Below, piece after piece: positions 1 to 64,000 of a stretch of DNA of 64,000 nt. Source of the DNA: Pseudomonas svalbardensis (lineage in GTDB: Bacteria; Pseudomonadota; Gammaproteobacteria; Pseudomonadales; Pseudomonadaceae); assembly GCF_030053115.1 (NCBI RefSeq), contig NZ_CP125619.1, forward strand, positions 1,303,001-1,367,000. The letters run 5' to 3'. Numbering within the stretch: the first letter of the stretch is position 1; the number at the start of each line of letters is the position of its first letter. The position numbers were made by a program, and so were the translations under genes. The notes under the pieces were generated by a model, which saw only the letters and a list, made by a program, of their open reading frames with translations, was not told where the DNA came from and did not search any database.

Positions 1-2
1 AA

Positions 3-422
3 CCGGTGCGCAGCGTGACACCGCCGCTCGTTCTCAGTCGGCCCTTCGCAACGGTAGCGCCGCTGCCTGTCGTGGCGAAAGTCGCCAACCCGGACACTGC
101 CGCGCTGCTGGCGAATATCGCCGCGCTGGCCAACGAAGGCAAAAGTGCCGAGGCCCGCGCCGCGTGCGATAGCTATTTGCGCAGTCACGAGCCGGTGGCC
201 CAGGTCTTTTACTGGCTGGGCTTGCTCAGCGATGTCGCCGGCAGAGTTCTTGAGGCTCAGGGTTTTTATCGCAAGGCGTTGTACCTCGACCCGCAACATC
301 CCGACGCGTTAATGCACCTGGCGGCGTTGCTGCAATCCTTGGGCGACACGGCAGGAGCCAAACGATTTCAGGACCGCGCCGCCCGCAGCGAGCGCGCCGC
401 TGACAGTGAGCGTAACCGATGA
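3..422 (+). CDS. wspC: Chemotaxis methyltransferase WspC, C-terminal part (partial)
   Basis: Only the C-terminal 139 residues are present; the reading frame is open to the left edge, so the start and the CheR catalytic domain lie outside the window. The visible part holds a proline/valine-rich linker and then TPR-like helices (motifs such as VFYWLGLLSDVAGR and ALYLDPQHPDALMHLAALL). TPR helices appended to a CheR domain are typical of WspC, which methylates the WspA receptor with S-adenosylmethionine. It overlaps the next gene by 4 bases (ATGA), consistent with translational coupling in the wsp operon. The identity rests mainly on the following wspDEFR order. Confidence 0.85.
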   Translation, partial: PVRSVTPPLVLSRPFATVAPLPVVAKVANPDTAALLANIAALANEGKSAEARAACDSYLRSHEPVAQVFYWLGLLSDVAGRVLEAQGFYRKALYLDPQHPDALMHLAALLQSLGDTAGAKRFQDRAARSERAADSERNR

Positions 423-1102
423 ACGCCGCCGACACCTTTAGCCTCACCCATGAAGATGCCCAGGCCATCGACGACTGCTGGAACCGCATCGGTATCCACG
501 GCGACAAGTCCTGCCCGCTACTGAGCGATCACATTCACTGCCGCAATTGCGCGGTGTATTCGGCCGCGGCTACGCGCTTGCTCGACCGCTACGCGTTGCA
601 GCAGGAAGATCGGGGGCAAGTTTCCACGGCGGTCGAGAGCGAGGTGAAAACCCGTTCGCTGCTGATGTTCCGTCTGGGCGAAGAATGGCTGGCCCTGGCC
701 ACTCGAAGTCTGGTGGAAGTCGCGCCGCTGCAAGCGATTCACTCGTTGCCGCACCAGCGCTCCCGGGCCTTGCTCGGCGTGGCGAATGTGCGCGGCGCGT
801 TGGTGGCGTGCCTGTCGCTGGTGGAATTGCTCGGGCTCGACGGCGCCAGCAGCGTGGCGTCCGGCGCGCGAGTCATGCCGCGGATGCTGATCATCGCCGC
901 CCACGGCGGGCCGGTGGTGGTACCGGTGGATGAAGTGGACGGGATTCACGCCATCGACGAACGCATCCTCGAGGCTGCGTCCCGCTCTGGCACTCAGGCC
1001 AGCGCCAAATACACCCGTGGCGTGTTGCAATTCAAAGGTCGCAGCCTGCGTTGGCTGGATGAAGAACAGCTGCTGTCCGCCGTGACCCGGAGCCTTACAT
1101 GA
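419..1102 (+). CDS. wspD: CheW-like coupling protein WspD
   Basis: This is a 227-residue protein with a CheW domain from about residue 75 to the end (LMFRLGEEWLALATRSLVEV, then LLGVANVRGALVACLSLVELLG). CheW proteins couple a chemoreceptor to its CheA kinase in the cytoplasm. The N-terminal 60 residues carry a small cysteine motif (HCRNC) typical of the WspD/WspB type. The start overlaps wspC by 4 bases, and the stop overlaps the start of wspE (ATGA at 1099-1102). Position between wspC and wspE assigns it to the Wsp surface-sensing complex. Confidence 0.92.
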   Translation: MNAADTFSLTHEDAQAIDDCWNRIGIHGDKSCPLLSDHIHCRNCAVYSAAATRLLDRYALQQEDRGQVSTAVESEVKTRSLLMFRLGEEWLALATRSLVEVAPLQAIHSLPHQRSRALLGVANVRGALVACLSLVELLGLDGASSVASGARVMPRMLIIAAHGGPVVVPVDEVDGIHAIDERILEAASRSGTQASAKYTRGVLQFKGRSLRWLDEEQLLSAVTRSLT

Positions 1103-3387
1103 CCCCCGAGCAAATGCGCGACGCCTCTTTGCTGGAACTGTTCAGTCTGGAAGCCGAGGCCCAGACGCTGGTGCTGAGCGCAGGTCTTTTGGCGCTGGAA
1201 CGCGACCCGACCCAGGCCGATCACCTTGAATCGTGCATGCGCGCGGCGCATTCGCTCAAGGGCGCGGCGCGGATTGTCGGCGTCGATGCCGGGGTCAGCG
1301 TTGCGCATGTGATGGAAGATTGCCTGGTCTGCGCCCAGGAAGGCCGCCTGTACCTGCGACCCGAGCACATCGATGCCTTGTTGCAAGGCACCGATTTGCT
1401 GATGCGTATTGCGACGCCGGACAACAACCCTGAACTGGCGGAGATCGAGGCCTATGTGGTGTTGATGGCGCGGTTGCTTGATCCGATGGCGGCGCCCGCG
1501 CCGGTCACTGCGCCTGTCGCCCCAGTGATGGCGGAACTTCAGCTCGAACCACCGACGCCCAAGGTCGAGACGCCAGTTCCGGTCGCCGAACTGCACCCCG
1601 CAGAGCCGCCGCGCAAGGCCAAACGCACCACCGAAAACGGCGAGCGGGTGCTGCGGGTCACGGCCGAACGCCTGAACAGCCTGCTTGATCTGTCGAGCAA
1701 ATCCCTAGTGGAAACCCTGCGGCTCAAACCGCACCTGGCCACCATGCAACGCCTCAAGCGTATGCAGAACAACGGGCTGCGGGCACTGGAAAACCTCAAC
1801 GTCCACCTCAAGGAACATGCCTTGAGTCTGGAAGCACAGGAAGCCCTCGAAGACGCTCGTCGGCTACTGGCTGAATCTCAGCAGTTGCTGATGGAAAAGA
1901 ACGCCGAACTGGATGAGTTCGCCTGGCAGGCCAGTCAACGGGCGCAAGTGTTGTACGACACCGCGCTGGCCTGTCGCATGCGGCCGTTTGCCGATGTGTT
2001 GACTGGGCAAGAGCGCATGGTTCGCGACCTCGGTCGTAGCCTCGGCAAGCAGGTGCGACTGGAGATCGAGGGCGAGAAAACCCAGGTCGATCGCGACGTG
2101 CTGAAGAAGCTTGAAGCGCCGCTGACCCACCTGCTGCGCAATGCCGTGGATCACGGCATCGAATCGCCGGAGCTACGGCTATTGGCGGGCAAACCCGCTG
2201 AAGGCCTGATCCGTTTGCGCGCTTCCCATCAGGCCGGTTTGCTGGTGCTGGAGCTGAGCGATGACGGCAATGGCGTCGATCTGGAAAAGGTCCGCCGCAG
2301 CATCATCGAGCGCCAATTGTCCCCGGCCGAAACCGCCGCGCAATTGAGTGAAGAAGAGCTGCTGACCTTCCTGTTTCTGCCGGGTTTCAGCCTGCGCGAC
2401 ACAGTCACCGAAGTCTCCGGGCGCGGCGTCGGACTGGATGCGGTCCAGCACATGGTCCGCCAGGTGCGCGGCGCGGTCGTGCTGGAGCAGGTGGCGGGCG
2501 AGGGCAGTCGCTTCCATCTCGAAGTGCCGCTGACCCTGTCGGTGGTGCGCAGTCTGGTGGTGGAAGTCGGTGACGAGGCGTATGCCTTTCCGCTGGCCCA
2601 CATCGAACGGATGTGCGATCTGGAGCCGGCGGACATCGTCCAGGTCGAAGGCCGTCAGCATTTCTGGCACGAAGGCCGGCATGTCGGGCTGGTCGCGGCC
2701 AGTCAGTTGTTGCAACGTCCGGTGAGCCAGAACAGTCAGCAAACCCTCAAAGTGGTGGTGATTCGCGAGCGCGAGGCGATTTACGGCGTGGCGGTCGAGC
2801 GTTTTATCGGCGAGCGGACGTTGGTCGTTTTGCCGCTGGACGAGCGTCTGGGCAAGGTGCAGGACATTTCCGCCGGGGCCTTGCTCGACGACGGTTCGGT
2901 GGTGCTGATCGTCGACGTCGAAGACATGCTGCGGTCGGTGGACAAACTGCTCAATACCGGGCGTCTTGAGCGCATTGCCCGTCAAGGCAGCCAGGCGGTT
3001 GAAGCGGCTCGAAAACGGATTCTGGTGGTCGACGATTCGCTGACCGTGCGCGAGCTGCAACGCAAGTTGTTACTCAATCGCGGCTACGACGTGGCGGTGG
3101 CGGTGGACGGTATGGATGGCTGGAACGCCTTGCGTTCGGAGGATTTCGATCTTCTGATCACCGACATTGATATGCCGCGTATGGATGGCATTGAACTGGT
3201 GTCTTTATTGCGCCGGGACAATCGCCTGCAATCGCTTCCGGTTATGGTGGTGTCTTACAAAGATCGTGAAGAGGACCGTCGTCGTGGATTGGACGCTGGA
3301 GCCGATTATTATCTAGCCAAAGCCAGTTTTCATGACGACGCCCTGCTTGACGCGGTGGTTGAGCTCATTGGAGGAGCGCGTGCATGA
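1099..3387 (+). CDS. wspE: Hybrid chemotaxis histidine kinase/response regulator WspE
   Basis: This is a 762-residue CheA-type kinase with a fused receiver. The N-terminal HPt domain has the phosphorylatable histidine in AAHSLKGAARIVG (His51). A proline/alanine-rich linker follows (about residues 130-175), then the dimerisation and ATPase region with N-box LTHLLRNAVDHGIE and a G-box around GRGVGLDAV. A CheW domain spans roughly residues 480-620, and a C-terminal receiver carries the DDS and TDIDMPRMDG motifs. In the Wsp pathway WspE autophosphorylates when the receptor is activated by surface contact and passes phosphate to WspR and WspF. It overlaps both neighbours by 4 bases. Confidence 0.95.
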   Translation: MTPEQMRDASLLELFSLEAEAQTLVLSAGLLALERDPTQADHLESCMRAAHSLKGAARIVGVDAGVSVAHVMEDCLVCAQEGRLYLRPEHIDALLQGTDLLMRIATPDNNPELAEIEAYVVLMARLLDPMAAPAPVTAPVAPVMAELQLEPPTPKVETPVPVAELHPAEPPRKAKRTTENGERVLRVTAERLNSLLDLSSKSLVETLRLKPHLATMQRLKRMQNNGLRALENLNVHLKEHALSLEAQEALEDARRLLAESQQLLMEKNAELDEFAWQASQRAQVLYDTALACRMRPFADVLTGQERMVRDLGRSLGKQVRLEIEGEKTQVDRDVLKKLEAPLTHLLRNAVDHGIESPELRLLAGKPAEGLIRLRASHQAGLLVLELSDDGNGVDLEKVRRSIIERQLSPAETAAQLSEEELLTFLFLPGFSLRDTVTEVSGRGVGLDAVQHMVRQVRGAVVLEQVAGEGSRFHLEVPLTLSVVRSLVVEVGDEAYAFPLAHIERMCDLEPADIVQVEGRQHFWHEGRHVGLVAASQLLQRPVSQNSQQTLKVVVIREREAIYGVAVERFIGERTLVVLPLDERLGKVQDISAGALLDDGSVVLIVDVEDMLRSVDKLLNTGRLERIARQGSQAVEAARKRILVVDDSLTVRELQRKLLLNRGYDVAVAVDGMDGWNALRSEDFDLLITDIDMPRMDGIELVSLLRRDNRLQSLPVMVVSYKDREEDRRRGLDAGADYYLAKASFHDDALLDAVVELIGGARA

Positions 3388-4394
3388 AAATAGCGATTGT
3401 CAACGACATGCCCATGGCGGTGGAGGCTCTGCGCCGCGCCCTGGCATTCGATCCGGCGCACGAGGTGGTCTGGGTCGCCAGTAATGGGGCCGAGGCGGTG
3501 CAGCGATGCGCTGAAAATACGCCGGATCTGATCCTGATGGACCTGATCATGCCCGTGATGGATGGCGTGGAGGCGACCCGGCGGATAATGGCCGAGACGC
3601 CGTGCGCGATTGTCATCGTTACGGTCGACCGCGAGCAGAACGTGCATCGGGTGTTCGAGGCCATGGGCCACGGAGCGCTGGATGTGGTCGATACGCCGGC
3701 CATCGGTGCCGGCAATGCCAAAGAGGCAGCGGCCCCGTTACTGCGCAAGATCATGAACATCGGTTGGCTGATCGGTGACCGGGGCAATCGGGAGCGAGCC
3801 GCCCCGAGCCCGCTGCGCAGTTCAGCTTCGCGCCAGCGCCTGATCGCCATTGGCTCATCGGCAGGTGGGCCGGCCGCGCTGGAAGTATTGCTCAAGGGGT
3901 TGCCGCGAGATTTTTCGGCCGCCATCGTGCTGGTGCAGCATGTTGACCAGGTGTTCGCCGCCGGCATGGCCGAATGGCTCAGCAGCGCCAGCGGCCTGAA
4001 CGTGCGCCTGGCCCAGGAAGGCGAGCCTCCGCAGGCCGGGTCGGTGTTGCTGGCGGGCACCAACCACCATATTCGCTTGTTGAAAAACGGCACGCTGGCT
4101 TACACCGCCGAACCGGTCAACGAGATCTACCGGCCCTCGATCGATGTGTTCTTCGAGAGCGTGGCCAATTACTGGAACGGCGATGCCGTGGGTGTTTTGC
4201 TCACCGGCATGGGACGCGATGGTGCGCAGGGGCTTAAACTCATGCGCCAACAGGGCTACCTGACCATCGCTCAGGATCAGAACAGCAGCGCGGTGTACGG
4301 AATGCCGAAGGCGGCAGCGGCCATTGGTGCCGCTGTGGAGATTCGCCCACTGGAAAAGATAGCGCCACGATTGCTGGAGATTTTCCCCAAATGA
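3384..4394 (+). CDS. wspF: Chemotaxis-specific methylesterase WspF (CheB type)
   Basis: This 336-residue protein has a receiver domain (phospho-acceptor Asp53 in LILMDLIMPVMDG), a short linker, and a CheB methylesterase domain with the serine motif IGSSAGGPAALEVLL (around residue 157), the histidine in LVQHVDQVF and the aspartate in GVLLTGMGRDGAQGL. WspF demethylates the WspA receptor and so acts as the brake on the pathway. Loss-of-function wspF mutants in P. fluorescens are known to over-produce cyclic-di-GMP and form wrinkly colonies. All catalytic motifs appear intact here, so this copy is predicted to be functional. Confidence 0.95.
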   Translation: MKIAIVNDMPMAVEALRRALAFDPAHEVVWVASNGAEAVQRCAENTPDLILMDLIMPVMDGVEATRRIMAETPCAIVIVTVDREQNVHRVFEAMGHGALDVVDTPAIGAGNAKEAAAPLLRKIMNIGWLIGDRGNRERAAPSPLRSSASRQRLIAIGSSAGGPAALEVLLKGLPRDFSAAIVLVQHVDQVFAAGMAEWLSSASGLNVRLAQEGEPPQAGSVLLAGTNHHIRLLKNGTLAYTAEPVNEIYRPSIDVFFESVANYWNGDAVGVLLTGMGRDGAQGLKLMRQQGYLTIAQDQNSSAVYGMPKAAAAIGAAVEIRPLEKIAPRLLEIFPK

Positions 4395-4441
4395 AGACAT
4401 TTCACAGCAATCTGGCCCAAGTAGTACTCAGGTGACTGCCT

Positions 4442-5443
4442 ATGAATGATTTACAGCTCGACGACTTCAAAACCGACGAAAACGCCGCCATGGTGTTGTT
4501 GGTGGACGATCAGGCAATGATCGGCGAGGCGGTGCGCCGCGGGTTGTCGAACGAAGCCAATATCGACTTCCACTTCTGCGCCGACCCGCACCAGGCCATC
4601 GCCCAGGCGATCCGAATCAAACCGACGGTGATCCTTCAGGATCTGGTGATGCCCGGTCTTGACGGCTTGAGCCTGGTGCGCGAGTACCGCAACCATCCGG
4701 CGACCAAGGACATCCCGATCATTGTCCTGTCGACCAAGGAAGACCCGCTGATCAAGAGCGCGGCGTTTGCGGCCGGAGCCAATGATTACCTGGTGAAGTT
4801 GCCGGACAACATCGAACTGGTGGCACGCATCCGCTATCACTCGCGTTCCTACATGACGTTGCTGCAGCGTGACGCAGCGTATCGCGCGCTGCGGGTCAGC
4901 CAGCAGCAGTTGCTCGACACCAACCTGGTGCTGCAGCGCTTGATGAACTCGGACGGCCTGACCGGGCTGTCGAACCGCCGGCATTTCGACGAATACCTGG
5001 AGCTTGAGTGGCGCCGTTCGCTGCGTGACCAGAGTCAACTGTCGCTGCTGATGATCGATGTCGACTACTTCAAATCCTACAACGACAGCTTCGGCCACCT
5101 TGAAGGCGATGAAGCCCTGCGCAAAGTGGCCACGGCGATTCGTGATGCCGGCGCGCGACCTTCGGACCTGCCGGCCCGTTATGGCGGCGAAGAGTTCGCC
5201 CTGGTGCTGCCCAATACTTCGCTGGGCGGCGCGCGACTGGTCGCGGAAAAGCTCCGCCAGACCGTTGCGGCGCTGAAGATCCCGCACATTTTCCCGGCCG
5301 AAGGTTCGAGCCTGACCATCAGCATCGGCCTTTCGACCCTAACCCCGCAACAGGGCGGCGATTGCCGCCAATTGATCTCGGCGGCGGACAAGGGGCTGTA
5401 TCTGGCGAAGAACAATGGGCGTAATCAGGTTGGGATTGAGTAA
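4442..5443 (+). CDS. wspR: Diguanylate cyclase response regulator WspR
   Basis: This 333-residue protein has an N-terminal receiver (VDDQAMIG; acceptor Asp67 in [12 protein letters not shown]), a helical linker at about residues 135-165, and a GGDEF domain with active site GGEEF at residues 248-252. An RxxD inhibitory site (RPSD) lies five residues before GGEEF, so product inhibition by cyclic-di-GMP is expected. Phosphorylation by WspE activates synthesis of cyclic-di-GMP from two GTP. A 47-base gap separates it from wspF; no terminator is visible there, so it is probably the last gene of the wsp operon. Confidence 0.96.
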
Positions 5444-5465
5444 TTCGCTACGAAATACAACTCCC

Positions 5466-5614
5466 TGTAGCAGCTGCCGAGCTGCGCGAGGCTGCGTTCG
5501 GCGGCGTAGCCGTCGCCAAATCAGGCAACGGGTTCTTTCGGGTAAACCGCGTACAGACGATTTGCGAGGACTTCGTCCTCGAACGCAGCCTCGCGCAGCT
5601 CGGCAGCTGCTACA
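5466..5614. repeat. REP/BIME-type inverted repeat between wspR and prfB
   Basis: Two identical 35-base arms in inverted orientation (5466-5500 and 5580-5614; arm begins TGTAGCAGCTGCCGAGCTGC) flank about 80 bases. In RNA this would form a long hairpin. It fills most of the 298-base gap after wspR and resembles the second REP family also seen at 30673-30811. It may end or stabilise the wsp transcript. Confidence 0.85.
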
Positions 5615-5741
5615 CGCGTTTCCCCCCCCCGGTCTTCAGCAAAAACCATTCGCCCCTAAAGCCGCCAGGCGGGCTGCCGTGACAGCTTGATTACGTTATA
5701 CTCGCCGGCTTTCAAAAGTTCGCCAACGAGTGCTGCCCGCC

Positions 5742-6837
5742 ATGGAAATCAACCCGATCCTTAACAGTATCAAGGACCTGTCCGAGCGCTCCGAAACTAT
5801 TCGGGGGTATCTTTGACTACGATCAAAAGCATGAGCGTCTGACTGAAGTCAATCGCGAGCTTGAAGATCCGTCTGTCTGGAACAACCCGTCGTACGCTCA
5901 GGAGCTGGGCCGCGAGCGGTCCCTGCTGGCTCAGATCGTCGAAACCCTCGACGAAATGCACACAGGCCTGGCCGACGCCAAAGACCTGCTGCTGATGTCC
6001 GCCGAAGAAGAAGACCAGGCCGCCGTCGATGACGTCGCTGCCGAAGTCGAGCGTCTGCGCGAATCCCTGGAAAAACTCGAATTCCGTCGCATGTTCAGCG
6101 GTGAGATGGACGCCAACAACGCCTACCTGGACATCCAGGCCGGCTCCGGCGGCACCGAGGCTCAGGACTGGGCCAACATCCTGCTGCGCATGTACCTGCG
6201 CTGGGCCGACAAACGCGGTTTCGACGCGACCATCATGGAACTGTCGGCCGGTGAAGTCGCCGGGATCAAAGGCGCCACAATCCATATCAAGGGTGAATAC
6301 GCCTTCGGCTGGTTGCGTACCGAAATCGGCGTGCACCGTCTGGTGCGCAAGAGCCCGTACGACTCCGGTAACCGTCGCCACACCTCGTTCTCGGCCGTGT
6401 TCGTGTCGCCGGAAATCGATGACAACATCGAAATCGACATCAACCCGTCGGACCTGCGCATCGATACCTACCGCTCCTCCGGTGCCGGTGGTCAGCACGT
6501 AAACACCACCGACTCGGCCGTGCGTATTACGCACGTACCGACCAACACCGTGGTCAGCTGCCAGAACGAACGCTCCCAGCACGCGAACAAAGACACTGCG
6601 ATGAAAATGTTGCGGGCGCGCTTGTACGAGCAGGAAGTGCAGAAACGCAACGCCGCCTCCCAGGCCCTGGAAGACACCAAGTCGGACATCGGCTGGGGTC
6701 ACCAGATTCGCTCTTACGTGCTCGATGCGTCGCGGATCAAGGATTTGCGCACTAACATCGAACGCAGTGACTGCGACAAGGTGCTCGACGGCGACATCGA
6801 CGAATACCTGGTGGCCAGCCTGAAGCAAGGCCTGTAA
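5742..6837 (+). CDS. prfB: Peptide chain release factor 2, with programmed +1 frameshift
   Basis: Frame 0 starts at ATG 5742 and runs 24 codons to an in-frame TGA at 5814-5816 in the context GGGGGTATCTTTGAC. The rest of the protein continues in the +1 frame from GAC at 5815 to TAA at 6835-6837, giving 364 residues in all. This is the classical RF2 autoregulatory frameshift: low RF2 lets the ribosome slip at CTT TGA, helped by the internal Shine-Dalgarno-like GGGGG run. The peptidyl-hydrolysis GGQ motif is present ([15 protein letters not shown]). The stop-codon recognition tripeptide, normally SPF, reads SPY ([11 protein letters not shown]). RF2 releases peptides at UGA and UAA. lysS follows after 71 bases, a conserved pairing. 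Confidence 0.97.
5805..5817 (+). promoter_or_regulatory. prfB: Programmed +1 frameshift site of prfB
   Basis: GGGGGTATCTTTGAC holds the internal Shine-Dalgarno-like run, the slippery CTT codon and the poorly terminating TGA followed by C. Spacing matches the E. coli prfB site as known for the family. Confidence 0.96.
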
Positions 6838-6908
6838 ACCGCCAGTCAAGACCTTAAGTCCCCTGCCACCCGCGGGGGCAACGAACCTGTGATGGAATTT
6901 TTAAAGAC

Positions 6909-8411
6909 ATGAGCGACCTAGAACTCGACCCGCAAGCCCTGCAACAGGAAGAAAACTCCCTGATCGCCCTGCGCAAGGAAAAGCTGGCTGCCGAGCGCGC
7001 CAAGGGCAATGCCTTCCCGAACGACTTCCGCCGCGACAACTACTGCGAAGACCTGCAGAAACAGTACGCGGACAAGACCAAGGAAGAGCTGGCAGAAGCT
7101 GCAATCCCGGTCAAGGTTGCCGGTCGTCTCATGCTCAACCGTGGCTCGTTCATGGTGATCCAGGACATGTCCGGGCGCATCCAGGTTTACGTCAACCGTA
7201 AAACCCTGTCCGAAGAAACCCTGGCCGCGGTGAAAACATGGGACCTGGGCGACATCATCGCCGCCGAAGGTACCCTGGCGCGTTCCGGCAAGGGCGACCT
7301 GTACGTCGAAATGACCAGCGTGCGCCTGCTGACCAAATCCCTGCGCCCGCTGCCGGACAAGCACCACGGCCTGACCGACACCGAATCCCGTTATCGTCAG
7401 CGTTACGTTGACCTGATCGTCAACGAAGACGTGCGCCAGACTTTCCGCGTTCGTTCGCAAGTCATCGCGCACATCCGCAGCTTCCTGATGAAGCGAGACT
7501 TCCTGGAAGTCGAAACACCGATGCTGCAAACCATTCCAGGCGGTGCAGCGGCCAAGCCGTTCGAAACACACCACAACGCCCTGGACATGGACATGTACCT
7601 GCGCATCGCGCCGGAGCTGTACCTCAAGCGTCTGGTGGTCGGTGGTTTTGAAAAAGTGTTCGAGATCAACCGCAACTTCCGTAACGAAGGCGTTTCGACT
7701 CGTCACAACCCTGAATTCACCATGTTGGAGTTCTACCAGGCTTACGCCGACTACGAAGACAACATGGACCTGACCGAAGAGCTGTTCCGCGAGCTGGCGC
7801 AGCTGGTTCTGGGCAGCACCGACGTGCCTTACGGCGACAAAGTGTTCCACTTCGGCGAACCATTCGTGCGTCTGTCGGTGTTCGACTCGATCCTCAAGTA
7901 CAACCCTGAGCTGACCGCTGACGACCTGACCGACATCGACAAGGCCCGCGCCATCGCCAAGAAGGCCGGCGCCAAGGTGCTGGGCTTCGAAGGTCTGGGC
8001 AAATTGCAGGTGATGATTTTCGAAGAGCTGGTCGAGCACAAGCTGGAGCAGCCGCACTTCATCACTCAATACCCGTTCGAAGTGTCGCCGCTGGCCCGTC
8101 GTAACGACGACAACCCGAACGTCACCGACCGTTTCGAACTGTTCATCGGTGGCCGCGAAATCGCCAACGCCTACTCCGAGTTGAACGACGCGGAAGACCA
8201 GGCCGAGCGCTTCATGGCGCAGGTGGCTGACAAGGACGCCGGCGACGACGAAGCCATGCATTACGACGCCGACTTCGTTCGCGCGCTGGAGTACGGCATG
8301 CCGCCAACGGCCGGTGAAGGTATCGGCATCGACCGTCTGGTGATGCTGTTGACCAACTCCCCGTCGATCCGCGACGTGATCCTGTTCCCGCACATGCGGC
8401 CACAAGCGTAA
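6909..8411 (+). CDS. lysS: Lysyl-tRNA synthetase (class II)
   Basis: The 500-residue length is typical for class II LysRS. An N-terminal OB-fold anticodon-binding domain (about residues 60-165, [20 protein letters not shown]) is followed by the class II catalytic core: motif 1 around [20 protein letters not shown], motif 2 [20 protein letters not shown] and motif 3 [20 protein letters not shown]. It charges tRNA-Lys with lysine using ATP in the cytoplasm. It lies 71 bases after prfB and is closed by a strong terminator, so prfB-lysS is likely one transcript. Confidence 0.98.
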
Positions 8412-8421
8412 GTGTTTCAAT

Positions 8422-8452
8422 AAAAAAGCCGCCTAAAACAGGCGGCTTTTTA
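8422..8452 (+). terminator. Rho-independent terminator after lysS
   Basis: AAGCCGCCT AAAAC AGGCGGCTT is followed by a T run: a 9-bp GC-rich stem, starting 11 bases after the lysS stop codon. Confidence 0.93.
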
Positions 8453-8482
8453 TTGCCTGTCTGGTACAAACGTATCAATTGG

Positions 8483-8497
8483 TTACTTTTGAAGTAA
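8483..8497. promoter_or_regulatory. Small palindrome upstream of the TetR gene, candidate operator
   Basis: TTACTTTTGAAGTAA is a perfect 6-bp inverted repeat with a 3-base centre, 16 bases before the GTG start of the TetR gene. Its place in the promoter/leader suggests autoregulation. This is inferred from position and symmetry only. Confidence 0.45.
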
Positions 8498-8513
8498 GAG
8501 AGGAATACCTGTC

Positions 8514-9230
8514 GTGAACCGTGCAATTGCTCAAGAGGGTGCAGCGGACGTCGCCACTGCGGTCGCTGAAAGTGTTCAGTACCAGGGTCGCAAGGCCAGC
8601 CGACAGGGCAGTGAGCAGCGTCGACAGGACATTCTCGATGCGGCGATGCGCATTGTCGTGCGCGATGGCGTGCGGGCCGTGCGTCACCGCGCGGTGGCTG
8701 CCGAGGCCGGTGTGCCGCTGTCGGCCACCACTTACTATTTCAAGGACATCGATGACCTGCTCACCGATACCTTTGCCCAATACGTGGAACGCAGCGCGGC
8801 GTTCATGGCCAAGCTGTGGGCCAGCAACGAAGGCTTGCTGCGCGAGATGGTTGCTTATGGCGATGGCAGCCCCGAGTCGCGTTCCCAGCTGGCTGACGAT
8901 ATCGCGCGGCTGACCGCCGATTACGTGCAGCGCCAATTGCACAACCGTCGCGAACACTTGATGGCCGAGCAGGCGTTCCGTCAGGAGGCGCTGTTGAACC
9001 CGCGTCTGGCGGAGTTGGTGCGCTCGCATCAGCAAATTCTTCTGCAAGGCACCTGCCATTTTTTCGAGGTATTGGGTTCCCGCGAGCCACAACAGGATGC
9101 CAAAGTGTTGACGGCGATTATCGGACGGATGGAATATCAGGGCCTGCTCAACGACGGCGAGCCTGTCGCCGAAGCCGAAATGCTCGGCATCCTCACGCGG
9201 TATATGCACCTGGTATTGGCGTCGGTGTAA
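8514..9230 (+). CDS. TetR/AcrR family transcriptional regulator
   Basis: The 238-residue protein has an N-terminal TetR helix-turn-helix at about residues 38-85 (ILDAAMRIVVRDGVRAVRHR, then AAEAGVPLSATTYYFKDIDD). The C-terminal ligand domain has no feature that names a ligand. The GTG start at 8514 is supported by AGAGGAA 9-15 bases upstream. The gene lies directly after the lysS terminator, where a TetR gene is also found in other Pseudomonas as I recall. A palindrome just upstream may be its own operator. Target genes cannot be deduced from the window. Confidence 0.9.
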   Translation: MNRAIAQEGAADVATAVAESVQYQGRKASRQGSEQRRQDILDAAMRIVVRDGVRAVRHRAVAAEAGVPLSATTYYFKDIDDLLTDTFAQYVERSAAFMAKLWASNEGLLREMVAYGDGSPESRSQLADDIARLTADYVQRQLHNRREHLMAEQAFRQEALLNPRLAELVRSHQQILLQGTCHFFEVLGSREPQQDAKVLTAIIGRMEYQGLLNDGEPVAEAEMLGILTRYMHLVLASV

Positions 9231-9252
9231 CCCTCAGGGTTGTACGCTCAAC

Positions 9253-9350
9253 CCCTGAGGGAGCGAGCCTGCTCGCGAATACGGTCTGACATTCAACATC
9301 TCTGTTGTCTGACACTCCGCCTTCGCGAGCAGGCTCGCTCCCACAGGGGG
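9253..9350. repeat. REP pair (inverted) downstream of the TetR gene
   Basis: GGGAGCGAGCCTGCTCGCGAA and its near-exact reverse complement CTTCGCGAGCAGGCTCGCTC lie about 50 bases apart. This is the common intergenic palindromic family of the P. fluorescens group, with further copies at 11276, 19944, 24400, 35066 and 45280. Confidence 0.9.
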
Positions 9351-9393
9351 CCGGTGTTAGCCCAGGGCAAAGTGTGTTCATAGGGAGTGTTGA

Positions 9394-9948
9394 ATGAAAG
9401 CCTGGCGTGTCGTTGTGATCGCCTTGTCGTTCCTGCTGCTTAGCGGCTGTCTGGTGACCTTCAAGGAGCCGCTGCCCTCGAGCGAGCCCGCGCCTAAAGG
9501 GTTGCTCGGCAAATGGACCAGCACCAACGCCTGGGGCGAACCGCTGAATCTGGAACTGACACGCCTGGGCGACAATCACTATCAGGCGGTCAGCTACTTC
9601 AAGGCTAAACCCAAGGAGCGTGAAGCCTATCCCTTCACGGTGACCCGCCATGGCAGTCGCTGGTACCTGTCGGCCAAGGTGCCGGCGCAGTTCGGCGGGC
9701 ACTTCACGCTCTTCGGTTTCGAACTCACCGATAAGCATGAACTGGTGGTCTACAACCTCGACCTCGAGCAGATCAACCAGGCCCTGAGGCAAAAAGTCCT
9801 CAGCGGCGAAGGCTTCCAGACCGACGACGGCGACGGCGTGTTGATCAACAACGATCTGGACCAGGTTTTCGCCTACCTCGACGATCCGGCCAATTCCGAT
9901 GTGTTCGTCGAGGCCGTGCGCTATCAGCGCCTGGCCAAAGCCAAATAA
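9394..9948 (+). CDS. Predicted lipoprotein of unknown function
   Basis: This 184-residue protein starts with a lipoprotein signal peptide (MKAWRVVVIALSFLLLSGC, lipidated Cys19). The mature part contains alternating beta-like segments (GEPLNLELTRLGDNHYQAVS, then SRWYLSAKVPAQFGGHFTLF) and no motif I can assign. It is expected in the periplasm, anchored to a membrane. A 37-base gap separates it from the DUF1704 gene downstream, so the two may be co-transcribed. Confidence 0.85.
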   Translation: MKAWRVVVIALSFLLLSGCLVTFKEPLPSSEPAPKGLLGKWTSTNAWGEPLNLELTRLGDNHYQAVSYFKAKPKEREAYPFTVTRHGSRWYLSAKVPAQFGGHFTLFGFELTDKHELVVYNLDLEQINQALRQKVLSGEGFQTDDGDGVLINNDLDQVFAYLDDPANSDVFVEAVRYQRLAKAK

Positions 9949-9985
9949 ACCCAGCACGTAAACGGTTTTTCTACAGGAGTTTCGG

Positions 9986-11263
9986 GTGGACGATTACCAG
10001 CAGTCGATACGCATTTTGTCCGATCGCATTGTGCTGGCGCAGACGCCGATTCGCGTCCTGGATGCGGTGAAGTGGGACGACAGCATCCGCAAGGGTTTCC
10101 TCAAGGCCAAGGGCAAGGAAATGCCGGCGGTGGATCGCGATTACTACCTGAACCGGCCGCTGGCGTTCGACTCCAGCAAGGTGAAGCTGGAATTCCAGAA
10201 CATCGAACGCGACATCACCCGTCAGCTTGGTCAGTTCAACCCGGTCGGCCAGATCATGCGCCGCATGTGCAAGGAATACCGCATGGTGGTGCGCATGCTC
10301 GAAGCGCGCGGCACCGAGGATTTCGGGCTGATTTCACAGGAGCTTTATGGTGCCGCTTCCGACGCGTTCCACGCTGGCGATCCGACACTTTCCGACCTGG
10401 GCCTGATGCTCTCGGATTACCTGAACAATATCGATGGCCGTGGCGACCTGAAGGACGAACCGAAAATCCTCACCGCCAAGGAAGCCGTCCACCTGCTGCA
10501 AACCCGCTTGAATAAGGTATTCGGCGAGGCCGAGGAAACCATTCGCGTATTCGAGTCCGACGGGATCGTTGCCGATGCGGCGGCTGGCGCCGACTACATC
10601 AAGATCCGCACCGACGCGATGTTCAACGACCGTGACGTGCGCGCCCTGGAAGTCCACGAAGGGCTGGTGCATGTGGGGACCACGCTCAATGGTCTGAACC
10701 AGCCGATCTGCACCTTCCTCTCCAAAGGTCCGCCGTCGTCGACGGTGACTCAGGAAGGCCTGGCGATCCTGATGGAAATCATCACTTTCGCCTCGTACCC
10801 GAGTCGCCTGCGCAAACTGACCAACCGCACCCGCGCCATTCACATGGTGGAAGAGGGCGCGGACTTCCTGCAGATCTTCGAGTTCTTCCGCGAGCAAGGT
10901 TTTGAAATGGCGGAAAGCTACGGCAACGCCAGTCGGGTTTTCCGTGGCTCGGTGCCGACAGGTCTGCCATTTACCAAAGACTTGTCCTACCTCAAGGGCT
11001 TTATCATGGTTTACAACTACATTCAGTTGGCCGTGCGTAAAGGCAAGCTTGAGCAGATACCGCTGCTGTTTTGCGGCAAGACCACGCTGGAAGACATGCG
11101 GACCTTGCGCCAGTTGGTGGATGAAGGGCTGGTGGTGCCACCGAAGTATTTGCCGGATCAGATCCGTGACCTGAACGCGCTGTCGGCGTGGATGTGCTTC
11201 TCCAACTTCCTCAATCACCTGAGCCTGGACCGGATCGAAGCGGATTACTCCAATATCCTGTGA
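9986..11263 (+). CDS. DUF1704 'QEGLA motif' putative metallopeptidase
   Basis: The 425-residue protein is of the type annotated as flavohemoglobin expression-modulating QEGLA motif protein. Two signature motifs are visible: HEGLVH (an HExxH zinc-binding pattern, in ALEVHEGLVHVGTTLNG) and QEGLA (in VTQEGLAILMEIITFA), about 35 residues apart. From family knowledge, DUF1704 includes eukaryotic MATCAP-type carboxypeptidases with an HExxH zinc site, so a peptidase role is plausible; the bacterial substrate is not known to me. No signal peptide is present, so it is likely cytoplasmic. GTG start with CAGGAG 8-13 bases upstream. Confidence 0.85.
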   Translation: MDDYQQSIRILSDRIVLAQTPIRVLDAVKWDDSIRKGFLKAKGKEMPAVDRDYYLNRPLAFDSSKVKLEFQNIERDITRQLGQFNPVGQIMRRMCKEYRMVVRMLEARGTEDFGLISQELYGAASDAFHAGDPTLSDLGLMLSDYLNNIDGRGDLKDEPKILTAKEAVHLLQTRLNKVFGEAEETIRVFESDGIVADAAAGADYIKIRTDAMFNDRDVRALEVHEGLVHVGTTLNGLNQPICTFLSKGPPSSTVTQEGLAILMEIITFASYPSRLRKLTNRTRAIHMVEEGADFLQIFEFFREQGFEMAESYGNASRVFRGSVPTGLPFTKDLSYLKGFIMVYNYIQLAVRKGKLEQIPLLFCGKTTLEDMRTLRQLVDEGLVVPPKYLPDQIRDLNALSAWMCFSNFLNHLSLDRIEADYSNIL

Positions 11264-11275
11264 ACAATGAGATCC

Positions 11276-11371
11276 CCTGTGGGAGCGAGCTTGCTCGCGA
11301 TGGCGGAATTACATTCAACATTTGTATCGCCTGACATACCGCTATCGCGAGCAAGCTCGCTCCCACAGGTA
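11276..11371. repeat. REP pair (inverted)
   Basis: TGTGGGAGCGAGCTTGCTCGCGA and its reverse complement TCGCGAGCAAGCTCGCTCCCACA flank about 50 bases. Same family as 9253-9350, but the 'cttgct' subtype. Confidence 0.9.
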
Positions 11372-11408
11372 CTGTGTTCCAACCCCTATTTTTGCGAGGT
11401 TTCAACGG

Positions 11409-12323
11409 ATGAGATTCCTCGGGATTTTTTGCCTGCTGCTGACCTTGAACGGTTGCAGCTCGCTGCTGTTTTACCCCGAGCCCGGCCAGCTGTTTACCCC
11501 GGAAAAAGCCGAACTCGAATACCGCGACGTCACCCTGACCACCGCCGACGGCCTCAAGCTGCACGGCTGGTGGTTGCCGGCCAAACAAGGTGTCGAGGTC
11601 AAGGGCACGGTGCTGCATTTGCACGGTAACGGCGGCAATCTGCCCATGCATCTCGGGGGGAGTTGGTGGTTGCCAAAAGAAGGGTATCAAGTGTTGCTGC
11701 TGGACTATCGCGGCTACGGTCTGTCCGAGGGTGAACCGACGCTGCCAGCGATCTACCAGGACATCGACGCCGCGTTCAAATGGCTCGATCAGGCGCCGGA
11801 GGTCAAGGGCAAGCCGTTGATCCTCCTGGGCCAAAGCCTTGGCGGTTCGATGGCCGTGCATTATCTGGTTCAGCACCCTGAACGCCAGAAACAACTCAAG
11901 GCCTTCGTCCTCGACGGCGTGCCCGCCAGTTACCGCAGTATCGGTCAATTTGCCCTGAGCCATTCCTGGCTGACCTGGCTGGTTCAGGTGCCGCTGTCCT
12001 GGCTGGTGCCGGACGGCGACAGCGCGATCCATTCCATGACGCAGCTCAATGGCGTGCCGAAACTGATCTACCACAGCATCGACGATCCGATCGTGCCCCT
12101 TTCCAACGGCATACGTCTGTATCAAGCTGCGCCGCCGCCGCGGGTGCTGCAACTGACCCGTGGTGGTCATGTGCAGACGTTCGCCGACCCGGTCTGGCGC
12201 AAAGTCATGCTGCGTTTTCTCGACGACCCGCAGCATTTCAACGGTCTGCGCCGCCTGGGCGAAGTCCCGAATTACCCGGCGCCGAAAAATTCTGAAGATG
12301 AACCACCAGAGAGTCCGCAATGA
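11409..12323 (+). CDS. Alpha/beta hydrolase lipoprotein
   Basis: The start is taken at ATG 11409, which gives a lipoprotein signal (MRFLGIFCLLLTLNGC) and a 304-residue product; the open frame extends upstream into the REP element and that part is not coding. The alpha/beta-hydrolase fold shows the oxyanion region (LHLHGNGGN), DYRGYGLSEG, the nucleophile elbow GQSLGGS, an acid residue in SIDDPIVP and the histidine in RGGHVQTF. This resembles the BEM46/YfhR type. Substrate unknown; probably lipid-anchored in the envelope. It overlaps the next gene by 4 bases. Confidence 0.9.
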   Translation: MRFLGIFCLLLTLNGCSSLLFYPEPGQLFTPEKAELEYRDVTLTTADGLKLHGWWLPAKQGVEVKGTVLHLHGNGGNLPMHLGGSWWLPKEGYQVLLLDYRGYGLSEGEPTLPAIYQDIDAAFKWLDQAPEVKGKPLILLGQSLGGSMAVHYLVQHPERQKQLKAFVLDGVPASYRSIGQFALSHSWLTWLVQVPLSWLVPDGDSAIHSMTQLNGVPKLIYHSIDDPIVPLSNGIRLYQAAPPPRVLQLTRGGHVQTFADPVWRKVMLRFLDDPQHFNGLRRLGEVPNYPAPKNSEDEPPESPQ

Positions 12324-12649
12324 GTGAAGAACGTAACGCCATCCCGCTGATCATCACCGGTATCTGCACCATCCTCGGCACCGTCGGGGCCTTGTGGTTC
12401 TACGGCTACCTGCACTTCGCCAAACCCGAAGATGCGCTGCTGCTCAGCGACTTCACCCTGCTCAAGACGGTGCCGGGCGAAGACTACAAGATCTCCCTGG
12501 AACCGGCCGCGCAAGTGGCGCAATGCATCGATGGCGTGCTGGTGATGTTCGACACCGAACAGAAAGGCCTGAGCGGCGTGTTGGTCAACAACAAGAAAAA
12601 AGCCGTGCGTTGCATGGGCGAGGAAACCCCGCAGAAGCTGCAACCGTAG
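12320..12649 (+). CDS. Small membrane-anchored protein of unknown function
   Basis: The 109-residue protein has one N-terminal transmembrane helix (IPLIITGICTILGTVGALWF, about residues 8-27) and a small soluble domain with two cysteines (AQCIDGV and VRCMGEE) that could pair in the periplasm. It overlaps the hydrolase gene by 4 bases, so co-translation is likely. I do not recognise a family. Confidence 0.8.
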   Translation: MSEERNAIPLIITGICTILGTVGALWFYGYLHFAKPEDALLLSDFTLLKTVPGEDYKISLEPAAQVAQCIDGVLVMFDTEQKGLSGVLVNNKKKAVRCMGEETPQKLQP

Positions 12650-12676
12650 CGCGCCCGATCTTTTGATCTTAAAAAC

Positions 12677-12711
12677 AAAAGCCCCGCCTGATCAGATCAG
12701 GCGGGGCTTTT
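12677..12711. terminator. Bidirectional rho-independent terminator
   Basis: AAAAGCCCCGCCTGATC and its reverse complement form a long GC-rich stem with A/T runs at both ends. It lies between the convergent genes ending at 12649 (plus) and 12731 (minus) and can serve both. Confidence 0.93.
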
Positions 12712-12730
12712 GTGTTTCAGCGAGTGGAGC

Positions 12731-13519
12731 TTAGTTCGAGCTAACCGCCGAACGCGGGATCACCGGCTGGTTGTCGTTGGAAATGGTCACTTCCACCCGA
12801 CGGTTCATCGCACGGCCCGAGACGCTGCTGTTCTCGGCCACCGGGTATTCCTTGCCGTAACCCTGCGCCACGATACGCACTGGATCAACGCCCATTTTCA
12901 CCAGCGCCGTGCGCACGGAACCGGCACGACGTTCGGACAGCGACTGGTTGTGGTTTGCGGTGCCCGTGCTGTCGGTGTAGCCCTCGACGATCACTTTGCG
13001 ATCAGGGTTTTCCGAGAGGAACTGCGCCAGTTTGTTGATATTCACCAGACCGCTGGACTTCAGATCAGCCCTGTCAGTGGCGAACAACACATCACCGAAC
13101 GTCACCAAGGTGCCGCGATCGGTCTGCTTGGCGTTCAGGCTGTCCTGCAATTGCTTGATCTGCGCGTCGCGGGCATCCAGACGAGCCTGGGCACGCTGCG
13201 CAGAAGCATTTTTCAGGTTGGCTTCAGCGTTGCGCAGGGCGATGGTCTGCTTCGCCACTTCAACACGTTGATTGGTCAGGTAAGCCAGTTGGTCGACCTT
13301 GGCCTGGTCTTCTTTGTCCTGATAAGCCTTGTCGGCCTTGTCCAGGTAATCGCTGGCTTCTTTGGTTTCCAGCGCCGCGACTTTGCTGGCTTGCGGGTTG
13401 GTTTGCAGGCCGGTGTAGTTAGTGCGGGCCTGTTCCAGATTCGCGTTCGGCGGCGTGGAGCAGGCAGCCAGTGCAACGCTTACGGCGAGCAGGGCAGGAA
13501 TCATCAATTGTTTACGCAT
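12731..13519 (-). CDS. lptF: OmpA-family lipoprotein with DUF4398 region (LptF-like)
   Basis: This 262-residue protein has a lipoprotein signal (MRKQLMIPALLAVSVALAAC), an alpha-helical DUF4398-type segment rich in Ala, Gln, Lys and Asp (about residues 30-140), and a C-terminal OmpA peptidoglycan-binding domain (VIVEGYTDSTGTANHNQSLS, then ERRAGSVRTAL). It should tether the outer membrane to peptidoglycan. The order DUF4398 gene then OmpA gene matches the P. aeruginosa lptF locus as I recall it, and lptF there is AlgU-dependent. A candidate AlgU promoter lies upstream of the pair at 14087-14114. Confidence 0.85.
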   Translation of the reverse strand: MRKQLMIPALLAVSVALAACSTPPNANLEQARTNYTGLQTNPQASKVAALETKEASDYLDKADKAYQDKEDQAKVDQLAYLTNQRVEVAKQTIALRNAEANLKNASAQRAQARLDARDAQIKQLQDSLNAKQTDRGTLVTFGDVLFATDRADLKSSGLVNINKLAQFLSENPDRKVIVEGYTDSTGTANHNQSLSERRAGSVRTALVKMGVDPVRIVAQGYGKEYPVAENSSVSGRAMNRRVEVTISNDNQPVIPRSAVSSN

Positions 13520-13568
13520 GGTGGTTTCGTCCTTTTAGTCGAGTAAGAAGTACGTCGTGCGGCGCCGC

Positions 13569-13982
13569 TTATTGCACAGTGCGCTGGCTTTCCTGACGCA
13601 GTTCCTGAACCCCTTTCTGAGAGTCCTTCACAGCCTGTTCAGCTTTGATCGCTTGGGCTTTGCGTTCAGCCACGCGAGCGTCCCACTCGGCCTGTTCGGC
13701 GAGGATTTTGGCTTCGGCATACTTTTTGTCGTGCATGGCGATTTCGGCTTGTTTGAGCTTGTCCTGCGCGGACTTCATTTCCACCGCCGCAAACTCGGTG
13801 CCGCCGGCACTGACGGCGCTGTTGACCGCCGATTCCGTCACGGCGAATTGCTCGCTTGGCGGGTTGCCGGCACAACCGGCCAGAACGAAGCTGCTGCCGA
13901 TTGCCAGGGCAGCCAGTTTCAGGCCACGCAGGTGGGTGAATGAGGATTTGGCAGTTCGGGTTTTCATGGTCTTCAACTCCAT
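13569..13982 (-). CDS. DUF4398 lipoprotein
   Basis: The start is placed at ATG 13982, preceded by CAGGAG at the right distance, giving 137 residues; the frame is open further upstream but without a ribosome site. A lipoprotein signal ends in FVLAGC. The mature chain is a long charged helix with Ala/Glu/Lys/Gln repeats (AQDKLKQAEIAMHDKKYAEA), predicted coiled coil, matching the DUF4398 helical segment inside the next protein. It is 49 bases upstream of the OmpA-like gene, so the two are probably one operon with related periplasmic roles. Confidence 0.88.
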   Translation of the reverse strand: MELKTMKTRTAKSSFTHLRGLKLAALAIGSSFVLAGCAGNPPSEQFAVTESAVNSAVSAGGTEFAAVEMKSAQDKLKQAEIAMHDKKYAEAKILAEQAEWDARVAERKAQAIKAEQAVKDSQKGVQELRQESQRTVQ

Positions 13983-14086
13983 TGGAATAACTCCTGAAAA
14001 ACTTAAAAATCCATCCTGGGCAAGGAGCCGCAACCTTCAATTTCCGGGGGTGTTTTGAAACGGCCGTCCCAGGCGTGGTTAATGGC

Positions 14087-14114
14087 TGTGACCCAAGGCG
14101 TTTTTCGAAAGTTC
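14087..14114 (-). promoter_or_regulatory. Candidate AlgU (sigma-22/RpoE-like) promoter
   Basis: Read on the minus strand: GAACTT (14109-14114), 17-base spacer, TCACA (14087-14091). The -35 matches the AlgU consensus GAACTT exactly; the -10 is close to TCTGA/TCAAA types. It sits about 105 bases upstream of the DUF4398 gene. lptF is known to be AlgU-dependent in P. aeruginosa, which fits. Confidence 0.55.
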
Positions 14115-14192
14115 AGAGAATATGGCCAATCGCCCGAAAAAACTTTGACCGAGCGGACAAGGCTCTAAATCGGGAATTACCATCACATGCAG

Positions 14193-14225
14193 GAGTATTC
14201 CCGGCCCTGAACGGGCCTGGGAATA
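14193..14225. other. Hairpin between divergent small genes
   Basis: TATTCCCGGCC and GGCCTGGGAATA form an inverted repeat around CTGAACG, 32 bases from the 3' end of the minus-strand gene at 14257-14601. It could be that gene's terminator, though no T run follows. The rest of 13983-14256 holds only the promoter described. Confidence 0.4.
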
Positions 14226-14256
14226 GGCATTTCTGGAGGGAAAAGAAGCGCGGTAA

Positions 14257-14601
14257 TCAGTGTTTCTGTTTATCGTCAACGGCCGACAAATCGTGCAAAT
14301 GACGACGGGACAGCGCGAGAAAACGTGGAGTCGGACCGACGTCTTCGTACAGCGGATCACCTTCTTCGTCGGTGGCCACGACGGTCGAACCCTTCACATA
14401 CGGGAAGCTCTTTTCGAGCTCTTCCAGGGCGGCGCCGATCAGCTCGCCGAGCAGTTCTTCGGGCTGCCGTTTGGGGTACATATCGATAATTGCCGCCAGC
14501 CGTGCGGCGGCCTCCACATCCAGATGAATCGAGTATCCGGTGTCGGTCAGGCGACCCTTGGCGTTTTCTTCCCAGTGATGGGCAAGCTCGCGGATTTTCA
14601 T
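14257..14601 (-). CDS. Conserved small protein (annotated in pseudomonads as pilin assembly protein)
   Basis: The start is placed at ATG 14601 (MKIRELAHHWEENAKG) because GAGGT lies 7 bases upstream; this gives 114 residues. Acidic soluble protein with helices (AAARLAAIIDMYPKR, ELLGELIGAALEELEK) and no signal peptide. It resembles a small conserved Pseudomonas protein sometimes labelled pilin assembly protein; nothing in the sequence itself shows a role in pili. Monocistronic by position. Confidence 0.75.
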   Translation of the reverse strand: MKIRELAHHWEENAKGRLTDTGYSIHLDVEAAARLAAIIDMYPKRQPEELLGELIGAALEELEKSFPYVKGSTVVATDEEGDPLYEDVGPTPRFLALSRRHLHDLSAVDDKQKH

Positions 14602-14756
14602 AGTGACCTCAATGCGCACCTGCTCGTGGCAGGCAGTGTCAGTGTCCGGCAATCGCCGGCGGCAGCCGTTGTAAGGCTTACTCTTCAGACTAGCTTTAAC
14701 GCCCAAGGTTTAAAGTCCCTTCGTCGTCTAATGGTGAGCGTTGCCTGGGGGCTTTA

Positions 14757-15462
<706 letters not shown>

Positions 15463-15583
15463 TCCCAATCCCAGAACTTTCTCGTGCGAACAGCATTCCC
15501 ATCGTCGCCCGCTTGTAAGAACCGCTTTAGAGCGGCACTCTCTAACGACAAAGCACACCCGGATTTTCGCTGGAGAACTGCTG

Positions 15584-18214
15584 ATGACCGATATTGATGC
15601 ACGCTTGCGCGAGGATGTTCACCTGTTGGGTGAGCTGTTGGGCAACACCATTCGTGAACAGTACGGGGACGGTTTTCTCGACAAGATCGAGCAGATCCGC
15701 AAGGGCGCCAAGGCCGACCGTCGCGGTTCAATGGACGCTGAACTGAGCGCCAGCCTCAACCAATTGAGCGAAGAAGAGTTGCTGCCGGTGGCGCGGGCGT
15801 TCAACCAGTTTCTCAACCTGGCCAATATCGCCGAGCAATATCAGCTGATTCACCGTCGCGAAGAGTCACAGCCTGCGCCGTTCGAAGCGCGGGTACTGCC
15901 GGAATTGCTTGCTCGCCTGCTTGCCGAAGGCCATGGCGCTGAATCCCTGGCCCGGCAACTGGGACGGCTGGAGATTGAGTTGGTCCTCACCGCGCACCCG
16001 ACCGAAGTGGCGCGCCGCACGCTGATCCAGAAGTACGACGCAATTGCCGCTCAATTGGCCGCCCAGGACCATCGCGACCTGACCACTGCCGAACGCGAGC
16101 AGATCCACACGAAGTTGCAGCGCCTGATCGCCGAAGCCTGGCACACCGAAGAAATCCGTCGCACCCGCCCAACCCCCGTGGATGAAGCCAAATGGGGCTT
16201 CGCTGTGATCGAACACTCGCTGTGGCAGGCGATCCCCAACTATTTGCGCAAGGCTGATAAAGCCCTGCATGACGCCACTGGCCTGCACCTCCCACTGGAG
16301 GCCGCACCGATTCGCTTTGCCTCGTGGATGGGCGGTGACCGGGATGGCAACCCCAACGTGACCGCTGCCGTAACCCGTGAAGTCTTGCTGCTGGCGCGGT
16401 GGATGGCCGCGGACTTGTACCTGCGCGATGTCGATCACCTGGCAGCCGAGTTGTCGATGCAGCAGGCCAGCGACGACTTGAAGGCCAAGGCCGGGGACAG
16501 CGCCGAACCTTACCGCGCAGTGCTTAAACAGCTGCGTGAACGCCTGCGCGCGACGCGTAACTGGGCTCACGCCTCCTTGACGAAGACCACGCCGGCACCC
16601 ACCGATGTGTTGCAAAACAACCGCGAGCTGCTCGATCCGCTGGAGCTGTGTTACCACTCGCTGCATGAGTGCGGCATGGGCGTGATCGCTGATGGTCCGC
16701 TGCTTGATTGCCTGCGCCGGGCGGTGACGTTCGGGCTGTTCCTGGTGCGGCTCGATGTGCGTCAGGACTCGACGCGACATACCGCGGCCATGAACGAGAT
16801 CACCGATTACTTGGGCTTGGGGCGCTACGAGGACTGGAGCGAGGAAGAGCGCATTGCTTTCCTGATGCGCGAACTGAACAACCGCCGGCCGTTGCTGCCG
16901 GCGTACTTCAAGCCATCGGCCGACACCGCTGAAGTGTTGGCGACCTGCCGGGAAATCGCTGCCGCACCGGGCGCATCGCTCGGTTCGTATGTGATCTCCA
17001 TGGCCGGCGCTGCTTCCGACGTGCTGGCCGTGCAACTGCTGCTCAAAGAGTCTGGCGTGTTGCGGCCGATGCGTGTGGTGCCGCTGTTCGAGACCCTTGC
17101 CGACCTCGACAACGCCGGCCCGGTGATTGAAAAACTGTTGCTGCTGCCCGGTTATCGCTCGCGCCTGCAAGGGCCGCAGGAAGTGATGATTGGCTACTCC
17201 GACTCGGCCAAGGACGCCGGCACGACGGCAGCGGCCTGGGCGCAGTATCGGGCGCAGGAGCGCTTGGTCGACATCTGTCGCGAGCAACAAGTGGAACTGC
17301 TGTTGTTCCACGGTCGCGGTGGCACCGTGGGACGTGGCGGCGGCCCGGCACACGCGGCGATTCTGTCGCAGCCGCCGGGTTCGGTGGCGGGGCGTTTCCG
17401 TACCACCGAGCAGGGGGAAATGATTCGTTTCAAATTCGGCCTGCCAGATATCGCCGAGCAGAACCTCAATCTGTACTTGGCAGCAGTACTGGAAGCGACC
17501 TTGCTGCCGCCGCCTCCACCAGAGTCAGCCTGGCGCAATCTGATGGACGAATTGGCCGCCGACGGTGTCAGCGCTTATCGCGCCGTGGTGCGGGAAAACC
17601 CGCAGTTCGTTGAGTATTTCCGCCAGTCCACCCCGGAGCAGGAACTGGGACGCCTGCCGCTGGGCAGTCGCCCGGCCAAGCGCCGCGCCGGCGGGATTGA
17701 AAGCCTGCGGGCGATCCCGTGGATCTTCGGCTGGACCCAGACGCGTCTGATGTTGCCGGCGTGGCTCGGCTGGGAAGCGGCGCTGAGCAAGGCGCTGGAG
17801 CGCGGCGAAGGTGAGCTGCTGGGGCAGATGCGTGAGCAGTGGCCGTTCTTCCGCACGCGCATCGATATGCTGGAAATGGTGTTGGCCAAGGCCGATGCCG
17901 ATATCGCCCGGTCCTACGATGAGCGCTTGGTCGAGCCGGATCTGCTCCCTTTGGGTGCGCATTTACGCGACCTATTGTCGCAGGCCTGCTCGGTGGTCCT
18001 TGGGTTGACTGGTCAGTCGCAGCTACTGGCACATAGCCCAGCCACGCTTGAATTCATCCGCTTGCGCAACACTTACCTCGACCCTCTTCATCTATTGCAG
18101 GCCGAGTTGTTGGCGCGGTCGCGACAACAGGAAGTGGCGCAGGGCAGCCCGGTAGAACAGGCGCTGCTGGTGTCTGTGGCGGGGATTGCCGCCGGTTTGC
18201 GTAATACCGGCTAA
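15584..18214 (+). CDS. ppc: Phosphoenolpyruvate carboxylase
   Basis: The start is ATG 15584 ([20 protein letters not shown]) with TGGAGA 8-13 bases upstream, giving 876 residues, the normal family length; the upstream open frame runs into the palindrome and is spurious. PEPC signatures are present: the catalytic histidine motif [29 protein letters not shown] with the catalytic arginine/glycine loop, [10 protein letters not shown], and the C-terminal LRNTG carboxylate. The enzyme makes oxaloacetate from PEP and bicarbonate, refilling the TCA cycle. It stands alone with its own upstream region. Confidence 0.98.
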
Positions 18215-18411
18215 GGTTTTCGTCGTGGGGCAAGGCACTCGGCGCGCGCGTCGAGTTGCCTGTGGGCGAGGGCTTGGAAAGTGCTGCCAGGCGACAGTTA
18301 GTGATGGGGTTGCGACTAGGGTTACCCCGACGAAAGGCCACATCAGGCGTGGGTTTCTCCGACTTTCGGCGGCTTGTGTGCTCCGGGCCTGCTGTGTATC
18401 TTGATCAGCCT

Positions 18412-18440
18412 TTGACCGTTTGGGCGGTTACGACCCTTAT
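18412..18440 (+). promoter_or_regulatory. Possible sigma-70 promoter of adk
   Basis: TTGACC (18412-18417), 17-base spacer, CCTTAT (18435-18440). The -35 is good and the -10 weak. It lies in the 289-base gap between ppc and adk, which otherwise shows no gene. Confidence 0.35.
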
Positions 18441-18470
18441 TTTGAGATTGGCCCCACGAGGCGAATCTGA

Positions 18471-19154
<684 letters not shown>

Positions 19155-19176
19155 AAAGTCTGAATCGCTTCATCTT

Positions 19177-19206
19177 CTACGGCCCGCTTGCGGGCCGTAG
19201 TTGTTT
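19177..19206 (+). terminator. Rho-independent terminator after adk
   Basis: CTACGGCCCG CTTG CGGGCCGTAG followed by TTGTTT: a 10-bp perfect stem, 22 bases after the adk stop. Confidence 0.85.
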
Positions 19207-19247
19207 ATACTGGCGCACTTTTTCTGACCTCTCTTACGGAAACATCG

Positions 19248-19922
19248 ATGAGCACCTTGCTGGCCCTGGACACCGCGACTGAAGCTTGCTCCGTTGCCTT
19301 GCTGCATGACGGCAAAGTCACGAGCCATTACGAGGTGATCCCGCGCCTGCATGCGCAGAAGCTGCTGCCGATGATTCAGCAGTTGCTGGCGGATGCCGGG
19401 ACCACCCTGCAAGCGGTCGATGCAATCGCTTTCGGACGTGGTCCGGGTGCGTTTACCGGCGTGCGGATCGCCATCGGCGTGGTGCAGGGGCTGGCGTTTG
19501 CGCTGGATCGTCCGGTGTTGCCAGTATCGAATCTGGCCGTGCTGGCGCAGCGGGCCTATCGCGAAAACGGCGTGAGCCAGGTGGCTGCCGCTATCGATGC
19601 GCGGATGGATGAGGTGTATTGGGGTTGCTACCGCGAAACGGCGGGGGAGATGCGGCTGGTCGGCAATGAAGCAGTGCTGCCGCCGGAAGTGGCCGCGTTG
19701 CCGGCTGACGCCAGCGGTGAGTGGTTTGGCGCCGGCACTGGCTGGGGTTATGCCGAGCGTATCGCCGTCAGCCTGACCGGGCAGGATGCGGGCATGTTGC
19801 CTCACGCTGAGGACCTGCTGACCCTGGCGCGTTTTGCCTGGGCGCGTGGCGAGGCGATCGTGGCTGATGAGGCTCAGCCAGTGTACTTGCGCGATAAAGT
19901 CGCCACCCCAAAAGCACGTTGA
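19248..19922 (+). CDS. tsaB: tRNA threonylcarbamoyladenosine biosynthesis protein TsaB
   Basis: The start is ATG 19248 (MSTLLALDTATEACSVALL), giving 224 residues. ASKHA-type fold motifs are visible: LALDTATEACSVAL (phosphate 1) and FGRGPGAFTGVRIAIGVVQG (the conserved GPGSFTGVR-type loop). TsaB partners TsaD, TsaE and TsaC to place t6A at position 37 of ANN-decoding tRNAs. The adk-tsaB neighbourhood is conserved in pseudomonads as I recall. A REP pair follows. Confidence 0.95.
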   Translation: MSTLLALDTATEACSVALLHDGKVTSHYEVIPRLHAQKLLPMIQQLLADAGTTLQAVDAIAFGRGPGAFTGVRIAIGVVQGLAFALDRPVLPVSNLAVLAQRAYRENGVSQVAAAIDARMDEVYWGCYRETAGEMRLVGNEAVLPPEVAALPADASGEWFGAGTGWGYAERIAVSLTGQDAGMLPHAEDLLTLARFAWARGEAIVADEAQPVYLRDKVATPKAR

Positions 19923-19943
19923 TTCTCTAGAGTTGGTCCCTTC

Positions 19944-20004
19944 GCGAGCAGGCTCGCTCCCACAGGGTTAGCGAAAGCCCTGTGGGAGCGAGCCTGCTCG
20001 CGAA
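19944..20004. repeat. REP pair (inverted, tail to tail)
   Basis: CTTCGCGAGCAGGCTCGCTC then GGGAGCGAGCCTGCTCGCGA with a short centre. Same family as 9253-9350 but with the arm order reversed. It occupies most of the 227-base gap between tsaB and the next gene. Confidence 0.9.
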
Positions 20005-20149
20005 GGCGGACTGCGCAACGCAGCCAATCGTCGTTTTATGCCCCCGCTTTTAAACCTTTTCCATTTTCTGTGTTCTAGTTATCACTCGGCGGTTTGCGCA
20101 GTGGGTTTTGCGCCACTAAACTGCCATCATTGATCCCGGACATGTACTC

Positions 20150-20455
20150 ATGCGTATAGACGGCGTTCCCTCTCAGTCCTACCCCATCAAGCGCAAGCCT
20201 CGCAAAGGCCCTGTGGCGGATGACGACTACGTCGATATCGACGGCGAGCTGGAAATTCCATCCGAAGAGCAAATGGCCGCCCGCGCCGCCAAAGCCTCTG
20301 CGCAACGCTTGAGTAATCTCCCCGCCCGTCAACAAGACATGATTTATCACCGTGCCATGAGCAACAGTGTCGCGAAGGCCCTGGCCAGCTACCTGAGCAC
20401 CGCCGGTTTTGTTGATTGGGATTCGGATGTGCTGGGCCTCGACTTGTACATCTGA
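20150..20455 (+). CDS. Small conserved protein of unknown function
   Basis: The 101-residue protein has a basic N-terminus (YPIKRKPRKGP), an acidic stretch (ADDDYVDIDGELEIPSEEQ) and a C-terminal helix with NSVAKALASYLSTAGFVDWD. No signal peptide or membrane segment. Its stop overlaps the start of the DUF72 gene (TGATG at 20453-20457), indicating translational coupling. I do not recognise a function. Confidence 0.8.
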   Translation: MRIDGVPSQSYPIKRKPRKGPVADDDYVDIDGELEIPSEEQMAARAAKASAQRLSNLPARQQDMIYHRAMSNSVAKALASYLSTAGFVDWDSDVLGLDLYI

Positions 20456-21315
20456 TGCAGCTGCCTTACTACCTGGGCTGTCCGTCCTGGAGTGAAAACG
20501 CCTGGCGTGACTACCTGTATCCGCAAGACGCAAAACCCGCCGAATTTCTGAATCTCTATTCCCAAGTGTTCAACGCCGTGGAAGGCAACACGACCTTCTA
20601 CGCGAGCCCGGCTGCGACCACCGTGCAGCGTTGGGCCGAGACCATGCCCGAACACTTTCGCTTCACTGCCAAGTTCCCCGGTGACATCAGTCACAGCGGT
20701 GATCTGCGCGAACAATTGACCGCTGTCGAAACCTTCCTGCAATTGCTCAGTCCCCTCGGTGAGCGGGTTTCACCGCTGTGGCTGCAACTCTCCAAAAGCT
20801 TTACACCTCAACGACTGTCAGAGCTTGCCGGTTTTATCGACGCCGTGGACCGGCCTCTGGCGGTTGAAGTGCGGCATGACGAGTTCTTCGCCAAGGGCGA
20901 TGCCGAGCGAATGCTCAATCGCCTGCTACTGGATCGCGGTGTCGAGCGTATTTGCCTCGATCCCCGCGCGCTGTTCAGCTGCACATCGACCGATCCTTCT
21001 GTACTTCACGCCCAATCGAAAAAGCCCAGGGTGCCGCCGCGTCCGGCCGCCTTCACGCAATGTCCGCAGGTACGCTTCATCGGCCATCCACAGCTTGAGG
21101 CCAACGACCCGTTCCTGCTGCCATGGATCGAGAAAATTGCCGTGTGGATCGAAGAGGGCCGCACGCCCTATATCTTCCTGCACACCGCCGACAACCTGCT
21201 GGCCGCCAAACTGGCGCAACGTTTTCACGCAAAACTGATGCTGCGTTTGCCTGGCTTGCCGCCGCTGCCTGAGCTATACAGAGAGCCCGCTGCCGAGCAA
21301 CTTGGCCTGCTCTGA
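20455..21315 (+). CDS. DUF72 (YecE-like) family protein
   Basis: The start is ATG 20455 in the TGATG overlap, giving MQLPYYLGCPSWSENAWRDY and 286 residues. Typical DUF72 motifs are LGCPSWSENAWRDYLYP, NAVEGNTTFYASP, FRFTAKFPGDISHS and LAVEVRHDEFF; the family has a TIM-barrel fold. Its biochemical role is not established as far as I know. It is translationally coupled to the 101-residue protein before it, so the pair probably acts together. Confidence 0.88.
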   Translation: MQLPYYLGCPSWSENAWRDYLYPQDAKPAEFLNLYSQVFNAVEGNTTFYASPAATTVQRWAETMPEHFRFTAKFPGDISHSGDLREQLTAVETFLQLLSPLGERVSPLWLQLSKSFTPQRLSELAGFIDAVDRPLAVEVRHDEFFAKGDAERMLNRLLLDRGVERICLDPRALFSCTSTDPSVLHAQSKKPRVPPRPAAFTQCPQVRFIGHPQLEANDPFLLPWIEKIAVWIEEGRTPYIFLHTADNLLAAKLAQRFHAKLMLRLPGLPPLPELYREPAAEQLGLL

Positions 21316-21348
21316 AGCGGATTCCTTGCCCTTTTCAGGAGCCTGCCA

Positions 21349-22170
21349 ATGGATGCGCAAACCCTTCGAGCCCAAGCGTTCAAAGCACTGCACGAACGCG
21401 TGGGGGCTTTTGTCATTCCCAACCCATGGGACGCCGGCTCGGCGAAAATGCTCGCCAGCCTTGGTTTCGAAGCGCTGGCGACCACCAGTGCCGGATACGC
21501 CTTTTCCAACGCCCGCCCCGATGGCGCGCTGACGCTGGACGACACCCTGGCAAACGTTCGGGCGATTGTTGCGGCAACTGATCTGCCCGTCGCCGTCGAC
21601 CTGGAAAACGGCTTCGCTGACGATCCAGCCGAATGCGCACAGAGTATTTTGCGTGCGGCAGAGGCCGGCGCGGTTGGTGGCTCGATCGAAGATGCCACGG
21701 GCCGTCAAGAAGCGCCGATCTACTGCTTCGAACATGCCGTGGCGCGCATCGAGGCTGCCGTGGCAGCCGCTCGCAGCTTGCCGTTTCCCTTTATGTTGAC
21801 CGCGCGAGCGGAGAACTTTCTGCACGGCAATCCTGATCTCGCCGATACCATTCGCCGCTTGCAGGCGTTTGCCGAGGCAGGTGCCGACGTACTTTATGCG
21901 CCGGGTCTGCGCAGTGCTGAAGACGTGTTGGCGGTGGTCCGTGCTGTGGCGCCGAAACCGGTGAATGTGTTGATGTCTGGCGGACTGAAATTGACGGTCG
22001 AGCAGTTGAGCGAAATGGGCGTCAAGCGCATCAGCGTCGGTTCGGCTCTGGCGCTGGCGGCGTATGGGGAGTTTTTCCGCGCTGCCGAAGAGATCAAGAC
22101 ATCGGGCACGTTCGGGTTCACGTCGCGGTCCATGCCGTATGCCCAGGCCAATCAATTGTTCAAGGGCTGA
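21349..22170 (+). CDS. Isocitrate lyase/PEP mutase superfamily protein
   Basis: The 273-residue protein has the superfamily pattern NPWDAGSAKML, TTSAGYAFSNARPDG, VAVDLENGFADDP and GGSIEDATG (acidic metal-binding residues), then YAPGLRSAEDVLAVV and NVLMSGGLKLTVEQL. Family members cleave or rearrange C-C or P-C bonds of small oxo-acids (oxaloacetate, methylisocitrate, phosphonopyruvate). The typical isocitrate/methylisocitrate lyase KKCGH signature is absent, so the substrate is open. It is 33 bases after the DUF72 gene and 2 bases before the extensin-domain gene. Confidence 0.88.
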   Translation: MDAQTLRAQAFKALHERVGAFVIPNPWDAGSAKMLASLGFEALATTSAGYAFSNARPDGALTLDDTLANVRAIVAATDLPVAVDLENGFADDPAECAQSILRAAEAGAVGGSIEDATGRQEAPIYCFEHAVARIEAAVAAARSLPFPFMLTARAENFLHGNPDLADTIRRLQAFAEAGADVLYAPGLRSAEDVLAVVRAVAPKPVNVLMSGGLKLTVEQLSEMGVKRISVGSALALAAYGEFFRAAEEIKTSGTFGFTSRSMPYAQANQLFKG

Positions 22171-22172
22171 CG

Positions 22173-22868
22173 ATGCGGTTTCGGTGGTGGCTGCTGTTGA
22201 TGCTGTTAATTCTTGGCGCGGCAGCCGTGAGCGTCTGGCGTGGCTGGATCTCGCTGCCACCCCATTGGAATCCCTGGGCGCCGCTGGACGTGAAGGCCGC
22301 GCCCAATTTTCTGACCCGCTACAAACTGATGCGCCTGCGCGATGATCCGCAGTTGTGCGATCAAGCCCTGAGCAGCTCTGGATTGCGCGTAACCCATCAG
22401 GCCGACAGCCCCGACGCCACGTGCCCGTTGATCAACACCTTGCGTGTGCAAGGCGGCGAGGTGGCGCTGAGCAGCAGTTTCCTCGCCAGTTGCCGCCTGG
22501 CGGTGTCGTTCGCCCTGTTCGAACACCACGCCCTGCAACCCGCGGCGCAAGCGGTCTATGGTCAAGCAGTAACGCGTGTCGACCATCTCGGCAGCTTTGC
22601 CTGTCGCAACGTCTACGGCCGCGAAAATGGCAGGCGCAGCCAGCATGCCAGTGCCGATGCGCTGGATATCGCCGGTTTTCGCTTGGCCGATGGCCGATCC
22701 ATCAGCGTGCTCAAGGATTGGCCGAAGGATAATCAGGACGCACGGTTTTTACGTCAGGTCCGCGATGGCGCCTGCGACATGTTCAGTGTGGTCTTGAGTC
22801 CGGATTACAACGCCGCCCATCGCAATCACTTTCATGTGGATGTCGGGCCGTGGTGGGTGTGTCGCTGA
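22173..22868 (+). CDS. Extensin-like C-terminal domain protein (putative periplasmic metallopeptidase fold)
   Basis: The 231-residue protein has an N-terminal membrane anchor (WWLLLMLLILGAAAVSVW) and then an extensin-C domain. Visible residues resemble a LAS/M15-type zinc site: SQHASADALDIAGF (His and Asp) and HRNHFHVDVG (His pair). Several cysteines (DQALSSSG region, ATCPLI, SCRLAVS, FACRNVYG, DGACDMFS) suggest disulphides in the periplasm. A cell-wall substrate is plausible from the fold, not proven. It starts 2 bases after the ICL/PEPM gene and converges with the repeat protein gene 17 bases away. Confidence 0.85.
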   Translation: MRFRWWLLLMLLILGAAAVSVWRGWISLPPHWNPWAPLDVKAAPNFLTRYKLMRLRDDPQLCDQALSSSGLRVTHQADSPDATCPLINTLRVQGGEVALSSSFLASCRLAVSFALFEHHALQPAAQAVYGQAVTRVDHLGSFACRNVYGRENGRRSQHASADALDIAGFRLADGRSISVLKDWPKDNQDARFLRQVRDGACDMFSVVLSPDYNAAHRNHFHVDVGPWWVCR

Positions 22869-22885
22869 GGGCTTGTTATTGAAAG

Positions 22886-23506
22886 TCAGGCGGCGATGCG
22901 CAGGTTTTGCAGGACGATCGGGCGAGCCCAGCCGTTATCGAAATCGAGTTGTTTCTGTTGCTCCACCCGCTCTTCGGGCGAGAACGGCGGGAACGGTTTG
23001 TCCAGCAGGTGCAATTCGAACTCGGCGATTGGCAGGTGCAGCGGACGCGGCTGCGGTGCCGGGCCGGCTTCGGGTACAGGCTGGCCGGCGGTGAGTACGA
23101 TCGGACGGACCCAGCCACTTTCGAAGTTCTGCTGCTGCTGTTGAGCGACGATTTCTTCCGGCGGGAACGGCGGGAAGGGTTTGTCGGCCAAGTCCATTTC
23201 GAACTCGGCAATCGGCAGGAACAGCGGCTCTGGCGGTTTGACCTGGGTTTCTTTCACATCGCATTCGCGTTGGGAAACGATGTGTGCGTAGAGCTCGCTG
23301 CCGACGGTCGGCTCGACCGGGCTCTCGAGATCAACCGGTGGGAAAGTCCCGCAGGCAGGCACCACATCGCTCGACTGTTCGGCCAGGGCCTGGGCAAAAA
23401 AATCCTGCCACAGGTGACTGACGCCGCTCAGTGCTTGGGAGTTTCGTAGACCAAAATCGCCATGACGCGATAGGTAGCCTATGGATGTGGTTTGAATGTC
23501 TGACAT
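22886..23506 (-). CDS. Protein of unknown function with two internal 45-residue repeats
   Basis: The 206-residue protein has no signal peptide and no family I recognise. Residues 94-138 and 155-199 are direct repeats (32 of 45 positions identical) built around LPIAEFE, DKPFPPF, PEE, a glutamine run and GWxRPIVL. The N-terminal 90 residues (SRHGDFGLRNSQALSGVSHL, WQDFFAQAL) are not repeated. The paired PxxF and RPIVL motifs look like short docking segments rather than an enzyme. The gene is monocistronic, with its promoter next to the divergent rsmJ. Confidence 0.8.
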   Translation of the reverse strand: MSDIQTTSIGYLSRHGDFGLRNSQALSGVSHLWQDFFAQALAEQSSDVVPACGTFPPVDLESPVEPTVGSELYAHIVSQRECDVKETQVKPPEPLFLPIAEFEMDLADKPFPPFPPEEIVAQQQQQNFESGWVRPIVLTAGQPVPEAGPAPQPRPLHLPIAEFELHLLDKPFPPFSPEERVEQQKQLDFDNGWARPIVLQNLRIAA

Positions 23507-23599
23507 TTCTCTCGGTCGACGCTCAGCTCTGGCAAAATGCTCGATAGTTTTGTTATCGGCCGTTTTTGCCGATCATTAATTTTTTGAGCGTGTTTTCTC

Positions 23600-24382
23600 A
23601 TGATTGAGCAACCTGCGGCCTGCCGCATCCATGTCGAGGCCCTGGCCGCGACTTTTCAGCCACAGGCCGAACAATGGGCCGAGCGCCTGGGTTTGCCGAT
23701 GCAGGTGGATGACGGTGAGTTCGCTTTGCAGGTCGGCGACCAGGGTTTGCAGCTGCAGCAACTGGGCCCGGACGCGCCGGGACCGGTGCGGGTGGACTTT
23801 GTCGAGGGCGGTGCGGCCCATCGCCGCTTGTACGGAGGCGGTAGCGGTCAGATGATCGCCAAGGCTGTCGGGGTTGCCCAAGGCGTGCGTCCGCGCGTGC
23901 TGGATGCCACGGCGGGGCTGGGCAAAGATGCGTTCGTGCTGGCGAGCCTGGGCTGCGAGATGAGCCTGATCGAGCGTCAGCCGCTGATTGGCGCGTTGCT
24001 TGAAGATGGCCTGGCACGCGGCGCGGAAGACTTTGACGTGGCACCGATCGTGGCGCGGATGCGCTTGCTCAAGGGCAACTCGATCGAGGTGATGCGCAAT
24101 TGGGAAGGCGAGCCGCCGCAGGTGATCTACCTAGACCCGATGTTTCCCCATCGTGAGAAAACGGCTCTGGTAAAGAAGGAAATGCGCCTGTTCAGGCCGC
24201 TGGTAGGCGATGACCCGGATGCGCCTGCACTGCTCGAAGCGGCGTTGGCGTTGGCCAGCCACCGGGTGGTGGTCAAGCGGCCGCGCAAGGCGCCGTGCAT
24301 TGAAGGGCCGAAGCCGAGCCATGCGCTGGACGGTAAATCCAGTCGGTATGACATTTATCCGAAGAAGGCGCTGAAGCCTTAA
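23600..24382 (+). CDS. rsmJ: 16S rRNA (guanine1516-N2)-methyltransferase RsmJ
   Basis: The 260-residue protein matches Rsm[18 protein letters not shown] (SAM-binding motif I), [11 protein letters not shown] (a DPMFP-type catalytic motif) and the C-terminal [14 protein letters not shown]. It methylates G1516 of 16S rRNA using SAM. ATG 23600 starts [24 protein letters not shown] pair follows within 20 bases. Confidence 0.94.
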
Positions 24383-24399
24383 GACCGCGTCGCCCCCCT

Positions 24400-24477
24400 T
24401 CGTGAGCAGGCTCGCTCCCACAGGGGATCTACGGTGTTGCATAGATCCAGTGTGGGAGCGAGCCTGCTCGCGAAGGG
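24400..24477. repeat. REP pair (inverted)
   Basis: CTTCGTGAGCAGGCTCGCTC and GTGTGGGAGCGAGCCTGCTC, tail to tail around a small GATCTACGG/ATAGATC hairpin. It sits between the 3' ends of convergent rsmJ and mexL and could serve as a terminator for both. Confidence 0.88.
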
Positions 24478-24500
24478 GCCGATCAGACAACCGAAACCTA

Positions 24501-25145
24501 TCAGGCTGTCTCTGGCCGATACGCCCGCATAAACAACTCCACCACTTCCTGCACATGGCTCTCGGCCGCATCCCCGGTCAGCGGCTCGCCGCAGCCATAA
24601 AGCAGCCTGAAATTCCCCGCACCCTTGAGCAGACAGAAGAAATGCTCGGCCGCATTGCGCGGTTTGTCGATGCTCAACGCGCCGCTGTGATCAACCTTGG
24701 CCAGCAACCGCTCCATGCCCTGCAGCATGCGCTCAGGCCCGGCCTCGAAGAAGATCAGCGAGAGTTTCGGGTCCTGGCTGCCCAGCGTCATCATCAGCCG
24801 ATGCAGGTTGACCGATTCGTCGCTGTTGATCAGCTGATGAAAGCCGCGCGCGATGTTTAACAGCACCGTTTCTACGGCAGTGCCGTCCGGCAATTCGAAA
24901 AACAGCGTCGGCAATTGCTCTTCGCACTTTGCCATCACGGCAGCGGAGAACAGCGTCTCCTTGTCGTTGAAATGGCTGTAGACCGTCAGCTTTGACACAC
25001 CGGCCTCGGCCGCGACGGCGTCCATGCTGGTATTCGCATAACCCTTGCTCAGAAACAGAATTTTCGCCGCATCGAGGATCGCCTGGCGCTTGGCCAGATC
25101 CTTGGGACGGCCCGGACCGTTGGGTGCTGAAAGATTGTTCGACAT
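24501..25145 (-). CDS. mexL: TetR family repressor MexL
   Basis: The 214-residue protein has an N-terminal TetR helix-turn-helix (AILDAAKILFLSKGYANTSM, then AAEAGVSKLTVYSHFNDKE). It is divergent from a MexJK-type RND operon 94 bases away, the arrangement in which MexL represses mexJK in P. aeruginosa. The C-terminal domain should bind an unknown inducer. A palindrome suited to TetR binding lies in the shared promoter region at 25183-25211. Confidence 0.88.
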   Translation of the reverse strand: MSNNLSAPNGPGRPKDLAKRQAILDAAKILFLSKGYANTSMDAVAAEAGVSKLTVYSHFNDKETLFSAAVMAKCEEQLPTLFFELPDGTAVETVLLNIARGFHQLINSDESVNLHRLMMTLGSQDPKLSLIFFEAGPERMLQGMERLLAKVDHSGALSIDKPRNAAEHFFCLLKGAGNFRLLYGCGEPLTGDAAESHVQEVVELFMRAYRPETA

Positions 25146-25182
25146 TCTTCGCTTTTAATACTGGACTGGTGAGTTTGCTATT

Positions 25183-25211
25183 AATAACATACCGCTCAGT
25201 ATAATTATTCC
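25183..25211. promoter_or_regulatory. Candidate MexL operator in the divergent mexL/mexJ promoter
   Basis: AATAACATAC CGCTCA GTATAATTATT is an imperfect palindrome (arms AATAAC-ATAC and GTAT-AATTATT) between the two divergent starts, 30-57 bases before mexJ. The sequence and position suit a TetR operator overlapping the mexJ promoter. Binding is inferred. Confidence 0.5.
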
Positions 25212-25239
25212 AAGCACCATTAGCGAAAGGTCCTTCACC

Positions 25240-26340
25240 ATGTTCCGCTATGCCTTGCCCCTCGCGTTGCCAGTCAGTCTGGCGTTTTTATTGTCTGCGT
25301 GTGGCCACGAAGAGGCGCCTCAAGTCACCGTTCGCCCGGCCATGGTCGTGCAGCCAGAGCCATCGGCCCAGGCGATGGAAAGTTTCCCCGGTGAAGTCCG
25401 TGCACGGTTTGAGCCGGACCTGGCGTTTCGCATTGGTGGTAAAGTCAGTCGACGACTGGTCGAGGAAGGGCAGCGGGTCAAGGCCGACCAACCTCTGGCG
25501 GAGCTCGACCCTCAGGACGTACGCCTGCAACTGGAAGCCACCCGTGCCCAGGTCGCCGCTGCCGAGGCCAATCTGAGCCTGGTGCGCGCCGAACGTGATC
25601 GTTACAAGACCCTGATGGACCGTCAGATGGTCAGCCGTTCGCAGTACGACAATTCCGAAAACCTTTACCGATCCGGTGAAGCACGCCTCAAGCAAATCAA
25701 AGCCGAATTCAACGTTTCGACCAATCAGGCCAGTTACGCTGTGCTGCGTGCGCCTCAGGATGGGGTTGTGGCTAAGCGCGCAGTTGAAGTCGGGCAAGTG
25801 GTGGCGGCCGGGCAAACCGTATTTACCCTCGCCACCGATGGCGAACGCGAAGTGTTGATCAGCTTGCCGGAGCAGAGCTTTGGCCGCTTCAAGGTCGGTC
25901 AGCCAGTGTCAGTCGAACTCTGGACCCAACCCGACCAACGTTTCGCCGGGCGCATCCGTGAGCTGTCGCCCGCTGCCGATCCAAAATCGCGCACCTTTGC
26001 CGCCCGGATAGCCTTCACCGCCGGCAAGGTTCCCGCTGAACTCGGCCAGAGTGCCCGGGTGTTCGTTCAAACCTCCGATGTGGTGCCGCTGTCGGTGCCG
26101 CTTTCCGCGCTGACCGCGGAAAATGGCGCGACCTACGTCTGGGTTGTCACTGCCAACAACACCTTGAAGAAAACCCCGGTCCGGGTCGGTGCCTTCGGCG
26201 AGAAAACCGTACCGGTGCTCGAAGGCCTGAATGCCAGCGACTGGGTGGTGGCCGCTGGCGTCCATGTGCTGCTTGAAGGACAGCAAGTGCGCCCGGTGGA
26301 TCGCTCCAACCGCGTGGTCAATCTGGCGGACAAGGAGTAA
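25240..26340 (+). CDS. mexJ: RND efflux periplasmic adaptor MexJ
   Basis: The 366-residue protein has a lipoprotein signal (PVSLAFLLSAC) and HlyD/MFP architecture: beta-barrel and lipoyl pieces (FRIGGKVSRRLVEEGQRVKA, then APQDGVVAKRAVEVGQVVAA), a helical hairpin at about residues 95-160 and a membrane-proximal domain. It links the inner-membrane RND pump to an outer-membrane channel; no channel gene is adjacent, as in P. aeruginosa mexJK, which uses OprM or OpmH. It is 5 bases from mexK, so the two are co-transcribed. Confidence 0.92.
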   Translation: MFRYALPLALPVSLAFLLSACGHEEAPQVTVRPAMVVQPEPSAQAMESFPGEVRARFEPDLAFRIGGKVSRRLVEEGQRVKADQPLAELDPQDVRLQLEATRAQVAAAEANLSLVRAERDRYKTLMDRQMVSRSQYDNSENLYRSGEARLKQIKAEFNVSTNQASYAVLRAPQDGVVAKRAVEVGQVVAAGQTVFTLATDGEREVLISLPEQSFGRFKVGQPVSVELWTQPDQRFAGRIRELSPAADPKSRTFAARIAFTAGKVPAELGQSARVFVQTSDVVPLSVPLSALTAENGATYVWVVTANNTLKKTPVRVGAFGEKTVPVLEGLNASDWVVAAGVHVLLEGQQVRPVDRSNRVVNLADKE

Positions 26341-26345
26341 TCCCG

Positions 26346-29300
26346 ATGGGTTTCAATCTTTCCGAATGGGCGCTGCGTAATCGCCAGATCGTACTGTTCC
26401 TGATGCTCTTGCTGGCAGTTGTTGGCGCACTGTCCTACACCAAACTCGGCCAAAGTGAAGACCCGCCGTTCACCTTCAAGGCCATGGTGATTCGTACCAA
26501 CTGGCCTGGGGCCACGGCGCAGGAAGTGTCGCGTCAGGTCACCGAGCGCATTGAAAAGAAGCTGATGGAAACCGGCGAGTACGAACGCATCGTTTCGTTC
26601 TCCCGTCCGGGCGAATCCCAAGTGACGTTCGTCGCCCGCGATTCCATGCACTCGGTGGACATCCCGGACCTCTGGTATCAGGTTCGCAAGAAGATCGGCG
26701 ACATTCGTCAGACCTTGCCACCGGGCATCCAGGGGCCATTCTTCAATGATGAGTTCGGCACAACGTTTGGCAATATCTATGCGCTGACGGGCGAAGGTTT
26801 TGATTACGCGGTGCTCAAGGACTACGCCGACCGCGTGCAGATTCAGCTGCAACGGGTCAAGGATGTGGGCAAGGTCGATCTGCTCGGGTTACAGGACGAG
26901 AAGATCTGGATCGAACTTTCCAACGTCAAACTCGCCACCCTCGGCCTACCGTTGTCGGCGGTGCAGCAGGCCCTTGAAGAGCAGAACGCGGTGTCCACCG
27001 CCGGGTTCTTCGAGACCTCCAGCGAGCGATTGCAACTACGCGTCTCGGGGAATTTTCAGACGGTCGAGGAGATCAAGAGCTTCCCGATCCGCGTCGGTGA
27101 TCGTACGTTCCGCATCGCCGATGTGGCGGATGTGCGTCGGGGTTTCAACGATCCGCCGGCGCCGAGCATGCGCTTCATGGCGGAAAACGCCATCGGTCTG
27201 GCCGTGGCCATGAAGGACGGTGGCGACATTCTGGTGCTGGGCAAGGCGTTGGAAGTCGAGTTCGACCGGATCCAGAAAAACCTTCCTGCCGGTATGCAGT
27301 TGCGCAAGGTCTCCGACCAGCCCGCCGCGGTGAAAAGCAGTGTCGGTGAATTTGTTCAGGTGCTGGTGGAAGCGCTGGCAATCGTCCTGCTGGTGAGTTT
27401 CTTCTCCCTCGGTGTGCGCACCGGCATGGTGGTCGCGCTGGCGATTCCTTTGGTATTGGCGATGACGTTCGCCTGCATGTATTACCTGGGAATCGGCCTG
27501 CACAAGATCTCCCTCGGGGCGTTGGTACTGGCGCTGGGATTGTTGGTGGACGACGCGATCATCGCCGTGGAAATGATGGCGATCAAAATGGAGCAGGGCT
27601 TCGACCGGATTAAGGCGGCCAGTTACGCCTGGACCAGCACCGCATTCCCGATGCTCACCGGTACGCTGATTACCGCTGCCGGCTTCCTGCCGATTGCCAC
27701 TGCGCAGTCGGGCACGGGTGAATACACCCGTTCGATCTTCCAGGTGGTGACCATCGCGTTGCTGGCCTCGTGGGTGGCCGCGGTTGTGTTTGTGCCTTAT
27801 CTGGGGGAAAAACTCTTGCCGGATCTGGCGAAGATTCATGTAGCCAAACATGGCACCGGCGACGGCCAGCCCGACCCTTACGGCACGCCGTTCTATCAGC
27901 GCGTCAGACGCCTGGTGGAATGGTGCGTACGGCGGCGCAAGACGGTCATTGTCCTGACGGCCGTGTTGTTTATCGGTTCTGTCATCCTGTTTCGCTTTGT
28001 GCCGCAACAGTTCTTCCCAGCATCGGGTCGTCTGGAATTGATGGTCGATCTGAAACTGGCCGAAGGCGCCTCGTTGAGCAACACCCGCGATGAGGTCAAA
28101 CGCCTCGAAGCACTGCTCAAGGATCACGCCGGTATCGACAACTATGTCGCTTATGTGGGCACCGGTTCGCCACGTTTTTATCTGCCGCTGGATCAACAAC
28201 TTCCTGCAGCAAGCTTCGCGCAGTTTGTAGTCCTGGCCAAAACCATCGAGGAGCGCGAAGTCCTGCGCACCTGGCTGATCGAAGCCCTCAAGGAACAATT
28301 CCCGGCCCTGCGAGCGCGGGTGACACGTCTGGAGAACGGGCCGCCGGTTGGCTATCCGATGCAGTTTCGGGTCACCGGTGAGCACATTGAGGAAGTTCGC
28401 GCGCTGGCCCGTAAAGTGGCCGCCAAGGTTCGCGAGAACCCGCATGTGGTCAACGTCCATCTGGATTGGGAAGAGCCGAGCAAAGTCGTTTATCTGAACG
28501 TCGATCAGGACCGCGCACGGGCGCTTGGCGTGAGCACTGCGAACCTGTCGACGTTCCTGCGAAGCTCTCTGACTGGTTCCAGCGTCAGCCAGTACCGTGA
28601 AGACAACGAGTTGATCGAGATTCTGTTGCGCGGCACGTTGCATGAACGCACCGAACTGTCGCTTCTGCCAAGCCTGGCGGTGCCGACCGACAATGGCCGC
28701 AGCGTAGCGTTGTCGCAAATTGCGACCCTGGAATACGGCTTCGAAGAAGGCGTCATCTGGCACCGCAACCGCTTGCCGAACGTGACGGTCCGCGCCGACA
28801 TCTACGGCAAGGAACAACCGGCGACGCTGGTGAAGCAGATCATGCCGACCCTCGATCCGATTCGCGCCGAACTGCCCGACGGCTACTTGCTGGAAGTCGG
28901 TGGCACGGTGGAAGACTCGGCTCGCGGGCAGAATTCGGTGAAGGCCGGTGTGCCGCTTTTCATCGTGGTGGTGCTGACGTTACTGATGCTGCAACTGCGC
29001 AGTTTCTCACGCACGATAATGGTGTTTCTGACGGCGCCTTTGGGTTTGATCGGTGTGACCTTGTTCCTGATGGTATTCCGTCAGCCGTTCGGTTTCGTCG
29101 CCATGCTCGGGACGATCGCGCTGTCCGGGATGATCATGCGTAACTCGGTGATTCTGGTGGACCAGATCGAGCAGGACATTGCTTCCGGGCTCAAGCCTTG
29201 GCAGGCGATTATTGAAGCCACGGTGCGGCGTTTCCGGCCGATTGTATTGACTGCACTCGCGGCGGTGCTGGCGATGATTCCGCTGTCGCGTAGCGTGTTC

Positions 29301-29417
29301 TTCGGGCCAATGGCGGTGGCGATCATGGGCGGGTTGATTGTGGCGACGGCGCTGACGTTGCTGTTTCTGCCAGCGCTGTATGCGGCGTGGTTCAGGATCA
29401 AGAAAGACCCGGTCTAA
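26346..29417 (+). CDS. mexK: RND multidrug efflux transporter MexK
   Basis: The 1023-residue protein has the RND layout: a transmembrane helix at the N-terminus (QIVLFLMLLLAVVGALSY), a first periplasmic domain, helices 2-6 around residues 335-480, a long loop, a second periplasmic domain and helices 8-12 at the C-terminus. Proton-relay acids are present in LALGLLVDDAIIAVEMM. It exports drugs using the proton gradient together with MexJ. In P. aeruginosa MexJK exports triclosan and erythromycin; substrates here are inferred only from family. Confidence 0.93.
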   Translation: MGFNLSEWALRNRQIVLFLMLLLAVVGALSYTKLGQSEDPPFTFKAMVIRTNWPGATAQEVSRQVTERIEKKLMETGEYERIVSFSRPGESQVTFVARDSMHSVDIPDLWYQVRKKIGDIRQTLPPGIQGPFFNDEFGTTFGNIYALTGEGFDYAVLKDYADRVQIQLQRVKDVGKVDLLGLQDEKIWIELSNVKLATLGLPLSAVQQALEEQNAVSTAGFFETSSERLQLRVSGNFQTVEEIKSFPIRVGDRTFRIADVADVRRGFNDPPAPSMRFMAENAIGLAVAMKDGGDILVLGKALEVEFDRIQKNLPAGMQLRKVSDQPAAVKSSVGEFVQVLVEALAIVLLVSFFSLGVRTGMVVALAIPLVLAMTFACMYYLGIGLHKISLGALVLALGLLVDDAIIAVEMMAIKMEQGFDRIKAASYAWTSTAFPMLTGTLITAAGFLPIATAQSGTGEYTRSIFQVVTIALLASWVAAVVFVPYLGEKLLPDLAKIHVAKHGTGDGQPDPYGTPFYQRVRRLVEWCVRRRKTVIVLTAVLFIGSVILFRFVPQQFFPASGRLELMVDLKLAEGASLSNTRDEVKRLEALLKDHAGIDNYVAYVGTGSPRFYLPLDQQLPAASFAQFVVLAKTIEEREVLRTWLIEALKEQFPALRARVTRLENGPPVGYPMQFRVTGEHIEEVRALARKVAAKVRENPHVVNVHLDWEEPSKVVYLNVDQDRARALGVSTANLSTFLRSSLTGSSVSQYREDNELIEILLRGTLHERTELSLLPSLAVPTDNGRSVALSQIATLEYGFEEGVIWHRNRLPNVTVRADIYGKEQPATLVKQIMPTLDPIRAELPDGYLLEVGGTVEDSARGQNSVKAGVPLFIVVVLTLLMLQLRSFSRTIMVFLTAPLGLIGVTLFLMVFRQPFGFVAMLGTIALSGMIMRNSVILVDQIEQDIASGLKPWQAIIEATVRRFRPIVLTALAAVLAMIPLSRSVFFGPMAVAIMGGLIVATALTLLFLPALYAAWFRIKKDPV

Positions 29418-29433
29418 CGTCCTACGTGTATTT

Positions 29434-29466
29434 CAGATCCCTCTGATATTGAGTCAGAGAGATCTG
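29434..29466. terminator. Hairpin after mexK
   Basis: CAGATCCCTCTGA and TCAGAGAGATCTG (one mismatch) form a 13-bp inverted repeat, 17 bases after mexK. There is no T run, so it may be a rho-associated or stabilising hairpin rather than a classical terminator. Confidence 0.5.
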
Positions 29467-29475
29467 AGTGCTGTA

Positions 29476-29504
29476 CTCAAGACTCAGTTTTATGAGTTTT
29501 TGAG
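29476..29504. promoter_or_regulatory. Inverted repeat directly upstream of the Fic gene
   Basis: CTCAAGACTCA GTTTTA TGAGTTTTTGAG, near-palindromic arms ending 9 bases before the ATG. It could be an operator or a hairpin limiting translation of the Fic gene; it overlaps the expected ribosome site region. Confidence 0.45.
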
Positions 29505-29513
29505 ACAGCAATA

Positions 29514-30647
29514 ATGAAAAAGCCACCCATTTTGATGGGGAGGACCGACCCGGTATTCGACCTGTTGGGGAAGTCACCCCACAAGGAACGCCTTTCGGAC
29601 TACCTTGCCCTGCTCAAGCCGCTGGACGATCAGGGGCGTTATCTGCCTTTCGATGAGTTGCGCTACCGCTGGGCGCCGGGGCTGGATTCTAATCTGTGCT
29701 GGGCGCTGGTGAAGAAAGCCCGGACTGCGCAGTACTCAAGTTTGTTGCCGCTGGGCGAGCCGCTTCAATGGGGCAATTTTGTGCTCACGCCGTTGGCGCA
29801 GAAAGCTATTTCCGCCGTCGATCGACAAGCCACAACGGCCGAGCTGGAGTACATGACCAGTCAGATTGGCGAGCATGCGCACTTCAGCTATCTGCTCAAC
29901 GATTTGATCGAAGACGAAGCCATCAGCAGCAGCCAGCTCGAAGGCGCGGCGACCACCACGCGGGTGGCCAAGGACATGCTCAAACGCAATCGCCTGCCGC
30001 GCACGCCGGATGAGCGAATGGTGATCGGCAATTACAAGATGATGAATTTCGCCTGGGAAAAGCGTTATGACGCCCTGAGTGTCGAACTGATTTCAGCCAT
30101 GCACCGGGTGGGTGTCGAGGGCATTGATGACACGCAATATTCGCCGGGGGAGTTCAGGGCCAACGATGATGTAGTGGTGCAGGACGGCGAGGGCAACACC
30201 GTGCATACACCGCCGCCCGCAGCAGGGCTGATGTCACGATTGCGGGTGTTGTCGACGTGGATCAACCAGCCCCATAACGATCCCGATCAAGTGGATTACC
30301 TTCATCCACTGACCAAAGGCATCGCACTGCATTTTGCACTGGGCTATGAGCATCCTTTCCGCGACGGCAACGGCCGGGTGGCGCGGGCGCTGTTTTATTG
30401 GTTCATGTTCAAGAATGACTTCTCTGCCTTTCGTTACATTGCGATCAGCATTTTGCTGCGCAGTGCGCCGGTGAAATACGGGCGCTCGTATCTGAACTCC
30501 GAGGCTGATGACCTCGATCTGACTTATTTCATCGATTTCCAGTGTTCGGTCATCCTGCGGGCTGTCAGCGGTTTCACCGAGGCATATCGGAAAAGTCTGG
30601 TGTATGCCGAGTTTTTGAGAAGCGAAAGATCGGTCGCGAGTGGGTAA
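29514..30647 (+). CDS. Fic family protein (predicted adenylyltransferase with N-terminal inhibitory motif)
   Basis: The 377-residue protein carries the complete Fic motif HPFRDGNGRVAR (residues 280-291; catalytic His280, Asp284, Arg288 and Arg291). An inhibitory helix motif of the [S/T]xxxE[G/N] type appears as SSQLEG at residues 139-144, placing it in the class where the inhibitor lies N-terminal in the same chain. The ~90 residues at the N-terminus look like a Fic_N or winged-helix-like region. Fic enzymes transfer AMP (or other phosphate groups) to hydroxyls of target proteins; the target is unknown. No separate antitoxin gene is adjacent. The gene sits between mexK and a REP palindrome. 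Confidence 0.9.
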   Translation: MKKPPILMGRTDPVFDLLGKSPHKERLSDYLALLKPLDDQGRYLPFDELRYRWAPGLDSNLCWALVKKARTAQYSSLLPLGEPLQWGNFVLTPLAQKAISAVDRQATTAELEYMTSQIGEHAHFSYLLNDLIEDEAISSSQLEGAATTTRVAKDMLKRNRLPRTPDERMVIGNYKMMNFAWEKRYDALSVELISAMHRVGVEGIDDTQYSPGEFRANDDVVVQDGEGNTVHTPPPAAGLMSRLRVLSTWINQPHNDPDQVDYLHPLTKGIALHFALGYEHPFRDGNGRVARALFYWFMFKNDFSAFRYIAISILLRSAPVKYGRSYLNSEADDLDLTYFIDFQCSVILRAVSGFTEAYRKSLVYAEFLRSERSVASG

Positions 30648-30839
30648 TGCCGATCAGTTAAGGAACGACACAATCCGTAGCAGCTGGCGAAGCCTGCGTT
30701 CGGCTGCGCAGCAGTCGTAAAACCTGAGTTTGCGGTCTTCCTGAAACACCGCATCGTCTGATTTCACGACTGCTGCGCAGCCGAACGCAGGCTTCGCCAG
30801 CTGCTACGGATCGCGTTTTGGCTTAACTGATTGGCATTA
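30646..30839. repeat. Long REP/BIME-type palindrome after the Fic gene
   Basis: Perfect 46-base inverted arms (30673-30718 and 30766-30811; arm begins ATCCGTAGCAGCTGGCGAAG). Similarity continues outwards: TAATGCC..ATCAGTTAA at 30646 matches TTAACTGATTGGCATTA at 30823 inverted. The element boundary reaches the Fic stop codon. Same general family as 5466-5614. Confidence 0.9.
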
Positions 30840-30888
30840 GGCGCGAGTGGGTCTTCTTTCTGAGGGCTCAAAACACAACCCCGTTCTG

Positions 30889-30918
30889 ATCGTTCCCACG
30901 CGGAGCTGGGAACGATCA
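30889..30918. repeat. Short palindrome, GATCGTTCCCA family
   Basis: GATCGTTCCCACGC GGAG CTGGGAACGATC, a short hairpin just before the 3' end of the DUF4197 gene. A second copy lies at 43605-43640 after tcdA. Confidence 0.85.
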
Positions 30919-30931
30919 GCGGGAGAGAGTA

Positions 30932-31621
30932 TTAGAGGGTACCAAACACCTTCTTCGCCAAACTCGTCGCTGCTGCTGCAGGATTCTGGCGAATGGCTTC
31001 TTCCTGTTTACCAATCATCTCGAACAGACCGTTCAACGCCTGCTCGGTCACGTAGCTTTCGATGTTGGCGCTCTTCGCATCCACCACACCCATCGTCGCG
31101 GCTTGCCCGGCGAACGAGTTGTACTGCTTGGCCAGGCCCACCTGGTCGGTGGCTTGCTTGACGATTGGCAGGAACTTGACGCGGATCTGTTCGCGGCTGG
31201 TTTTGCTCAGGTACTGAGTGGCCGAGTCCTTGCCGCCGCTGAGAATGCCCTTGGCATCTTCCACGCTCATCTTCTTCACTGCGTCCACCAGGATTGGCTG
31301 GGCCTGGGTCACGGCGGTTTCAGCCGCTTTGTTCATGCTGGTTTCCAGCTGGTCGACCTGTTCGCCCATGCCGAACTGCTTCATCTTGCTGGCGACTTTG
31401 CCCAGTTTGCCCGGCAGTTCGATTTTCACGTCCGGGTTGTTGCTGAAACCGCCCGGCGTGCCGAGTTGTTTCACGGCCAGCTGCGCGCCTTGGGTCAGGG
31501 CATCCTTGAGGCCGCCGGTGGCGTCTTTTTGCGACAGGTCGCTGAGTGACAGCGCCAGGGCGCTGGCGGAGATCATCAAGCCTGCGCACAGGCCGGCGAA
31601 GCGAAGGGTAGGGCGGAACAT
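30932..31621 (-). CDS. DUF4197 periplasmic protein
   Basis: The 229-residue protein has a cleavable signal peptide (FAGLCAGLMISASALALS) and a helical mature domain with DUF4197 features (LSDLSQKDATGGLKDALTQG, NALxxLFEMIGKQEEAIRQN-type C-terminus). Function is unknown. It is the second gene of a minus-strand run plsB - ybaY-like - DUF4197, 29 bases after the lipoprotein gene. Confidence 0.88.
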   Translation of the reverse strand: MFRPTLRFAGLCAGLMISASALALSLSDLSQKDATGGLKDALTQGAQLAVKQLGTPGGFSNNPDVKIELPGKLGKVASKMKQFGMGEQVDQLETSMNKAAETAVTQAQPILVDAVKKMSVEDAKGILSGGKDSATQYLSKTSREQIRVKFLPIVKQATDQVGLAKQYNSFAGQAATMGVVDAKSANIESYVTEQALNGLFEMIGKQEEAIRQNPAAAATSLAKKVFGTL

Positions 31622-31650
31622 GGCAGCTTCCTTTGTTCAAAAATTGAGAG

Positions 31651-32049
31651 TTAGCGAGCGGCGTCGACGCGGATTTTCAGAGGCTGCGGGTCGCTGCCAT
31701 CCAGCTGCACGGCGTGATGTTCGGTGGTGATGAACATCAGTTCGCCATTCACTTCGATCCGTGCGCTGACCGAATAACGATGACCCGGTTTGACCTGCGT
31801 TGGATCGTAACTCAGATGAAACGGCAGCGGCACCTGGCCTTTGACCGGGCCTTTCTGTTCGTCGAGGATCACGGCGGGCGCGTCGGCCAGGGACACGTCC
31901 TGCAAGCTGACGCTTAAGATGGCGCTGGGCGGCAGGGCAATGCGTTGCAAGTAGAAGACTTCGCCATCTAGGCTGGTTTTGGCGGCAGGTTGCATCGACT
32001 GACAGGCACCCATCAGGGTGGTCATGGCCAATAAAGAGAGTTTTTTCAT
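31651..32049 (-). CDS. YbaY family lipoprotein
   Basis: The 132-residue protein has a lipoprotein signal (MKKLSLLAMTTLMGAC) and a beta-sandwich domain with the YbaY pattern (LPPSAILSVSLQDVSLADAP, then VPLPFHLSYDPTQVKPGHRY). The role is unknown. It follows plsB after 51 bases that contain a hairpin (32069-32091). Confidence 0.88.
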   Translation of the reverse strand: MKKLSLLAMTTLMGACQSMQPAAKTSLDGEVFYLQRIALPPSAILSVSLQDVSLADAPAVILDEQKGPVKGQVPLPFHLSYDPTQVKPGHRYSVSARIEVNGELMFITTEHHAVQLDGSDPQPLKIRVDAAR

Positions 32050-32068
32050 CGGAGATCTCCGTATCGAA

Positions 32069-32091
32069 GGCGCCAGAAGAGGCCTGGCGCC
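32069..32091. other. Hairpin between plsB and the YbaY-like gene
   Basis: GGCGCCAG AAGAGG CCTGGCGCC, a GC-rich inverted repeat 10 bases after the plsB stop codon on the minus strand. It lacks a T run and may attenuate or protect the plsB transcript. Confidence 0.5.
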
Positions 32092-32100
32092 CGTAGGAAT

Positions 32101-34605
32101 TTAGTCGGATAGAGTCGGAGCCGCGACCTGATCCGCCGCATCTTCACTGCGATGCAACGCCACCTGGCGGATCGACAAGCGAATCTCCGCCGGCAACACC
32201 CGCTTGGCCGCGCCTTCGGCCAGTTCGCCGAGCAATTCGTGATAGCTCAGCTTGCCGGCCTCGTCGCGCTTGAGCACGTCCAGATCCAGCATCGTCTGGA
32301 TGAAGTGGCGGAACAGGCTCTTGTCGAAGAACTCCGGGGCGTTGAGGCCATGGAGGATCGACAGGCGCTGGGCCATGACCGTGCACAGGTCTTCCAGCTC
32401 TTCGGCGCTGATGCTGTTCTGACCGCTGTTGAGCAGCAGCGAGACCGTCATGTAAAAGCGCTGTAAGGTCTGGGCGATGCTTCTCGACAGCAGGGTCAGC
32501 AGCACGAAATGCCGCGAGCTCGGCGCCGGCCGCAGGTAGACGTCATTCTCAAAACGCAGCAGACCTTGCTCGACGAAGGCTTCGAGCCATTGATCGATCA
32601 CCGCATCCAGTTCGTCCAGCGACCAGCGAATGAACAATTCCGATTGCAGGTACGGATAGAGCGCGCGGGTGTAGCGCAGGATCTGTTCGCGGCTCATGCG
32701 CGAGGCGCTCTGGAAGAAACTCGCCAGCAGCGCCGGCAAGGCGAAGATGTGCAAAACGTTGTTGCGGTAGTAGGTCATCAGGACGGCATTCTGCTCGTCC
32801 AGATACAGAATCTTGCCCAGGGCATCGCTCTGCTCGGACAGGAGATCCATGTCCTTCACATGCTCTATCAGCGTGCGGCCGTCACCTTCCGGCAGCGTGG
32901 TGTGCGGCGAATACGGGACCTTGCGCAACAGCGCCAGATACAGATCAAGCACCCGCGCCATGGCGCGATCATCCAGCGCGAGACGGCTGGTGGACAGCAG
33001 CGCCAGGGCCACGAGATTGACCGGGTTGATCGCCGCCGCTTCGTTCAGATGCTGCGCGACTTTCTCGCCGAGGCGGTTGGTGGTTTCGTTGAGCCAGGCC
33101 GGTTTGAATTGCGGGCCGAGTTCCTGTTTACGCCAGTCAGGCTGTTCGCTGTCGAGGAATTCCGCCAGTTTGATCGGTTCGCCAAAGTTCACCGCCACTT
33201 GGCCGAAGCGCTGCTTGAGGGCGCCGATGACTTTGAAGATGTCGAAGATCGATTCTTTCTTCTTGCTCGCGCCACGCAGTTCCCCGAGGTAGGTCCGGCC
33301 TTCCAGCACGCGCTCGTAGCCGATGTAGACCGGGATGAAGACGATCGGCATCCGCGACGAGCGCAGGAAGCTGCGCAAGGTAATCGCCAGCATGCCGGTT
33401 TTCGGTTGCAGCATGCGCCCGGTGCGCGAACGGCCACCCTCGACGAAGTACTCCACCGGGAAGCCTTTGGTGAACAGGGTGTGCAGGTATTCGTTGAACA
33501 CCGAGGTGTAGAGCGGGTTGCCTTTGAAGGTGCGGCGCATGAAGAACGCACCGCCGCGCCGCAGCAGACTGCCGATCACTGGCATGTTGAGGTTGATCCC
33601 GGCAGCGATGTGCGGCGGGGTCAGGCCGTTGCGGAACAGCAAGTAGGACAGCAGCAGATAGTCGATGTGGCTGCGATGGCACGGCACGTAGATCACTTCG
33701 TGACCCTGAGCGACCTTCTGCACGCCTTCGATGTGGTTGACCTTGATCCCGTCGTAAATCTTGTTCCAGAACCAGCTCAGCACCACTTCCAGAAAGCGGA
33801 TCGCGGTGTAGGTGTAGTCGGAGGCGATCTCGTTGCCATAGCGCAGGGCCTGGGCCTTGGCTTTCTCTGGGGAGATGTTCTCTCGCTCGGCTTCGTCAAG
33901 GATCGCTTGCTTGACCAGCGGCTGATTCAGCAGGCCTTTGACCAGATTGCGACGGTGGGAAATGTCCGGACCGATCACCGCCGCTTTCAGGTTGCGGAAG
34001 TGCACCCGCAGAATTCGTTGGGCCATGCGCACGGTGCGTTCGTGGCCTTTGTTGTGATCGATCAGTTCACGCAGATGAATCGGCGCCGAGAACTGCACCC
34101 GGGTTTTGCGCCCCAGCACAATGATGCTCAGCAACCGGCGCAGGCGCCCGGTGACCGCCCAGCTGTCGGCGAAGAGCAATTTCCATGGGCTCGACTCGCT
34201 GTCTGGCGACTGACCCCAGAACACGCTGACCGGAATGATCTGCGCGTCTTCGGCGGCGTTCTGGCTCAACGCGCTGACCAGACGAGTCAAGGTCGGCGGT
34301 GCACCACGCTTATCCTGACGGCCGAGCCAATCGGGCTCTGGCGTCAGGTAAAAGAACGCCGCGGGTTCCTCCAGCGTACCTGCCGAGACCGGCAACACCG
34401 GGCGGGGCAAACCTGCCTTGCTGCACTCGGTATCGACCACGGCCAGGTCGGTCAGCGAAGGGTTTTGCAGGACGTAGAACACCGGCCGGCTGCGGTCGAG
34501 GTTGAGGGTGAACGACGACTGATTGATCGTCTCCGAGCGAACCCAGAGGTAGAGCAGTCGGCGCAAGGTGCCAAACACAAGACGGCGGAACGGGGAACGG
34601 GTCAT
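32101..34605 (-). CDS. plsB: Glycerol-3-phosphate 1-O-acyltransferase
   Basis: The 834-residue protein is of the PlsB type (about 800 residues in E. coli). The acyltransferase motifs are visible: block [13 protein letters not shown] (HX4D), [10 protein letters not shown] (block II), [19 protein letters not shown] (block III) and [12 protein letters not shown] (block IV). It acylates sn-glycerol-3-phosphate to lysophosphatidate at the inner membrane, the first step of phospholipid synthesis. A perfect 23-bp inverted repeat lies 50-106 bases upstream of the start. Confidence 0.96.
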
Positions 34606-34630
34606 ACGGCATCTGCATGAGTGAATAAAA

Positions 34631-34646
34631 CCGAGCGTTTGCTCGG
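34631..34646. other. Small hairpin upstream of plsB
   Basis: CCGAGC GTTT GCTCGG, a perfect 6-bp stem in the plsB 5' region, next to the larger inverted repeat at 34655-34711. Confidence 0.4.
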
Positions 34647-34654
34647 GCGGTCGT

Positions 34655-34711
34655 AGGGGGCTTTCTCAACCAGTTTCGGCGCGGCGCGGAAACTGGTTGA
34701 GAAAGCCCCCT
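34655..34711. repeat. Perfect 23-bp inverted repeat between plsB and the cold-shock gene
   Basis: Arms 34655-34677 (AGGGGGCTTTCTCAACCAGT plus TTC) and 34689-34711 are exact reverse complements around an 11-base centre. It lies between divergent genes, so it is not a simple terminator of either. It could be a regulatory hairpin in the plsB leader, a small RNA terminator or a small mobile repeat. Confidence 0.85.
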
Positions 34712-34763
34712 AGTGTGCCGTATTCGCCGAAAATCGGCAAAAAAGCGCCTAAGTAAAGTTGAG

Positions 34764-34791
34764 TTGAGAGTTTTCGCGCCTGTCATATACT
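34764..34791 (+). promoter_or_regulatory. Sigma-70 promoter of the cold-shock gene
   Basis: TTGAGA (34764-34769), 16-base spacer, TATACT (34786-34791). The transcript would have a leader of about 30 bases before the ATG at 34828, with AAGAAGGGG as ribosome site region. Confidence 0.65.
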
Positions 34792-34827
34792 CGGCGGCTC
34801 AACAATAAAAAGAAGGGGTACTGTTAC

Positions 34828-35037
34828 ATGGCAACGCGCGAAACCGGCAATGTGAAGTGGTTCAACGACGCCAAGGGTTACGGCTTCATTCAGCGCGAGG
34901 ACGGGGTGGACGTGTTCGTGCATTACCGCGCGATTCGCGGCGAAGGGCACCGCTCGCTGGCTGAAGGTCAGCAGGTTGAATACGGCGTGGTGACCGGCGA
35001 GAAGGGCTTGCAGGCTGAGGATGTTGTAGGCCTGTAA
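34828..35037 (+). CDS. Cold-shock domain protein (CspA family)
   Basis: The 69-residue protein has RNP1 (KGYGFI) and RNP2 (DVFVHY) motifs in the order expected for CspA-type single-strand nucleic-acid binding proteins. The opening [15 protein letters not shown] is diagnostic. It should act as an RNA chaperone in the cytoplasm. The leader is short, without an obvious cspA-type cold thermosensor of 150 bases, so it may not be strongly cold-induced. Confidence 0.95.
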
Positions 35038-35065
35038 TCCATATATTACGGATCACCCAAAACCA

Positions 35066-35155
35066 CTGTGGGAGCGAGCTTGCTCGCGATGAGGCCCTTT
35101 CAGTCAACATCAATGTTGAATGTCAGTTCGCTATCGCGAGCAAGCTCCCCCACAG
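35066..35155. repeat. REP pair (inverted)
   Basis: TGTGGGAGCGAGCTTGCTCGCGA and TCGCGAGCAAGCTCCCCCACA around about 45 bases. Same subtype as 11276-11371. Confidence 0.9.
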
Positions 35156-35171
35156 GTTTTGTGTACAGCTT

Positions 35172-35280
35172 TTAGACAGTCTTCCAGGTGATTTCTTCTT
35201 CACCATCAGCGCTAATGCGCATCCAGCGATCCGCTGTCTCCTTACCTTCCTCCTCAACCCACGTAGCGTAATTTTCTCAC
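35172..35280 (-). pseudogene. Broken 3' end of a second copy of the small gene at 37389-37766
   Basis: On the minus strand the bases encode WVEEEGKETADRWMRISADG followed by EEEITWKTV and a stop, matching the C-terminus of the intact protein (WVEEEGEETADRWMRISADG, EEEITWKTA). Upstream of this the similarity stops within about six codons and an in-frame TGA appears. About 90 bases are shared with roughly 10 mismatches, mostly at third codon positions, so this is a diverged homologue, not a recent duplicate. No start codon or ribosome site remains. Confidence 0.85.
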
Positions 35281-35414
35281 CCTTACGTTGATGCTGGATG
35301 TTCAACCACCTGTCATATCTGACAGTAGACTGCTTTTTTTCACCAGCCTAACCTCGGCGAACATCATCTCTGAGCTCGCATTGGCGGGCGCAGGAACAGT
35401 CGGGAGTGATCGAC

Positions 35415-37331
35415 ATGTGGAGAATCATTGGCTTTTTGCTGGTGTTGACTGTGGCCGGGTGCAATTCACAAGCCATCCCATCCGACCATGAACTGCCAAC
35501 TTCCGGCCAGGCAAAGTCTTCGGTCATGGCAATACCGGTGCAGGGCGGTAGCGAGGTAGCCACTACCCAGCAAGCCACAGTGTTCAAGGTGGTCGAAGCA
35601 CCTGCCGGTGAGTTGAATGCCGACACCCTGGGCGCCAATGCCACCGTGCAGGTGCGTTACCCGACCCTGGCGACCCGCGATACCGTCGGTGTGCGACTGA
35701 CAGGCGTGGCGTTGCGTGATGCGCCGATTCAGACCGTATCTACGGTCGGCGTACTCACGTTCAGCTTGTCCAAGGCGTGGATTACCGAGAACCTCAATCG
35801 CACGGTGACCTTGACTTACACCTATAAGGTGGGCGGAGCCGGCAATCTGATCACCTCGTCACCCTTGAGCATCCGTGTGATAGGCGTTCAGGGCCAAACG
35901 GTGTTCAAGGTCGTCGAAGCACCAGCCGGCGAGTTGAACGCCAACACCTTGGGCGATAACGCAACAGTGCAGGTGCGTTACCCGACGCTGGCGGCCCGCG
36001 ATACCGTCGGTGTGCGACTGACAGGCGTGGCGTTGCGTGATGCACCGATTCAGACCGTCTCTACGGTCGGCGTACTGACGTTCAACTTGTCCAAGGCGTG
36101 GATTACCGAGAACCTCAATCGCACGGTAACCTTGACCTATACCTACAAGGTAGGGGGTGCAGGCAGCTTAATTACCTCCTCACCCTTAAGCATCCGCGTA
36201 GTGGGTGCAGCTCAGGGCCAAGCGGTGTTCAAGGTCGTGGAAGCGCCGGCCGGTCAGTTGAATGCCGACACCCTGGGCGCTAACGCCACCGTGCAGGTGA
36301 ATTACCCGACACTGGCGACCCGCGATACCGTCGGCGTGCGCCTGGCCGGCGTGACACTGCGGGATGCGCCAATCCAGACGGTATCCACGGTCGGCGTCTT
36401 AAGCTTCAGCTTGCCTAAAGCATGGATCACCGAGAACCTCAACCGCAGTGTCAACCTCACCTACACCTACAAGGTGAGCGGCGCGGGCAGTCTGATTACG
36501 TCGTCGCCGTTGGAAATCAGGATCGTTGGTTCAACAGCTCCGACCGATGGACAGCGTGTGGCGAATGAGCTTAATGCGCAGTATTCCAACACCAGCAATA
36601 CCTGTCCGGGTAATAAAGCTGCATATGAATGCAATGGCGTGCTGATCCGCACAGTGGATGATTCGACGGCGTTTCGTGCCTGGAATCCAAGCCCCGGGGC
36701 GGTCACGCTGGGTGGGGTCTCGTTCAGCTACATGAAAATCGGCATTGGTATGAATCAGCTGCAGGGCAGTCGTACCCAAGGCTTTGTACTTGAGCCGGGT
36801 CAATACTTTACGGCCAACGGAGGCTATCCCCTTCAGGTGTTGTGTTCATATCCTTATGATGGAGGCACTTTGAATCGCAGTGCTGCCGGCTGCGGTGCGG
36901 CGTCCAACTTTCCAAGCAACAGTGGCCCGTGTGCTGCGCAGGGGATCAATACACTGACGGCCTGGCGTGCACACTTTCAGCAGTATCCGGCAAACAGTAC
37001 TAACCGCTATCACCATCAATGCAGTTTCGGTCCGGATCAGGCGTCATTCGCACTCAGCCTGACCTCGCGAGAAAATCCTGCGGCAGAGCTTGCCGCTTGG
37101 CGACAGAATGAGGTGATGATCAAAACCTGGCCCCAGAACACCTCGAACCTTCCGATCAAGGCTTTCATCTACTTCAATACCGCGAGCCGAGCGGTGGGCG
37201 TCGAAGGGGCGAAGAACATCCAGAGGGACTTCCTCAAAATGACAGGCAGGCGAATTCCTGTGATTCGGGTCACGCCGAATATCACGACGGGCAATGTCTT
37301 CAGCTACTTTGGCGCAGACCAAGGAATTTAA
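35415..37331 (+). CDS. Lipoprotein with three tandem ~108-residue repeats and a halovibrin-like C-terminal domain
   Basis: The start is taken at ATG 35415 (RBS GGGAG 9-13 bases upstream; a GTG at 35406 is the alternative), giving 638 residues. The signal peptide MWRIIGFLLVLTVAGC ends at a lipobox cysteine. Residues about 54-372 hold three near-identical repeats (each with VFKVVEAPAG, NATVQV, TRDTVGVRL, AWITENLNR and LITSSPL), probably beta-sandwich domains. Residues about 375-638 are a cysteine-rich domain (NTCPGNKAAYECNGVLIRTV, WNPSPGAVTLGGVSFSYMKI, HHQCSF, LPIKAFIYF) that resembles proteins annotated as halovibrin HvnA/HvnC from memory; I cannot verify this. Likely exported to the cell surface. 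It is isolated between a broken gene copy and an unrelated conserved gene. Confidence 0.8.
   Translation: MWRIIGFLLVLTVAGCNSQAIPSDHELPTSGQAKSSVMAIPVQGGSEVATTQQATVFKVVEAPAGELNADTLGANATVQVRYPTLATRDTVGVRLTGVALRDAPIQTVSTVGVLTFSLSKAWITENLNRTVTLTYTYKVGGAGNLITSSPLSIRVIGVQGQTVFKVVEAPAGELNANTLGDNATVQVRYPTLAARDTVGVRLTGVALRDAPIQTVSTVGVLTFNLSKAWITENLNRTVTLTYTYKVGGAGSLITSSPLSIRVVGAAQGQAVFKVVEAPAGQLNADTLGANATVQVNYPTLATRDTVGVRLAGVTLRDAPIQTVSTVGVLSFSLPKAWITENLNRSVNLTYTYKVSGAGSLITSSPLEIRIVGSTAPTDGQRVANELNAQYSNTSNTCPGNKAAYECNGVLIRTVDDSTAFRAWNPSPGAVTLGGVSFSYMKIGIGMNQLQGSRTQGFVLEPGQYFTANGGYPLQVLCSYPYDGGTLNRSAAGCGAASNFPSNSGPCAAQGINTLTAWRAHFQQYPANSTNRYHHQCSFGPDQASFALSLTSRENPAAELAAWRQNEVMIKTWPQNTSNLPIKAFIYFNTASRAVGVEGAKNIQRDFLKMTGRRIPVIRVTPNITTGNVFSYFGADQGI
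35577..36531 (+). repeat. Three tandem ~322-bp repeats within the lipoprotein gene
   Basis: The unit starting GTGTTCAAGGT occurs at 35580, 35901 and 36225 (spacing 321 and 324 bases). Nucleotide identity between units is high, including many third positions, pointing to recent duplication or gene conversion and possible copy-number variation between strains. Confidence 0.92.
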
Positions 37332-37388
37332 AAGGGATTGGTACCCGATGCCATGTTCGTTCATCAACGAGCATGGCGTTTGAGGTGT

Positions 37389-37766
37389 TCAGGCAGTTTT
37401 CCAGGTGATTTCTTCTTCACCATCCGCGCTGATGCGCATCCAGCGATCCGCGGTCTCTTCACCTTCTTCCTCGACCCAGCTACCCGGTGCGCAACGCACT
37501 TCGACGTTCAGCGCGGCAAACGCTGCGCGGGCGCAGGCGATGTCGTCTTCCCACGGGGTCTGGTCGCTGTCCAGGAACAGGCTGTTCCATTTGCCCACGG
37601 CTTTCGGCAGCCAGGTGACCGACACGTTGCCGGCCTTGCACTTGTAGGTCTGGCCTTTCTGGACCCAGTCGGTGCATGGGCCCAAAGCAGTGCCGAGCCA
37701 GGCCGCGACGGCCTTGTAGTCGACGTCGGCGTCTTTCAGGTAAATCTCGATATCGGGTTGGCGCAT
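37389..37766 (-). CDS. Conserved small protein of unknown function
   Basis: The start is ATG 37766 (MRQPDIEIYLKDADVDYKAV) with GAGGAC 7 bases upstream, giving 125 residues; the open frame extends further but without a ribosome site. Soluble, acidic, with two cysteines (GPCTDW, TYKCKAG, plus ACARAAF and RCAPGS) and a conserved C-terminal VEEEGEETADRWMRISADGE. It lies upstream of rlmA-dapE in opposite order to the cold-shock gene, a neighbourhood I recall from other Pseudomonas. A second, broken C-terminus lies at 35172-35280. Confidence 0.8.
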   Translation of the reverse strand: MRQPDIEIYLKDADVDYKAVAAWLGTALGPCTDWVQKGQTYKCKAGNVSVTWLPKAVGKWNSLFLDSDQTPWEDDIACARAAFAALNVEVRCAPGSWVEEEGEETADRWMRISADGEEEITWKTA

Positions 37767-37849
37767 GGATGTCCTCACTGCGGGTCTGAAAAATCCATTC
37801 GCGGATTTAGCCGGTCTACGGCAAATGCCGAAGACCAAAAAATTAAAAA

Positions 37850-38659
37850 TTATTGAAGTACGAAGTAATCGTAGCGCATTGAAACAGTGACCTCGAACGG
37901 CTCGACCTGTTCGATGACCGCCGCCCGGCGTTCAGCACTGGCGCGCCAGCCGTGGGGCGTCATGGCCAACAGGTTCGCCCGGTCCTGACCACTTGCAAGC
38001 AGCAGTTTGAACTCCAGGGTTTCGCTGTGCTGCAGCGCCATGCCTTCCGGCACCAAAGCCAGATGCTTGTCGTCGGTGTATTCACGCACTTCGTCGTAAA
38101 GCCGCTCACGCAATTCCATCAGATGGCCGCTGGTCGGCCCGACTTTCATCAAGCCACCACCGGGGCTGAGCAGGCGTTTGGCTTCGTCCCAGTCCAGCGG
38201 GCTGAAGACGCTGGCGAGAAACTGACAGCTGCCGGAGGCCAACGGCACCCGCGCCATGCTGGCGATCAACCAGGTCAGCTGCGGGTTACGTTTGCAGGCG
38301 CGTTTGACGGCTTCCCGGGAGATATCCAGCGCGTAACCGTCGGCGCTCGGCAAAGCCTCGGCGATTTGCGCGGTGTAGTAACCCTCGCCACAACCGATGT
38401 CCAGCCAGCGCTGCGGTGCGTACTGAGCTGCCAGTTCGGCCAGACGCTTGGCCACCGGCGCGTAATGGCCTGCGTTCAAAAAATCGCGTCGGGCTTCGAC
38501 CATCGCCAGGTTATCCCCAGGGTCGCGGCTGTTCTTGTGCTGCACCGGCAACAGGTTCAGGTAACCCTGACGCGCACGGTCGAAACGATGCCCGGCGGGG
38601 CAGGCCACGCCGTTGTCCACCGCGTTCAGCGGTTCGCTGCAGATCGGGCAGGCCAGCAT
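37850..38659 (-). CDS. rlmA: 23S rRNA (guanine745-N1)-methyltransferase RlmA type
   Basis: The 269-residue protein starts with a zinc finger (CPICSEPL ... CPAGHRFDRARQGYLNLLPV) followed by a class I SAM methyltransferase domain (WLDIGCGEGYYTAQIAEALP, then LDISREAVKRACKR). This matches RlmA/RrmA, which methylates N1 of G745 (or the G748 type) in 23S rRNA helix 35. Its ATG shares one base with the dapE stop, so it is translated from the dapE transcript. Confidence 0.9.
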   Translation of the reverse strand: MLACPICSEPLNAVDNGVACPAGHRFDRARQGYLNLLPVQHKNSRDPGDNLAMVEARRDFLNAGHYAPVAKRLAELAAQYAPQRWLDIGCGEGYYTAQIAEALPSADGYALDISREAVKRACKRNPQLTWLIASMARVPLASGSCQFLASVFSPLDWDEAKRLLSPGGGLMKVGPTSGHLMELRERLYDEVREYTDDKHLALVPEGMALQHSETLEFKLLLASGQDRANLLAMTPHGWRASAERRAAVIEQVEPFEVTVSMRYDYFVLQ

Positions 38660-39810
38660 CAGGCGAGCAACTTGATCAGGGTCTGGTAGTAGATTTCGGT
38701 CAGCACATCGAGGTCGGCAGCCAGTACACGCTCGTTGACCTGGTGAATCGTCGCGTTGACCGGGCCCAGTTCAACCACCTGCGTACCCATGGTCGCAATG
38801 AAGCGCCCGTCGGAGGTGCCGCCGCTGGTGGAGGCTTTGGTTTCGCGACCGGTAATGTCCTTGATGCTCGACGCGACAGCATCCAGCAACGCGCCCGGTT
38901 CGGTGAGGAACGGCAGGCCGGACAGCGCCCAGTCGATGTGCCAGTCCAGGCCATGTTTGTCGAGAATATCGGCGACGCGCTTTTGCAGGCCTTCCACGGT
39001 GGATTCGGTAGAGAAGCGGAAGTTGAACACCGCCACCAGGTCACCCGGAATCACGTTGGTCGCGCCAGTGCCGGAGTTCACATTGGAAATCTGGAAGCTG
39101 GTCGGCGGGAAGAAATCGTTGCCGTGGTCCCAGTGCTCGGCGGCCAGTTCGGCCAGTGCCGGGGCGGCGAGATGGATCGGGTTCTTCGCCAGGTGCGGAT
39201 AGGCCACGTGACCTTGCACGCCGCGCACGGTCATCTTGGCACCGAGGGAACCGCGACGGCCGTTCTTGACTACGTCACCCACCAGGGTGGTGCTCGACGG
39301 TTCGCCGACGATGCACCAGTCCAGACGCTCCTTACGGGCGGCAAGGCGTTCGATCACCGCTTTGGTGCCGTGGTGCGCCGGGCCTTCTTCGTCGCTGGTG
39401 ATCAGGAAAGCGACCTTGCCCTTGTGATCCGGGTAGTCGGTGACAAAACGCTCGGCCGCCACAGTCATGGAGGCGAGGCTGCCTTTCATGTCCGCCGCGC
39501 CACGGCCGCAGAGCATGCCGTGTTCGTCGATAACTGCGTTGAACGGGTCGATCTGCCAGGCAGTCACCGGGCCGGTCGGCACCACGTCGGTGTGGCCGGC
39601 GAAGCACAGCACCGGACCGTCGTGTTTGCCGTGGGTCGCCCAGAAGTTATCCACATCTTCGATGCGCATTGGCTCAAGCGCAAAACCGGCATCGCCCAAG
39701 CGCTGCATCATCTGCTTCTGGCAATCGGCGTCGACCGGCGTCACGGACGGACGGCGGATCAGGTCGATGGCGAGTTGAAGGGTCGGCGAAAGGTCGGCGT
39801 GGGCCGTCAT
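38659..39810 (-). CDS. dapE: Succinyl-diaminopimelate desuccinylase
   Basis: The 383-residue M20 family protein has the metal-binding motifs [36 protein letters not shown] (catalytic Glu) and IVGEPSSTT. It splits N-succinyl-LL-diaminopimelate to LL-DAP and succinate in the lysine and peptidoglycan precursor pathway. It is co-transcribed with rlmA downstream. The pathway partners dapD (45370) and dapC (48229) are in the same window. Confidence 0.96.
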
Positions 39811-39866
39811 GGGGAACTCCGAAAGCTGGGGGGCAAGGCGCGCAAAATGGCGGTTATCTTAAAGCA

Positions 39867-39895
39867 AAACGGCGGCCATTGGCCGCCGTTTAGTG
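39867..39895 (-). terminator. Rho-independent terminator of the glucan synthase gene
   Basis: AAACGGCGGCCATTGGCCGCCGTTT is a near-perfect 12-bp stem; read on the minus strand it is followed by TTGCTTT. It lies just after the stop codon at 39909. Confidence 0.8.
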
Positions 39896-39908
39896 CATCT
39901 GGAACGAT

Positions 39909-42500
39909 TTAGACCGCCGGTGCCGGTTCGGCCTCGACCGAAGGTTTCGGCAGCGAAGACAAGAACGCCATGATCAGCGCCGCCAGGTACGGCAGCGATT
40001 GTACGAGCAACATCGTCACCCAGAAGCGCATGTCGTTGCTTGGCAGGCCGTTCACCAGGAAAATCCCCAGTGCCGCGCTCCACAACAGCAGCATGATGAA
40101 CATTTCTTCGCGAGCTTCCGAAATCGCCACCCAGAAGCCGTGGTTATCGGCGTTTTTCGGGGTGCGGAAAAACGGAATGCTGCTGGTGAAGAAGCCGTAC
40201 AGCACCGCTTTGGCGATGGTGTGCGACAACGCCAGACCGGCCAGTGCCGCGCAGAATGCGTCTTTGAGGTTGACCCCGACCGCACGGCGGTACAGGAAGA
40301 TGATCTTGCCAACCTTGAACACGAACAGCGCCAATGGCGGGATCGCGAAAATCAACAACGGTGGATCGACCCGCTGCGGCACGATGATCATCGCTGCCGA
40401 CCACAACAGGGCGCCCACGGTGAAGAAGATGTTCATGCCATCCGCCACCCACGGCAACCAGCCCGCGAGGAAGTGGTAACGCTGGCCACGGGTCAGCTCG
40501 GTGTCCTTGCCGCGCAACAGACTGGCGGTGTGACGCTTGATGATCTGAATCGCTCCATAAGCCCAGCGGAAACGCTGCTTCTTGAAGTCGATAAAGGTAT
40601 CGGGCATCAGGCCTTTGCCGTAGCTGGTGTGGTAATACGCCGCTGACAAGCCTTTTTCGAAAACACGCAGACCCAACTCGGCGTCTTCACAGATGCACCA
40701 GTCAGCCCAGCCCAGTTCCTCGAGCACCGAGCGCCGGGTCATGGTCATGGTGCCGTGCTGGATAATCGCGTCACGGTCGTTACGGGTGACCATGCCGATG
40801 TGGAAGAAACCTTTGTATTCCGCGTAGCAGAGCTTCTTGAAGGTGCTTTCGTTCTGGTCGCGGTAATCCTGCGGCGACTGCACCACGGCGATTTTTGGAT
40901 CGGCGAAGTGCGGCACCATGTGCTTGAGCCAGTTCGGGTCGACGCAGTAGTCCGAGTCGATCACCGCAATCACTTCGGCATCCTTGGCGGTGTGCGGAAT
41001 CAGGTAATTCAACGCGCCGCCCTTGAAACCGGCCAACGGTGCAACGTGGAAGAACTTGAAGCGCGGGCCGAGGGTTTCGCAATAATCGCGCACCGGTTCC
41101 CAGACCGCCGGGTCCTTGGTGTTGTTGTCGATGATCAGGACTTCGAAGTCCGGATAGTCGAGGTTGGCCAGGGCGTTGAGGGTCTGTTTGACCATCTCCG
41201 GCGGCTCGTTGTAGCAAGGTACGTGAATCGAGACTTTCGGTCGGTAGTCCGAATCACCCACCACCGGCAGGAATTCACGCCGGCGTTTGTGGGTCCAGAC
41301 CGCTTCGGCCAGTTCATGGGCCTCGGTCAGCAGCACGATAAACACCCCGAGTGCGCCGAGGGCAAGCAAGAAGCCCACCGTCAGGCTGAACCAAGTGCTG
41401 TATTGCTGGCTGTAGTCGTAACCGATCCACACCAGCACCGAACCACAGAGGAACGCGATGAAGGTCAGGAAGGTGCGGCCACGTTGACGTAATGCCGAGC
41501 CGTCGATCATCAGCAGGGTCAGGGACAGCAGAGCCAACACCACCGAACCGATGGCCAGCACGCGCCATTGCGGGATCGCGACGACCGGGCCTTCAAAGTT
41601 GAATTTCTGCTGGCGCGCGGCGTTGAAAACACCCCAGTAAGCGCCCACGGAACCTTCGTCACTGGCCTTCCACGGTTGGTCAAAGGCTTCGATCACGAAG
41701 TAATTGAAGCCCTGGCGATTGAGCTTGTTGACCAAGGTCCGCAGATAAATCGCCTGGTCTGCCGGCGACGCGTCGGCGCCACCGCGCATACGGCCGTTGC
41801 TCGGCCAGCCGACTTCCGACAGCAGCAGCGGTTTTTTCGGGAACATCTTTTTCAGATCACGGGCGCGGTCGAGTACGAACTGCCCGGACTGCTCCATCGG
41901 AACATGTTCCCAGTACGGCAGGACGTGGGCGGCGATCAAGTCGACGTGCTTGGCCAGGCTCGGGTTTTCTTCCCAGACGTGCCATTGCTCGGAGGTCGTC
42001 ACCGGTACTTTCACTGCCGCGCGGACGCGATCAAGGATCACGCTCAGTTCGGCGGCGGTAATTTCCTTACGGAAGATCGCCTCGTTACCGACCACAACGC
42101 GAACCACGCTGCGGGAGGTATTGGCCAGGTCAATGGCGCGCAGGATTTCACGCTCGTTGCGCGCAAGATCCGGGCTGATCCAGATACCCAACGTCACGCG
42201 CAAACCGAATTCTTCGGCGAGCTTGGGGATATCACCCAGGCTGCCATCGACCGAGTAAGTACGGATGTTGTCCGTCAGCTTGCTCATGATCTCCAGATCG
42301 CGACGCATTTCATCGTCGGTCGGGTATTGCTCTTTTTGCGGGTACTGCCCTTGCTGGAATGGCGAGTACGAAAAGCCGGAGATCTGTTCAGGCCAGTTGG
42401 GGGCGGTGACCGGGCGATTGATCAGCGCCCAGAAGCCGGTAAACAAGGCTGCGATGGCGAGCACCACGACCAGGTTGAGTCCAAATTTACGCGATGACAT
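39909..42500 (-). CDS. Bifunctional GH17-GT2 membrane beta-glucan synthase (NdvB-like)
   Basis: The 863-residue protein begins with a membrane anchor (KFGLNLVVVLAIAALFTGFW), then a periplasmic GH17 glycoside hydrolase domain at about residues 35-310 (VVGNEAIF acid/base Glu, LLSEVGWPSNG nucleophile Glu), membrane helices, a GT2 glycosyltransferase domain (VPCYNEPPEM, VIDSDYCVDP with D,D, ICEDAELGLRVF and FRWAYG) and C-terminal helices. Such fusions in Pseudomonas make and process beta-1,3/1,6 glucans; in P. aeruginosa ndvB is tied to biofilm antibiotic tolerance. It has its own terminator. Confidence 0.9.
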   Translation of the reverse strand: MSSRKFGLNLVVVLAIAALFTGFWALINRPVTAPNWPEQISGFSYSPFQQGQYPQKEQYPTDDEMRRDLEIMSKLTDNIRTYSVDGSLGDIPKLAEEFGLRVTLGIWISPDLARNEREILRAIDLANTSRSVVRVVVGNEAIFRKEITAAELSVILDRVRAAVKVPVTTSEQWHVWEENPSLAKHVDLIAAHVLPYWEHVPMEQSGQFVLDRARDLKKMFPKKPLLLSEVGWPSNGRMRGGADASPADQAIYLRTLVNKLNRQGFNYFVIEAFDQPWKASDEGSVGAYWGVFNAARQQKFNFEGPVVAIPQWRVLAIGSVVLALLSLTLLMIDGSALRQRGRTFLTFIAFLCGSVLVWIGYDYSQQYSTWFSLTVGFLLALGALGVFIVLLTEAHELAEAVWTHKRRREFLPVVGDSDYRPKVSIHVPCYNEPPEMVKQTLNALANLDYPDFEVLIIDNNTKDPAVWEPVRDYCETLGPRFKFFHVAPLAGFKGGALNYLIPHTAKDAEVIAVIDSDYCVDPNWLKHMVPHFADPKIAVVQSPQDYRDQNESTFKKLCYAEYKGFFHIGMVTRNDRDAIIQHGTMTMTRRSVLEELGWADWCICEDAELGLRVFEKGLSAAYYHTSYGKGLMPDTFIDFKKQRFRWAYGAIQIIKRHTASLLRGKDTELTRGQRYHFLAGWLPWVADGMNIFFTVGALLWSAAMIIVPQRVDPPLLIFAIPPLALFVFKVGKIIFLYRRAVGVNLKDAFCAALAGLALSHTIAKAVLYGFFTSSIPFFRTPKNADNHGFWVAISEAREEMFIMLLLWSAALGIFLVNGLPSNDMRFWVTMLLVQSLPYLAALIMAFLSSLPKPSVEAEPAPAV

Positions 42501-42757
42501 AGCTATTTCAGGTTCCGGAGGCTGTGGAACGAAGGAACGGTCTGCGGCTGGCTGCTAAAGGGGCAGAGGGCGCGCATCCTACACCGGGCGTTCACTGACC
42601 GTACAGCGGACAGGGAAATGCCGGACGTTGGGCAATCCAACTCGGTTTAAGTTCTTTCGTTGGACCTTGTAGGTTAAATCTTGGTTCTGTGTAGGCTGAT
42701 TAAAGAGGTAAAGACGCCCGTTCATAGCCCAAAGATGCTCTTGGCCGCCGACGGCCC

Positions 42758-42763
42758 TATAAT
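42758..42763 (+). promoter_or_regulatory. Candidate -10 box of tcdA
   Basis: TATAAT 21 bases before ATG 42784; no convincing -35 at 16-18 bases. The 283-base gap (42501-42783) between the divergent glucan synthase gene and tcdA shows nothing else that I can name. Confidence 0.35.
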
Positions 42764-42783
42764 GCGCGCCGGTTTTTGGGGTA

Positions 42784-43599
42784 ATGGTCATGAGTACAGA
42801 AGATCCGCGGTTTGCAGGCATCGCCCGTTTGTATGGCATCGACGGCCTGGAGCGATTGCGCGCGGCCCACGTGGCGATCGTCGGCGTTGGTGGCGTCGGT
42901 TCCTGGGCGGCGGAAGCCGTCGCCCGTTGTGGCGTGGGCGAGATTTCGCTGTTCGACCTGGACGACGTCTGCGTCAGCAACGCCAACCGTCAGTTACACG
43001 CGCTGGACAGCACCGTCGGCAAACCCAAGGTTGACGTGATGGCCGAGCGCCTGCGCGGGATCAACCCGGACTGCACCGTGCACGCGGTGGCGGATTTCGT
43101 CACCCGCGAGACCATGGCCGAATACATCACGCCGAACATCGACTGCGTCATTGATTGCATCGACAGCGTGAATGCCAAGGCGGCGCTGATTGCCTGGTGC
43201 AAGCGCCGCAAGATTCAGATCATCACCACCGGCGGTGCGGGCGGGCAGATTGATCCGACGCTGATTCAGGTTTGCGATTTGAATCGGACCTTCAATGATC
43301 CGTTGGCCTCGAAAGTGCGCTCGACCTTGCGCCGGGATTACAACTTCTCACGTACCGTGACCCGCCATTACAGCGTGCCGTGCGTATTTTCCACCGAACA
43401 ACTGCGCTACCCGAAACCGGATGGCAGCATTTGCTTGCAGAAGAGTTTTGTCGGGGATGGCGTGAAGCTCGACTGCGCCGGAGGGTTTGGTGCGGTGATG
43501 ATGGTGACGGCGACGTTTGGCATGGTCGCGGCGACCAAGGCTGTGGATAAGATTGTGGCGGGTGTAAGACGCCCCGCGGATCGGGTTAAACCTGCTTGA
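42784..43599 (+). CDS. tcdA: tRNA threonylcarbamoyladenosine dehydratase TcdA
   Basis: The 271-residue E1-like protein has the nucleotide site VGVGGVGSWAAEAVARCG and FDLDDVCVSNANRQLHALDS. It converts t6A to its cyclic form on tRNA with ATP. ATG 42790 (MSTEDPRFAGIARLYG) is an equally possible start, matching the usual family N-terminus. It lies head to tail with the csdE-csdA genes on the other strand, a known partnership: TcdA uses the CsdA/CsdE sulphur relay. Confidence 0.94.
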   Translation: MVMSTEDPRFAGIARLYGIDGLERLRAAHVAIVGVGGVGSWAAEAVARCGVGEISLFDLDDVCVSNANRQLHALDSTVGKPKVDVMAERLRGINPDCTVHAVADFVTRETMAEYITPNIDCVIDCIDSVNAKAALIAWCKRRKIQIITTGGAGGQIDPTLIQVCDLNRTFNDPLASKVRSTLRRDYNFSRTVTRHYSVPCVFSTEQLRYPKPDGSICLQKSFVGDGVKLDCAGGFGAVMMVTATFGMVAATKAVDKIVAGVRRPADRVKPA

Positions 43600-43604
43600 A
43601 CCGT

Positions 43605-43640
43605 GATCGTTCCCACGCAGACCAGAGCGTGGGAACGATC
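43605..43640. repeat. Short palindrome, GATCGTTCCCA family
   Basis: GATCGTTCCCACGC and GCGTGGGAACGATC form a hairpin between convergent tcdA and csdE and could terminate both. Second copy of the element at 30889-30918. Confidence 0.85.
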
Positions 43641-43642
43641 AG

Positions 43643-44047
43643 TCAGGCGGCGATTTCTCGCATTCGCTGTAGCACTGCATTAAGGCCATTACTACGCGAC
43701 GGAGATAACTGTCTGCTCAGTCCAAGCTGATTAAACCAATCCGGCAAATTCACCTGCTGCAACTCAACCGCTGATAACCCGTTAACCCGCGCCAGCAGCA
43801 ACGCCACCAGCCCGCGAATCAACCGCGCATCGCTGCTCGCGGCGAACTGCCAGTGACCATCCTTTAAGTTACCCACCAGCCATACCTGACTTTCACAGCC
43901 ATGCACGCGGTTGGCATCGACCTTTTCCACATCGCTCAACGCCGGCAGACGGTCGCCCCATTGCATCAACAGACGCGCCCGTTGTTCCCAACCGGCAGCA
44001 TTCTGAAAAACCTCCAGCGCCGCAACCGCATCGGCAGGCAAGTTCAT
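43643..44047 (-). CDS. csdE: SufE/CsdE-family sulphur acceptor
   Basis: The 134-residue protein has the SufE signature GCESQVWLVG with the sulphur-accepting cysteine. It takes persulphide sulphur from CsdA. ATGA overlap with csdA at 44044-44047 indicates translational coupling. Fits with the adjacent tcdA. Confidence 0.93.
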   Translation of the reverse strand: MNLPADAVAALEVFQNAAGWEQRARLLMQWGDRLPALSDVEKVDANRVHGCESQVWLVGNLKDGHWQFAASSDARLIRGLVALLLARVNGLSAVELQQVNLPDWFNQLGLSRQLSPSRSNGLNAVLQRMREIAA

Positions 44048-45249
44048 CGCAACAGCTCCAGCGCCTGATCCAGCGCTTCAAAGAACCGCTCCAGGTCTTC
44101 GGAATCGTTGTACAGCGCCAACGACACCCGAATCGCCCCGGCCAGCTCAAAACGCTTGAGCAACGGCATGGCGCAGTGATGACCGGCGCGCACCGCGATC
44201 CCCTGTTCCGTCAGCAAATGCGCCAAATCAGAGTTATGCACACCCTCGACGACAAAACTGGCCAATGCCAATTGCGGTTTGCCCAACAACCGAATGCCGT
44301 CGCGCGCTTCAAGGCCTTTAAGCAAATAGTCATGCAGCGCTGCTTCGTGGGCGCAAACCGCGTCCTGATCAAGCCCGGCCAGATAATCCAGTGTCGCCCC
44401 CAGCCCAATCACACCGGCAATTGGCGGCGTACCCGCCTCGAAACCCAGCGGCGCCGGGCGAAAGCGAGCGCTGTGGTAATCCGCGTCCAGCACCATTTCA
44501 CCGCCGAATTGCCAATGGCGCAGTTGTTCAAGCGCTTCGTTGCGCCCGAACAGCACGCCCAGACCATCGGGGCCGTAGAGCTTGTGACTGGAAAACACAT
44601 AGAAGTCGCAGCCCAGCGCCTGCACGTCGTGCCGACCGTGGACCACGCCTTGAGCGCCATCGACCACGGTCAGCGCGTTATGCGCCTTGGCCATCGTCAG
44701 GAGGGCGGGCAACGGCTGCCAGGCGCCGAGCACGTTGGACAGCTGACTGACCGCCAGCAAACGGGTTCGCGGACCGATCAGCTGCGCGGCGGCATCAAGG
44801 TCAATCAAACCGTCAGCGTCCAGTGGCAGGATCACCAGTTTCAGGTCGCGGCGGTGGGCCAGTTGCTGCCACGGCAGCAGGTTGGCGTGATGCTCCAGGG
44901 CGCTGATGACAACTTCATCGCCCGGATTGAAAAGATGCTCCAGGCCATAAGCCAGGAGGTTCAGCGCAGACGTTGCGCCGTGGGTAAAGATGATCTGCCC
45001 ACAATCGCCGGCATTGAGCCAGTGGGCGACTTTGCTGCGGCTGGCCTCGAACGCCTGGGTGGCGTGGGCGCCGGGCAGGTGTTGCGCCCGATGCACGTTG
45101 GCCGCGCCGTTGGCGTAGTAATGCGCCAAGGCATCCAGCAGGGCTTGAGGTTTTTGCGTGGTGGCGGCGTTGTCCAGATAGGTCTGGTCTTGCCGTTGCA
45201 ATGCGGCGATGGCCGGAAAATCGGCGCGCCAGGGAGAGGGAATCATCAT
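44044..45249 (-). CDS. csdA: Cysteine desulfurase CsdA
   Basis: The 401-residue class V aminotransferase-fold enzyme has the PLP lysine in SSHKLYGPDG and the catalytic cysteine in RAGHHCAMP. It releases sulphur from cysteine as persulphide for CsdE. The N-terminus (FPAIAALQRQDQTYLDNAAT) is typical of SufS/CsdA. A REP pair lies between it and dapD. Confidence 0.95.
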   Translation of the reverse strand: MMIPSPWRADFPAIAALQRQDQTYLDNAATTQKPQALLDALAHYYANGAANVHRAQHLPGAHATQAFEASRSKVAHWLNAGDCGQIIFTHGATSALNLLAYGLEHLFNPGDEVVISALEHHANLLPWQQLAHRRDLKLVILPLDADGLIDLDAAAQLIGPRTRLLAVSQLSNVLGAWQPLPALLTMAKAHNALTVVDGAQGVVHGRHDVQALGCDFYVFSSHKLYGPDGLGVLFGRNEALEQLRHWQFGGEMVLDADYHSARFRPAPLGFEAGTPPIAGVIGLGATLDYLAGLDQDAVCAHEAALHDYLLKGLEARDGIRLLGKPQLALASFVVEGVHNSDLAHLLTEQGIAVRAGHHCAMPLLKRFELAGAIRVSLALYNDSEDLERFFEALDQALELLR

Positions 45250-45279
45250 GTTGTTCGGCCCTGGTGGGGTTGCGCCGAA

Positions 45280-45356
45280 CCTGTGGGAGCGAGCCTGCTC
45301 GCGAAGCTTTTGGCGACTTCACGGACGCCTTCGCGAGCAGGCTCACTCCCACAGGT
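45280..45356. repeat. REP pair (inverted)
   Basis: TGTGGGAGCGAGCCTGCTCGCGAA and TTCGCGAGCAGGCTCACTCCCACA around a short centre, in the csdA-dapD gap. Same family as 9253-9350. Confidence 0.9.
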
Positions 45357-45369
45357 GATCATGCGACGC

Positions 45370-46404
45370 TTAGTTGTGAGCGTGCAGCGCTTCGTTCAGT
45401 TCGATCGCCGATTTGTGGGTTTTGCATTCCACGGCACCGGTCTCCGAATTACGACGGAACAGCAAGTCAGGTTGACCGGCCAGTTCACGCGCCTTCACGA
45501 CTTTGACCAGTTTGTTGTTTTCGTCCAGCAGCGCCACTTTGGTACCAGCGGTCACGTACAGGCCCGACTCAACGGTGTTGCGATCGCCCAACGGGATGCC
45601 GATACCGGCGTTCGCGCCGATCAGGCAGCCTTCGCCGACCTTGATCACGATGTTGCCGCCGCCCGACAGGGTGCCCATGGTCGAGCAACCGCCGCCCAGG
45701 TCCGAACCCTTGCCGACGAATACGCCAGCGGAAACGCGGCCTTCGATCATGCCCGGGCCTTCGGTGCCAGCGTTGAAGTTGACGAAACCTTCGTGCATCA
45801 CGGTGGTGCCTTCGCCGACGTAAGCGCCCAGACGAATACGTGCCGCGTCAGCGATACGCACGCCGGCCGGAACCACGTAGTCGGTCATTTTCGGGAACTT
45901 GTCCACCGAGAACACTTCCAGCAGCTCACCGCGCAGACGGGCTTCCAGTTGATGCTCGGCCAGTTCGGCCAGGTCGATTGCGCCCTGGCTGGTCCATGCC
46001 ACGTTCGGCAGCAGCGGGAACACACCCGCCAGGTTCAGGCCGTGTGGCTTGACCAGACGATGGGACAGCAGGTGCAGCTTGAGGTAAGCCTCAGGCGTAG
46101 ACGTCAGCTGAGCGTCCTCGGCCAGAATGGTCGCGACCAGCGGCTTGTGGCTCTCGGCCAGACGGGTCAGCAAGGCAGCCTGGGCAGCGTCGACGCTTTT
46201 CAGTGCTTCGGCCAGTTGCGACGCTTGAGAGGTGCTGAACGCGATGGCCTGATTGCCTTCGGTGTAGCCCAGAACAGGCGCGATGGCAGCGACCAGTTCG
46301 GCCGACGGGTTGAGCAGTGGCTGCGCGTAAAACACTTCCAGCCATGCGCCTTGACGGTTTTGAGTACCGACACCAAAGGCCAGGCTGAACAGGGTAGTGG
46401 ACAT
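45370..46404 (-). CDS. dapD: Tetrahydrodipicolinate N-succinyltransferase
   Basis: The 344-residue protein is of the longer DapD type found in pseudomonads. A left-handed beta-helix of hexapeptide repeats is visible at about residues 180-290 (GVRIADAARIRLGAYVGEGT, then GKGSDLGGGCSTMGTLSGGG). It succinylates tetrahydrodipicolinate with succinyl-CoA in lysine/DAP synthesis. The downstream step enzyme DapC is at 48229 and DapE at 38659. Confidence 0.95.
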   Translation of the reverse strand: MSTTLFSLAFGVGTQNRQGAWLEVFYAQPLLNPSAELVAAIAPVLGYTEGNQAIAFSTSQASQLAEALKSVDAAQAALLTRLAESHKPLVATILAEDAQLTSTPEAYLKLHLLSHRLVKPHGLNLAGVFPLLPNVAWTSQGAIDLAELAEHQLEARLRGELLEVFSVDKFPKMTDYVVPAGVRIADAARIRLGAYVGEGTTVMHEGFVNFNAGTEGPGMIEGRVSAGVFVGKGSDLGGGCSTMGTLSGGGNIVIKVGEGCLIGANAGIGIPLGDRNTVESGLYVTAGTKVALLDENNKLVKVVKARELAGQPDLLFRRNSETGAVECKTHKSAIELNEALHAHN

Positions 46405-46437
46405 GTTGATACCTCTAACAAAATGGAACGGGCTGCC

Positions 46438-46800
46438 TTACTTGAGCGCTGCCGCGTAGATATCTGGCTTGAAGCCAATCAGGGTTCGGTCACCGAGATC
46501 AAGCACCGGGCGCTTGATCATCGAGGGTTGTGCGAGCATCAGTTCGATGGCTTTCGGCTGGTCGAGATCGGCTTTGCGTTCGTCGTCGAGCTTGCGAAAG
46601 GTCGTACCTGCACGGTTCAACACCACTTGCCAGCCGTGCTCATCGCACCATTGGGTCAGGTGTTCACGGTCGATTCCGGCCGCTTTGTAATCATGGAAGT
46701 TATAGCTGACAGCGTGTTCATCGAGCCAGGTGCGCGCCTTTTTCATGGTGTCGCAGGCTTTGATGCCGAAAAGGTGCAACGTTTTGCTTGAAACGGTCAA
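46438..46800 (-). CDS. ArsC family (Spx/MgsR-like) reductase
   Basis: The 120-residue thioredoxin-fold protein has FGIKACDTMKKARTWL with one N-terminal cysteine and the ArsC-like ending PSMIKRPVLDLGDRTLIGFK. Proteins of this type are labelled ArsC-family reductases; the arsenate cysteine triad is incomplete, so arsenate reduction is unlikely. The start is TTG at 46800 with AAGGGGG upstream. Next to dapD in other Pseudomonas too, as I recall. Confidence 0.85.
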   Translation of the reverse strand: MTVSSKTLHLFGIKACDTMKKARTWLDEHAVSYNFHDYKAAGIDREHLTQWCDEHGWQVVLNRAGTTFRKLDDERKADLDQPKAIELMLAQPSMIKRPVLDLGDRTLIGFKPDIYAAALK

Positions 46801-46972
46801 GGAATTGCCCCCTTTGCAGGTGCTGGAAATTAAAGGTGACGGATTATGCCATGACCGGACGGTTTCGCGTCGGTCGTGCTCGGGTTTGTCTTTTTATCCG
46901 GGCAATCGCTGGTTGCGTGCGACATTGGTGTGTCGGTCAGCCAACAGTCTAAGCGACTAGTATGGCGCTTCG

Positions 46973-47262
46973 ATGATGTCGAGTGCCCTCAAGGCGCGGA
47001 TCATGTCCGAGTATCAGCATCAGCTGGGAGTGTTTAATGATTCGGTGCAAGTCGGGACGCTGACGTTTCAGATGGATTTGCTTGAGTGATGCATGTGACT
47101 GGAGGCGCTACGGGCGCAGCACCTGGAACTCTATAGCCTCAGTCGTCATCACCCAGAGGGTGATGACGTATGGCGGGAAGTGTTGGTTGAACTGGCGTTG
47201 AGTCAGGTCAATTCAAGGCAGGTCAGTGAGCGTTTTACCTCCCTCTGCAGCCAAGACGCAAA
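46973..47262 (+). pseudogene. Decayed gene with two in-frame TGA codons
   Basis: One frame reads MMSSALKARIMSEYQHQLGV then FNDSVQVGTLTFQMDLLE, TGA, TGC, ATG, TGA, then LEALRAQHLELYSLSRHHPE and GDDVWREVLVELALSQVNSR QVSERF without a shift. Both halves look like real protein. The frame then runs into the 3' end of the protease gene on the other strand and is probably truncated there. With 46801-46972, which shows nothing, this covers the 462-base gap before the protease gene. Family not recognised. Confidence 0.5.
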
Positions 47263-48003
47263 TTACCGAGGGTATGCGTTTTGGGCTGCCTCGATATCTT
47301 TTGCACTCAGCGTCCAGTTTTCGTCCTGTTTCCAGTCACCGATGGTGTATTCGTTGGTGACTTCATAATGCATCACTGAATGGCGATCGTAGCTGCCGTA
47401 GGTATGACCTGGTACACGTGATAGCGGCAGAACATTGGAGTCAACTACCTCGCGGTTCCAGCCAAATTTCTGTTGATACAGTGCATAAGTTTTTGGCCTG
47501 TCCCATGGAATGTCGGCATCGGGATGTTGATGTTCATGCGCAAATCCCAGTGCATGGCCGAACTCATGCAGCACTACGTATCCAAATCTGGCGTTCGTCG
47601 GGTCGATATGTAAAGTCATTGTTGAACGATCAGCGGGTGCTGTTAAAGCATCCGTCCCGAGTGCTGATGTGCCTCCACCATCGCCGCTGTAATTGATGTA
47701 GATGCGAATATCACCTTCTTCTCCCGAGACGAAATCGAACTTCAGGTTGATGTGCGGTAACCATTTGCTTGCAGCTTTTTTTACCAGTTCGATAGTTTCC
47801 TGGTCTCCGTCATATATGGCTATTTTCAATGTGCGGCCCGGCTTCCAGTATTTTGTATGACTGGCAACGCTCCTCTTGGGGCGTGTGGAGCTGTTGGGTA
47901 CGACGTTGTCTGGTCGCTCATTGATGGCTGCTTCATAGGAGGCGATTGGGTTAATACTATTTGTGACAGTGCAAGGTTTGTTATTCATGCTTATAACGTC
48001 CAT
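47263..48003 (-). CDS. Astacin-like (M12A) zinc metalloprotease
   Basis: The 246-residue metzincin has the zinc motif HEFGHALGFAHEH (residues 146-158), matching the astacin pattern HExxHxxGxxHEH, and the Met-turn SVMHYE (Met211). An N-terminal segment of about 50 residues may be a propeptide; no clear signal peptide is seen, so export, if any, is not by a standard Sec signal. Base composition is visibly more AT-rich than its neighbours, with no Shine-Dalgarno I can point to; the start at 48003 or ATG 47988 is uncertain. Flanked by a decayed gene on one side and an AT-rich spacer on the other, it looks like acquired DNA. Confidence 0.85.
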   Translation of the reverse strand: MDVISMNNKPCTVTNSINPIASYEAAINERPDNVVPNSSTRPKRSVASHTKYWKPGRTLKIAIYDGDQETIELVKKAASKWLPHINLKFDFVSGEEGDIRIYINYSGDGGGTSALGTDALTAPADRSTMTLHIDPTNARFGYVVLHEFGHALGFAHEHQHPDADIPWDRPKTYALYQQKFGWNREVVDSNVLPLSRVPGHTYGSYDRHSVMHYEVTNEYTIGDWKQDENWTLSAKDIEAAQNAYPR

Positions 48004-48187
48004 GTTTTATCGGTTGCGGTAAATGGCAGTTGTCCTGCCGGCTTATTTGTGTGTATTCGATTAGAATATTTTTATAATTGATTGAGCGATTGGTTTTAGT
48101 TGGAGTGGGATGGGGCGAGTATTAATGTTTAGTGCGCAGCTTGGAAGGGTTTTGTTGTTGGGGTTGTTGCTTTATGTTGGCGCCGGG

Positions 48188-48222
48188 TTAGCCCGCACTA
48201 CATTGCATAGTGCGGGCTTAAT
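48188..48222. terminator. Hairpin between the protease spacer and dapC
   Basis: AGCCCGCACTA CATTGCA TAGTGCGGGCT, a perfect 11-bp stem followed by TAATT. It lies 7-40 bases after the dapC stop on the minus strand. The rest of 48004-48228 is AT-rich and shows no gene. Confidence 0.7.
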
Positions 48223-48228
48223 TATCGT

Positions 48229-49428
48229 TTACTTGTGGCGAGTGATAAATGCGCGAATCCGCTCTGCCGCTTCCACGCACTCTGCCAGCGGTGCAACCAA
48301 TGCCATGCGCACCCGTCCGGCACCCGGATTGAGCCCATCGACTTCACGGGACAGATAAGACCCCGGCACCACGGTCACATGTTCTTCGACAAACAGATCA
48401 CGGCAGAACGCGGCATCATCGCCTTCAACGTTCGGCCACAGGTAGAAACCGCCGTCCGGACGCTGCACATCCATCACCGGGCTGAGGATTTCCAGCACCG
48501 CATCGTACTTCTCGCGGTACAGCGCACGGTTGGCGCGCACGTGCACTTCGTCATTCCATGCGGCAACACTGGCCAATTGGGTCTGCACCGGCATCGCGCA
48601 GCCGTGGTAGGTGCGATACAGCAGGAAGCCTTTGAGAATCTCGGCATCACCTGCCACAAAACCCGAGCGCAGGCCCGGCAGGTTGGAGCGCTTGGACAGG
48701 CTGTGGAACACCACGCAACGCTTGAAGTCCTTGCGGCCCAGTTCCACGCAGGCGCTGAGCAAGCCGGGCGGAGGGGTTTGTTCGTCGAAGTACAGTTCGC
48801 TGTAGCACTCGTCGGCGGCAATCACGAAGTCGTATTCGTCGGCCAGGGCGATCAGTTTTTTCAGCGTGCCGACCGGGATCAGCGCGCCGGTCGGGTTGCC
48901 CGGCGAGCACAGGAACAGAATCTGGCAGCGTTTCCAGATGTCTGGGGAAACGGCGTCGAAATCCGGGTTGAAGCCGTTTTCGTCCAGGCATGGCAGGTAA
49001 TGCGGCTTGGCCCCGGCAAGGAACGCTGCACCTTCGTAGATCTGATAGAACGGGTTCGGGCTGACCACCAGGGCGTCGTCGCCACGGTTGACTACGGTCT
49101 GGGTGAAGGCAAACAGTGCTTCACGAGTGCCGTTGACCGGCAGCACATTGCGCGCCGGGTCGAGCCAGTCGTTCGGAACGCTGAAACGACGTTCGCACCA
49201 CGCAGCGATGGCTTCACGCAGGGCCGGAATGCCGAGGGTGGTCGGGTACACGGCCATCTTATCCAGATTGCTTGCCAGGGCTTCGGCGACAAAGCTTGGC
49301 GAACGGTGTTTCGGCTCGCCAATGGACAGCGCAATGGCACGCTTGTCCGGGTTTGGCGTGACGCTGCCGAGCAGGGCACGGAGCTTCTCGAACGGGTAGG
49401 GCTGCAACTGGTTCAGAGCGTTGTTCAT
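48229..49428 (-). CDS. dapC: Succinyldiaminopimelate transaminase
   Basis: The 399-residue class I/II aminotransferase has the PLP lysine in SLSKRSNLPGLRSGFVAGD and the N-terminal LNQLQPYPFEKLRALL typical of DapC in Pseudomonas. It converts N-succinyl-2-amino-6-ketopimelate to N-succinyl-DAP with glutamate. 43 bases downstream of glnD, in a minus-strand run map-glnD-dapC. Confidence 0.93.
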   Translation of the reverse strand: MNNALNQLQPYPFEKLRALLGSVTPNPDKRAIALSIGEPKHRSPSFVAEALASNLDKMAVYPTTLGIPALREAIAAWCERRFSVPNDWLDPARNVLPVNGTREALFAFTQTVVNRGDDALVVSPNPFYQIYEGAAFLAGAKPHYLPCLDENGFNPDFDAVSPDIWKRCQILFLCSPGNPTGALIPVGTLKKLIALADEYDFVIAADECYSELYFDEQTPPPGLLSACVELGRKDFKRCVVFHSLSKRSNLPGLRSGFVAGDAEILKGFLLYRTYHGCAMPVQTQLASVAAWNDEVHVRANRALYREKYDAVLEILSPVMDVQRPDGGFYLWPNVEGDDAAFCRDLFVEEHVTVVPGSYLSREVDGLNPGAGRVRMALVAPLAECVEAAERIRAFITRHK

Positions 49429-49471
49429 CGGTACGGGGTCTCGTTCAAAGCGGCTGAATCCTGACGCGCAA

Positions 49472-52174
49472 TCAGATGCTGATGCGCGACAGTTTAATAT
49501 CGGGTTCGTTGCTGACGGTCAGCTGTTCGACGATTGCATCCTGCAAACGGCTGCACAGCAACGGGTCGGACAGCGGCTGATTGTTGGCATCGGTGATGAA
49601 GAACACGTCTTCCACGCGCTCGCCGAGGGTCGCAATCTTGGCGTTTTGCAGTGACAGATCAAATTCGAGGAAGATCGTGCCGATGCGTGCCAGCAGGCCC
49701 GGACGGTCCGGGGCGCTGAGCTCCAGCACGGTCACCGGACGCTGGGCGTCGTTGTGGATCGTCACTTGTGGCGCAAACGCGAAATGTTTGAGCTGGCGCG
49801 GCACCCGACGCTGAATGATGGTCGGGTAGTCGTCCGGGTTGCGCAGGGCCTCGGTCAGGCCCTCGCGAATCTGTTTGACCCGTGCCGGGTTATCACCGAT
49901 CGAGTCGCCGTCGGTGTCGAGCACGATGTAGGTGTCGAGGGTGAACTGGCTGCTGGAGGTGATGACCCGGGCGTCGTGAATGTTCAGGTTGAGCTGGTCC
50001 ATTGCAGCCACGGTCACGGCGAAGAAGTCGTGCTGATCCGGCGCATAGATGAAGATCTGCGTGCCGCCTTCGAACTCGCGCTGGGTGGTTTCCTTGATCA
50101 GCACCAGCGGCCCGCCGTCGGCCGGCTGCTGGAGGATCGCGTCACTGTGCCAGGCCACGTCGCCAGCGGTGTGGCGCAGGAAGTAGTCATCGCCCAATTG
50201 CGACCACAGCTGCTCGACGTCATCTGGATCGGTGCCGCCGCGCACCAGAATGTCCAGTGCTGCGCTCTGGGTCTGGCGAATCTGCTCTTCACGGTCCACC
50301 GGGTTTTCCAGGCCGCGACGCAAGGCACGCTTGGTCTCGGTGTAGAGCTGGCGCAACAGGCTGGCGCGCCAGGAATTCCACAGCGTCGGGTTGGTGGCGT
50401 TGATGTCGGCGACGGTCAGCACGTACAGATAATCGAGGTGGGTTTCGTCGCCGACGATCTGCGCGAAATCGTGGATGACCTGCGGGTCGGACAAGTCCTT
50501 ACGCTGGGCGGTGGTCGACATCACCAAATGGTTCTGCACCAGCCAGACGATCAGGCGGCTGTCCCACACCGGCAACTGGTGGCGCTGGCAAAAGGCTTCG
50601 GCATCCACTGCACCGATTTCCGAGTGGTCGCCATGCCGGCCCTTGCCGATGTCGTGGTACAGGCCGGCCAGGTAGATCAGCTCAGGTTTGGGCAGTTTGC
50701 CCATGAGCTTGCTGGCCAGCGGGAATTTTTCCGACACCTGGGTGTACTGCAACTTACGCAGATGTTTAATCAGGTTCAGGGTGTGAGCGTCGACCGTATA
50801 GATGTGAAACAGGTCGTGCTGCATCTGCCCGACGATGAAGCCGAATTCCGGCAAGTAGCGCCCGAGAATTCCGTAACGGTTCATCCGTCGCAGGTTGCGG
50901 TGGATGCCGATCTTGCACTTGAACAGCTCGATAAACAGGCTGGTATTGCGGATGTCGTTGCGGAAATCGTCGTCGATCAGGTGGCGGTGTTCTCGCAGCA
51001 GACGAATGGTATCGGCGCGCACGCCTTTGATTTCCGGCTGCTGGGCCATCAGTACGAAGATTTCCAGCATGGCGAACGGTGTACGGCGGAATACGTTGTC
51101 GTTGCGCGCCTCGATGTAGCCGTCGTGCAGCTGGAATCGCGAGTTGATCGGCTGCGGCGGCGCTTCGTCTTCCGGCGCGAGGATGACTTCCTCGAAGTGC
51201 TGGATGATCAGGTCGCTGAGCTGGGCAATGCTCATGACCACCCGGTAATACTGCTGCATGAAGTTTTCGATGGCTTGCTTGGCGTCATCGCCTTTGAAGC
51301 CCAGCAGCCCGGCGATGGTGCGCTGGTGATCAAACAGCAAGCGGTCTTCGGAACGGCCGGCGAGCATGTGCAGGGCGTAACGAACCTTCCACAGGAATTC
51401 CTGGGAGGAGGCCAGCAGTGCGTTTTCGCTCTCGACCAGGAAACCTTCGCCGGCCAGGGCCCGCAGGTTCAGGGTGCCGTACTCGCGACGGGCCACCCAC
51501 AGAATCGTCTGAATATCCCGTAGGCCGCCGGGAGAGCCTTTGACGTTGGGTTCCAGGTTGTATTCGGTGTCGTTGTATTTGTGGTGACGGGCCTTCTGCT
51601 CGGCGCGTTTGGCCAGGAAGAAGTCCTTGCTCGGCCACATGTGCGCGGTGTTGGTGACCTCCAGCATGCGCTGGCGCAAACGCTCGGGGCCGCAGATGGT
51701 CCGGCTTTCCATCAGGTTGGTGACGACCGTCAGGTCGGCGCGGGCCTCCTGGACGCATTCGTCCACAGAGCGAACGCTCTGGCCCACTTCAAGGCCGATG
51801 TCCCACAACAGCGTCAGAAAACGCTCGATGGAATCTCGGAAAACTTCGTGATCGGCGCTGTCCAGCAGGATCAGCAAATCGATGTCGGAATAAGGGTGCA
51901 ACTCACCGCGACCGTAGCCGCCGACCGCGACCAGCGCGATGTCGGCGTCTTCGCTCCAATTAAACTGCTCCCAAGCCTTTTGCAGGATGTTATCGACGAA
52001 CCAGGCACGATCCTCGATCAACCGGCGAATGTCGCGGCCGCTGCGAAAGCGCTCGTCGAGCACCTCGCGGGCCTGGCGAATCGCCTTCTTGAAGGCCGCG
52101 ATCGGGCTTGCCTTCAGGGCCAGTTCAGCCTGGAACTGGCCACGGTCGAAGAGTTCGGGATCCACCTGCGGCAT
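49472..52174 (-). CDS. glnD: PII uridylyltransferase / uridylyl-removing enzyme
   Basis: The 900-residue protein has the nucleotidyltransferase motif [20 protein letters not shown] (residues about 85-105), an HD phosphohydrolase motif ([18 protein letters not shown]) and two C-terminal ACT domains (about residues 700-775 and 810-885) that sense glutamine. It adds and removes UMP on the PII signal protein and so controls nitrogen assimilation. Length and order are normal. It follows map by 45 bases. Confidence 0.97.
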
Positions 52175-52219
52175 CGATTGGCTTTCCTGTCTGTAAGGCT
52201 GAGGAGCTGCGCGCTCGGA

Positions 52220-53002
52220 TCAGACCGAAACGCGCGCGATGGTGTCGTCGGCGCGCAGGGTGAAGATCTCGTAACCGGTTTCGGTTACCAGCAGGGTGTG
52301 TTCCCACTGTGCCGACAGCTTGCGGTCCTTGGTGATCGCGGTCCAGCCGTCGCCCAATACCTTGGTGTCGGCTTTGCCCTGGTTGATCATCGGCTCGATG
52401 GTGAACGTCATGCCGGCCTTCAGTTCCATGCCGGTGCCGGCGCGGCCGTAGTGCAGGATCTGCGGCTCTTCGTGGAATACCTTGCCGATGCCGTGACCGC
52501 AGAATTCGCGAACCACGGAAAAACCGTTCTTTTCAGCGTGCTTCTGAATCACTTCACCGATGTCGCCCAGGCGGCAGCCGGGTTTGACAATTTCGATGGC
52601 TTTGTACATGCATTCCTGAGTCACTTGCGACAGGCGCTCGGCCCAGACCGGCACGGTACCGACATGGAACATGCGGCTGGTGTCGCCGTGGTAGCCGTCC
52701 TTGATGACGGTGACGTCGATGTTCAGCGTATCGCCATCCTTCAAGGCCTTCTCGTTCGGAATGCCGTGGCAGACCACGTGGTTGATCGAGGTGCAGATCG
52801 ACTTCGGGAAGCCCTTGTAGTTGAGCGGGGCAGGGATGGCTTTTTGCTCGTTGACGATGTAGTCGTGGCAGATGCGGTCCAGTTCTTCAGTGGTAATGCC
52901 CGGCTTGACATGTTCGGCAATCATTTCCAGCACATCGGCGGCCAGTTTGCCGGCGATGCGCATTTTTGCGATGTCCTCTGGGGTTTTGAGGGTGACGGTC
53001 AT
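52220..53002 (-). CDS. map: Methionine aminopeptidase type I
   Basis: The 260-residue protein shows the metal ligands in VVCHGIPNE, DGDTLNIDVTVIKDGYHGD, CGHGIGKVFHEEP and TFTIEPMINQG. It removes the initiator methionine from new proteins. The start at 53002 is divergent from rpsB across 373 bases, a conserved map-rpsB arrangement in gamma-proteobacteria. Confidence 0.97.
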   Translation of the reverse strand: MTVTLKTPEDIAKMRIAGKLAADVLEMIAEHVKPGITTEELDRICHDYIVNEQKAIPAPLNYKGFPKSICTSINHVVCHGIPNEKALKDGDTLNIDVTVIKDGYHGDTSRMFHVGTVPVWAERLSQVTQECMYKAIEIVKPGCRLGDIGEVIQKHAEKNGFSVVREFCGHGIGKVFHEEPQILHYGRAGTGMELKAGMTFTIEPMINQGKADTKVLGDGWTAITKDRKLSAQWEHTLLVTETGYEIFTLRADDTIARVSV

Positions 53003-53239
53003 ACAGGCTCTCTCTGCGCTCGATGGCGCCTTCTAAAACGGAATGGGCGTTGCGCGGTCGATCTTCGCGGCCCTGAAAAACGCGATTCTAACAGACGAGC
53101 AGCGCAAATCTGAGCCTCTGTGCATCGCTTCTCCTTATAGAATGGCGCATTCTTGGAGGATTCCAAGGGACGGAACCAAGGCAGGCGTCAGGATTTAACA
53201 ATCCGGGTTCCGTTTTTTTCAGCCTTGTGATATAAAATG

Positions 53240-53375
53240 CGCCGCTTTCCGGGGATCCCCCGAAAGGCTTAAATCCACACACGTGTCGACACGATGACCT
53301 GGGTGCCTTCAGCTGATGCTGCTGGTTGGTCATTGGGATACGTGGAGGCCAAACCCGACTTATTAAGGAACTATC
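53240..53375 (+). promoter_or_regulatory. 5' leader of rpsB, likely S2-binding autoregulatory region
   Basis: A promoter-like GATATAAAAT precedes the leader (about 53228), followed by the hairpin-forming CGGGGATCCCCCG and a structured stretch up to TAAGGAACTATC at the ATG. In E. coli S2 represses its own operon through such a leader; the same here is inferred. The remainder of the 373-base map-rpsB gap (53003-53239) holds TTCCAAGAATGCGCC-type spacer with no gene. Boundaries are approximate. Confidence 0.45.
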
Positions 53376-54113
53376 ATGTCCCAAGTCAACATGCGCGATA
53401 TGCTGAAGGCCGGTGTGCACTTCGGTCACCAGACCCGTTACTGGAACCCGAAAATGGGTAAGTACATTTTCGGCGCGCGTAACAAGATCCACATCATCAA
53501 CCTTGAAAAAACCCTGCCAATGTTCAACGAAGCTCTGACTTTCGTAGAGCGTCTGGCCCAGGGCAAAAACAAGATTCTGTTCGTCGGCACCAAGCGTTCC
53601 GCTGGCAAGATCGTTGCTGAAGAAGCAGCACGTTGCGGTTCGCCGTACGTCGATCACCGCTGGTTGGGCGGCATGCTGACCAACTTCAAAACCATCCGTG
53701 CTTCCATCAAGCGTCTGCGTGACCTTGAAGTGCAAGCCGAAGACGGTACTTTCGCCAAGCTGACCAAGAAAGAAGCGCTGATGCGCACTCGCGATCTTGA
53801 GAAGCTCGATCGTTCCCTGGGTGGTATCAAGGATATGGGCGGTCTGCCAGACGCTCTGTTCGTTATCGACGTTGATCACGAGCGCATCGCGATCACCGAA
53901 GCCAACAAGCTGGGCATCCCGGTTATCGGCGTAGTCGATACCAACAGCAGCCCGGAAGGCGTTGACTACATCATCCCAGGCAACGATGACGCAATCCGCG
54001 CTATCCAGCTGTACATGGGTTCGATGGCTGACGCTGTAATCCGCGGTCGCAACCACGTTGCTGGTGGCACCGAGCAGTTCGTTGAAGAAGCTCCGGTAGC
54101 AGCAGCTGAGTAA
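53376..54113 (+). CDS. rpsB: 30S ribosomal protein S2
   Basis: The 245-residue protein opens with [20 protein letters not shown] and contains [18 protein letters not shown] and [20 protein letters not shown], diagnostic of S2. First gene of the rpsB-tsf pair; a terminator-like hairpin at 54142-54166 separates it from tsf and may give partial read-through. Confidence 0.99.
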
Positions 54114-54141
54114 TTGACGCCTTGGCGTTGACTCAGTAAGC

Positions 54142-54166
54142 AAAAAGGGGGCTTGGCCCCCTTTTT
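54142..54166 (+). terminator. Terminator/attenuator between rpsB and tsf
   Basis: AAAAAGGGGGC TTG GCCCCCTTTTT, a perfect stem ending in five T. As tsf is usually co-transcribed, this probably acts as a partial terminator setting the S2 to EF-Ts ratio. Confidence 0.88.
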
Positions 54167-54305
54167 GCCACCTCGAAAACCGTTTGTCGGCAGCGCAGTT
54201 ACAGTCCTTGTAACCTGCAGCAGCCAGCAAGGGTGGTTCGGGAAGAATTGATCGCCCGTTCGATCGGGTGGAATGGTTGAAAACCTATCCAAGAGGAATT
54301 TTGAA

Positions 54306-55169
54306 ATGGCAGAGATTACTGCAGCGTTGGTCAAAGAACTGCGCGAGCGTACTGGCGAAGGCATGATGGACTGCAAAAAGGCCTTGACCAAGGCCGGCGG
54401 CGACATCGAAAAAGCCATTGATGACATGCGTGCTTCCGGCGCTATCAAGGCTGCCAAGAAAGCAGGCAACGTGGCTGCTGAAGGCGCAATCGCTCTGAAG
54501 GAAGACGGTAAATCCGCCGTTCTGCTGGAAGTGAACTCGCAGACCGACTTCCTGGCTTTGCAGGATGACTTCAAGGCATTTGTCGCTTCCAGCGTTGAAA
54601 AAGCGTTCGCTGACAAACTGACTGACGTTGCTCCTCTGATCGCAGCTCAAGAAGCCGATCGCCTGGTTCTGGTCGGCAAGGTTGGCGAAAACGTCAACAT
54701 CCGTCGCCTGGCTCGCGTTGAAGGTGACGTTGTTGGTGGTTACCTGCACGGCAACAAGATCGGTGTTGTGGTTGCCCTTAAAGGCGGCAGCGTTGAGCTG
54801 GCCAAGGACATCGCCATGCACGTAGCGGCGACCAACCCTGAATTCCTGCTGCCATCGGAAGTTTCCGCTGAAGCGGTCGAGCGTGAGAAGGGCGTGTTCC
54901 TGACCCTCAACGCTGACAAGATCGCCGGCAAGCCAGAAAACATTGTTGAAAACATGGTCAAAGGCCGTATCAGCAAATTCCTGGCTGAAGCGAGCCTGGT
55001 TGAGCAGGCGTTCGTCAAGAACCCTGAAATCAAGGTTGGCGAACTGGCCAAGAAAGCCGGTGCTGAAATTGTTTCCTTCACCTACTTCAAAGTAGGCGAT
55101 GGCATCGAGAAGCCGGTCGACAACTTCGCTGAAGAAGTTGCTGCCCAGCTGGCTGCCGCCAAGCAATAA
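54306..55169 (+). CDS. tsf: Elongation factor Ts
   Basis: The start is ATG 54306 (MAEITAALVKELRERTGEGM) with AAGAGGAA at 54290-54297; the product is 287 residues. EF-Ts signatures ERTGEGMMDCKKAL and VNSQTDFLALQDDF (TDF-type GTPase contact) are present. It recycles EF-Tu-GDP. The terminator downstream closes the operon. Confidence 0.98.
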   Translation: MAEITAALVKELRERTGEGMMDCKKALTKAGGDIEKAIDDMRASGAIKAAKKAGNVAAEGAIALKEDGKSAVLLEVNSQTDFLALQDDFKAFVASSVEKAFADKLTDVAPLIAAQEADRLVLVGKVGENVNIRRLARVEGDVVGGYLHGNKIGVVVALKGGSVELAKDIAMHVAATNPEFLLPSEVSAEAVEREKGVFLTLNADKIAGKPENIVENMVKGRISKFLAEASLVEQAFVKNPEIKVGELAKKAGAEIVSFTYFKVGDGIEKPVDNFAEEVAAQLAAAKQ

Positions 55170-55193
55170 GACGGTTTTTTAACTGTCGCCCTG

Positions 55194-55228
55194 AAGAGGC
55201 TGCCCGCTCACGCGCGCAGCCTCTTTTC
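55194..55228 (+). terminator. Rho-independent terminator after tsf
   Basis: AAGAGGCTGC CCGCTCACGCGC GCAGCCTCTTTT: 10-bp stem with T run, 25 bases after tsf. The next gene, pyrH, starts after 150 more bases, which probably contain its promoter. Confidence 0.88.
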
Positions 55229-55379
55229 AGATGGGGCACCAATTTTTAATTGGTTTCCCCTTGGAACTGGCTTACAAAGCCATGTTCCGATGGCGCTGAA
55301 GCAGCGCCAAGTTAGAGTGAACGCCAGCTGTAAACAGCTCGCAAAGAATTTTTAAAATACGCCGCAGGAGAGATTCGCA

Positions 55380-56123
55380 ATGGCTCAGCAGGGCAGTGGT
55401 TATCAGGCTCGCTATAAACGCATTCTACTCAAGCTTAGCGGCGAGGCCCTGATGGGCTCGGAAGAGTTCGGGATCGATCCGAAAGTTCTGGATCGCATGG
55501 CGCTGGAAGTCGGCCAACTGGTCGGCATCGGTGTTCAGGTCGGTCTGGTGATCGGCGGCGGCAACCTGTTCCGCGGTGCAGCGCTGAGCGCGGCCGGCAT
55601 GGACCGGGTCACCGGCGACCACATGGGCATGCTGGCCACTGTGATGAACGCCCTGGCCATGCGCGATGCGCTGGAACGTGCCAATATCTCGGCCATCGTG
55701 ATGTCGGCCATTTCCATGGTTGGCGTAACCGATCACTATGATCGCCGCAAAGCCATGCGCCACTTGAACGCCAAGGAAGTCGTGATTTTCGCGGCCGGTA
55801 CCGGCAATCCGTTCTTCACCACGGATTCGGCAGCGTGCTTGCGTGCAATCGAAATCGATGCCGATGTCGTGCTCAAGGCGACCAAGGTCGATGGCGTCTA
55901 CACCGCTGACCCATTCAAAGACCCGCATGCCGAGAAGTTCGATCATCTGACTTACGATGAAGTGCTGGATCGCAAGCTGGGCGTGATGGATCTGACCGCC
56001 ATTTGCCTGTGCCGCGACCACAAGATGCCGTTGCGCGTATTTAACATGAACAAGCCCGGCGCCCTGCTGAACATCGTACATGGCGGCGCTGAAGGGACCC
56101 TGATCGAGGAAGGCCAACAATGA
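55380..56123 (+). CDS. pyrH: Uridylate kinase
   Basis: The 247-residue protein has the amino-acid kinase fold motifs [28 protein letters not shown] and [19 protein letters not shown], typical of hexameric bacterial UMP kinase. It makes UDP from UMP. Overlaps frr by 4 bases (ATGA), so the pair is translationally coupled. Confidence 0.98.
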
Positions 56124-56677
56124 TCAACGAAATCAAGAAAGACGCTAAAGAGCGTATGCAGAAATCCGTCGAGTCGCTGATGCACAACTTCGGCCGTATT
56201 CGTACTGGACAGGCGCACCCAAGCATTCTGGAAGGCGTGATGGTGCCGTATTACGGTTCTGACACCCCGATCAAACAGGTGGCGAACATCACTGTCAAAG
56301 ACGCCCGTACCCTGCAAGTCGTTGCCTTTGAGCGCAACATGCTGGGTGCCGTCGACAAAGCCATTGGTAGCGCGGGCCTGAACCTCAACCCGACCAACCT
56401 GGGTGAATTGCTGCTGATCTCCATGCCGGCCCTGACCGAAGAAACCCGCAAGGGCTTCACCAAGCAGGCTCGCGATGTCGCTGAAGATGCTCGTGTTGCG
56501 GTGCGCAACATCCGTCGTGATGCGAACAGTCAGCTCAAGGATCTGGTCAAGGAAAAAGAAATCAGCGAAGACGAAGAGCGCCGCGCCACTGGCGAGATCG
56601 ATGATTTGACCAAAAAGTTCGTGGCTGAAATCGACGCGAATCTGGCGCAGAAAGAAAAAGACCTGATGGCCGTATAA
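56120..56677 (+). CDS. frr: Ribosome recycling factor
   Basis: 185 residues; motifs [20 protein letters not shown] and [20 protein letters not shown] define RRF. It splits post-termination ribosomes with EF-G. Overlaps pyrH; uppS follows after 13 bases. Confidence 0.98.
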
Positions 56678-56690
56678 GGGTCACGTTTTC

Positions 56691-57446
56691 ATGGAAAAGA
56701 CCAAGCAGACTGCGCCGTCCGCGGTGCCGCGCCATGTCGCGATCATCATGGATGGTAATAATCGCTGGGCGAAAAAGCGCTTTATGCCGGGTGTCGCCGG
56801 TCATAAAGCGGGCGTGGATGCTGTTCGTGCGGTGATCGAGGTGTGCGCCGAGGCCGGGGTCGAAGTATTGACCCTGTTCGCCTTCTCCAGCGAGAACTGG
56901 CAGCGCCCGGCCGACGAGGTCAGTGCCTTGATGGATCTGTTCTTCAAGGCATTGCGTCGCGAGGCCAAGCGCCTGAACGAAAACAACATCAGTTTGCGCA
57001 TCATTGGTGACCGTTCGCGCTTTCATCCAGAGCTTCAGGCTGCCATGCGTGAAGCCGAGGCGATGACGGCGGGCACCAATCGCTTCGTTCTGCAGATTGC
57101 TGCCAACTATGGCGGACAGTGGGATATCGCGCAGGCTGCACAGCGTCTGGCTCGGGAAGTTCAGGCCGGGCACCTGCGCCCCGAAGACATTACCCCGGAA
57201 CTGTTGCAAACCTGTCTGGCTACCGGCGATCTGCCGTTGCCGGACTTGTGCATCCGTACCGGTGGCGAGCACCGCATCAGTAACTTCCTGCTGTGGCAGC
57301 TGGCTTACGCCGAGTTGTACTTCTCCGACCTGTTCTGGCCGGACTTCAAACACGATGCCATGCGTACCGCGCTGGCCGATTTTGCTTCTCGGCAGCGCCG
57401 CTTCGGTAAAACGAGCGAGCAGGTCGAGGCTGGAGCCCGGGTTTAA
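56691..57446 (+). CDS. uppS: Undecaprenyl diphosphate synthase
   Basis: 251 residues; cis-prenyltransferase motifs HVAIIMDGNNRWAKKR (catalytic Asp), LFAFSSENWQRP and DLCIRTGGEHRISNFLLWQ. It builds the C55 lipid carrier for peptidoglycan and O-antigen. The stop overlaps the cdsA start in TAATG (57444-57448). Confidence 0.97.
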   Translation: MEKTKQTAPSAVPRHVAIIMDGNNRWAKKRFMPGVAGHKAGVDAVRAVIEVCAEAGVEVLTLFAFSSENWQRPADEVSALMDLFFKALRREAKRLNENNISLRIIGDRSRFHPELQAAMREAEAMTAGTNRFVLQIAANYGGQWDIAQAAQRLAREVQAGHLRPEDITPELLQTCLATGDLPLPDLCIRTGGEHRISNFLLWQLAYAELYFSDLFWPDFKHDAMRTALADFASRQRRFGKTSEQVEAGARV

Positions 57447-58252
57447 TGCTTAAACAACGAATCATCACCGCGCTGATCCTGCTGCCGATTGCCCTGTGCG
57501 GGTTTTTCCTGCTCGAAGGCACCGGTTTTGCGCTGTTCATCGGGCTGGTCGTGACCCTTGGTGCATGGGAGTGGGCACGCCTGGCGGGCTTCACTGAGCA
57601 GCCGGTCCGCGCTGCCTATGCGGCTGTCGTCGCGTTGATGCTGTTTGTCATGCATATCCTGCCTGGGCTCGCGCCTTGGGTATTGGGCGCGTCGGTACTT
57701 TGGTGGGGCGTTGCAACCTATCTGGTGCTGACGTATCCGCGCTCCAGCGAACTTTGGTCCAGCGCTGCCTGTAAGCTGGTGATCGGCCTGCTGATCCTGC
57801 TGCCCGCCTGGCAAGGTCTGGTTCAGATCAAGCAGGAGCCTTTGGGCAACTGGCTGATCATGGCGGTGATGGTGCTGGTCTGGGGCGCTGATATCGGTGC
57901 TTACTTCTCCGGTCGGGCCTTTGGCAAGCGCAAGCTGGCGCCACAGGTCAGTCCCGGCAAAAGCTGGGAGGGCGTCTACGGCGGCCTCGCGGTGAGTCTG
58001 GTCATTACTGTCATTGTCGGTCTGGTTCGAGACTGGACGGTGGCGCAGCTGTTCAAAGGTCTGATGGGTGCAGCCATCATCGTGTTTATCTCGGTGGTAG
58101 GTGATCTCACCGAAAGCATGTTCAAGCGTCAGTCCGGGATCAAGGACAGCAGCAATCTATTGCCGGGTCACGGCGGCGTGCTGGACCGTATCGACAGCCT
58201 GACTGCAGCGATTCCAGTGTTTGCCGTGCTGCTGTGGATGGCGGCACCGTGA
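57446..58252 (+). CDS. cdsA: Phosphatidate cytidylyltransferase
   Basis: 268 residues with about eight transmembrane helices and the C-terminal signature [20 protein letters not shown]. It makes CDP-diacylglycerol at the inner membrane, the step after plsB/plsC in phospholipid synthesis. Overlaps uppS and dxr at its ends. Confidence 0.97.
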
Positions 58253-59439
58253 GCCGCCCGCAGCAGATTACCGTCCTGGGGGCGACCGGTTCGATTGGTC
58301 TGAGCACGCTTGACGTCATCGCTCGCCATCCCGAGCGCTATCAGGTTTTCGCCTTGAGCGGTTTCACCCGTCTGAGCGAGCTGTTGGCGCTGTGTGTTCG
58401 TCATACGCCGCGGTTTGCCGTGGTGCCTGAGGCGGGTGCTGCCCGAGGCTTGCAGGACGACTTGCGCGCCGCAGGTCTGTCGACTCGCGTGTTGGTGGGT
58501 GAGGAGGGCCTGTGTCAGGTTGCTTCCGATCCTGAGGTCGATGCGGTCATGGCGGCCATCGTTGGCGCTGCGGGCTTGCGACCGACCCTGGCGGCGGTCG
58601 AAGCCGGCAAGAAAATCCTCCTGGCCAACAAAGAAGCACTGGTGATGTCCGGTGCGCTGTTCATGCAGGCAGTGCGCAAGAGTGGTTCGGTGTTGCTGCC
58701 GATCGACAGCGAGCACAACGCGATTTTCCAGTGCATGCCACAGGATTTCGCTCGTGGGCTCAGTGCCGTCGGGGTGCGTCGGATTTTACTCACGGCCTCT
58801 GGCGGTCCGTTCCGACAGACACCTATGGCTGAACTGGTGCATGTTTCCCCTGAGCAAGCGTGTGCCCACCCGAACTGGTCCATGGGGCGCAAGATTTCGG
58901 TGGATTCGGCCAGCATGATGAACAAGGGGTTGGAGCTGATCGAAGCCTGCTGGCTGTTTGATGCCAAGCCGTCTCAGGTCGAAGTGCTGATTCATCCTCA
59001 AAGCGTGATTCATTCGCTGGTCGATTACATCGACGGTTCGGTATTGGCCCAGTTAGGTAACCCTGACATGCGCACGCCGATCGCTAACGCGCTGGCCTGG
59101 CCGGAGCGAATCGACTCGGGTGTTGCGCCGCTGGACCTGTTTGCAATTGCGCGGCTGGACTTCCAGGCGCCTGATGAAGAGCGATTCCCGTGTCTGCGCC
59201 TTGCGCGTCAGGCGGCTGAATCCGGCAATAGCGCGCCGGCCATGCTAAATGCGGCGAATGAAGTGGCGGTCGCGGCCTTTCTCGACGGACGTGTTCGCTA
59301 CCCGGAAATCGCGAGTATCATCGAAGAAGTATTGAATCTCGAGCCCGTGGTTGCGGTTGACGATCTCGAGGCAGTGTTCACGGCCGACGCAAAAGCGCGA
59401 GTACTGGCCGAACAATGGTTGAGTCGTCACGGGCGGTAA
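58249..59439 (+). CDS. dxr: 1-deoxy-D-xylulose 5-phosphate reductoisomerase
   Basis: The start is GTG 58249 overlapping the cdsA stop (GTGA), giving 396 residues ([20 protein letters not shown]). NADPH-binding [14 protein letters not shown], the metal/substrate motifs [14 protein letters not shown] and [14 protein letters not shown] are present. It makes MEP in the non-mevalonate isoprenoid route, feeding UppS upstream. Confidence 0.97.
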
Positions 59440-59492
59440 GTGCTGCAATACGTTGACCCATGCGGCACTGGACAGGATTGCGGAGAAAGTAG

Positions 59493-60845
59493 ATGAGCGC
59501 GCTCTATATGATTGTCGGCACCCTGGTGGCTTTGGGTGTGCTGGTCACCTTCCACGAATTCGGCCATTTTTGGGTCGCACGTCGCTGTGGGGTCAAAGTG
59601 CTGCGTTTCTCCGTGGGCTTCGGTATGCCGTTGCTGCGCTGGCACGACAAGAAAGGCACTGAATTCGTCGTCGCCGCGATCCCGCTGGGCGGTTACGTGA
59701 AAATGCTCGACGAGCGCGAAGGCGAAGTGCCGGCCGATCAGCTTGATCAATCCTTCAATCGCAAATCCGTCCGCCAGCGCATCGCTATCGTATCGGCGGG
59801 TCCGATTGCCAACTTTTTACTGGCGATGATTTTTTTCTGGGTACTCGCCATGCTCGGCAGCGAGCAAGTGCGCCCGGTCATTGGTGCAGTCGAATCCGGC
59901 AGCATCGCCGCCAAGGCTGGTTTGAGCGCGGGCCAGGAAATCATTGCCATCGATGGCGAGCCAACTTCCGGCTGGGCCGCGGTGAACCTGCAGTTGGTCC
60001 GTCGTCTTGGGGAGAGCGGTTCCCTGCAGTTGCTGGTCCGTGATCAGGGTTCCACCGCGGATTCGCCCCGTGAGCTGATGCTGGATAAATGGCTCAAGGG
60101 TGCCGATGAGCCAGATCCGATTCGTTCGCTGGGTTTACGCCCTTGGCGTCCGGCGCTGCCACCGGTCCTGGCCGAACTTGACCCGAAAGGCCCGGCACAG
60201 GCTGCTGGCCTGAAGACCGGTGACCGACTGTTGGCTCTGGACGGTAAGTCGCTTGATGACTGGCAGCAGGTGGTGGACACGGTCCGTATGCACCCTGATA
60301 CCAAAATCATGCTGCGCGTCGAGCGTGATGGTGCTCAAATCGACGTCCCTGTGACGCTGGCCGCTCGCGGCGAGAAGAAGGCACCCAGTGGTTATCTGGG
60401 AGCTGGGGTGAAGGCAGTTGATTGGCCGCCAGAGATGATTCGCGAAGTGAGTTATGGTCCTGTGGCAGCGATTGGGGAGGGTGCTCGACGCACCTGGACC
60501 ATGAGTGTACTGACCCTCGATTCGCTCAAGAAAATGTTGTTCGGTGAGCTCTCGGTAAAAAACTTGAGTGGACCGATAACCATTGCTAAAGTGGCGGGCG
60601 CTTCTGCCCAGTCGGGTGTCGCTGATTTCCTGAATTTCCTTGCTTATCTGAGTATTAGCTTGGGAGTTCTGAATTTGTTGCCCATTCCTGTACTGGATGG
60701 GGGGCATTTGTTGTTTTATCTGATCGAGTGGGCGCGTGGTCGCCCCTTGTCGGATCGGGTGCAGGGTTGGGGGATACAGATCGGTATCAGTTTGGTGATC
60801 GGGGTGATGTTGCTTGCTCTTGTCAATGATCTGGGTCGACTGTAA
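59493..60845 (+). CDS. rseP: Site-2 zinc protease RseP (MucP)
   Basis: 450 residues; zinc motif HEFGH at residues 21-25, two PDZ domains (about residues 105-200 and 205-300) and the C-terminal NLLPIPVLDGGHLLF with the third metal ligand. It cuts the anti-sigma factor MucA/RseA in the membrane, releasing AlgU under envelope stress. This ties in with the candidate AlgU promoter at 14087-14114. Confidence 0.96.
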   Translation: MSALYMIVGTLVALGVLVTFHEFGHFWVARRCGVKVLRFSVGFGMPLLRWHDKKGTEFVVAAIPLGGYVKMLDEREGEVPADQLDQSFNRKSVRQRIAIVSAGPIANFLLAMIFFWVLAMLGSEQVRPVIGAVESGSIAAKAGLSAGQEIIAIDGEPTSGWAAVNLQLVRRLGESGSLQLLVRDQGSTADSPRELMLDKWLKGADEPDPIRSLGLRPWRPALPPVLAELDPKGPAQAAGLKTGDRLLALDGKSLDDWQQVVDTVRMHPDTKIMLRVERDGAQIDVPVTLAARGEKKAPSGYLGAGVKAVDWPPEMIREVSYGPVAAIGEGARRTWTMSVLTLDSLKKMLFGELSVKNLSGPITIAKVAGASAQSGVADFLNFLAYLSISLGVLNLLPIPVLDGGHLLFYLIEWARGRPLSDRVQGWGIQIGISLVIGVMLLALVNDLGRL

Positions 60846-60919
60846 CGCTTCGCTGAATTGCGAATCTGCCGCATTTTGCGGCAGTTTGTTTATTGCCAGT
60901 TGGAATAAGAAAGGACTTC

Positions 60920-63310
60920 ATGAAACGTCTGCTGCTAACTGCGGTTCTCACCGTGTTGATGATCGCCGAAGTTCACGCCGAGTCCTTCACTATCTCTGAT
61001 ATTCGCGTCAATGGCCTCCAGCGGGTCTCCGCGGGTAGCGTCTTTGGTGCTTTGCCGTTGAACGTCGGGGAACAGGCGGATGATCGTCGCCTGGTGGAAT
61101 CCACTCGTGCGTTGTTCAAAACCGGTTTCTTTCAAGATATCCAGCTGGGCCGCGATGGCAACGTCCTGGTCATCACGGTAGTCGAGCGCCCGTCGGTCGC
61201 CAGTATCGAGATCGAGGGTAACAAGGCGATCTCCACTGAAGACCTGATGAAAGGCCTCAAGCAATCCGGTCTGGCCGAAGGCGAGATCTTCCAGCGCGCC
61301 ACCCTCGAAGGTGTGCGTAACGAGCTGCAGCGCCAATACGTCGCTCAGGGTCGCTACTCGGCTACCGTCGACACTGAAGTGGTGCCGCAGCCGCGTAACC
61401 GCGTTGCGTTGAAGGTCAATATCAACGAAGGCACCGTTGCTGCTATCCAGCACATCAACGTGGTGGGTAACACCGTCTTCCCTGATGAAGACCTGATCGA
61501 CCTGTTTGAACTCAAGACCACCAACTGGCTGTCGTTCTTCAAGAACGATGACAAGTATGCTCGTGAAAAACTTTCCGGTGACCTGGAGCGTCTGCGCTCC
61601 TACTACCTGGACCGTGGCTATATCAACATGGATATCGCTTCGACCCAGGTGTCCATCACTCCGGACAAGAAGCACGTCTATATCACCGTCAACGTCAATG
61701 AAGGCGAGAAGTACACCGTCCGTGACGTCAAGCTGAGCGGCGACCTGAAAGTCCCTGAAGACCAGGTCAAGTCCCTGCTGCTGGTCCAGAAAGGCCAGGT
61801 GTTCTCGCGCAAGTTGATGACCACCACGTCCGAACTGATCACCCGCCGTCTGGGTAACGAGGGTTACACCTTCGCCAACGTCAATGGCGTGCCTCAGCCT
61901 CACGATGAAGACCACACCGTCGACATCACGTTCGCCGTCGATCCGGGCAAGCGTGCTTACGTGAACCGCATCAACTTCCGTGGCAACACCAAGTCCGAAG
62001 ACGAAGTGCTGCGCCGTGAAATGCGTCAGATGGAAGGCGGCTGGGCTTCTACTTACTTGATCGACCAATCCAAGACTCGTCTTGAACGTCTGGGCTTCTT
62101 CAAGGAAGTCAACGTCGAAACCCCGGCTGTACCGGGCGTTGATGACCAGGTTGACGTGAACTACAGCGTTGAGGAACAAGCTTCCGGTTCGATCACTGCC
62201 AGCGTCGGTTTCGCCCAGAGTGCCGGTCTGATCCTCGGTGGTTCGATCACTCAGAACAACTTCCTCGGTACCGGTAACAAGGTCAGCGTTGGCTTGACCC
62301 GCAGTGAATACCAGAGTCGCTATAACTTCGGTTATGTCGACCCGTACTGGACTGCTGATGGCGTGAGCCTGGGTTACAACGCGTTCTATCGCACCACCGA
62401 CTACGACGACCTTGACGTCGATGTAGCCAGCTATGCCGTAGACAGCCTGGGTGCAGGTGTGAGCGTCGGCTATCCGATCAGCGAGACTTCGCGTCTGACC
62501 TTCGGCCTGACTGCGCAACAAGATAAGATCAAGACCGGTCAGTACACCGTTGACGAGATCTTCGACTTCGTTAACAAGGAAGGCGACAACTACCTGAACT
62601 TCAAGGCTTCGGCCGGCTGGTCCGAATCCACACTGAACAAAGGCGTATTGGCGACCCGTGGTCATTCCCAAAGCCTGACACTGGAAACCACCACGCCAGG
62701 CAGCGACCTGTCGTTCTTCAAGCTTGATTACCGTGGCCAGTTGTTCCAGCCATTGTCTGAAAATTACACCATGCGCCTGCACACCGAACTGGGCTATGGC
62801 GATGGTTATGGTTCTACCGATGGCTTGCCGTTCTATGAAAACTACTATGCTGGTGGTTTCAACTCGGTTCGTGGCTTCAAGGACAGCACCCTCGGTCCTC
62901 GCAGTACCCCAAGTCGCGGTGCGGCTGTGACGGGTAACACCGGTACGCTCGCTGACCCGGACCAGGATCCGCTGCCGTTCGGTGGTAACGTTTTGATCCA
63001 GGGTGGTGTCGAGGTTCTGTTCCCGCTGCCATTCGTCAAGGATCAGCGTTCCCTGCGTACTTCGGTATTCTGGGATGTGGGTAACGTATTCGACTCCAAT
63101 TGCGAAAAAACCACGAACGCAAATGTCGGTTCAGCCGCTCAAACAGAGTGTAACGACATCAGCCTGAGCAACGTGGCCAGCTCCGTCGGTGTAGGCGTGA
63201 CCTGGGTTACCGCACTGGGTCCTCTGAGCTTCGCGTTGGCCATGCCGATCAAGAAACCGGATGACGCTGAGACTCAAGTGTTCCAATTCTCCCTCGGCCA
63301 GACGTTCTAA
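60920..63310 (+). CDS. bamA: Outer membrane protein assembly factor BamA
   Basis: The start is ATG 60920 with AAAGGA 7 bases upstream, giving 796 residues. A signal peptide (KRLLLTAVLTVLMIAEVHA), five POTRA domains (about residues 22-425) and a 16-strand barrel with the conserved loop-6 VRGF motif (FNSVRGFKDSTLG) and a C-terminal phenylalanine (FQFSLGQTF) are visible. It inserts barrel proteins in the outer membrane; essential. Confidence 0.98.
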   Translation: MKRLLLTAVLTVLMIAEVHAESFTISDIRVNGLQRVSAGSVFGALPLNVGEQADDRRLVESTRALFKTGFFQDIQLGRDGNVLVITVVERPSVASIEIEGNKAISTEDLMKGLKQSGLAEGEIFQRATLEGVRNELQRQYVAQGRYSATVDTEVVPQPRNRVALKVNINEGTVAAIQHINVVGNTVFPDEDLIDLFELKTTNWLSFFKNDDKYAREKLSGDLERLRSYYLDRGYINMDIASTQVSITPDKKHVYITVNVNEGEKYTVRDVKLSGDLKVPEDQVKSLLLVQKGQVFSRKLMTTTSELITRRLGNEGYTFANVNGVPQPHDEDHTVDITFAVDPGKRAYVNRINFRGNTKSEDEVLRREMRQMEGGWASTYLIDQSKTRLERLGFFKEVNVETPAVPGVDDQVDVNYSVEEQASGSITASVGFAQSAGLILGGSITQNNFLGTGNKVSVGLTRSEYQSRYNFGYVDPYWTADGVSLGYNAFYRTTDYDDLDVDVASYAVDSLGAGVSVGYPISETSRLTFGLTAQQDKIKTGQYTVDEIFDFVNKEGDNYLNFKASAGWSESTLNKGVLATRGHSQSLTLETTTPGSDLSFFKLDYRGQLFQPLSENYTMRLHTELGYGDGYGSTDGLPFYENYYAGGFNSVRGFKDSTLGPRSTPSRGAAVTGNTGTLADPDQDPLPFGGNVLIQGGVEVLFPLPFVKDQRSLRTSVFWDVGNVFDSNCEKTTNANVGSAAQTECNDISLSNVASSVGVGVTWVTALGPLSFALAMPIKKPDDAETQVFQFSLGQTF

Positions 63311-63355
63311 GCGTCTGACCCAAGATAACGACAATGGATTTTGTAGGAGTGCATC

Positions 63356-63859
63356 GTGCGTAAGTTGACTCAATTGGTTCTCCTGGCGACCGTACTGGTA
63401 GCAGGTCCGGCTTTTGCCGACATGAAAATCGCCGTTCTGAACTATCAGATGGCTCTGCTGGAATCCGATGCGGCCAAGAAGTACGCCGTTGATGCCGAGA
63501 AGAAGTTCGGTCCACAGCTGTCCAAGCTCAAGACTCTGGAAAGCAGTGCCAAAGGTATTCAGGATCGTCTGATGGCTGGCGGCGACAAGATGCAGCAAGG
63601 CGAGCGTGAACGCCTGGAACTCGAGTTCAAGCAAAAGGCCCGTGATTTCCAGTTCCAGTCCAAGGAACTGAACGAAGCCAAAGCCGTTGCCGACCGTGAA
63701 ATGCTGAAGCAGCTCAAGCCGAAACTGGACAGCGCTGTGGAAGAAGTCATCAAGAAAGGTGCTTTTGACCTGGTCTTCGAGCGTGGCGCAGTGATTGATG
63801 TCAAACCTCAGTACGACATCACTCGCCAGGTTATCGAGCGCATGAATCAGCTGAAGTAA
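63356..63859 (+). CDS. ompH: Periplasmic chaperone OmpH/Skp
   Basis: 167 residues; GTG start at 63356 with TAGGAG upstream. Signal peptide ([18 protein letters not shown]) and a helical tentacle region rich in Lys/Glu/Gln (about residues 45-120), then [20 protein letters not shown] typical of Skp. It holds unfolded outer-membrane proteins for BamA, encoded 45 bases upstream. Confidence 0.96.
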
Positions 63860-63861
63860 CC

Positions 63862-64000
63862 ATGACAGCGACTATAAAGCTCGGCCAATTGGCCGAGTTC
63901 CTCGGCGCCACACTGCGTGGCGACCCGGAGAAAGAAATTACTGGGCTAGCCACTTTGCAAGAGGCTGGCCCAGCTCAGTTGAGCTTTCTCGCAAACCCCC
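63862..64000 (+). CDS. lpxD: UDP-3-O-acylglucosamine N-acyltransferase LpxD, N-terminal part (partial)
   Basis: The first 46 residues are present ([20 protein letters not shown], then [20 protein letters not shown]) and run off the window end. This is the N-terminal LpxD domain; the lipid A pathway enzyme is expected in this position after bamA and ompH. It starts 2 bases after the ompH stop. Confidence 0.95.

Follow-up and report, generated by a model that had tools for sequence, protein, structure and literature searches.

Results

A single lipoprotein gene in a convergent gap

The window, by which we mean the whole 64,000-nucleotide stretch analysed here, covers positions 1303001-1367000 of the 6.36-Mb single-contig genome of Pseudomonas svalbardensis. 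Within it the cold-shock protein gene csp (34828-35037, + strand; Pfam CSD, E 9e-27) and an intact conserved small gene encoding 125 amino acids (37389-37766, - strand) converge, and a single gene of 638 codons (35415-37331, + strand) stands between them. The small gene occurs in 296 of 298 genomes, and its conserved right flank is an rlmA-like methyltransferase gene (37850-38659, - strand; Pfam Zn_ribbon_RlmA, E 5e-20). The 638-residue lipoprotein frame proposed in the initial annotation is borne out: it has an ATG start and, as read from the sequence, a signal-like N-terminus with the lipobox VAGC, as expected of an exported protein, and we infer that the product is located on the outer surface. 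Behind the signal lie a stalk of three Ig-like repeats (35577-36521, + strand; 300-nt cores at 35577, 35898 and 36222) and a halovibrin domain of 263 residues (36540-37328, + strand), with R412, S436/S438, D482 and E566 as candidate active-site residues. Neither Pfam nor NCBIfam holds a family that matches the lipoprotein, its halovibrin domain or the small gene above cut-off, weak matches being dismissed.

The lipoprotein gene is framed by a direct repeat, in which 35171-35261 (- strand) matches 37388-37478 at 81 of 91 positions with an alignment score of 132, against 27 for the best of 200 shuffles. The repeat comprises the final 28 codons of the small gene together with its stop codon, so that an intact gene on the right and a broken copy in the same orientation on the left are present as described earlier; the extent then given to the broken copy, 35172-35280, was wrong, since the homology stops at 35261. 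We call this distal, truncated 3' end the scar. Its ten differences from the intact gene fall mostly in third codon positions, as had been stated: seven are third, one first and one second, and one lies in the stop. At least seven of nine coding differences at third positions would have a probability of 0.008 under no constraint, and eight of the ten differing states are found among 40 functional small genes compared. Both observations agree with the claim that the left copy is a diverged allele, and on their strength the scar is most likely derived from an allele that was functional in another lineage and has since decayed slightly. The intact small gene, which is 94-100% identical to six relatives (the scar is 87-91% identical to five), looks native. 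The small protein matches just these two places in its own genome; among 298 genomes of the genus, this one included, more than one match at E 0.001 was found only here (two) and in G178 (three), and none of the 298 has a second match at that threshold without the lipoprotein gene.

Directly after the scar follows unit-specific DNA (35262-35309, + strand), which is alike in the alignment of three scarred copies described below, and then the palindrome CTGTCATATCTGACAG (35310-35325), the sole match to this motif within the window. To the left of the scar, a REP-like imperfect hairpin (inverted repeat I1, 35067-35154) can be placed in the original gap, outside the inserted unit, by the 85% identity in alignment between 34711-35261 and the empty site of a relative, G046. 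A second inverted repeat, near-perfect and of 29 bp, lies between plsB and csp (34654-34712) and is lacking when the loci of G046, G074 and G083 are aligned. Scans for sigma-70 promoters and terminators gave no more matches than were obtained in shuffles.

Empty and filled sites in relatives

The interval from csp to the small gene was taken from 39 relatives, a non-random sample consisting of the best-scoring small-gene matches among 296 genomes; one locus (L075) was left out because its contig ends at that place. The other 38 hold both genes, 35 of them with a gap of 75-186 bp and three with 1.9-2.7 kb. The empty sites that had been predicted are therefore found in 35 of the 38 measurable loci, with a second C-terminus in none of the 35 by a tblastn survey, which supports insertion at the 3' end of a conserved gene and leaves the first interpretation largely right.

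All three filled gaps (UYIF39, G074 and G083) carry stalk-halovibrin genes. In UYIF39 the halovibrin domain of the syntenic copy is 64% identical and the scar is present; in G074 and G083, which hold the gene at the same site, the domain is 36-38% identical, and no scar is detectable at the csp-small gene site. Stalks at least 78% identical occur, among the matches listed by E-value from a search of 398 genomes, only in these three and in the genome under study. Direct repeats at the ends and an empty site in relatives are thus both present, as in integrative elements. That no integrase is carried was also correctly anticipated: between the repeats the sole open reading frame of at least 60 amino acids is the lipoprotein, save for frames shorter than 175 amino acids that overlap the lipoprotein or small gene, and the lipoprotein has no match to an integrase family in Pfam or NCBIfam.

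A scarred ectopic copy

On a different contig UYIF39 holds a further copy, which lies between two LysR genes and has 97% identity in the halovibrin domain. It aligns to window positions 35174-37434, that is, to the scar, the gene and some 45 bp at the start of the right 3' end, and 35174-35330 is 92% identical to UYIF39 contig C16. A like scar is found in both UYIF39 copies; the break point is identical in all three scars, and ~70 bp of similar DNA then follows. Scar and gene look like a single unit with a shared origin, even if the ectopic copy differs in its scar allele: two rare states common to the window scar and the syntenic UYIF39 scar are absent from it. As the truncated end accompanies the ectopic copy, while the intact gene looks native, the diverged 3' end is best read as belonging to the moving unit. 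The ectopic copy is flanked by sequence that resembles IS remnants, and its move may on this ground have been IS-mediated. In G005 the gap corresponding to the ectopic site contains 4.6 kb of other DNA.

Truncated gene ends beside other halovibrin genes

Homologues were gathered by searches of genomes and contigs, and 79 named halovibrin loci plus 60 more from genomes of the genus entered a repeat test, in which direct repeats were sought close on both sides (600 bp) of each distinct halovibrin frame bordered by 600 bp or more of sequence on either side. Such repeats flank 15 of 176 halovibrin frames and 4 of 583 other frames at the same loci (P = 3e-7). Seven of the 15 lie between tandem halovibrin paralogues, six are gene 3' ends (the window, both UYIF39 copies, L131, L260 and L277), one is the 5' region of an aconitase-family gene (L171) and one is unclassified (L263). 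Excluding the tandem-paralogue repeats, the window and both UYIF39 copies leaves 5 of 173 halovibrin frames, L263 and L171 included; the figure for controls, whose repeats are unclassified, is 4 of 583 (P = 0.03). When repeats at any distance up to 4 kb are counted, controls have more (36 of 154; other frames, csp loci) than halovibrin loci (6 of 78, one of the six, L106, being UYIF39 again), which argues against a general repeat excess at that distance. Given the higher control value at 4 kb and the P of 0.03 after exclusions, the enrichment is modest. Set aside were L183, which is REP-like, L120, which has repeated control sites, and gene-end tblastn matches inside paralogous genes.

The same anatomy recurs in the window, UYIF39, L131, L260 and L277: an intact host gene, the halovibrin gene and a distal 3' fragment, the fragments being similar in size, about 91-162 bp. 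In L260 a 114-bp response-regulator 3' end is repeated, with 96% identity, between two neighbouring halovibrin genes (4874-4987 and 6267-6380). L131 and L277 involve the same convergent pair, a HAD hydrolase and a zinc-type oxidoreductase, and in L131 the oxidoreductase fragment ends before the stop codon. Of ten loci retrieved for the gap between these two genes, seven are empty, these having been selected once their positions had been established, and two, G010 and G210, are filled; the stretch retrieved from G070 showed no HAD gene. This gap constitutes a second site of halovibrin insertion (L342, L341, L340). In G010 a short stretch shares 85% identity with the C-terminal part of the G210 halovibrin protein (7838-7957). 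The order in G210 is HAD gene, halovibrin gene, oxidoreductase 3' fragment, HAD 3' fragment, further frames and oxidoreductase, with the two fragments joined at their broken ends and their stops facing outwards; this order is what one crossover in the HAD gene would produce from a circle or fragment with short ends of both neighbours.

The halovibrin domain and its stalk

The halovibrin-like character of the C-terminal domain is confirmed by matches to Serratia plasmid sequence annotated hvnA and hvnB (31.2% identity, 99% coverage, E 5e-31), the annotated hvnB frame spanning most of the match, and the domain is 33% identical to an Aliivibrio fischeri protein with a signal-like N-terminus. Structure comparison by Foldseek, as had been advised, assigns the domain model to the ADP-ribosyltransferase fold. 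It resembles CteC at 12% identity and a Foldseek TM of only 0.43-0.46 by query length; no sequence similarity to CteC was detected, a search of Profile A1 against PDB sequences to E 10 giving just an NADH dehydrogenase chain. The candidate R, S, E and D are each retained by 57-66 of 66 family members and by this copy, and the spacing from R to E matches CteC numbering (PMC10810742), the two being compared by conservation and spacing alone. The D107 position is N in 9 of the 66. At the positions of R66 and D68, which 65 of 66 members retain, this copy instead has K and G, and it may be impaired on that account. Six cysteines are conserved in the lipoprotein. The model of the Ig-like stalk repeats has a mean pLDDT of 81 and a pTM of 0.48, and its best Foldseek match is an ice-binding adhesin (E 3e-11, TM 0.25). 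The earlier proposal of an effector carried on a surface stalk of repeats is supported by the halovibrin-like domain, the modelled fold and the Ig-like repeats, and the NAD-using activity is putative.

A phage origin was rejected on zero halovibrin matches in 50,697 phage records at E 1e-5. Among 72,556 plasmid records, ten hold a relative of the domain and none covers 80% of the full protein. The genome has a second halovibrin gene (L065 4104-5039; genome 3004669-3004941), near which a DUF2599 match holds two stop codons.

A palindrome upstream of halovibrin genes

The palindrome CTGTCANNNNTGACAG lies ~90 bp before the lipoprotein start codon, and this form is kept in all five stalk-halovibrin genes compared. 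It has 21 sites in the genome against ~0.3 expected and none for the control. Between -300 and +100, with one mismatch allowed, a copy was found for 48 of 177 halovibrin frames and 34 of 594 others. The 20 other sites in the genome (L223-L237 except L228, and L352-L357) mostly lie just upstream of genes. Nineteen frames downstream of these sites were scanned; 14 have no Pfam match at E 0.001, and the remainder comprise SpvB and VRP1 domains, which we take to be Tc-toxin-type, a PhoPQ-related protein, a SET domain and a weak Ig-like match below cut-off. In our estimation the palindrome resembles las/lux boxes. On the Serratia plasmid pTE4 (L358 2070-3798) a gene annotated lasR directly precedes hvnB, and a LuxR-type regulator of the palindrome is on this basis a guess.

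Discussion

What could bring a single gene, together with a diverged gene end, into the gap between csp and the small gene? We favour, with a probability of roughly 0.55, the reading that the lipoprotein gene is an integrase-free, single-gene cargo that moved into this gap by way of the conserved 3' end, and that it encodes a surface lipoprotein with an ADP-ribosyltransferase fold of the R-S-E type and is co-regulated with other genes. The cargo unit would consist of the scar, the palindromic site and the lipoprotein gene, beyond which comes the small-gene 3' end. This reading is supported by the empty sites, the related genes recurring at the same site, the scarred ectopic copy and the three other halovibrin genes beside duplicated host 3' ends. 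The conserved gene end would serve as a homology arm for the incoming DNA, and the right junction is homologous; the other end would be joined illegitimately. Alternatively, the DNA might come as a small circle and integrate by one crossover. In either event the new gene would settle in the gap with neither neighbour broken, a second, truncated 3' end would stay behind, and the unit would spread with no integrase of its own.

Homology-facilitated illegitimate recombination has been proposed for insertions of type VI secretion effectors in Vibrio cholerae, and the relevant passages of PMC5361080 also cite it for Pseudomonas stutzeri and call it rare. As those passages describe the V. cholerae effector-immunity insertions, cargo is there too added by conserved sequence and displaced gene parts remain (PMC5361080); there, however, the cargo replaces an effector within its cluster, whereas here it lies in gaps that separate unrelated core genes.

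Strains might instead have exchanged the gene by ordinary homologous replacement across long flanks, the scar being a relic of an older donor and of no present role. This would agree with flanks whose identity among six relatives is mostly 88-100%, with 74-75% for two of the six in a single, partly intergenic window, and with the presence of the gene without a scar in G074 and G083. Such exchange leaves the origin of the scar, and the scars at other loci, unexplained, and we regard it as rather unlikely.

With respect to function, the Ig-like stalk would present the cysteine-rich halovibrin domain on the outer surface, where it would split NAD+ or ADP-ribosylate a target outside the cell. The domain might instead be a binding module with no enzymatic activity, a reading that draws on its low identity to CteC, on Ig-like stalks as in adhesins and on the K and G at two near-invariant positions. 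The R, S, E and D, retained throughout most of the family and here, make this improbable, as does the description of HvnA and HvnB of V. fischeri as secreted NAD+ glycohydrolases in the title of a reference in PMC3843225. These proteins and HvnA of P. aeruginosa (PA1914) are likewise exported, and whole-domain similarity to family members is ~31-33%. The sections of PMC3510237 on P. aeruginosa HvnA describe a putative NADase domain, and give that protein a signal peptide and a C-terminal DUF2599 where ours has a three-repeat Ig-like stalk and a lipoprotein anchor. CteC is a ubiquitin ADP-ribosyltransferase of Chromobacterium violaceum that modifies ubiquitin Thr66; it is the effector of a pathogen with type III systems, whereas the protein described here is a lipoprotein with six conserved cysteines. 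A narrow literature search returned no paper treating both halovibrin and CteC.

An intact gene, cargo and a distal 3' fragment are the usual anatomy of elements that integrate at gene 3' ends, and the unit shares this order of intact gene, insert and fragment. It differs from such elements in having one cargo gene and no integrase between the repeats. It could then be a passive site-specific element, the gene 3' ends acting as attachment sites for an integrase encoded elsewhere and acting in trans, as the similar size of the fragments would also suggest. We consider this doubtful: no integrase-sized frame lies between the repeats, the L131 oxidoreductase fragment stops short of its stop codon, and the ectopic UYIF39 copy stands between two LysR genes beside presumed IS remnants. 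A local tandem duplication of the small-gene end, followed by unrelated insertion of the lipoprotein gene, would likewise leave two ends in direct order, and is already disfavoured as very improbable by the three scarred copies with a common break point and ~70 bp of following DNA, the ectopic copy among them, and by the lack of any second small-gene match at E 0.001 without the lipoprotein gene in the 298 genomes.

The reading of the unit as integrase-free cargo may be extended, much more tentatively, to halovibrin genes at large. These would be mobile cargo that enters core-gene gaps through 3' ends, leaves scars and encodes ADP-ribosyltransferases of the CteC type, displayed on a surface stalk in this lineage and controlled with Tc-toxin-type genes by a shared palindrome, the lipoprotein gene being one of a co-regulated set.

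Many strain-specific bacterial genes sit in integrase-free hotspots, and their entry is rarely visible. The analysis contributes the empty sites, the scarred ectopic copy, a fold for the domain, a candidate regulatory site and similar scars beside three further halovibrin genes. Truncated gene ends next to halovibrin genes would record such entry in readable form, the fold match would provide a structural class, and named candidate catalytic residues, for a family described as secreted NAD glycohydrolases, and the palindrome that they share upstream would group halovibrin genes with Tc-toxin-type genes.
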